Origin: a virus
DNA length: 27,758 nt
Virus record (IMG/VR): IMGVR_UViG_3300038701_001069
Span: 1 to 27,758 of that record
Direction: 5' to 3' (one strand)
Shown here: piece by piece, positions 1-27,758 of the stretch
Position numbering within the stretch: position 1 is the stretch's first letter
Layout: the number at the start of each line of letters is the position of its first letter
Made by a program: the position numbers and the translations under genes
The notes under the pieces: model-generated
What the model was told of the DNA's origin: nothing
Database searches by the model: none
The model's input: the letters and a program-made list of their open reading frames with translations, nothing else

Positions 1-164
1 AATTTCATGACGTCGCTGCGGACCCGGCGTTTTCGCCCAAGCACGGTGTAGGGGATCTGTCCCCTGTCGCACCTGTTACTGATCCATTTTTCATTGACAT
101 CTTCGAGACCTTTGCTCCGCAGAAACTCCACTGCCTGCGGGATCGTCCATAGCTGAATATCCAT
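1..164 (-). CDS. Excisionase-like helix-turn-helix protein, 3' end cut by window edge
   Basis: The reading frame starts at ATG 164 and stays open for 54 codons to the left edge, so the C-terminus is missing. The product begins MDIQLWTIPQAVEFLRSKG and continues through W-I-S-N-R, G-Q-I-P-Y and a basic G-R-K-R-R-V segment. This is the usual layout of excisionase / MerR-type winged HTH proteins: a first helix with a T/I-x-x-A-x-x-F/L pattern, a recognition helix, then a G-x-I/L-P wing followed by basic residues. A GAGAGAG ribosome-binding sequence lies upstream, and a good TTGACA-N17-TAGTAA promoter sits at 196-224. Excisionases bind the attP arm and direct the integrase towards excision. The position next to attP and the integrase supports that role. 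A small transcriptional regulator is the main alternative. Confidence 0.6.
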   Translation of the reverse strand, partial: MDIQLWTIPQAVEFLRSKGLEDVNEKWISNRCDRGQIPYTVLGRKRRVRSDVMK

Positions 165-195
165 CTGACTCTCTCGATCAATTTGACTGTCATCA

Positions 196-224
196 TTACT
201 ATCGCATGTCAGGATTTCTGTCAA
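196..224 (-). promoter_or_regulatory. Promoter for the excisionase-like gene
   Basis: On the minus strand, TTGACA (219-224) is followed by a 17-nt spacer and TAGTAA (196-201). This is a near-consensus sigma-70 promoter whose start site would be about 25-30 nt before the ATG at 164. The -35 box overlaps the palindrome at 207-223, which suggests repression by occlusion. Confidence 0.7.
207..223. promoter_or_regulatory. 17-bp operator-like palindrome, site 1
   Basis: The sequence TGTCAGGATTTCTGTCA has half-sites TGTCAGGA and TTCTGTCA around a central T. It is one of the two most symmetric members of the dispersed operator family and covers the -35 box and spacer of the excisionase promoter. Binding of a regulator here is inferred, not known. 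Confidence 0.6.
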
Positions 225-249
225 ATCGGAACTGAGACAAGGTAAACAA

Positions 250-331
250 TATGCGGAACATATGCGCATACGCGGTTTTCGTATGCGCATACGGCCTAAA
301 ATATGCAGTTTTTGAGGGTTCTGGATGCATA
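250..331. promoter_or_regulatory. Left (P) arm of attP: TATGC arm-type repeats
   Basis: TATGC occurs on the plus strand at 250, 261, 282 and 302, and on the minus strand at 266-270, 287-291 and 327-331. The plus-strand spacings are 11, 21 and 20 bp, close to whole turns of B-DNA, so the copies would face the same side of the helix. Two copies form head-to-head palindromes, including CGTATGCGCATACG at 280-293. Short repeated boxes phased on one side of an att core are typical arm-type sites for a tyrosine integrase, with possible excisionase or IHF sites among them. Confidence 0.6.
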
Positions 332-437
332 CGGAGGGTGTCTGAGGCAGAAAAAGTGTACCATATGGTCCAGCATTTGGGCCTATTTTGAGGAGGCCCA
401 AATCTGTAAGTCGTTGATTTTATTTGGTTTTTGAGAA

Positions 438-482
438 TGGTGCCGCTTACGTGACTCGAACACGTGACCCCGTCATTACGAA
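438..482 (-). other. attP core: 3' half of a tRNA-Thr(CGT) gene
   Basis: Read on the minus strand, the 45 bp give an anticodon loop TTCGTAA (482-476), 3' anticodon stem TGACG, variable loop GGGTC, a perfect T-arm ACGTG-TTCGAGT-CACGT, the 3' acceptor strand AAGCGGC, discriminator A and CCA. Upstream of the loop the sequence (AAATC) cannot pair with TGACG and there is no D-arm, so this is not a tRNA gene. tRNA identity stops exactly at the edge of the anticodon loop, a common crossover point for phage integrases. After integration this segment would restore the 3' end of the host tRNA. Phage arm sites on both sides argue for attP rather than attL or attR. Confidence 0.8.
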
Positions 483-486
483 GATT

Positions 487-503
487 TGACAGAATTTCTA
501 ACC
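487..503. promoter_or_regulatory. 17-bp operator-like palindrome, site 2
   Basis: The sequence TGACAGAATTTCTAACC starts 4 bp from the tRNA-like core. Its reverse complement (GGTTAGAAATTCTGTCA) matches the family consensus, so it is inverted relative to the minus-strand operon sites, as expected if orientation follows the plus-strand integrase gene. The 12 bp at 483-494 are also an exact inverted copy of 216-227. Confidence 0.5.
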
Positions 504-533
504 TATTGATTTCATTGGACTTTTTGTCTTACA

Positions 534-548
534 TATGCAAGAATATGC
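534..548. promoter_or_regulatory. Right (P') arm of attP: two TATGC boxes
   Basis: TATGC occurs at 534-538 and 544-548 as direct repeats exactly 10 bp apart, between the tRNA-like core and the integrase start. They match the boxes in the left arm. Arm boxes on both sides of the core are the reason for calling a complete attP. Confidence 0.55.
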
Positions 549-571
549 ACCACAGGGGTTTTTAATTAATT

Positions 572-590
572 CGCTATGTGCATTATAGCG
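572..590 (+). promoter_or_regulatory. Small inverted repeat in the integrase leader
   Basis: CGCTAT (572-577) and ATAGCG (585-590) form a perfect 6-bp stem around a 7-nt loop, 30 bp before the integrase ATG. It could be an operator half-site pair or a short mRNA hairpin. No convincing -35/-10 pair for the integrase was found nearby. Confidence 0.3.
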
Positions 591-619
591 TCATTCGTTC
601 TGTCTGAACAGGAGAAAAT

Positions 620-1777
620 ATGCCCTCCAAACGAGAAACCACCACAAAAAGTGGCGAAGTCACTGTGAGCTACATCGTCTATTACAAGACCGAGGAAGGC
701 AAACGAACCAGTCGTGCGTTCTCTCAGAAGGCAAAGGCAATTGCCTTCGAAAGGGTGTGTAAGGGACAACCGAAAAAGCAGTCAGCACGAACGATGGCTA
801 GAGGTCATGCAACCCTACGATCCATCGCAGAGGACTACATCAGCGAAGGCATAATTGGGATTGACGGTGGCGATCCTTGGCGCTCGAACACCATCATCAA
901 CACACAACGTCGATTGAAGAAGCTGGGGGAGTTCATCGACCTGGACACCCCTTTGCGGATCATCACATCGCATACCATGAAGTCTCTCCGGAGAGACATT
1001 CAAGGCTCAGACATCGCCAGGTCAACACAGGTGTCCTTGTGGGGCTTCGTCAAAGCCGTCTTCAAGTTTGCGGCCTTGGAGGGTATCATATCGAACGATC
1101 CCACACACGGCTTGATGCTACGCAGATCGCGCCGTGTGGGCGTCGGTGAGGAGAAGGTGGAGGCATACACCAAGAAGGAGGTCGAAGCTCTTGTACGGAC
1201 CGCTCAGGCGCTTTCTGTGTCATCCAATCTGAAGAAGAGGAGAGCGCATCAGTTCACCTGGCTCATCGCCCCTCTTCTGTTTGAGACCGGGATGCGGATC
1301 AGTGAGCTGCTGGCGTTGGAGTGGAATAATGTCGATCTGGTTGATGGCGTGCTCCACATCCGTCAGTCGTTCGGACGGGGTGACAAAGATCTACAGGAGG
1401 TGAAGGCATTGGCATCTCACCGGAGCCTGGTCATATCGTCCGGAATGATTGAGGAGTTGAAAACCTTGAAGGAGCGTGGAACCAAGTTCCTCTTCGAGAC
1501 CTACAACAGGACGCCCTTGAGTTATCACAACGCCTTGCACTGGTGGTACCGACTGCAGGATGCAGCAGGCGTCAAGCGCGGCGGATTTCATAAAGCCCGG
1601 CACTATTATGCATCACGCCTGATCGAGGCCGGTGTCAATGCCAAGGTGCTGACGACTAACCTGGGGCATGCGGATGTCGCCTTTACGCTGCAGGTTTACG
1701 GGCATCTGTTTGACGACAGGGATACGAGGGATAGCAAGCGCCAATTGGCTGAGGATCTTTCAACCCTCAGCCTCTAG
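620..1777 (+). CDS. int: Tyrosine site-specific recombinase (phage integrase)
   Basis: This 385-aa protein has the standard layout of a phage tyrosine integrase: a short N-terminal arm-binding region, a SAM-like core-binding region at about residues 60-165, and a C-terminal catalytic domain. Visible catalytic residues are Arg226 (T-G-M-R-I-S-E), a probable Lys262, His324-x-x-Arg327 (H-K-A-R), His350 (L-G-H) and the nucleophile Tyr360 (Q-V-Y-G-H). It would carry out integration and excision at the tRNA-Thr-like att core just upstream. The start is chosen for AGGAGA about five bases before the ATG. It is the only clear plus-strand gene, and its last 18 bp overlap the convergent o-spanin gene. 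Confidence 0.95.
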   Translation: MPSKRETTTKSGEVTVSYIVYYKTEEGKRTSRAFSQKAKAIAFERVCKGQPKKQSARTMARGHATLRSIAEDYISEGIIGIDGGDPWRSNTIINTQRRLKKLGEFIDLDTPLRIITSHTMKSLRRDIQGSDIARSTQVSLWGFVKAVFKFAALEGIISNDPTHGLMLRRSRRVGVGEEKVEAYTKKEVEALVRTAQALSVSSNLKKRRAHQFTWLIAPLLFETGMRISELLALEWNNVDLVDGVLHIRQSFGRGDKDLQEVKALASHRSLVISSGMIEELKTLKERGTKFLFETYNRTPLSYHNALHWWYRLQDAAGVKRGGFHKARHYYASRLIEAGVNAKVLTTNLGHADVAFTLQVYGHLFDDRDTRDSKRQLAEDLSTLSL

Positions 1778-2089
1778 GTTTCCTGCGTCGATCTCAGCCT
1801 GGAAGTCTTCAAGGACCTTCTCGATGGCGTCCATGTTGCCGGAGCATTCGCGGATGTAGCGCTTGAGCTTCACCACATAGGCGGCAGCCGCACGTTGATC
1901 GTAAGGCTGTGCCGGTGGCAGCGGTACGCCGTCGACGGTCTTTTCATCCCCGCACACCAACAGGCTGTCAGGCACTGAAGGCGAGATGACGATGACGTTG
2001 CGCTCAGTTGTTGCGCAGGCAGAGAGTGCCAGAGATAGCACGACAGAGAACATCGTCGACCGGATACTGGTTTTCTTCGTCGGGCGCAT
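1760..2089 (-). CDS. o-spanin: Rz1-like outer-membrane lipoprotein
   Basis: This 109-aa protein has a basic N-terminus, a hydrophobic stretch and a lipobox L-S-A-C with the lipidated cysteine at residue 25. The mature part is proline-rich in its first half (PSVP, PLPPAQP) and ends in an amphipathic helix. Together with the i-spanin it would bridge the periplasm and fuse inner and outer membranes in the last step of lysis. The gene starts inside the i-spanin gene in another frame (86-bp overlap), as in lambda Rz/Rz1, with a strong AGGAGGT site before ATG 2089. It is longer than lambda Rz1. Its 3' end overlaps the integrase gene by 18 bp on the opposite strand. Confidence 0.8.
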   Translation of the reverse strand: MRPTKKTSIRSTMFSVVLSLALSACATTERNVIVISPSVPDSLLVCGDEKTVDGVPLPPAQPYDQRAAAAYVVKLKRYIRECSGNMDAIEKVLEDFQAEIDAGNLEAEG

Positions 2090-2384
2090 TTAGCACCTCC
2101 TGTAGTTGATCGTTGTAGATTTGCTGTTCACGGCGCCATTCGATCTGGCGTTGTTCCAAGGTCCGCTGGACGCCTTCCATGAGAGCGATTGTGGTCTGCT
2201 TGGAAAGCACTTCGTCCTTCAGGCTCTCGACCTGCGTGAGGGCTGCTGTGAGGTCTTCGTTCACACTCGACAGGCGCCACTGCGAGTACGCAAAGGCACC
2301 CGCCAGAGCGACAATGACCAGCACCATGCCGATCTGCAGATACTTGTCGAAGAAGCCGGTGATCGAGCTGATCAGATTACCCAT
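2004..2384 (-). CDS. i-spanin: Rz-like inner-membrane protein
   Basis: This 126-aa protein has one transmembrane segment at about residues 18-34 and a long charged coiled coil at 37-98, the expected form of an i-spanin that crosses the periplasm to meet the o-spanin. It carries cysteines at 114 and 122 near its C-terminus, which might form disulfides. The start at ATG 2384 follows GAGGAAA and overlaps the end of the holin-like gene by 8 bp, so translation is probably coupled. The assignment rests on topology and on the nested lipoprotein gene, since spanins share little sequence. Confidence 0.75.
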   Translation of the reverse strand: MGNLISSITGFFDKYLQIGMVLVIVALAGAFAYSQWRLSSVNEDLTAALTQVESLKDEVLSKQTTIALMEGVQRTLEQRQIEWRREQQIYNDQLQEVLNAPDEENQYPVDDVLCRAISGTLCLRNN

Positions 2385-2724
2385 AGGTCTTTTCCTCTTT
2401 GTGCTGTTCGATGTCCTCAGGATCGCGACCATCGGTCAGGGCGGTGCGCTTGTGGTCGCCGTAAGCGCGGACACCCTTGCCGATGTTGTGAAGGATCTCG
2501 GAGCGGTCCATTGTGGTGGTGAACAGGAAGCCGATGACCAACAGCTCGATGATGCCAAAAGACCCATCGACGGTTCTCTCCGCGATGGGGCCTTCGACAC
2601 CGAAGTAATTCATGGCTGTGATCAGGGAGGCGAAGAGTGCCGTGTTCGTGAAGACGAAGATCGTCCGACGAGTGGCAGCTCGACGCTGGTTTACTCCCTC
2701 GTGAGGTAGCGGCTGCTGACCCAT
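2377..2724 (-). CDS. Holin-like membrane protein
   Basis: This 115-aa protein has two predicted transmembrane helices at about residues 21-42 and 55-72, a charged N-terminus with several arginines, and a hydrophilic acidic C-terminus. Between the endolysin and the spanins, a small two-helix protein is most likely the holin that times release of the endolysin. The start at ATG 2724 lies inside the endolysin gene (34-bp overlap). It is chosen because GGAGAG sits 8 nt upstream and no ATG, GTG or TTG lies between there and the first helix. Family membership is not recognised from sequence, and an antiholin is possible. Confidence 0.6.
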   Translation of the reverse strand: MGQQPLPHEGVNQRRAATRRTIFVFTNTALFASLITAMNYFGVEGPIAERTVDGSFGIIELLVIGFLFTTTMDRSEILHNIGKGVRAYGDHKRTALTDGRDPEDIEQHKEEKTYG

Positions 2725-3500
2725 CCTTCTTTCTCTCCGTCGTAACTGACACGCATCCAGCCTCCACTCTGCTCGACCGACTGCACGTGATCTCCCCTCG
2801 ACAAGCCGCCGATGACGCTCCAATTGGTGCCTGGACCGGCGCGGACGTTGAGCGATGAGACATCGACCGTGTAGTCGCGGACCGGTAGCGGTTCGTCATC
2901 GCGCTGCTTTCCGAGGAGGTCGACAAACGACTTCATCGGAAAGGCCGGGCCTGGGTCCGTCTTCCATCCGCGAGTGTCGATCTCTTCGTGGCTGCAGATG
3001 CCTTCGATCTGATAGTTCTTGACGAGCGCTTCCACGATCTCCCGACCGGCATCCAGTTGGGTCTTGGTGTAGACAGGCCAATAGAAGTCGCCACTGCCGA
3101 CACGCGGATGCGGAGCGATCACATAGTCGTCGAACTTGTTGTCCGGTACCTTATTGCCATAGGCATCGAGCAATCCGCTGTTCGTCTTGCGCAGGTAGCC
3201 GATGTTGACAAATTCGATTCCGATTGAGTGTGAGTTCAGATTGCGAACGCCGTCGAAGACGCTCGGACCGGCGTGCCAGGCCTTCTTGTTGAAGGGCATC
3301 ATCTGGGTGATCTTCCCGGCCCGGTCGACAACCAGGTGGGCCGACACCTTCGACGCGGGACTGCGGAATGTGTTGATCGCCGATTTGCCGTTGTAGCCAG
3401 CCGTGTAGTGCAGAACGATGAAGCGAGGCTTGATTGTTCCGCCCCCGTTGGGGCTTTGAATGAAGTCAGCGCCAACGAGCTTGTGATATTTGATGTCCAT
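2691..3500 (-). CDS. Endolysin: N-acetylmuramoyl-L-alanine amidase with SH3 domain
   Basis: Residues about 20-190 are an Amidase_2 (T7 lysozyme/AmpD-type) zinc amidase. The zinc ligands are probably His31 (V-L-H-Y-T), His171 (C-S-H-E) and Asp182 (T-D-P-G-P), and G-I-E-F-V-N at 94-99 is the usual strand after the H-S-I motif. Residues about 210-266 form a bacterial SH3-type wall-binding domain (L-N-V-R-A-G-P-G, then G-W-V-S-S-R-Y-L). The enzyme cleaves the amide bond between N-acetylmuramate and the stem peptide. There is no signal peptide, so export through the holin is expected. It is the first lysis gene, and its GGAG ribosome site is locked in a predicted stem (3509-3554). Confidence 0.92.
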   Translation of the reverse strand: MDIKYHKLVGADFIQSPNGGGTIKPRFIVLHYTAGYNGKSAINTFRSPASKVSAHLVVDRAGKITQMMPFNKKAWHAGPSVFDGVRNLNSHSIGIEFVNIGYLRKTNSGLLDAYGNKVPDNKFDDYVIAPHPRVGSGDFYWPVYTKTQLDAGREIVEALVKNYQIEGICSHEEIDTRGWKTDPGPAFPMKSFVDLLGKQRDDEPLPVRDYTVDVSSLNVRAGPGTNWSVIGGLSRGDHVQSVEQSGGWMRVSYDGEKEGWVSSRYLTRE

Positions 3501-3508
3501 TTGGATTT

Positions 3509-3554
3509 CTCCGGTCGTTATTTTTGACCATTATGCCATAAAAAACGACCGGAG
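3509..3554 (-). promoter_or_regulatory. Stem sequestering the endolysin ribosome-binding site
   Basis: CTCCGGTCGTT and AACGACCGGAG (on the plus strand 3509-3519 and 3544-3554) are perfect 11-bp inverted repeats with a 24-nt loop. In minus-strand RNA the downstream arm contains the GGAG Shine-Dalgarno of the endolysin gene, so readthrough transcripts from the tail operon would pair it away. There is no terminal U-run, so this is not a standard terminator. Confidence 0.6.
3530..3538 (-). promoter_or_regulatory. Extended -10 promoter element inside the endolysin leader stem
   Basis: On the minus strand TGGCATAAT matches the extended -10 form TGn-TATAAT. No good -35 box lies 16-18 nt upstream. 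Transcripts starting about 7 nt downstream would lack the anti-Shine-Dalgarno arm and leave the endolysin start free. Confidence 0.45.
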
Positions 3555-3574
3555 TCTCAGTGGCTCACCAAAAA

Positions 3575-3591
3575 AGTTAGATATTCTGTCC
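3575..3591. promoter_or_regulatory. 17-bp operator-like palindrome, site 3
   Basis: AGTTAGATATTCTGTCC lies between the tail-fibre and endolysin genes. The half TTCTGTCC matches the family consensus and the other half is weaker. GTGGCTCA follows in the same gap at 3560-3567. Confidence 0.45.
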
Positions 3592-3599
3592 TTTGTTGA

Positions 3600-4523
3600 T
3601 CAAGGGACGTTGAAAGTCCGCTCTTCCAGCGATGTCCAGGCTGCTTCACCTGTCACCGTCATGACCGTTGTCCAAGAACCACCGAAGTCTTCGCTCTTTT
3701 CGAGGGTGAAGGTCTCAGGCGCAGCGAGGGATGACGTAGACGAGCGGGCCATGATGTAGACCTGGGCTACAGTCTTCGCAGTGTCGAACCCGTAGTAGAG
3801 TAATCCAGGAAGCCCGTTCTTGCCCCAGTTGGTTCCTGTATCACCATCGAAAGCCTTAGCGGCATTCTCAGATGTGGTCCATTGTCCATTGGCGACAGCG
3901 AAGCCGCCAGTCATTGCCTCTGGGGTATCCACCACAGATCTGAATTCCACCTCCTGGACGCCGACCGAAGAGTTGTTGTCCGTGTCGGTGATGTTGAGCC
4001 TCCACCAGACCGCGCCCAACTTGTAGATGCGAAGCTGGCTGGACTCCCAGGAGGTCTGGTTCTGCACCTGCAGGATGTTGGTCCATCCGCCGACACCATC
4101 GGACTTCTGAAGGATCGGATCGACCGGGGCGCTTTGGTAGTTGAGGCCGTCATTCCTTGCCCGCAGCGCGAAGCCTCCAAGGTTCTGAGGGCTAGGGAAT
4201 ACGATCTGGACCCAGGCGACGTTGCTGGTGATGTCTGTCGGCCCAGCCCACCTGGTGCTTGGATCTCCATCGAATGCCTTGTCTACACTCTCGGACGTGC
4301 CCCATTCGGAACTTGCAGACAAGGTTGCTCCTGCGACGGACACAGGAGATCCAGCGATGTCGTAGAGGGTGATCTCAGCCAGACCAATTGTGCGACCTCC
4401 ACTGACCACCTCAGGAGTGGTCATATAGATCCGCCAAGTGGTAGAGGCGTCCGGATCGACCGGGCCTCCACCAAGATGCGCAGTGATCGAGGCGGCTGAT
4501 ACGCCTGCCAGGAGACCCAACAT
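3600..4523 (-). CDS. Tail fibre/receptor-binding protein with two discoidin (F5/8C-like) domains
   Basis: This 307-aa protein has a short glycine/alanine-rich hydrophobic N-terminus and then two copies of a galactose-binding-like beta-sandwich, at about residues 30-190 and 190-305. Both show the hallmark A-F-D-G-D-x-x-T-x-W-x-x loop seen in coagulation factor 5/8 type C domains (around residues 83 and 225). Such domains usually bind sugars, so it probably contacts cell-surface polysaccharide at the tail tip. ATG 4523 overlaps the stop of the previous gene by one base (TAATG) and is preceded by GGAGG. The upstream fibre has two similar domains, so the pair may be a duplication. The exact ligand cannot be inferred. 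Confidence 0.75.
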   Translation of the reverse strand: MLGLLAGVSAASITAHLGGGPVDPDASTTWRIYMTTPEVVSGGRTIGLAEITLYDIAGSPVSVAGATLSASSEWGTSESVDKAFDGDPSTRWAGPTDITSNVAWVQIVFPSPQNLGGFALRARNDGLNYQSAPVDPILQKSDGVGGWTNILQVQNQTSWESSQLRIYKLGAVWWRLNITDTDNNSSVGVQEVEFRSVVDTPEAMTGGFAVANGQWTTSENAAKAFDGDTGTNWGKNGLPGLLYYGFDTAKTVAQVYIMARSSTSSLAAPETFTLEKSEDFGGSWTTVMTVTGEAAWTSLEERTFNVP

Positions 4524-6322
4524 TAGATCGCCTCCAGGTCGCCGGTCAGATCCCATTCGTTGGTTCCGACCTTGATCAGTGTTGCGGTCGATCCCTGTTT
4601 GCGGAGGTTCAGCGTCTCAGGCGTGTTGACCGTCACACCAGTGTCTTCAACCACCGTCATCTGACCGGCGCCGACCTGGCGCAAGGTGATGATGGTACCG
4701 ACGTCGAATGCCACAGAGGCATTGGCAGGAACCGTAAGATCATTGGCGCTGGCGTTGTCCACGCGGACGTACTTTCCAGCATCTGCAAGGACCAGGGTGT
4801 AAGAGGCCGATTGATCGTTGATCGAGGCAACACCCTCGTTTTCCCACGAGACAGCGTAGTCGTCGCCACTGATCTTCTTTAGGACCTGGCCGGTGGTTCC
4901 GCCCTTCGGCAGATAAGGTGTCGGCGGCAGAGGGATCACGTTCCACTGCAGGATTGGATAACCGGTGTCATCGTACTCGAAGAACGGCACATAGTTCGTA
5001 CCATCGTCCGAGTATTCCAAACGGAATTGGGTCATCAGGTTGCTGCCGGACTCCTTCTGGTAGAAGGCGAAGGCAGCGATAGCCTGCTCGTTTCCAACCC
5101 CGAAGTCCCAGCCGATCACCTTCTCACCACCGGAGAGGCTGCCAGAATCCCAGTCGGTGTTGACGTTGTTGTCGAAGGCCGCACTCGGAGTGTTGACCGG
5201 AGAGAAGGCACTACCACCTTCCGTGTCGGTCAGATCGTTTCCGAGAGCGTCCTGCAGCTCAATGCCTGAGATGCGGATATAAGGGTTTCCGGTCGATGCA
5301 CCGACAACAGCAAGACGCCAGTAGCGGTGGGGATCGTACTCAGCGCCCGGCCCGCCAGAAGCGCCTCCAGCGACCCAGCGCTCCAGAGAGGAATTCCAGA
5401 CAAGGGTAGCGCCTGAGTCCGGCGTTCCGGGGAGTTCGACGTCGTCTAGGTCACCCAGGTTCTCGCGCTTCTTCAGGTAGAGCGGATGCGTCGAGGAGTT
5501 CGTGGTCTCCACCAGGTTTGTCCAGGTCCAGATCTCGACTTCCCATGCCTCATACCAGGTCACACCATCGTCGGAATATTCGACGACGCCGGAAGTAGGC
5601 TGATTGTCGTTCGCCGTGCTGCCGACCGTGACGTCGATGTGAGTGATCGCGACCGGCGAAGCGAACTGATATCCAATCCAGTGGTTGCTCGTCGATACCG
5701 TACCCACGTCGCTGGTCCACTTGGTGGCGACGTTATCGTCATATGCATTGGCGACGACATCTCCGCTGTAGTGGCTGCTCTCCAGGGCCGTGCCGCCAGT
5801 CGTCAAACGAATGCCCGCAGGATCGCTCCGCATGTTCAGTTCATTGATGCTGACGAAGCTACCATCGATCTTCGCGGTCTTGACCACAAAGCGCCAGTAT
5901 TCGTGTTCGCCGTTCGGCTTCGGGCCGACTGACGAGCTGTTGCTGATGGCTGCACTGTTGGAGATAATCATCACAGAGGTGCCATCCGAGTGGAGTACAC
6001 AAACAGCTTGTGCCGGGACGTTGGCGCTACCAATGCCGCTGATCACGATCAGGGTTTCGGAGCTGGCGCGATTGTCGATCACGTAGGTGCGTGTGCGGGT
6101 CGGGACAGTGAGTGTCGATCCGAAGGCAACATTTGTCGTGCGGAACGTCATGTGCCGCACGAAGTCCACATCCGGCAGAACAAGGTTGCCATTGTCCATG
6201 TCGACCGTCACGACATCGTTCATCGCACGTTCAAGGTAACCGACCATCGAGTTGATGGTGTCTTCCTTCGCGGCCTGGGATGTGGCGAGCAGCGGGATGT
6301 CCAGGATTGGTGAGTTTGCCAT
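4523..6322 (-). CDS. Large tail fibre protein with two discoidin-like domains
   Basis: This 599-aa protein begins S-P-I-L-D-I-P-L-L-A-T-S-Q-A-A-K, a conserved start of alphaproteobacterial phage fibre proteins (DUF2793-like) that probably anchors it to the tail tip. Two F5/8C-like beta-sandwiches follow, with loops A-Y-D-D-N-V-A-T-K-W near residue 195 and A-F-D-N-N-V-N-T-D-W near 390. A short collagen-like GGASGGPGA linker lies between them. The C-terminal 110 residues form a beta-rich module seen at the ends of many phage fibres (S-Y-T-L-V-L-A-D-A-G-K-Y-V). GGAG lies upstream of ATG 6322, one base after the stop of the tail-tip gene. Confidence 0.75.
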   Translation of the reverse strand: MANSPILDIPLLATSQAAKEDTINSMVGYLERAMNDVVTVDMDNGNLVLPDVDFVRHMTFRTTNVAFGSTLTVPTRTRTYVIDNRASSETLIVISGIGSANVPAQAVCVLHSDGTSVMIISNSAAISNSSSVGPKPNGEHEYWRFVVKTAKIDGSFVSINELNMRSDPAGIRLTTGGTALESSHYSGDVVANAYDDNVATKWTSDVGTVSTSNHWIGYQFASPVAITHIDVTVGSTANDNQPTSGVVEYSDDGVTWYEAWEVEIWTWTNLVETTNSSTHPLYLKKRENLGDLDDVELPGTPDSGATLVWNSSLERWVAGGASGGPGAEYDPHRYWRLAVVGASTGNPYIRISGIELQDALGNDLTDTEGGSAFSPVNTPSAAFDNNVNTDWDSGSLSGGEKVIGWDFGVGNEQAIAAFAFYQKESGSNLMTQFRLEYSDDGTNYVPFFEYDDTGYPILQWNVIPLPPTPYLPKGGTTGQVLKKISGDDYAVSWENEGVASINDQSASYTLVLADAGKYVRVDNASANDLTVPANASVAFDVGTIITLRQVGAGQMTVVEDTGVTVNTPETLNLRKQGSTATLIKVGTNEWDLTGDLEAI

Positions 6323-6323
6323 T

Positions 6324-9300
6324 CTATACTCCGATCATTGAATACTTGAGGGTCAGTCCGTGTGGGTAGCCATAACCAACGGAGGCAGACATTTGATGGA
6401 TCACGACAGTGATGTCGGACGAGGAAGAGATGCTGACCCCAGAGAGCGTTGCATCAGTGAGCGTTACTGTCGGAGATGTCAGAATATCTGACTTCCAGAC
6501 GTACAGAGAATCGTCGTTCGGGTCCCAGGTCTTGGCGTCGTAGGGTCCGTCGAGGAGGAAGACGACGTACTCTTCGCTTTCCTCGTTCAGTGGCACCGCG
6601 CCGGTTCCATTCTTCAGAGATCCGCCAAGGCGTGTTGCCCGCGACCACTGGAAGGTGACGTCCCCATTGCTCTGGTTGGTGCGGCGAACGTCTCCGACCG
6701 GCAGAGGTCTTTCGGTACCACCCATAAGCTTCCGCTGCCTGGAGGCAACGAAAGGCGCCAGAGGATTGCCGGTGTTGATGATGTAGCTCTGCGTCTCGTT
6801 CAGGTAGGTCAGATCTTCTCGACCGAAGAGGACGGCGTTTTCCGCATAGACGATCCATTCATCGTTGAAGCCGTGCCGGTATGCCGCATCGATTGTGCCG
6901 CGATGACCTCGGATCAGGCGAGAGATGGAGATCGTGCCGTCAGCATTTTCGACCACATCCTTGAAGAGGATGATCTCATCGCCGATGATGATCATATTGT
7001 TGGTCGAAGGCCATTCTGCATCCGGGATCGATTCCCACGAGTAGATCACCTCCGGTTCATTGAAGTCGAAGGTCGGCCAAAGGTTGATGACCGTTTCGGT
7101 GTCTTCGATATTCCATCCGTTGGCAGGAGGAGGCACAAGCCCCTTGACCGTACCCCAGACGGCGTCGATCTGAGTGAACCCCTCGGACAGCCAATTGCTG
7201 TCATCGAATTTCGACTGCAGGATACCGAAGTTGAAGCCTGGTTTGGTCGCACCGGCAGCCCAGTAGAAGCCGAAATCTGCATTCGCTGACTCGTGTGAAT
7301 CTTCGATGTAAGGCAGATCGCGGACCAGCGGATAGGCAAAGTCGGTGGTGTTGTTTTCCTGAGGCACCAGTCCCTTCGGTGGAATGGTCGTCGCCGTGTG
7401 CTCGTAGCTCTGCGACAGGCTCGACACACTGAACACCTCAAGCTCCATGTTGGCGCCAAGGGTGATGTCGGTGACGCGGCACTCAATCCGGCGACCGTCC
7501 TTGAGGTTGATCGCCACCACGTCACCGGGATCGAGAGCGAGGAAGTCGCGAGGCAGGCGGAATTCCTGCGTCGTGCGTTCTGACCATGCGGCATACAGGA
7601 TGCGCTTCGCCATCGACTTCGCGTCGTTCGACAGGAGGGCCATGTTGAATGTCACTTCCAGGTGCTCCCTGGTCGACATTACCGGCAGAGGCCCGCCAGG
7701 ACGCTTGAAATACTGAGATCCGGTCTCGTAGTCGTTCTTGGCGTCATAATAGGTGACAGTCACGCGCTCCGGCAGCTCCAGCTCCTGCTGGATGGTCTCA
7801 GCGAGACGTTCATTGTCCGTCCCGATCTCCGACTCGACAACGCCGAGCAATTGCTCTTCGATCTCCATGACCGGTGCGCCGCCGCGTGATTTGAAAATCA
7901 GCTCGTTGTCGGACTCTGTGCAGTCGAACTGGAAGACGTCTGCAAGCTCTTCCAAAGGAGTGCGTGCGGCTGTCGGCTGCTCGATCATGTACCCGATCAG
8001 AGGCTCTTGTGTCTCGATGCCATTGGTACGGATACGCGATTCCTCAATGCCAACTTGTGTGGCAATGTCTACCACGATCTCCGCCAGATCTACCTTGTGC
8101 TGGACCTTTCGATCCTGGTAGATGATGGTCGGCTTGACCTCTCCGTCATCGTTGTAGAACCCGATCATGGCATCGCGTTCGGACCAGTAATAGCGGGCGC
8201 CGACGCCGTATTCGACCGAGACATCATCCGCCCTGGTGTTCTGAACCTGGATCTCCTCCAGACGGAAGTCGATCTTGAAGGACATCTCCTGACCTTCGAT
8301 GGTCCATCCGTTGGTGTTGATGTATGTCGGAGGCGACTTGAAGCCACCAAGGTAAATGTTGCCAGCACCCTGGTTGACATCGAAGGGCTGCTCCCACAGT
8401 AGCTCACCACTCTGCAGGTCGAATTTCAGCGCCCAATGCTGACCCCCAGCATTCCGTGCAATTGCACCGATGCACTGTGCGCCAGCGATATAGGACATGT
8501 CTGCGAAGGTGACGATACCGTGCTTGTTCGGCACGTCAGGCCAGATCGCAATGAATTCCTCTTCGTGATTGACGTAGTCAGCCTCGTTCGGAATGAAACC
8601 AGATTTGGGGACTTCGAGAGACGCCCCATAGACAGAAATCTGCGTTGCTCCGCCATAATCCGTCGAGGTGAAGATGACAGCCCTATCGCTACCCACAGGA
8701 CCCTGACGGTAATTGGTGCGGCGACCATCGGAGTTGACCTCACCGACCTTGTTATAGTCCTTGTTGAAGATGTGCATCTTCCCAAAGACCTCAGGGATAC
8801 CGGTGAGAGGTTCGGGCATTTCGGCAGGGTTTTGTCCGATCAATGGTACGGCACCGGTGGGTGCCAGGAGACCATCCCAGATGTTATCGAGGATGTTACC
8901 TGACCGTCCCCACGACTTGATGATGCGACCATTGGAAGGGTCCATGAAATAGATCGGGCTGTAGTTACCGGCGAACCGATACAGGACAACGTCTCCAGCC
9001 GGTGTCGCACCAAACTCAGACATGAATTCGATGTCGTCTTCCGTGATGGTCTTGTAGCCGCCGAGCATGGGCGTATTCGTTACCGGATCTGTTTGCCCGG
9101 TGGGTACTTCCTGAGGTAGCAGATCCTTATAACGATACTGCTTCACCTCGGTTCTCGATTTCAGATCCCAGATACGCAGCCAGCGGTCTCCAGCGTCGTC
9201 GATGCCGCTGAGGAAGAGGTTTTCGCGGACTGGATCGAAGAACGGAGATCCTGTGTTCAATGTCTGCCAAGTGATCGGTGGGGTCTTGTTCGAGAATGTC

Positions 9301-10040
9301 AGGATCTGTGGCTTGCGATCAACGCGAGAAACAACTTCAGCCGTGATCGTCGGGATGCGGTTGCCGAAGTCCTCAAGAGCGAAATCGATGAAGATGAGAT
9401 AGCAGAGATCGCGGTAGGCCGGAACGGTACCGGCGCCTTCTCTCTGCTCCATGAATGGATCTGGCAGTTGCATATCGTCACCAGGGTAGAAGCGCCAGGC
9501 GAAGCGACCGGAGGCGCCTCCACGTCCCTTCTTGCCACCGGCCTGCTTCTGTCCTCGCTTGCCGGAGTTTTCGTCATCCCGGCGAGAGAAGCCAGGTCCG
9601 ACGATATCCGGATCGTCTGGATTGAGCTTATTGTAGATCAGGTTGTTGTCGGCCCAGATGCGAATGACGTCGTCCATCGGCCCCTGGCAGAGACCCATCG
9701 CGAAGTTGGCATAGTAGGTGTAGACCGGCTCAGCCTTACCCTTCTTGCCCTTCTTCTCGCCCTTGCCTCCGGACTTCTCCTTACCCTTCGAGGTGATGTA
9801 CTTCTTCTCCTCGCGGAAGTCGGTCGCCCAGAACATGTTGCCGGTGACGCGCATGGTGCCCCAGACCTGAGGGATACCACGACCATAGGAAGCCGACGAC
9901 ACACGCACATCATTGAGCTTGCCGACAGGCTTCTTCTTCCCATTCATGAGCATCGATCCGGCGATGGATGCGCCGAGGATCGCTGTCTTGAATAGAAATC
10001 CTCCCAGGAGCTGGGAGCCGCCGAGAACCGCAAGCTGCAT
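6324..10040 (-). CDS. Tail tip (central fibre/host-specificity) protein, GTA gp15-like, with propeller insert
   Basis: This 1238-aa protein lies where GTA gp15 ('megatron') lies, directly after the NlpC/P60 gene. It starts with a hydrophobic glycine/alanine-rich segment (residues 1-35). Two lysine/glycine-rich loops follow at about 80-105 and 150-177. About residues 245-575 look like a beta-propeller with WD/PQQ-type blades (L-R-I-W-D-L-K-S-R; D-L-Q-S-G-E-L-L-W-E). A Phage-tail_3-type domain shared with GTA gp15 and lambda J-like proteins is at about 690-900 (R-T-P-L-E-E-L-A-D-V-F), and the C-terminus is beta-rich. No GTA TIM-barrel is visible. The start at ATG 10040 (TAATG overlap, AAAGGA upstream) is preferred over a longer frame from 10088. 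It probably closes the tube and contacts the host. Confidence 0.82.
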   Translation of the reverse strand: MQLAVLGGSQLLGGFLFKTAILGASIAGSMLMNGKKKPVGKLNDVRVSSASYGRGIPQVWGTMRVTGNMFWATDFREEKKYITSKGKEKSGGKGEKKGKKGKAEPVYTYYANFAMGLCQGPMDDVIRIWADNNLIYNKLNPDDPDIVGPGFSRRDDENSGKRGQKQAGGKKGRGGASGRFAWRFYPGDDMQLPDPFMEQREGAGTVPAYRDLCYLIFIDFALEDFGNRIPTITAEVVSRVDRKPQILTFSNKTPPITWQTLNTGSPFFDPVRENLFLSGIDDAGDRWLRIWDLKSRTEVKQYRYKDLLPQEVPTGQTDPVTNTPMLGGYKTITEDDIEFMSEFGATPAGDVVLYRFAGNYSPIYFMDPSNGRIIKSWGRSGNILDNIWDGLLAPTGAVPLIGQNPAEMPEPLTGIPEVFGKMHIFNKDYNKVGEVNSDGRRTNYRQGPVGSDRAVIFTSTDYGGATQISVYGASLEVPKSGFIPNEADYVNHEEEFIAIWPDVPNKHGIVTFADMSYIAGAQCIGAIARNAGGQHWALKFDLQSGELLWEQPFDVNQGAGNIYLGGFKSPPTYINTNGWTIEGQEMSFKIDFRLEEIQVQNTRADDVSVEYGVGARYYWSERDAMIGFYNDDGEVKPTIIYQDRKVQHKVDLAEIVVDIATQVGIEESRIRTNGIETQEPLIGYMIEQPTAARTPLEELADVFQFDCTESDNELIFKSRGGAPVMEIEEQLLGVVESEIGTDNERLAETIQQELELPERVTVTYYDAKNDYETGSQYFKRPGGPLPVMSTREHLEVTFNMALLSNDAKSMAKRILYAAWSERTTQEFRLPRDFLALDPGDVVAINLKDGRRIECRVTDITLGANMELEVFSVSSLSQSYEHTATTIPPKGLVPQENNTTDFAYPLVRDLPYIEDSHESANADFGFYWAAGATKPGFNFGILQSKFDDSNWLSEGFTQIDAVWGTVKGLVPPPANGWNIEDTETVINLWPTFDFNEPEVIYSWESIPDAEWPSTNNMIIIGDEIILFKDVVENADGTISISRLIRGHRGTIDAAYRHGFNDEWIVYAENAVLFGREDLTYLNETQSYIINTGNPLAPFVASRQRKLMGGTERPLPVGDVRRTNQSNGDVTFQWSRATRLGGSLKNGTGAVPLNEESEEYVVFLLDGPYDAKTWDPNDDSLYVWKSDILTSPTVTLTDATLSGVSISSSSDITVVIHQMSASVGYGYPHGLTLKYSMIGV

Positions 10041-10459
10041 TATGTCATTCCTTTGTAGGTTCTGAAGCCAATGATCAGTTCGTGCCAATCACTGAATTGC
10101 TGTTCGACAACCTTCCTCTCACGGAGGTTCGCATTGATGATACTCAAGCGACCGTAGTTGTCTTTGGAGATGATCCCGGTGTGCATCGGGAAAATCGATT
10201 GACGGAGAAGCACGATGAGGCCCGGCTTCAAATTCTTGAAAGGATGAGGGTCAGTCTGACCGTAGACCAGTCGAGAAAATTTCTCCGGCTCAGGATCGAA
10301 GGAGTATTGAATGGTATCTTCGATCTCCAAGCCGCAGGATCTTCCAACACCCACCAAGAGACCGATACAATCGACACCGAGACGATCCCTTCCGCCCTTC
10401 TTGAATTTGACCCCAAGCCATGAGCGGGCTTCCGTGTTGATTTGATCCAGTGTTGTCAT
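10040..10459 (-). CDS. NlpC/P60-family tail peptidase (GTA gp14-like)
   Basis: This 139-aa cysteine peptidase has the expected length for the phage NlpC/P60 family found in GTA-type tail modules. Catalytic Cys31 lies in G-V-D-C-I-G-L, His93 in M-H-T-G-I-I, and a polar third residue is probably Asn109 or Asn111. These enzymes cut peptide bonds in peptidoglycan stem peptides and probably let the tail tip pass the murein during DNA entry. It starts at ATG 10459, sharing ATGA with the stop of the hub gene. An upstream extension to 10549 was rejected because it would overlap the hub gene deeply and lacks a ribosome site. Confidence 0.9.
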   Translation of the reverse strand: MTTLDQINTEARSWLGVKFKKGGRDRLGVDCIGLLVGVGRSCGLEIEDTIQYSFDPEPEKFSRLVYGQTDPHPFKNLKPGLIVLLRQSIFPMHTGIISKDNYGRLSIINANLRERKVVEQQFSDWHELIIGFRTYKGMT

Positions 10460-12039
10460 CCGACTCCTGCCACTCTGAAATATTGACCGGCGCCGGGTAC
10501 CCTTGGGTGTCCCCTGAAGTTCACGATATTCTGGAACTTGGCAGCGCACTCATCCGCCGTCTTGTTGCATCCTGCTGATACCGAGAACACGTCCCCAACC
10601 TGAGGTTGGTACGGAAGCGGTAGAGCCAATTTGAAAGCGCTGTTTGGTGTGTCGAAAAACATCACCTCCATGGCGCGACCGGCGTTCTGTCCGGTGTGGA
10701 AGGTAAGGACGCCCCAATCGAACCAATTGGCCTGTGCGCCTGCCGGATACCCAGCCACCTTGACCTCCGTAGCGCTCAGCGACGTGGCGCTGACCTCGGA
10801 GAGGAAGCGATACTTCGGGTAGCTGGTCTGCCAGCTTACGGTTCCGTCGACGGTGACCGCTCCGACTGATGGATTGAGTGCCACTCCGGCGACACTGGTC
10901 TGCCCATCATTCATGGCGACGTATTCGATGCCTCCGTATTGTTCGAATCCTGGTTCTTCCTCGTCCTTCGGCACCACGATAATGTCGAGATCGTCGAATG
11001 CGATAGCGGCATTGTTTCCAGGAATTTCCGCACCATCACAAATGAGTGCCACAGAGATACGACGTGCGACTGACGGGATCTCAGCTTCTAGGGAGAAAGC
11101 CCTCCAGCGTCTTCCTGGGACGATGTAAGGGAGAGGCGTGTTTCTCGTCGCTGCCGGAAGAATGAACCAATTCGGGTTCGGTCCGACCGGCTCGAAGAAG
11201 TTCAACTGCGCCTTGCCAGCCGAGTCTTCCCAGTAACCAAATGAGCGTCCGGTGAGGCGAAGCTTGTAGTCGCCTGAGAGAATGTCAGCCTCTGACAAAC
11301 CAAGGTCCACCAGATCGATGGTGCTCGAAGTGGTGCCGCTGAATCGGACGACATTCGCCTCGTCGGAGACGTATGGGGTCATGACCAGGTCAGGTCCCCA
11401 CCAGGATGAATTGGTCCAGCTCCCATCGGCTTTCGTCAGAAGCTCCGGATAATGTCGATTACGCTCGCGTGTGGTTGCTTGAGGGAAGAGCACGCGGTCG
11501 CCGGTCTGGTAGTTCTTGCCCTTCTGGTGCTCAGGCGGTGTGAAGATCAGTCCGCACTTCGCATCACCGACGTCCTGGCGGCACTCGTTCAAATACGTGT
11601 CACCAATCTTCATGCCGAGGAGGTCAACCAGACCGCGAAGCTCGACAAGGAAAGCGCCTGAGCCGGTCGTCTTCACTTCACCGAAATATCCGTAACGAAG
11701 ACGCACACGCCCCATGGACTCATCTTCGTAGTTGATCAGAAAGACCTCGACCAAGGCAAAGTCGAAGGCGCCGTTTCTCATCTCGTCGTCAGAAATGCCG
11801 TCGTCGCGAAGGAAGCCGGTGATCTCCATCTCGTCGATAGAGAAGTTCGCCGTTGACTTCATCGCAGACTTGTTGAACCCCGCCGCCGAACGATAGGTGT
11901 TGCCTTCAAAGACAATATCCCTATCCAATTCGGTGTAGAAGAATTCCTTACGGTCCTGGCGCGTGATATGCCAACAGGTCGTGATGGTCGTCGTATCGCC
12001 ACGAAGGTGAGCCGCCATGGCGGGCGAAATGGTTTTCAT
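10456..12039 (-). CDS. Tail hub protein, DUF2163/BR0599-like (GTA gp13), with large inserted domain
   Basis: This 527-aa protein has the DUF2163 N-terminal domain at about residues 5-165 and the C-terminal BR0599-type domain at about 415-525, ending in the typical C-N-K-T-A-D-E-C-A-A-K-F segment. Cys153, Cys162, Cys491 and Cys498 correspond to the four cysteines that bind an Fe-S cluster in GTA gp13. Family members are usually near 290 aa. The extra length is an insert at about 185-370 that looks like a jelly-roll or carbohydrate-binding module (K-L-R-L-T-G-R-S-F-G, then A-F-D-D-L-D-I-I-V). Starts and stops overlap by ATGA on both sides, so the tail-tip genes are translationally coupled. Confidence 0.87.
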   Translation of the reverse strand: MKTISPAMAAHLRGDTTTITTCWHITRQDRKEFFYTELDRDIVFEGNTYRSAAGFNKSAMKSTANFSIDEMEITGFLRDDGISDDEMRNGAFDFALVEVFLINYEDESMGRVRLRYGYFGEVKTTGSGAFLVELRGLVDLLGMKIGDTYLNECRQDVGDAKCGLIFTPPEHQKGKNYQTGDRVLFPQATTRERNRHYPELLTKADGSWTNSSWWGPDLVMTPYVSDEANVVRFSGTTSSTIDLVDLGLSEADILSGDYKLRLTGRSFGYWEDSAGKAQLNFFEPVGPNPNWFILPAATRNTPLPYIVPGRRWRAFSLEAEIPSVARRISVALICDGAEIPGNNAAIAFDDLDIIVVPKDEEEPGFEQYGGIEYVAMNDGQTSVAGVALNPSVGAVTVDGTVSWQTSYPKYRFLSEVSATSLSATEVKVAGYPAGAQANWFDWGVLTFHTGQNAGRAMEVMFFDTPNSAFKLALPLPYQPQVGDVFSVSAGCNKTADECAAKFQNIVNFRGHPRVPGAGQYFRVAGVG

Positions 12040-12653
12040 TCGATATCCTTGACTTCTACAATCGGGATCGACTCCCAGGATTGGTAATTCCAGAAGTCGT
12101 GGACGGGATCGAACACGTCGACGTCAAATCGAGCATGGACGTGAAATCTACCATATGGCAGAATAATTGACAACCCCAAAGCTGGAGGGTCAACAAAACT
12201 AACCACACCGGTCGCGTAGTTGATCGTGTAATCGGTGTTCTCTTCAAGCTCGACACCATCCACCAGGAGCGGATCGAGACCGGTCTCTTCCGGTTTGGTG
12301 ATCATGCGATCATACTGGTAGGGGCCTGGATCGTAGCTCTTGATGAGTTGGAATTCAGTCTCGACGCCATCACCGATCCCGATGGTCTGATTGAAGATCT
12401 CATAGTCGCCGTGATCCTTGAACCGGAATGAGTAAGCGCGACCACGGCGGGCGTAGAAGAAGCTCCGCAGCTCAGCCAACTGTTCCTTATCCTTGATCCC
12501 ATGGGAGACGTCGTATTCCGCACGCACGTTTGACCACTCCACGTTTCGGCGTTCGAGACCGGAAGCGAGAGTGATCACGGTGGTGCGGAACATTGGTCCA
12601 CCCTTGGAACCATATGAGATCTCTTCGGGGAAGATCGCATTGTGGAAGGCCAT
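12036..12653 (-). CDS. Distal tail protein, DUF2460 family (GTA gp12-like)
   Basis: This 205-aa protein has the full length and recognisable features of DUF2460: M-A-F-H-N-A-I-F-P-E-E-I-S-Y-G at the start, R-R-N-V-E-W near residue 35, and F-Y-A-R-R-G-R-A-Y-S-F-R-F-K-D near 66-80. In the GTA this protein forms the distal ring joining the tail tube to the hub. Its start overlaps the tape-measure stop by one base (TGATG) and its end overlaps the hub gene by ATGA. The position between tape measure and hub is the canonical one. Confidence 0.9.
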   Translation of the reverse strand: MAFHNAIFPEEISYGSKGGPMFRTTVITLASGLERRNVEWSNVRAEYDVSHGIKDKEQLAELRSFFYARRGRAYSFRFKDHGDYEIFNQTIGIGDGVETEFQLIKSYDPGPYQYDRMITKPEETGLDPLLVDGVELEENTDYTINYATGVVSFVDPPALGLSIILPYGRFHVHARFDVDVFDPVHDFWNYQSWESIPIVEVKDIE

Positions 12654-15600
12654 CAGTTGTTTCTCCTACGTGTGCGCTCCTGAGCGGAGCTGAGTCTCTG
12701 ACTGATCTGACGCTGATTGCGCTTGAAGTCGTCAGCGCCCTTGAGACCACTCAGGTTGAGGTTGAAGACGGTCGGACCGCCAGCACGCGATGACTGGAAT
12801 TCCGACTGCTGGGAGTCGCCGGACTTGGCGGGCATATTCATCTCGACCGGAACCTTGCGTCCACGCGACAGCGGAATGACCGCCTCGTTTGGATGCAGAA
12901 CTGACGGGATGCCACCGGCCCCGTAAGATCCTGTGTTCGGTGTGCCCTCGGCGTAGTGTGGCATGCGACGGAAGGCGACAGGATCGGTAGCTAGGCCACC
13001 TTCCTTGAACGAGCCAAACAGGGCGCTGAGGAGACCTCCACCCATGCCGCCCATTCCGCCACCAGAACTTCCGAGTTGGCTCAGGAGCTGCAGGATTGCG
13101 CCGCCGAACTGACCCAGGCCGGGGACAACGGACGACAGAGGTCCGAGGAGCGAGCTGATCCCGCCACCCATCTGCTGAAGACCAGGCTGCGCCGTCTGAG
13201 CACTCTGTCCTGCCTGAGCAAGCGACTGCCCGGCCTGCTGGAAGCTCGGAGCTGCCTGCTGGGCCTGCTGTCCGGCCTGCTGGATCGCTGCACCGGACTG
13301 CTGATCAGCAATAGCCTTCTGCTGCGTCGTCATCGTCTTCTGCTGAGCGGAAACCTGTTCCTGCTGCGTGGCAGTCTGGGTCTGCTGTGCCGTCGTCTGA
13401 GCTGTCTGTCCGAGCTGCTGAAGGTTCTGGTTCACCTGCTGGATCGATCCGGTAGTTGTCGGGTCAACCTGGACGCCCTGAGCCTGGATTCCTGCGGCCT
13501 GGATCGAGTAATTCGGATCGACCGGCTTCTGACCGGCGACGGTTCCATGGTGATGGACCGACTGACCAGCACCCAACTTGGGGCCGTCGAGTGAATTGAT
13601 CCAGCCGAGGTTTTTCTTGGAAGAGAAGAGGGGGTTAGCATAGTTGAGGTGTCCACCAACAGATGACGCCTGACCACCCATACGCTTCGCCAGATAGTCA
13701 TCCACGAAGTCGCTGGCCTTCTTTCCGCGACCGGAAAGCAGCATACTGTCCGGAAGATCGGAGACGCTTCTGCGCCCTTCCTTCCAAGATACAGGTCCGT
13801 TGATGTCGGAGAACTGCTTACGGGCGTTTACTACCGAAGTCACGGAGTCACCCCAGCGTCCCGAAACCTTGCGGTTCAAGATGGTGTCAGTAATCCCGGC
13901 AGCCTGGCTGTTGTAAGCGTCACCCTTCAGGTATGCGGCTGCCTCCGTCGCGAGGGTCTTCTTGAGGTCGGTGATTTCTTGAGGAGACAAGGTCAGCACG
14001 TTACCATTCGGATTGAATGGTACTGCAGGCATTCCTGAAGAAGCCTGCTGAGCGAGGCTTGAAGTTGCACCACCGGATCTTGTCACATCTCCGGGAAACG
14101 GCTGAGATCCACCGGAAGCAGTCGAGCTGGTAGCCATCTGATCAAGTGCGGCTGCGGCGTTCTGTGCAGCGGTTCCCAAGGACTCAACCTGAGGAGATGC
14201 TGATACAGAATTCGTTTCGAGCTGCTTGACAGCTTGAGAGCTGGAGGTGGTCGCGTCCCTGAACTGTACCTGGGCATCCATTGCAGTCTTCTGCATGTTG
14301 CCATTCATATCCAAGGTGCCGCGAAGCTTCATGGCGGATGTGTCGAGCTGGCGAAGACCTTCGGCAGTCTTGGCCTCTTCATCCGATCCGGAACGACCAA
14401 ATCCTGGTCGCATTTCCCAGTCCTGAGCGTTCGCTGTGACAGCATCCTGCGCTGCAGCGTACTTATCGACAGCCGGTGTCGATACCGCCTGCTGGGCAGC
14501 CGTCTGCGTTCCTCCGAAGAGGTTGCCGAACATGCCCTTGTAGAGCTGGTTGATCCCGATCTTGATGAATTCCTTCAGGATCGATTTTGCGAGCGAAGCA
14601 AAGTCAGCCTTACCGTCTACAACCAGATCGGCGATCTGATCGGACAGCCCTTCCATGGCCTGAACTGCGACCTTGTCGGTGGCTACGCCAACGCGCTCGA
14701 TGCCATCCACCCAATCCTTGAGAGGGCGGTCGTTCATGCTCTGCTGTGTCTCGATCAGCTTACGCAGTTCCTTGCTCTGCGCCGCTGTAACGTGAACGCC
14801 CTTTTCTGCCAGCTCGTTGATCTTCTGACGATGCGCGATTTCAACCTCACGGGCGTCAGAAGCCATATTCTGAAGACCCATTTCGTTCTTCATCTCGCGG
14901 ACCATGGCCGCATATGGATCTGCAGTTTCCTGCAGCTTGCGGGCGTGGAATTCGAGACCGGCGTTGTATTGTGAGAGGGTAATGTCGCCTCTCTGGAGAG
15001 CAGCGTTCAGGGCAGCCACTTCCATCTTGTAATCGTTGGAAGCTTTTGCTGCGTCCTTGAGGCGCTTCGAGACGGAGTCCTTTCCACCTTTGGAGTCTTT
15101 GTCAGACTCCTTGAGCGGATTGATCCCTGACGTATCAGGAGTAGCAGCCAGCATACCGCCTGACGTGCTGGCACGCTTCTTGGCTTCCTCTTCGCGAGCC
15201 TTTTCGGCTGCCGCAGCCTCAGCTTCGCGGACAGTCTTCATCTCCAAAGCACGCTTCTTCAGTTGATCCAGACCAGCGTTGAGGAGTTTTCCCGCCTTCA
15301 TCTTGGCTTCATCGACGCCAAACAGCTTGTCGACAGTGTCAGAGACGAGCTTGGCTGTGTCGTTCAGTGCTCTGAAATCCGACTCGATGTCGGCGGAATA
15401 CTCCGCCATGAGCTGCGCCTCAGACTTCCATGGCTGGAAGATCTTGGACGTGTAATATTCCATATTGCGTGCAGCGACGGCGATCACTTTATTGATCGCA
15501 ACACCGAATTCAGCAAAGGTCTTCACAATTCCGGCGAGCACGATTTGCGCCAGGCTGCCAAACAGTTGCTTGAAGTAGTCAGCCGTGAATTTACCCTTGT

Positions 15601-17527
15601 CGTTGATGCTGTTGAAGCCGTCTGTAGCGGCCTGGTCGGCAAGGAAGAACCAATCCAGGATCGCCTGCAGGCTGAAGCTCTCCACCGCGAAAGAGGCGCT
15701 GAAGATTTGGTCCTTGATGTCAGTGAAAGTCTGCCGAGCAACATCACCCAAAGAGATCGTGGTGTTGTTCACATCGAGCTGGGCACTCCAGAAGTAAGCA
15801 AGCGCACCTGTTGCCGCTCCAATGAGAAGCGGAAGACCAGCGAATGCTACGCCGACAAGACCTGCAGATGCGGCAACAGACGCCATGCCACTAGCCAGAC
15901 CAGCGACCATTCCGATTGTCTTGGCAGTAATAGCGGCAGCCAGTACGGCACCAAGTTCTTTGATGTGGTTGACAACCCAGATAGCCGCATCACCCAGCGA
16001 GCGGATGCCGGTAGCGAGGGCTTCTCCGAGCGCCTTTGCCTTGCCTTGGAATTCGTCGCCATCCATCAGGGTAGAGAGCTTCTTGGCAACGTCGAGGATG
16101 GCGTCCTGAACGCCACCTTGTCCTACAGCCTGCTGGAATGTAGTCCAAGAGTTAGATAGGCGTCCCACCCAACTGTCGGCACGCTCCATGGCCTTTGCGA
16201 CCTGAGGACCAAACTTTTCAGACAGTTTCTGCGCGAACAAAACAACGGCGGAGTCGTCTACTTGACCAAGCTCCAGCATTTTGGCAAGATCAACCTTCTT
16301 TCCAAGTTGATCTGACAAAGCATCTTCCATCAACTGGAAGGCGCCAGGAATTTGCTCGCCCAATTGCTGTACCAATTCTTCAGCACGGACGGCGCCCTTC
16401 GAGAAAATCTGAGTAAGTGCCCTGAATACTCGGGCCTGACCCATAGTATCTGTACCCATTACTCGCATAGCCGAAGAAACGGACTCGAAGATATACTGTA
16501 CGTTCTCTGTTTCCTGACCGGCGAGCTTCGCAGCGGTCGAGAACTTTCCGTACTCTTCCATCACACCGGTCAGCGAGATGCCGTACTTGTTCGCAACACC
16601 AATAGCGAATTCCATCTCCTGGTTGGCTGTCGCCAGATTTGGAGAGGTAACGCCGATGGTTGTCTGGAATTTCTGAAGAGCGAGTGTTGCGTTGTAGACG
16701 CCGCGAGTAAACTCAGCCAGGGTCAACGAACCAAACAGGACACGGAGCTGCGATCCGGCCTGGTAGGACAGAGACATCGCGTTTTCGAGGCCACGCATGT
16801 TGCCGGTCAGGCGAAGAGCAGATCCACCTGTGTTACGGAATGACGACTGGAGGCGTCCCTGCCCGGCAGCAACTGTGTTCATCATTCTCCCGGCGTTGCC
16901 ACCTGAGAGTGCGATGGAGTTGAAGGCCTGGGTGATGCCGGTGAGGTTAGGCGGTCGACGCAGTCTGTTCAAAGAATTGACCAGGCTGTCAACATTTCTG
17001 ACCGCCGCAGCCGTGGGTCCACGGAACCCGGCAAGTGCGGATGTCACCGCCGCCAAGTTGCGGGCGACGGCTGGTGAAATCTGTGCCTTGGCGAGAGCAC
17101 GCAGGAGTGTTGTAACCGACGCAGTGTTGTTGCGGGTCGGACCCTTGAAGCTCGCGAACGAGCGAGAGATATTCGCCAGGCCACGAGCTGTTGACGCATT
17201 GATCTGCGTTGCAGAGAGAGCGCGTAGGAAGTCACGTGTCGAGCGAACGGACGCTGCTGAAGGGCCTTTGAAGCCATTCATGGCAGCGCCCAGTTCTCGG
17301 ACATTCTTCGCCAGCGATGGACTTACTCTGACGCTGGAGAGAGCATTGAGATCCTTCGCCATCTTCGAGAAGCTGGCATTGCTTTTTGCACCACCGGTGG
17401 CTTCGACGGCAGCCTTGTAGGCTTTCGTCGCTGCCGTGATCTGACGTACCGCAGCCGTATATTCCTTGGCACCACGCTTGGCGCCAGCGGCATTGATATT
17501 CAGATTAATTTGGTGAGTTTCAGCCAT
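12653..17527 (-). CDS. Tape measure protein with embedded SleB-like peptidoglycan hydrolase
   Basis: At 1624 aa this is the largest gene. It sets tail length, and by the rule of about 0.15 nm per residue it implies a tail of roughly 240 nm. Residues 60-182 are three exact-length 41-aa repeats ending in F-K/R-G-P. About 250-440 is the lambda-type tape measure N-terminal domain (Q-E-T-E-N-V, then A-V-R-A-E-E-L-V-Q-Q-L-G-E-Q-I-P-G-A). A hydrophobic region at about 515-585 probably crosses the inner membrane during DNA entry. About 1175-1325 resembles SleB/Hydrolase_2 wall hydrolases, with a likely catalytic Glu1195 in A-T-E-A-A-A-Y and I-L-N-R downstream. A glutamine-rich coiled stretch lies at about 1355-1445. 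It starts 3 nt after the chaperone-fusion stop. Confidence 0.93.
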   Translation of the reverse strand: MAETHQINLNINAAGAKRGAKEYTAAVRQITAATKAYKAAVEATGGAKSNASFSKMAKDLNALSSVRVSPSLAKNVRELGAAMNGFKGPSAASVRSTRDFLRALSATQINASTARGLANISRSFASFKGPTRNNTASVTTLLRALAKAQISPAVARNLAAVTSALAGFRGPTAAAVRNVDSLVNSLNRLRRPPNLTGITQAFNSIALSGGNAGRMMNTVAAGQGRLQSSFRNTGGSALRLTGNMRGLENAMSLSYQAGSQLRVLFGSLTLAEFTRGVYNATLALQKFQTTIGVTSPNLATANQEMEFAIGVANKYGISLTGVMEEYGKFSTAAKLAGQETENVQYIFESVSSAMRVMGTDTMGQARVFRALTQIFSKGAVRAEELVQQLGEQIPGAFQLMEDALSDQLGKKVDLAKMLELGQVDDSAVVLFAQKLSEKFGPQVAKAMERADSWVGRLSNSWTTFQQAVGQGGVQDAILDVAKKLSTLMDGDEFQGKAKALGEALATGIRSLGDAAIWVVNHIKELGAVLAAAITAKTIGMVAGLASGMASVAASAGLVGVAFAGLPLLIGAATGALAYFWSAQLDVNNTTISLGDVARQTFTDIKDQIFSASFAVESFSLQAILDWFFLADQAATDGFNSINDKGKFTADYFKQLFGSLAQIVLAGIVKTFAEFGVAINKVIAVAARNMEYYTSKIFQPWKSEAQLMAEYSADIESDFRALNDTAKLVSDTVDKLFGVDEAKMKAGKLLNAGLDQLKKRALEMKTVREAEAAAAEKAREEEAKKRASTSGGMLAATPDTSGINPLKESDKDSKGGKDSVSKRLKDAAKASNDYKMEVAALNAALQRGDITLSQYNAGLEFHARKLQETADPYAAMVREMKNEMGLQNMASDAREVEIAHRQKINELAEKGVHVTAAQSKELRKLIETQQSMNDRPLKDWVDGIERVGVATDKVAVQAMEGLSDQIADLVVDGKADFASLAKSILKEFIKIGINQLYKGMFGNLFGGTQTAAQQAVSTPAVDKYAAAQDAVTANAQDWEMRPGFGRSGSDEEAKTAEGLRQLDTSAMKLRGTLDMNGNMQKTAMDAQVQFRDATTSSSQAVKQLETNSVSASPQVESLGTAAQNAAAALDQMATSSTASGGSQPFPGDVTRSGGATSSLAQQASSGMPAVPFNPNGNVLTLSPQEITDLKKTLATEAAAYLKGDAYNSQAAGITDTILNRKVSGRWGDSVTSVVNARKQFSDINGPVSWKEGRRSVSDLPDSMLLSGRGKKASDFVDDYLAKRMGGQASSVGGHLNYANPLFSSKKNLGWINSLDGPKLGAGQSVHHHGTVAGQKPVDPNYSIQAAGIQAQGVQVDPTTTGSIQQVNQNLQQLGQTAQTTAQQTQTATQQEQVSAQQKTMTTQQKAIADQQSGAAIQQAGQQAQQAAPSFQQAGQSLAQAGQSAQTAQPGLQQMGGGISSLLGPLSSVVPGLGQFGGAILQLLSQLGSSGGGMGGMGGGLLSALFGSFKEGGLATDPVAFRRMPHYAEGTPNTGSYGAGGIPSVLHPNEAVIPLSRGRKVPVEMNMPAKSGDSQQSEFQSSRAGGPTVFNLNLSGLKGADDFKRNQRQISQRLSSAQERTRRRNN

Positions 17528-17530
17528 AGA

Positions 17531-18336
17531 TCATCTTCTTGATTGGCGGGAAGAATTCTTCTTGTTTGTCTTCTTCTGCTCCTCGACCATTCGGTCGTAG
17601 TGATCCTTGAGGACCATGGCGTCTAGTTCCGGGAGAGCTAGGAGTAGAAACTCAATGTCATCTGACCTCTGGATGTCCTTGAGGGTGCAGATTGCATTGA
17701 TCTCCTGGAGTGAGATGGGCTGAGGACCATTGGCCCCGACCTGCCTCTGCCGATTGAGGAGAGTGAAGATTTCCCATACCCAAACGATGTCTGGGTACAG
17801 GATGATTTCGGGAGCATCGTCGTCTTTGAACTTCTTGGTGACGATGCCCTCAGCCTGAAGCTTTCGGCGGTAGGCCTTCTTCTCTCGATCTGGATCGAGA
17901 TGTTGCTTCAGGTAGTCTTTGAGTTTCCCACTGCGGCCTTGTCGTTTTCGGCCTTGAAGGTGTCGCGGGAAATGGCGAAACCAATGACCTCGCCACGGAA
18001 GTCCTTCAGTGCGTCATCGGACAGAAGCTCGACACCGAGGTCAGGCGTGAATTCAATCGGCTTGCCTTCGTCGTCTTCGACACCTTCCCAGTCGACGATG
18101 ACGCCACGGGCGAGCTGCTGGATGAACACCTTTTCCAGGATCTCCGGATCAGGTTCCTTTTCCCGGAGCTGCGAAGTGTATGGCTTTTCGGCTTCCTTGC
18201 GGGCGTCCTGCGATGCCTTCGAAGACAGGCGGCGCAGCTTCAGCTTGATGCCTCCATCGAATTCCTTCCAGACGCCTTCTTCTTCCTTCTTGGAGTCGAC
18301 GGCGTAAGTGCGGTGGAGGTTGGTCTTCAATGCCAT
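17531..18336 (-). CDS. Tail assembly chaperone -1 frameshift fusion (gpGT-like), 268 aa
   Basis: Ribosomes slipping one base back on GGGAAAC (minus strand, 17929-17923) leave the upstream chaperone frame at Asn138 and enter an open frame of 130 codons ending at TGA 17531-17533. That frame has no ATG of its own at its start and reads as a normal protein (L-K-D-Y-L-K-Q-H-L-D-P-D-R-E-K-K-A-Y-R-R at the junction, then a mostly helical, charged chain). The layout equals lambda G/GT: the long form is made at low frequency, just before the tape measure gene, to load tube subunits onto it. A 7-bp hairpin (17884-17899) lies 23 nt after the slip site, further than the usual 5-9 nt. Confidence 0.85.
17884..17899 (-). 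promoter_or_regulatory. Hairpin downstream of the frameshift site
   Basis: On the minus strand CTCGATC and GATCGAG are perfect 7-bp complements separated by 2 nt, giving about 6 bp with a 4-nt loop. It may stimulate slippage at 17923-17929, but the 23-nt gap is long for that role. Confidence 0.3.
17908..18336 (-). CDS. Tail assembly chaperone, short form (gpG-like)
   Basis: This 142-aa acidic, helical protein ends at TGA 17908, five codons after the slip site. It lies between the tail tube and the tape measure genes, the conserved place for tail assembly chaperones. It is expected to coat the tape measure together with its frameshifted long form and to be absent from the finished virion. The start at ATG 18336 has AAAAGGA upstream. 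No sequence family is recognised; the assignment rests on position and on the slippery heptamer. Confidence 0.8.
   Translation of the reverse strand: MALKTNLHRTYAVDSKKEEEGVWKEFDGGIKLKLRRLSSKASQDARKEAEKPYTSQLREKEPDPEILEKVFIQQLARGVIVDWEGVEDDEGKPIEFTPDLGVELLSDDALKDFRGEVIGFAISRDTFKAENDKAAVGNSKTT
17923..17929 (-). promoter_or_regulatory. Programmed -1 frameshift slippery site GGGAAAC
   Basis: The heptamer has the canonical X-XXY-YYZ form in the zero frame (G-GGA-AAC). tRNAs can re-pair on GGG and AAA after a one-base slip. It is the usual signal in phage chaperone gene pairs, and it sits exactly where the open -1 frame begins. Confidence 0.85.
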
Positions 18337-18362
18337 TGAATTGATCCTTTTCGGGTAAGGGT

Positions 18363-18390
18363 GGGGAAGGGTGCCCGATCACCCCTCCCC
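18363..18390 (-). terminator. Strong GC-rich stem-loop between tail tube and chaperone genes
   Basis: On the minus strand GGGGAGGGGTG and CACCCTTCCCC pair over 11 bp with one G-U and a 6-nt loop. No U-run follows, so it is more likely an attenuator, a partial terminator or an RNase barrier than a full stop. Any of these would lower chaperone and tape-measure expression relative to the abundant tube protein. Confidence 0.5.
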
Positions 18391-18431
18391 GGTTGGTTAT
18401 TCTTCGTCGGGTGACACCGCGACTATCGCGA

Positions 18432-18448
18432 TGTCATAATTTCTGTCC
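18432..18448. promoter_or_regulatory. 17-bp operator-like palindrome, site 4
   Basis: TGTCATAATTTCTGTCC begins the gap after the tail tube stop codon at 18451. Both halves are close to the family consensus. No convincing promoter overlaps it, so it could be a roadblock (stoperator) rather than a classical operator. Confidence 0.5.
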
Positions 18449-18450
18449 TC

Positions 18451-20262
18451 TTACGAGAAATTGACGCTGGAGAAGCGGTCGACCTGCAGCATACAGGCGG
18501 TTGCCGGGTCGCGCAGTGCGGACCATTCCATTTCTTCCTTGACGTCCTGGTCGATACCACCCGGTGCGATGGGGTCCGAAGTGATCTTCAGGGCCGGGAT
18601 CGTCCAGTAGTAGACGTTCGCATCCTGGTCCTTGAAGTCGAAACCAATCGAGATGGTGTCATGGTTGATGAAGTGGTTGTAGAGAACCATGTCTTCGAAG
18701 TAGGCCGTCATGCTGCCGGTCAGGTTGAAACGACCGGTACCGATGCCGCGAGCGAACTTGTAACCAACGGCATTCTGGTTACGCAGCGAGGCATCACCTT
18801 CCAGCGTCAGCGATTCAACAGCGGTAGACAGGACCTCACCATTCTTGGTCAGGTTGCCGACGTTGGTTGTCGCATTCATCACTTCGGTCGCGGTCGACTC
18901 CAGAGTGGTGTACGGAGCTGCACCCAACTTGGTCGAAGTCAGCGGCAGGGTCTCCTTACCCATGAAGTTGATCGCGCCGGTAACGATGGAGCCGGTGGTC
19001 ACTTCCAGGGAGAAGGAACCAGCACGCATGCCGCTCTGGATGAAGTGCTTGTCAACATCGTTGAAGCTCTGCTCCAGGGTGAACGACTGCGGAGTAATGT
19101 CGGCAACATCGCCGGGGTTGCGGAGCATCGATCCCTTCACGGTCACTGCGCCAGGCGAAGCAACGGTAGGAGGGGTCGGGGTCACGCCGATGATGTCATC
19201 GGTCAGGCTGGTGATCTTGTAGAAGCCACGAGCGTTCGGAGCGGTTGCGGCAGTTTTGGCCGAAACTGTGATCACGGTATTGGCGTCAACCGTTTCGGTG
19301 ATGGCGCCGTTTGCGTGGTTGCTCAGGACGTAGACTGTCACCACACCGAGGGCCGAGGACGCCTTCATGTTGAGGTTGCCACCGGAACGCTTGGTGTTGA
19401 TCGCAAGGGCCAGCGAGGTAGCCGTTTCGGTTTCATCGACGCCGGTTGTGTAGTCCACGCCAGCTTCGAGCTGAAGAACGTTCAGGCCATCGTTGAATGT
19501 CAGGCGGTCGCCGTCTGCACCAGCGCCAGTGAAGGTGATGGTGAAGTTGTCCGAAGTGATTGCCGACACCGGCATGTCGACGAAGATCATCTGACCGGTC
19601 GAGAGCTGGCCTGCTGCAATGGCAGAAGCAAAGGCATCGTTGCTGTTGGAGTCGATGGTCGCTGCACCTGCGGTACCCAGACGGATATCCGAGTTGTTCA
19701 GAACCATGACGTCGTTGGCGTCGAGAACCTTGGTGTAGGCGGTCGAACCTTCGATGACCGAAGTCGCTGTGGTAACGGTGATCTCGGTGTCAGAGCCGAC
19801 CAGGGCGACACTGTCGATCTCGAAGTAGCCGTTGTTGGCGGCATTCTCGGCGAAGCCTTCGGTCTTGATGCGGCGACCAGCAGTGAAGTAGCCGCTTGCA
19901 TCGACGCCAGCGATCTTGATCTTGTTGTTGGCGATCCAGGAAACGGTCGTTCCCTTGAAGTAGTCGAACGTCATCGGGCGCGTCCATGCGCCGAGCACGA
20001 ATGCCTGAAGGAAGTCGTCCTGAGAACCAGCCGAAAGCTCGAAATTGACTTCACCTTCCGAAGAAGCCGAAACTTCCGGAACGGACGAAACCATACGGTC
20101 AGCACGTAGTTCTTCGGAAACAGTCGTTTCCTTGTTCGCGGTCAGGGACGAAGAAGTAAAACGCATCGGACGAGTGACGCCAGATGCCGGTGTCACGCCC
20201 CAGTCGGTCGTAGCTTCGATGGCGTAGCGAATCGAGGCGCGGTTTGAATCAGCAAATGTCAC
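18451..20262 (-). CDS. Major tail tube protein, enlarged
   Basis: This 603-aa protein starts T-F-A-D-S-N-R-A-S-I-R-Y-A-I-E and ends with beta-rich sequence typical of siphovirus tube proteins of the phage tail tube type (V-T-R-P-M-R-F-T-S near residue 30; F-T-L-E-Q-S-F-N-D-V near 390; W-S-A-L-R-D-P near 583). It polymerises as rings around the tape measure. Tube proteins of this type are usually near 300 aa. The added length is at about residues 125-365, which contains Thr/Ala-rich beta segments and may be surface domains decorating the tail. The start is GTG 20262 with GGAGAG upstream. It has its own promoter at 20353-20381, fitting its high copy number. Confidence 0.85.
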   Translation of the reverse strand: MTFADSNRASIRYAIEATTDWGVTPASGVTRPMRFTSSSLTANKETTVSEELRADRMVSSVPEVSASSEGEVNFELSAGSQDDFLQAFVLGAWTRPMTFDYFKGTTVSWIANNKIKIAGVDASGYFTAGRRIKTEGFAENAANNGYFEIDSVALVGSDTEITVTTATSVIEGSTAYTKVLDANDVMVLNNSDIRLGTAGAATIDSNSNDAFASAIAAGQLSTGQMIFVDMPVSAITSDNFTITFTGAGADGDRLTFNDGLNVLQLEAGVDYTTGVDETETATSLALAINTKRSGGNLNMKASSALGVVTVYVLSNHANGAITETVDANTVITVSAKTAATAPNARGFYKITSLTDDIIGVTPTPPTVASPGAVTVKGSMLRNPGDVADITPQSFTLEQSFNDVDKHFIQSGMRAGSFSLEVTTGSIVTGAINFMGKETLPLTSTKLGAAPYTTLESTATEVMNATTNVGNLTKNGEVLSTAVESLTLEGDASLRNQNAVGYKFARGIGTGRFNLTGSMTAYFEDMVLYNHFINHDTISIGFDFKDQDANVYYWTIPALKITSDPIAPGGIDQDVKEEMEWSALRDPATACMLQVDRFSSVNFS

Positions 20263-20344
20263 GGTTTTCTCTCCGGTTTTTGCCTGAAGAACCAGCCCCG
20301 CCCGTTGACTTCAGGTAGATAAGACGATAGGGTAATTGACCCAA

Positions 20345-20361
20345 TGTCAAAAATTCTATCC
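20345..20361. promoter_or_regulatory. 17-bp operator-like palindrome, site 5
   Basis: TGTCAAAAATTCTATCC covers the -10 box of the tail tube promoter (TAGAAT on the minus strand). Occupancy would block RNA polymerase. GTGGCTCA lies further upstream at 20393-20400, across the stop of the preceding gene. Confidence 0.55.
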
Positions 20362-20381
20362 TGAAAAGGCGAAAACGTCAA
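20353..20381 (-). promoter_or_regulatory. Promoter for the tail tube gene
   Basis: On the minus strand TTGACG (20376-20381), a 17-nt spacer and TAGAAT (20353-20358) form a good sigma-70 promoter. The leader of about 85 nt contains a 7-bp inverted repeat (CCTGAAG/CTTCAGG) just before the ribosome site. Confidence 0.65.
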
Positions 20382-20398
20382 ACTTTTTGCCTGGTGGC

Positions 20399-20821
20399 TC
20401 ACCCTGAATTTTCATCTCTCCAATAAGGGACGCTGACGGCGATCCGCACAAACTCCGATTTTGTGCCAAGGTCTTTTAGGACAGGCGTCTTGAAATTCAG
20501 GCGAGCGTTGTCGTCGAGGATGGTGGTCCATTCGTCAAAGAGACCGGCGCACGAGGTGGCGATCCTCTCGACATCGCCCATGCCGGTATCCTTCGGGTAG
20601 AGGACATCAATCTGCAGAACACCGACGTAGCGAACCGTTCGCTTGCCGCCCAGATTGGCTCGACGTGACTTGCCTTCCAGGATCGCCATTTCGACGTATG
20701 GTGCCTCAGACGGTTTGCGAGACTTGGTGTTGTCGAAAGCAAAGTGGATTGGAGGGACCTGGTTCTGAAGGTGATTGTAGAGGCGGCTTTCTACCGCCTT
20801 TCTCATTGTCGGAATACTCAT
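20399..20821 (-). CDS. Tail terminator protein (DUF4128-like)
   Basis: This 140-aa protein begins with a helix carrying R-K-A-V-E-S-R-L and continues with alternating strands (P-Y-V-E-M-A-I-L-E-G, V-G-V-L-Q-I-D-V-L-Y-P), as in small tail terminator proteins related to lambda gpU. These cap the finished tail tube and provide the surface that joins the head. The gene shares ATGA with the upstream neck gene and directly precedes the tail tube gene, the usual place for a terminator. The stop codon is the TGA of the shared TGAGCCAC motif. Confidence 0.75.
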   Translation of the reverse strand: MSIPTMRKAVESRLYNHLQNQVPPIHFAFDNTKSRKPSEAPYVEMAILEGKSRRANLGGKRTVRYVGVLQIDVLYPKDTGMGDVERIATSCAGLFDEWTTILDDNARLNFKTPVLKDLGTKSEFVRIAVSVPYWRDENSG

Positions 20822-21303
20822 CGGCTTTTCGCGCCTCCTTCAAGCGCCAACATCAGGCTTTGCACGGTCACTCGGACCATTCCCTTCGGGTTTCTCGAAC
20901 GACTTGCAGTCGGAAGTTGTCCGTACTCCAGCTCTTCAATATTCCGACTGTTGTTCGAAAACCAGTATTGCCGGAACGGATCTCTCGTGCTCAGCGCGGC
21001 GAACGAGGCGTCCACGGCTGCCTGGTTGACGGGTCGGCGTGGTTCGGACCCAAGCGGCATCGAGTTGGTTGGGCCTGGAGGCATACTTCCCAGCGCTGAC
21101 TTTGGTGCGGATGAATTTGGAGCATCCATTGACCAGACCCAGTTGCGAAGTGACTCACCCGTCCAGACCGGGGTCTTCGAGGTGACTTCCTCATGGACAA
21201 ACGGCAGAGCGTAGTTCAGCTTCATCCGGATCAATTTCTCCGGAAGTTTCAGGCTCTCTTCCAAGCCACTCAGAAACCTATCCATGCCCTGCACTTCAAT
21301 CAT
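20818..21303 (-). CDS. HK97 gp10-like neck/tail completion protein
   Basis: This 161-aa protein has the N-terminal helical layout and T-P-V-W-T-G-E-S-L-R-N-W-V (about residues 44-56) typical of HK97 gp10-type proteins, where a T-P-x-x-T-G-x-L-R-x-S motif is common. Family members act at the neck between head and tail. The chain ends in a basic tail. It is coupled to both neighbours: its start overlaps the previous stop by one base (TGATG) and its end overlaps the next start by four. Confidence 0.7.
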   Translation of the reverse strand: MIEVQGMDRFLSGLEESLKLPEKLIRMKLNYALPFVHEEVTSKTPVWTGESLRNWVWSMDAPNSSAPKSALGSMPPGPTNSMPLGSEPRRPVNQAAVDASFAALSTRDPFRQYWFSNNSRNIEELEYGQLPTASRSRNPKGMVRVTVQSLMLALEGGAKSR

Positions 21304-21674
21304 CAGGCAGCCCTGACGTGGAACTTGTGCAAGCTCTTTCCGGTCACTCCGAGGTAACGGACGACGTTCCAGGCCTTACCGTTTTCATCGACGATAGTGT
21401 CTTCCGTGGCCTGATCCAGTTCGATCTCGAACGTCTTCGCAGGGATCAGTACCTTTCGGTCGAAGAGAACCTGGACCTCGTCGTCCTTTTCGTCTTCGGA
21501 GAACGACGTCATGATGGCGCCGATGCCGGTCTGGTAGTTGTAGGTGTAGGTTGGAGATGCCGTATTGACGTCATACGCCCCGGTCGAGAACTGAACATAG
21601 TTCACGGTCGACTTCAGATCTCCGGTGATGTCGAATGCTTCTTGCACCATATCGATGATGAGGTCCTTGAACAT
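21303..21674 (-). CDS. Head-tail joining (head closure-like) protein
   Basis: This 123-aa protein is rich in beta strands, including Y-T-Y-N-Y-Q-T-G-I-G-A-I-M-T-S-F-S and V-L-F-D-R-K-V-L-I-P-A. Size, composition and order (connector, closure, gp10-like, terminator) fit the SPP1 gp16 / HK97-type head closure role, sealing the portal channel after DNA packaging. ATG 21674 overlaps the preceding TAA by one base, with AGGAGA upstream. The sequence family is not firmly recognised. Confidence 0.6.
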   Translation of the reverse strand: MFKDLIIDMVQEAFDITGDLKSTVNYVQFSTGAYDVNTASPTYTYNYQTGIGAIMTSFSEDEKDDEVQVLFDRKVLIPAKTFEIELDQATEDTIVDENGKAWNVVRYLGVTGKSLHKFHVRAA

Positions 21675-22189
21675 TAGGATCTCCTGATTTTGGCGAAGGT
21701 AGAATTTCCGAGGATCGTGCCCAGGCCGCGAAGGATCAGGTTCAGTTGCGGGGGAACGACTGGGAGCGTGTAGTCGTCGCGGAAGACCAGCTCGATGGAG
21801 TCAACCTTCAGCTTCTTCAGTCCGTCCTGTCCGCGAGGTGCGCCTCGGTCGCCTGCCAGGAGGAAGCGGGCCATCTCGATGGTGGCTTCCTTGAGCTGGT
21901 CCGGAATGACGTCAGGAGGCAGCGGTGTGCCGTCTTTGTCGTACACGCCGGTTCGCGGGAACCTCAGGGATTGGTCGTCATATGTCTTGTAGCCATTCCA
22001 GCGTGCCTGTTGATCGAGGTAGCGTGTCGCCCATGACAGCAGGCGCTCCTTGTCATCATCAGTCAGAGCAGCCCAGGAAGCTGAGACGTGAATGTTCTGT
22101 GAGAGATAATCCGTCGCCTCTTCAAGGCTGACGTAAGAGTTGGAGCCGGGGACGTTATCCCCGGTCTCCACGATGAATGAATAAGCCAT
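21674..22189 (-). CDS. Head-tail connector/adaptor protein (DnaT-like family name)
   Basis: This 171-aa protein opens with Y-S-F-I-V-E-T-G followed by N-S-Y-V-S-L-E-E-A-T-D-Y-L, then W-A-T-R-Y-L-D-Q-Q near residue 54, W-N-G-Y-K near 64 and L-R-F-P-R-T-G-V-Y near 75. This pattern marks a phage family annotated as 'putative DnaT-like ssDNA-binding protein', but its place at the head-tail junction indicates a connector. It is the first gene of the four-gene neck operon and has its own promoter (22216-22244) and a GAAGGA ribosome site. Confidence 0.7.
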   Translation of the reverse strand: MAYSFIVETGDNVPGSNSYVSLEEATDYLSQNIHVSASWAALTDDDKERLLSWATRYLDQQARWNGYKTYDDQSLRFPRTGVYDKDGTPLPPDVIPDQLKEATIEMARFLLAGDRGAPRGQDGLKKLKVDSIELVFRDDYTLPVVPPQLNLILRGLGTILGNSTFAKIRRS

Positions 22190-22215
22190 GGCGCGATCCT
22201 TCGAATTAGGCGTTT

Positions 22216-22244
22216 ATTCTGACATCAAACGCCCAAATTGTCAA
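22216..22244 (-). promoter_or_regulatory. Promoter for the neck operon
   Basis: On the minus strand TTGACA (22239-22244), 17 nt, then CAGAAT (22216-22221) give a strong sigma-70 match about 27 bp before the connector ATG. The -35 box is one half of operator-like site 6. Confidence 0.75.
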
Positions 22245-22255
22245 AAAATCTATCC
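22239..22255. promoter_or_regulatory. 17-bp operator-like palindrome, site 6
   Basis: TGTCAAAAAATCTATCC contains the -35 box of the neck operon promoter in one half. Its left edge touches the phoH-like stop codon, and GTGGCTCA follows immediately at 22256-22263. Confidence 0.55.
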
Positions 22256-23029
22256 GTGGCTCATATGAGAAAAGGCCTCCACCCACTCCCTTGCATCCTC
22301 CGAACGAACGCAGTCGCTTTCGGCGAATGTGATCAGGTCTGGGGATAGATCCATGTCCTCAATCATCTGGATGATGACAGCCAGGCCGGAGTCATCGATG
22401 TCGGTCTGATCGGTGTCGCCAGTGACGACGTAGACCGAATTTTCTCCCTTTCTCGTCAGGAAGAGTTTCAGGTCGCTGAAGGTGCAGTTCTGCGCTTCAT
22501 CCAGGATCACCCAGCAGTCTTTGAATGTCCGTCCCCGCATATGTTCGAAGGACAGAAATTCGACTTTGCCCTCTTTCTCCCAGCGCTCAAGCGTGGCAGC
22601 AGAGACCTCATCCTTGATGGCATCAACGATAGGAACAAGCCATGGGGCAAGCTTCTTGTTGAGGCCTCCAGGCAGAAAACCCTGCCGGTGACGGGCGTGG
22701 GTGACCGTAGGTCGGGCAATGAGGATCTTCTCAATTCTCTTTTCGAGCAGGGCCTTAGCAGCCATACGCGCCGGGATGTAAGTCTTGCCGGTACCGGCAG
22801 GACCAATCCCGAAGATTTGAGTTCCGTCCGACAGGCACTCGATATAGTCGGCCTGTGTTTCCGTCCTGGCCTCAAGCGGAGCGTATCCGTATTTTGGCTT
22901 ATTGGACTGCGAGTTCTTTCCCTTCGTGCGGCGAAGCTTTTTACGCTCACGGCGCGTCAAGACTTTCTGAAGGTCAGCCTCTGTGGCGGGTTTCACATCG
23001 GGGTCGAAGAATTGAGCTTGCACGTTCAA
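22250..23029 (-). CDS. PhoH-like P-loop ATPase
   Basis: This 259-aa protein has Walker A G-P-A-G-T-G-K-T (residues 76-83) and Walker B V-I-L-D-E (174-178), with the PhoH features A-R-P-T-V near 105 and D-E-A-Q-N near 177-181. The N-terminal 45 residues are lysine/arginine-rich and could bind nucleic acid. Phage PhoH proteins are common auxiliary genes; proposed roles are RNA/ribosome-linked ATPase or helicase, and none is certain. The start is probably TTG 23029, because AGGAG ends 6 nt before it, whereas the nearest in-frame GTG is too far. The ribosome site overlaps the stop codon of the 53-aa gene upstream, so the two are coupled. Confidence 0.9.
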   Translation of the reverse strand: MNVQAQFFDPDVKPATEADLQKVLTRRERKKLRRTKGKNSQSNKPKYGYAPLEARTETQADYIECLSDGTQIFGIGPAGTGKTYIPARMAAKALLEKRIEKILIARPTVTHARHRQGFLPGGLNKKLAPWLVPIVDAIKDEVSAATLERWEKEGKVEFLSFEHMRGRTFKDCWVILDEAQNCTFSDLKLFLTRKGENSVYVVTGDTDQTDIDDSGLAVIIQMIEDMDLSPDLITFAESDCVRSEDAREWVEAFSHMSHG

Positions 23030-23038
23030 CGTGATCTC

Positions 23039-23200
23039 CTAGTCTGGGATTGAATGTTCCCTGAGACCCTTCACGATGGTTGAAGCCTCAGAGAGTAAGC
23101 GCTCGATAGTGTCGAGCGTGTCTTTCGTCTGGACCTTTTCCGCCACCTCCTGAAGTTGTTGAGTTAGGACGATCAATCGACCGTGGGTATCCGCTTTCAT
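23039..23200 (-). CDS. 53-aa helical protein coupled to the PhoH-like gene
   Basis: ATG 23200 is preceded by GAGAAGGA, and the frame ends at TAG 23039-23041, where AGGAG of the next gene begins. The product is almost entirely predicted helix with heptad-like leucines and valines (L-I-V-L-T-Q-Q-L-Q-E-V-A-E-K-V; L-D-T-I-E-R-L-L-S-E), so it may form a coiled coil. Tight coupling suggests a partner or regulator of the ATPase. No family is recognised. Confidence 0.65.
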   Translation of the reverse strand: MKADTHGRLIVLTQQLQEVAEKVQTKDTLDTIERLLSEASTIVKGLREHSIPD

Positions 23201-23245
23201 CACAGGTTCCTTCTCTCATTGCGGGTACCTGCTTTTACCGCGTGG

Positions 23246-23262
23246 GGATAGAATATCAAGCC
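23246..23262. promoter_or_regulatory. Weak 17-bp operator-like site (possible ninth)
   Basis: The reverse complement, GGCTTGATATTCTATCC, has one perfect half (TTCTATCC) and a poor other half. It lies in the 206-bp gap before the 53-aa gene, which is otherwise AT-rich with only poor promoter matches. It is listed as a possible degenerate family member. Confidence 0.25.
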
Positions 23263-23406
23263 TAATGTGTGGATTTTTTACATTGAAGAGTTCTTATACC
23301 TTAATTTCTTACCTCAAGATTTCACATAGAGGCATAAACTAACGTTAAGGAGTCTCATTTTCCGACGTGATCCACAAATTTTGCATCAAATTCTATCTTT
23401 CTCTCC

Positions 23407-23673
23407 CTATCCTTTAGGTTGAATTTTTGACGCGATGTGCTCCAAAGTTTTCTGCATTTCGGTCTGCCTCTTGTCTGCCAGCTCCTCGACGGCATGAGCG
23501 ATCCGCTCCACGGCCACCACCAATCTGTCGACGGTCTGGCGGTCGTAGAATGTATCTGATTTGTCTGAGACGTATGAGGCCTGCTTTTTCGTCCGGAAGT
23601 ATTGCCCGATGGCAGCCAGGCCGAACACAGCACCTGTAAGCACAGTCAGCAAAAATTCAGGTGTGTACGCCAT
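23407..23673 (-). CDS. Small membrane protein with coiled coil
   Basis: This 88-aa protein has one transmembrane helix at about residues 8-26 (F-L-L-T-V-L-T-G-A-V-F-G-L-A-A-I) and then a helical charged tail with a heptad pattern (about 45-83). That is a single-pass protein with a cytoplasmic or periplasmic coiled coil. It resembles spanin- or antiholin-type small proteins in form only. ATG 23673 is chosen over an upstream TTG because AAGGAAG lies 9-10 nt before it. It overlaps the gene upstream by 17 bp. Confidence 0.6.
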   Translation of the reverse strand: MAYTPEFLLTVLTGAVFGLAAIGQYFRTKKQASYVSDKSDTFYDRQTVDRLVVAVERIAHAVEELADKRQTEMQKTLEHIASKIQPKG

Positions 23674-24124
23674 GCACTGCAACTTCCTTGAAATGTCTGT
23701 CTACAATTGCAGCATCAGTGATGGCTCGGATCACATTGTACATGTCGAGCAAGAGCAGAACGGGGTAGATTGCCATACCGGTACCCCAGATATCGGCTTG
23801 AGCGAAACCGATTGAGATTTGGACCCAGAAAAAGCAGGAAGCAAAGGCGCCAAATGCTCTGAGGTGCGGCGTTCGCCTCCAGGAACCATTGATCAAGAGA
23901 ACGATCAGACGACCGCCTCCTGCGATGAAGCAGAGCAATGCCCACGTGTTCTGTGTCATCAGCGCCAGAAGCGGCAAGTAGGCCTCATTGGTCTCGAACA
24001 GCTCCGGACTGGCGGAGAGGACGATTGACCAATTCAACAACATGAGGGCGAGCGCCCATTCAGAGGCTCGAACCGGGAATGTCTTTTTCAAGGATTGCGA
24101 GAGGTGCAGAAAGCTGAAAGCCAT
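23657..24124 (-). CDS. Polytopic membrane protein of unknown function
   Basis: This 155-aa protein has four or five hydrophobic segments, at about residues 23-38, 50-79 (long, perhaps two), 88-108 and 114-135, with few charges between. No motif is recognised. It lies with another membrane protein and the PhoH-like gene in a region that interrupts the head-to-tail gene order, so it may serve the host cell or superinfection exclusion rather than the virion. ATG 24124 is preferred to a TTG nine codons upstream, but the ribosome site is weak, so the start is uncertain. Confidence 0.6.
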   Translation of the reverse strand: MAFSFLHLSQSLKKTFPVRASEWALALMLLNWSIVLSASPELFETNEAYLPLLALMTQNTWALLCFIAGGGRLIVLLINGSWRRTPHLRAFGAFASCFFWVQISIGFAQADIWGTGMAIYPVLLLLDMYNVIRAITDAAIVDRHFKEVAVHGVHT

Positions 24125-24144
24125 CTCATTCGCCACCAGTCTTT

Positions 24145-24321
24145 TTAACAATCAACATCACTCGTTCCTTCCTCGTGTTGGTCACACGGTGTTTCCTTGA
24201 ACACGGGTTTTGACTCTGTCGGAGGCCAGAAGGTCCACTGACGCACTACGATCAAATCATGCAGCCGACCGGCTGTGACTTCGAAGGGTTCACCCTTTGG
24301 ATCGTAGACTTGGTAGTACAT
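24145..24321 (-). CDS. 58-aa phage protein related to the N-terminus of the acidic HeH-like protein
   Basis: ATG 24321 follows CGAGG, and the frame runs to TAA 24145-24147. The product starts M-Y-Y-Q-V-Y-D-P-K-G-E-P-F-E-V-T and continues H-D-L-I-x-x-x-Q-W. It lines up with V-Y-D-L-D-N-K-P-H-H-M-T and R-D-M-I-x-x-x-K-W in the next upstream gene (24512-24985). Both look like one small module: a strand-turn-strand with Y-D-x-x-x-x-P, then a helix ending in a conserved Trp. The function is unknown, possibly protein-protein contact in virion assembly. Confidence 0.6.
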   Translation of the reverse strand: MYYQVYDPKGEPFEVTAGRLHDLIVVRQWTFWPPTESKPVFKETPCDQHEEGTSDVDC

Positions 24322-24415
24322 GTCAGCCTCGAATTAGGTGAAGGTGTGGGTCAGCCTTTTTCCATCCATGAGCGTATCTGCTTCCACAACCTTCATGTCG
24401 TTTATGATAACTCAA

Positions 24416-24432
24416 TGTCAGAAATTCTACCA
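24416..24432. promoter_or_regulatory. 17-bp operator-like palindrome, site 7
   Basis: TGTCAGAAATTCTACCA has a perfect left half. On the minus strand it includes TAGAAT, a good -10 box, with only a poor -35 (GTGAGC, part of the shared TGAGCCAC motif) 17 nt upstream. It may overlap a promoter for the 58-aa and membrane-protein genes. Confidence 0.5.
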
Positions 24433-24454
24433 CCATTTTCTCGGTGGCTCACAA

Positions 24455-24484
24455 GGAAAACCCCGACACAAAGGCCGGGGTTAT
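24455..24484 (-). terminator. Intrinsic terminator after the acidic HeH-like gene
   Basis: On the minus strand AACCCCG and CGGGGTT pair around a 10-nt loop, followed by TTCC, so four U residues follow the GC part of the stem. It lies 28 nt after the stop codon of the acidic protein gene. Confidence 0.7.
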
Positions 24485-24511
24485 AAGTTGTATCGGGTAT
24501 GTTTTTGGGTG

Positions 24512-24985
24512 TTACTGGTTGTCTTCGTCGTCGTCGGTCTGATCGTCGTCTTCGTCCGGCTTCTGGGCCGTTTCGCCATCGTCGTCGGTCTGATCGTCGT
24601 CGTCGGTTTCGTCGTCGGTCTGATCGTCATCTTCGTCAGCCGGATTCGATCCTGCAATCTGTGCAAGCTCGATGATGGCCTTGATGATGTCGGCCTCGCT
24701 CTTGCGGCCATCGAGCTTTTCGCCGTAGCGGTCGAGCGCCAGGGCGACCATCTCGGCCTTCGATTTGCCGTTCAGCTCCTGCTCGATTGCAGATGTGTCG
24801 ACAGTGGATGCTGCAGCCTGAGAAAGCAGCTCTTCGCGCTGAGCCTGCGCCTTGGCGAGGGCAGTGCGGTCGACCGGCGTCGTAGACCACTTGTTGTGTT
24901 GGATCATGTCACGCGCATTGGCCGGGGTCATGTGATGCGGTTTGTTGTCGAGGTCATAGACCGTGACGGTTGGGGGATTTGCCAT
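24512..24985 (-). CDS. Acidic phage protein with HeH/LEM-like domain
   Basis: This 157-aa protein has three parts. Residues 1-35 carry the V-Y-D-x-x-x-x-P...W module shared with the 58-aa protein. Residues about 74-108 resemble a HeH/LEM/SAP-type helix-turn-helix (K-S-K-A-E-M-V-A-L-A-x-x-x-Y-G-x-x-L-D-G-R-K-S), a fold used for DNA or protein binding in several phage proteins. Residues 117-157 are nearly all Asp/Glu in repeats of D-D-D-Q-T-D-D, a DNA-mimic-like or chaperone-like tail. The middle is a helical spacer. It is a single-gene unit with its own promoter (25012-25040), AAAGGAGA before ATG 24985 and a terminator. A head-associated or internal virion role is possible but unproven. Confidence 0.65.
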   Translation of the reverse strand: MANPPTVTVYDLDNKPHHMTPANARDMIQHNKWSTTPVDRTALAKAQAQREELLSQAAASTVDTSAIEQELNGKSKAEMVALALDRYGEKLDGRKSEADIIKAIIELAQIAGSNPADEDDDQTDDETDDDDQTDDDGETAQKPDEDDDQTDDDEDNQ

Positions 24986-25011
24986 GGGGGTTCTCCTTTG
25001 TAGGTCAGGGA

Positions 25012-25040
25012 AAGTTAGTCAAAAATACTGACAATGTCAA
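25012..25040 (-). promoter_or_regulatory. Promoter for the acidic HeH-like gene
   Basis: On the minus strand TTGACA (25035-25040), a 17-nt spacer and TAACTT (25012-25017) form a sigma-70 promoter about 27 bp before the ATG. The -35 box is one half of operator-like site 8. A second short palindrome (TGACATTGTCA) spans its 3' side. Confidence 0.65.
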
Positions 25041-25051
25041 GTTTTCTGACA
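25035..25051. promoter_or_regulatory. 17-bp operator-like palindrome, site 8
   Basis: TGTCAAGTTTTCTGACA has outer arms ATGTCA/TGACAT that pair perfectly when one more base on each side is counted. It covers the -35 box of the promoter at 25012-25040. TTGGCTCA, a one-base variant of the companion motif, lies at 25054-25061 across the stop of the propeller-repeat gene. Confidence 0.6.
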
Positions 25052-25058
25052 TGTTGGC

Positions 25059-27413
25059 TCAAGGTTGAGTGAAAGTGTCCTGAATAATTCGGATCTCTCG
25101 GCGGAACATGACAGCTCTCAGGGTGGCGCTGGTTGTCAGGCCGGACAGTAGTAGCTCGCCTTCCGCACTCAGGATTGCTGCTGCATCGCCCTCAGATCTG
25201 AACTTTGGTAGGACCAGCTCGGAAGTGATGCGGAATCCGAACTTGGCCTCAGCCTCGGACTCCAAGGTAGGCAGTACCATCACGCTATTGATCTTCTTGC
25301 TGTCCATATTCGCACTGGCATCGGCTTCCAGCGCTGGCAGGGTCAGCTCGCCTGTCACATTCCAAATGAGCTTGGCTTCAGCCTCCATCTCGAAGGCTTG
25401 CAGTTGCAACTGTCCGGTATTATCGAGAGGACTGGTTACCTCGATATCAGCGATCAGTTTGTGGAGAGAGAAGTTCGCATCAACAAGGGTCGGACGGTCC
25501 AGCAGGATCTCAGCCTGGAGCGTTGGTAGGATCGCTTCTGATCGCACCACCATAGGAACATCGAGGACGCCCTCAGCCGTGAAACCGCTGAGGATGCCTT
25601 CCGCGATCAGGCCGAAGTCAACGTGCCCCTCGCCGTCTGCCTCGAAGGCTTCCAGGTATGTCTCGGACTCAATCGTGCGAGAGTCTTTTTCGAGTTCTGC
25701 ATCCAGCTCGAATGAAGGTAGGTCTGCCTCTCCTTCAACAAAGATTGGCTGAAAGACCAGTCCGTCAGATGAAAGGATCGGAAGGTAGATCTCTGAGGTG
25801 GCATCATAGCCAAATTTTGCATCCGCCTCAGCCGTGAGGACTGGAAGCTCCAACGCCCCGAAACTCCCCCAAGGGACATCAACCTCACCGTCAGCCGTAA
25901 GCGGAGACAGGTTGGCTTCACCAAAAATCTGTCCTTCGTCAATCTCCAGAAGACCTTCCAGGACAAATCCCTGCAGCGAGACTTCGGCTGGTTCTGGAAC
26001 GATGTCCCATTCGATCATACCATCGGTGACGAACCCTGGAATGATCAGCTCGGAAGCTCGCACTTCAAGCGGATGACGAACGAAAGCATCAGCCGTAAAG
26101 GCGTGCAGCTCCAAAAAACCATAGGTGAATGGTGCCGGGTCGTTTTCGATTGTGATGATCGGATCGACGGTCGACAGGAACGCGCTTGCTGGCGTCATTA
26201 CAATAGGCTGAAGCGTGATGACGTCTTCTTGCGAGGCAGAGATAAGCGCGGTCGCTTTGAAGGCAGGTAGGTAGGCTTCCGAGATGATCCCTGTGTTGAC
26301 TTCCCCTTCCCCTGCAGCGCTCAAAGCTTGCAGTGACATTGCGGAGGTCACGTTGTATTGCACTCCGGCTTCACCAGCAGCCGTGAATGCCTCCAGCGTC
26401 ATCTCGCTGGTGATATTCAGTCCAGCGACTGGTTGAGGAGTGAGGTGAACCTTCGTTACCGCTCCGGCGCCGCCGAACGCAATGACGCTTCCGTCATTCT
26501 TGTTCGTGTTACCTTCATAGGCTTCTACCGGCGTGTAGCCAACGACATCAAGCGTTCGATCAATGTAACTATCGCCATCCTTCTCGTAGCAGGCATATGA
26601 GGTGCCAGCCAGACTCTGGAAGAACAGGTATGCGCCATTCGAGATGAAGGCCAGGGCGATACCCTGGAATGCCGGTACGCCGCCAGGGAATGCTGTTCCT
26701 GCCGGGACCTCAGAGAATACACCACCAACCTGCTTGACGATCCCGATGCCACCACCTGTCAGGTATTGACCAAAGGCGACATGGTTTCCGACCGGGTGCC
26801 ACTCGATGTGCCAGTTACCGTTGCTGGCGATCTCTTGCAAATAGGTGGTGGACGTCGCGGTGGCGGAATAGAAATGCTTTTGTCCATTTCGTGCCACAGA
26901 AGCGAGAAAGGCACCATCGTGAGAGAACTTTACATCCTCAACGGTTGTGCTCATTGCTCGTGATGACTGCAGGGCGCCAGTTGCGCCTGTGACGATCCAG
27001 TTCGCAACTGTACCGTTGACACCTCCGGTAGCGATGTGATCGGGGTTCAGAGGAGATACCGAAATGCCTCGAACCTCAGAAGAGCCGGTGGCAAATCCGC
27101 CGACATAGGTGAAGGTATCGGTTCCAGTGTCGACGGTGGCGATGTAGACAGAACCGTTCGTGGCGCCAATATATAGCTTGGACTCATCGGCAGCCCACGC
27201 AATAGACGAGATGCCAATCGCAGGAGATCCCACCCAGGAAGTCGCTGTGTCGTAATTGCCAGTAACGTCGTTCCGGATCGCTACCGAAGGTACGCCGAGG
27301 ATCGTGCCACGAAGGATGTATTTTCCGGTTGGAGATGGAAACACATCGTTGATGTACGTGGACCCATCGGAGACCGCGACGATTGTTTTCTCGACAAAAC
27401 TGAGGGCTGCCAT
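25059..27413 (-). CDS. WD40-like propeller fused to a long array of 21-aa repeats
   Basis: Residues 1 to about 325 of this 784-aa protein look like a WD40-type beta-propeller (I-S-S-I-A-W-A-A-D-E-S-K-L-Y-I-G; V-E-D-V-K-F-S-H-D-G-A-F-L-A-S-V). The remaining 450 residues are about 18 degenerate repeats of 19-24 residues with consensus S-E-x-x-L-P-x-L/F-x-A-x-G/A-x-A, e.g. G-E-L-T-L-P-A-L-E-A-D-A-S-A. They alternate two short strands with acidic turns and would form an elongated beta-solenoid. The protein is large, acidic and without a signal peptide. A head or tail appendage that displays the propeller is plausible. AGGAGGG precedes ATG 27413, nine bases after the upstream stop. Confidence 0.7.
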   Translation of the reverse strand: MAALSFVEKTIVAVSDGSTYINDVFPSPTGKYILRGTILGVPSVAIRNDVTGNYDTATSWVGSPAIGISSIAWAADESKLYIGATNGSVYIATVDTGTDTFTYVGGFATGSSEVRGISVSPLNPDHIATGGVNGTVANWIVTGATGALQSSRAMSTTVEDVKFSHDGAFLASVARNGQKHFYSATATSTTYLQEIASNGNWHIEWHPVGNHVAFGQYLTGGGIGIVKQVGGVFSEVPAGTAFPGGVPAFQGIALAFISNGAYLFFQSLAGTSYACYEKDGDSYIDRTLDVVGYTPVEAYEGNTNKNDGSVIAFGGAGAVTKVHLTPQPVAGLNITSEMTLEAFTAAGEAGVQYNVTSAMSLQALSAAGEGEVNTGIISEAYLPAFKATALISASQEDVITLQPIVMTPASAFLSTVDPIITIENDPAPFTYGFLELHAFTADAFVRHPLEVRASELIIPGFVTDGMIEWDIVPEPAEVSLQGFVLEGLLEIDEGQIFGEANLSPLTADGEVDVPWGSFGALELPVLTAEADAKFGYDATSEIYLPILSSDGLVFQPIFVEGEADLPSFELDAELEKDSRTIESETYLEAFEADGEGHVDFGLIAEGILSGFTAEGVLDVPMVVRSEAILPTLQAEILLDRPTLVDANFSLHKLIADIEVTSPLDNTGQLQLQAFEMEAEAKLIWNVTGELTLPALEADASANMDSKKINSVMVLPTLESEAEAKFGFRITSELVLPKFRSEGDAAAILSAEGELLLSGLTTSATLRAVMFRREIRIIQDTFTQP

Positions 27414-27422
27414 TTTGCCCTC

Positions 27423-27758
27423 CTATCGAGCAAATGTGATGAGATTTCCGTCTCTGAACGTGAAGGTCACTTCGGTGTTCTTCGGGATGGTTCTGTTCTG
27501 AACGTAGTCGAACCAAGCCAGAGGCGTATCGTTCGTGGCGTCATAAGCGACGGCGTATTTGAATTCCAGGTTGGTGTCGATGATCGTTCGGGTGATCGCA
27601 TCTGCCTTGATGGCATAGATCGCGCCTTCGTCGGTCGGTGTGATCCCGGTGATCAATTCGCCATCAACAGGGTACATGCCCGTCGATACGGAGTAGACCC
27701 CAGCCCCATTCACTTCCGCCAGCGTCGAGTGAGTTGGATCGAAAGAGGCAAACTCTTT
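27423..27758 (-). CDS. Hypothetical virion-type protein, N-terminus beyond right edge
   Basis: The frame is open through the right edge, so the 111 residues seen are a C-terminal part. A GTG at 27713 is a possible start, but the upstream sequence (F-D-P-T-H-S-T-L-A-E-V-N-G-A-G-V-Y) reads naturally into it and no ribosome site precedes the GTG. The chain is beta-rich, with Y-P-V-D-G-E-L-I-T-G-I and a final T-F-T-F-R-D-G-N-L-I-T-F. Nine bases separate its stop from the propeller-repeat gene, so the two are probably one operon and may form one structure. No family is recognised. Confidence 0.6.
   Translation of the reverse strand, partial: KEFASFDPTHSTLAEVNGAGVYSVSTGMYPVDGELITGITPTDEGAIYAIKADAITRTIIDTNLEFKYAVAYDATNDTPLAWFDYVQNRTIPKNTEVTFTFRDGNLITFAR

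Follow-up and report, generated by a model that had tools for sequence, protein, structure and literature searches.

The leader of the T4 lysozyme gene, known from T4 and its relatives, is a textbook case of lysis delayed by RNA structure. On the long early transcripts of T4 gene e a helix silences expression about 100-fold, and late transcripts lack its 5′ strand (PMC3014915); the same design is found in the T4 genes soc, 49 and I-TevI (PMC2988022). In this work we analyze a viral DNA of 27,758 nucleotides (hereafter the window; IMG/VR record IMGVR_UViG_3300038701_001069), in which an initial annotation had proposed a comparable arrangement ahead of an endolysin gene. As in gene e, the Shine-Dalgarno (SD) sequence of a lysis enzyme is predicted to lie in a helix on RNA initiated upstream, and a promoter that by its sequence falls inside the helix region would yield RNA devoid of the 5′ strand. 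The locus differs from gene e in that its loop and arms carry TGGCATAAT and lack the T4 late promoter TATAAATA, a phage-specific box being combined with sigma70-like -35 and -10 elements; in that read-through would come from late-looking tail genes and not from early ones; and in that an SH3-domain amidase takes the place of T4 lysozyme. We propose that the hairpin locks endolysin expression on read-through RNA and that the lock is released by the gene's own promoter inside the hairpin, a reading to which we assign a probability of about 0.64.

The endolysin leader and its conservation

The endolysin gene (2691..3500, minus strand) encodes a product of 269 aa with an Amidase_2 domain and a C-terminal SH3 domain (Pfam PF01510, 3e-27; PF08239, 1e-14; phrog_1794, 9e-44). 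The lysis cassette also holds Rz-like (2004..2432, minus strand; phrog_739, 2e-5) and Rz1-like (1760..2089, minus strand; phrog_456, 2e-6) spanin genes, and a tail gene (3600..4556, minus strand; phrog_17517/phrog_10304) lies upstream of the endolysin. From the stop of the tail gene at 3600 to the endolysin ATG at 3500 the minus strand reads GTGAGCCACTGAGACTCCGGTCGTTTTTTATGGCATAATGGTCAAAAATAACGACCGGAGAAATCCAAATG, its elements following one another 5′ to 3′ as GTGAGCCAC, TGAGA, CTCCGGTCGTT, TTTTATGGCATAATGGTCAAAAAT, AACGACCGGAG, AAATCCAA and ATG. The perfect 11-bp stem attributed to this junction is present as described, with a 5′ arm CTCCGGTCGTT at 3544..3554 and a 3′ arm AACGACCGGAG at 3509..3519 (both minus strand), and extends through mismatches to 18 nt at 89%. 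The SD sequence GGAG (3509..3512, minus strand), 8 nt before the ATG, forms the 3′ end of the stem. A terminator scan of the window found no intrinsic terminator between the tail gene and the hairpin, nor, outside genes, anywhere from the tail operon promoter to the hairpin; the only strong intergenic minus-strand terminator that it found, at 24482-24459, lies upstream of the tail operon.

The window has two inverted repeats of at least 11 bp with a loop of 3-40, where dinucleotide shuffles average 0.24; since 22% of the shuffled windows contain at least one, the endolysin stem alone is weak evidence. Local shuffling around the endolysin promoter matched the hairpin in 0 of 300 cases, and Rfam returned no match in the window at gathering score.

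The closest relative found is a prophage of Rhizobium rosettiformans W3 (L003/L005, contig G001), the endolysin of which is 65% identical and is preceded at the equivalent place by GTGAGCCACCGGACTCCGGTCGTAATCTATGGCATAATTGTCAAAAATTACGACCGGAGAATTCTATGG. Between the two phages the element is identical at 55 of 62 positions (89%), compared with 67% across the coding DNA of the endolysin and 49% at its third positions. The first 10 bases of the 5′ arm are the same; stem pair 11 changes from U-A to A-U in the prophage, pair 12 is gained and the remaining pairs are constant, with 12/13 and 13/13 of the modelled pairs formed in the two phages. Compensatory changes in related phages had been put forward as a check on the stem, and one such pair change was found, in this prophage; resting on two sequences only, the covariation is suggestive, and a covariation shuffle test (246/500) is powerless with that number. 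The unpaired loop bases TATGGCATAAT and GTCAAAAAT are also unchanged, which argues for a function read from the sequence itself, such as a promoter. The exact stem is common to just these two phages among those found: the prophage was the sole match in exact-element searches of IMG/VR, and among loci matching CTCCGGTCG...CGACCGGAG it alone also has the loop sequence. Searches with the endolysin in the Rhizobiaceae and its order yielded few close relatives, and most endolysin homologues lack a hairpin, many of them abutting the upstream gene; the element is absent from the named phages examined (RpAliso, RcXuper, MD18, Lacusarx and EliS-L02).

Predicted folding with 200 nt of upstream RNA gives GGAG an unpaired probability of 0.00-0.01 in both phages. 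The modelled cost of opening the SD sequence is 9.6 kcal/mol in the window and 9.4 kcal/mol in the prophage when the 5′ arm is included, and 1.8 and 3.7 kcal/mol, respectively, when RNA starts about 7 nt after CATAAT and the arm is missing, the short RNA of the prophage retaining moderate SD pairing. In the window the cost holds at 1.8 kcal/mol for every start from 3526 to 3520 and jumps between leader lengths of 50 and 55 nt. When leaders are cut back to 23 nt, the cost drops by 8.2 kcal/mol for the gene at 22189 and by 8.0 kcal/mol for the endolysin, the top two values among 16 window genes. The genes with these values are the two that have a box promoter (see below) predicted to start transcription about 20 nt from the start codon. 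From these models we infer that the stem would block ribosomes in vivo, and for the endolysins of the window and of the prophage we favour SD burial as the route of silencing.

Taken alone, the SD-opening cost is not diagnostic, as the minus-strand gene at 27413 scores higher. Its SD sequence pairs with its own coding region, giving the highest opening cost in the window independently of leader length; this structure is as strong as that of the endolysin, yet it has no internal promoter.

A promoter family with a TGAGCC box

The loop of the endolysin hairpin contains the extended -10 element TGGCATAAT (TG-G-CATAAT; 3530..3538, minus strand), identical in the R. rosettiformans prophage and in keeping with the TGTCAGAAT-type -10 elements of sister promoters. 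At the -35 position, GAGACT (3553..3558, minus strand) matches the consensus in GAC only, 17 nt from the -10, and the two other phages whose endolysin is preceded by a box also have GAC at this position. Directly upstream lies a GTGAGCCAC box (3560..3568, minus strand) of a late promoter family. The extended -10 element thought to lie in the loop is indeed there, but the promoter is not confined to the loop, its -35 region and spacer overlapping the 5′ arm and its box standing outside. Judging from the -10 element, we infer that transcription would start near 3523 on the minus strand.

The window has exactly three copies of GTGAGCCAC, all on the coding strand and either between genes or at the end of a gene. 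Besides the endolysin copy, one (20394..20402, minus strand) belongs to the tail-tube promoter, which has the core TTGACG-17-TAGAAT and no hairpin, and one (24444..24452, minus strand) stands at a short spacing of 23 nt from TAGAAT. A ATGAGCCAC box (22256..22264, minus strand) heads the promoter of a head-tail adaptor gene, with a -35 TTGACA at 22244-22239 and a -10 CAGAAT at 22221-22216. The boxes at 20402 and 22264 are each followed by TTGAC, a 17-nt spacer and YAGAAT, and a general promoter consensus scan independently recovers both cores; the plain scan is silent on the endolysin site. The full box/-35/-10 pattern occurs twice in the window phage and three times in the prophage, versus 0.01 and 0.00 in shuffles; in the prophage it precedes a portal-like gene (DUF4055), a scaffold-like gene and a tail-tube gene, and in contigs L169, L196 and L157 it precedes tail-tube genes of roughly 600 aa. 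Family sites thus fall at 20402, 22264, 24452 and 3568 (minus strand) in the window, at 1762, 8384, 17082 and 39580 in the prophage, and also in L169, L196, L157 and L163, before portal, scaffold, adaptor, tail-tube and lysis genes. Among named phages, Mesorhizobium phage Cp1R7A-A1 and Erythrobacter phage EliS-L02 each have the box ahead of the tail-tube gene. A loose version of the pattern gave 58 hits, most of them chance- or coding-like, and only those upstream of a portal-like gene or of a tail-tube gene of roughly 600 aa were retained; another pattern, GTGAGCCACYNRNACTCCGG, was discarded, its 10 near-identical hits all being to one unrelated sequence.

Box and -10 are 43-45 nt apart in the standard promoters, 33 and 32 nt apart in the endolysin promoters of the two phages and 23-24 nt apart in a third form, spacings that differ by roughly one helical turn each. 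In P2-type late promoters the activator (Ogr) binds a site centred near -55. The box of the standard promoters analyzed here has its centre at a similar place, about 52 nt ahead of the inferred start, but TGAGCC is not the P2 site and the endolysin box is about 11 bp closer. The box would presumably be bound by a phage late activator.

A palindrome like TGTCAGAATTTCTGACA recurs in both phages, in the window at about 207, 487, 24432 and 6493 and in the prophage at 541, 3771, 9368, 19027, 31416 and 39556, overlapping some -10 regions, and is a possible repressor or activator site. Repeated TATGCGCATACG palindromes at 261-303, between the left end of the window and the integrase gene (620-1777), are perhaps operator or attachment-site repeats.

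Hairpins over other late promoters

A second promoter within a hairpin (TTGGGCGTTTG / TAAACGCCTAA; 22206..22236, minus strand) has CAGAAT as its -10 and precedes the head-tail adaptor gene at 22189 (phrog_477). The adaptor gene of the prophage has a hairpin at about 15220-15292 (start of L046) whose stem differs and whose loop contains TGTCAAAAT, so that the adaptor -10 TGTCARAAT sits in a hairpin loop both in the window (22206-22264, minus strand) and in the prophage; by inspection of the alignment, two stem pairs are altered on both sides and two through G-U changes. Three further contigs (L051, 5736-5830; L052, 605-700; L053, 5655-5750) have, at this same junction after PhoH, a box, TTGACG and a 13-14-bp GC-rich hairpin over the adaptor -10, and in L047-L049 a TATAAT lies in the loop of a longer hairpin over the start codon, without a box and with a weaker signal (13/300 shuffles). 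Before the endolysin of G225, a box is combined with an unrelated 14-bp hairpin over the -10. Applying one uniform hairpin test to 20 sites, we found the -10 covered by a hairpin (0-5/300 shuffles) in 3/3 box promoters ahead of endolysins and in 5/6 promoters ahead of head-tail adaptors, and at none of the 11 other sites (97-294/300 shuffles), a split that is descriptive and not blind since the set was assembled while looking.

Hairpins that bury the SD sequence also occur behind a different promoter. Endolysin relatives about 50% identical to that of the window stand behind the T4-type late motifs AATAAATA/GATAAATA (L229, 2970-3001; L234, 2963-2995; L231, 1409-1441), and in L229, L231 and L234 the SD sequence is predicted to be buried on long RNA (12.9, 7.0 and 7.0 kcal/mol) and freed after the late-type promoter (0.2, 1.7 and 1.2 kcal/mol). 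These leaders differ from the window in promoter type and have stems of unrelated sequence, which suggests repeated evolution of one solution.

The sister hairpins offer some ground for regarding the endolysin structure mainly as an insulator, at which read-through RNA would be terminated or cut by RNase III before the promoter restarts transcription, with SD burial secondary. G225 and most adaptor cases have the SD sequence outside the stem, the adaptor hairpins standing upstream of it; the 14-bp GC-rich stem of L051 runs into a U-rich tail, TTCTTTTATT, and so resembles a terminator containing a promoter, and G225 has ACTGATTTTC in the corresponding tail. The endolysin stem itself does not satisfy intrinsic-terminator criteria: the sequences following it in the window (AAATCCAAAT) and in the prophage (AATTCTATGG) have no U-run, and the scan calls no terminator there. 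For the endolysin we accordingly consider this account unlikely.

Similarly doubtful is the possibility that the inverted repeat is a DNA operator, with a dimeric regulator bound to two CTCCGGTCGT half-sites around the -10 and the RNA hairpin a by-product. In its favour, the promoter core lies at the centre of symmetry of the repeat, 10 bp of each arm are fully conserved, and pair 11 has changed symmetrically, as it would in a DNA palindrome. Against an operator, however, the half-site (at most one mismatch) recurs just as scattered single copies and is absent from the other box promoters; the stems of the sister hairpins are mostly unrelated in sequence, and several contain G-U pairs, which are mismatches in DNA; and the 3′ arm stops exactly on the SD sequence. 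That a chance stem merely coincides with a chance -10 match, without any regulatory role, is highly improbable, for although shuffled windows do produce such stems at the rate given above and the plain promoter scan misses the site, the above-coding conservation in a second phage, the position on the SD sequence, the shared box and the outcome of local shuffling all speak against it.

A proposed read-through lock and its possible role

Under the read-through lock that we prefer, transcripts entering from the tail genes would carry both arms, GGAG would be paired and the endolysin would be poorly translated. The late promoter would comprise the TGAGCC box, a weak -35 and the extended -10; since the 5′ arm holds its spacer and the loop its -10, RNA begun near 3523 would lack the 5′ arm and be translated. 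If only this RNA is readable, the lysis gene would depend on its own promoter and not on the amount of tail mRNA. The claim that the SD sequence is hidden on read-through RNA and released on RNA from an internal promoter thus draws predictive support from conservation, the compensatory change, folding and the promoter family, while the location of that promoter had to be revised.

The T4-like delay of lysis suggested in the initial annotation fares less well. The predicted arrangement is like that of gene e, but the tail operon promoter (20402) has the same box as the endolysin promoter, so both are probably late, and insulation from the tail operon, perhaps also from leaky lysogen transcription, fits better than early/late timing. 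Because some related hairpins lie outside the ribosome site, and because their common trait is that the promoter's own RNA is missing the 5′ arm, the shared role may be insulation from read-through. More tentatively, and at somewhat less than even odds, phages of the Rhizobiaceae and related hosts may possess a general module in which the -10 of a TGAGCC-box promoter lies in a hairpin formed only on read-through RNA, insulating lysis and adaptor genes, with the stem sequence free to vary and silencing achieved by SD burial, start-codon burial or possibly termination.

The locus would extend the logic of the T4 lysozyme leader to another promoter type in a temperate phage, and to a second late gene in several phages, suggesting a general way to seat a separately controlled gene within a long operon. 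For a group of phages whose transcription is sparsely documented, it also supplies a late-promoter box open to testing, together with a cultured prophage carrier, R. rosettiformans W3.
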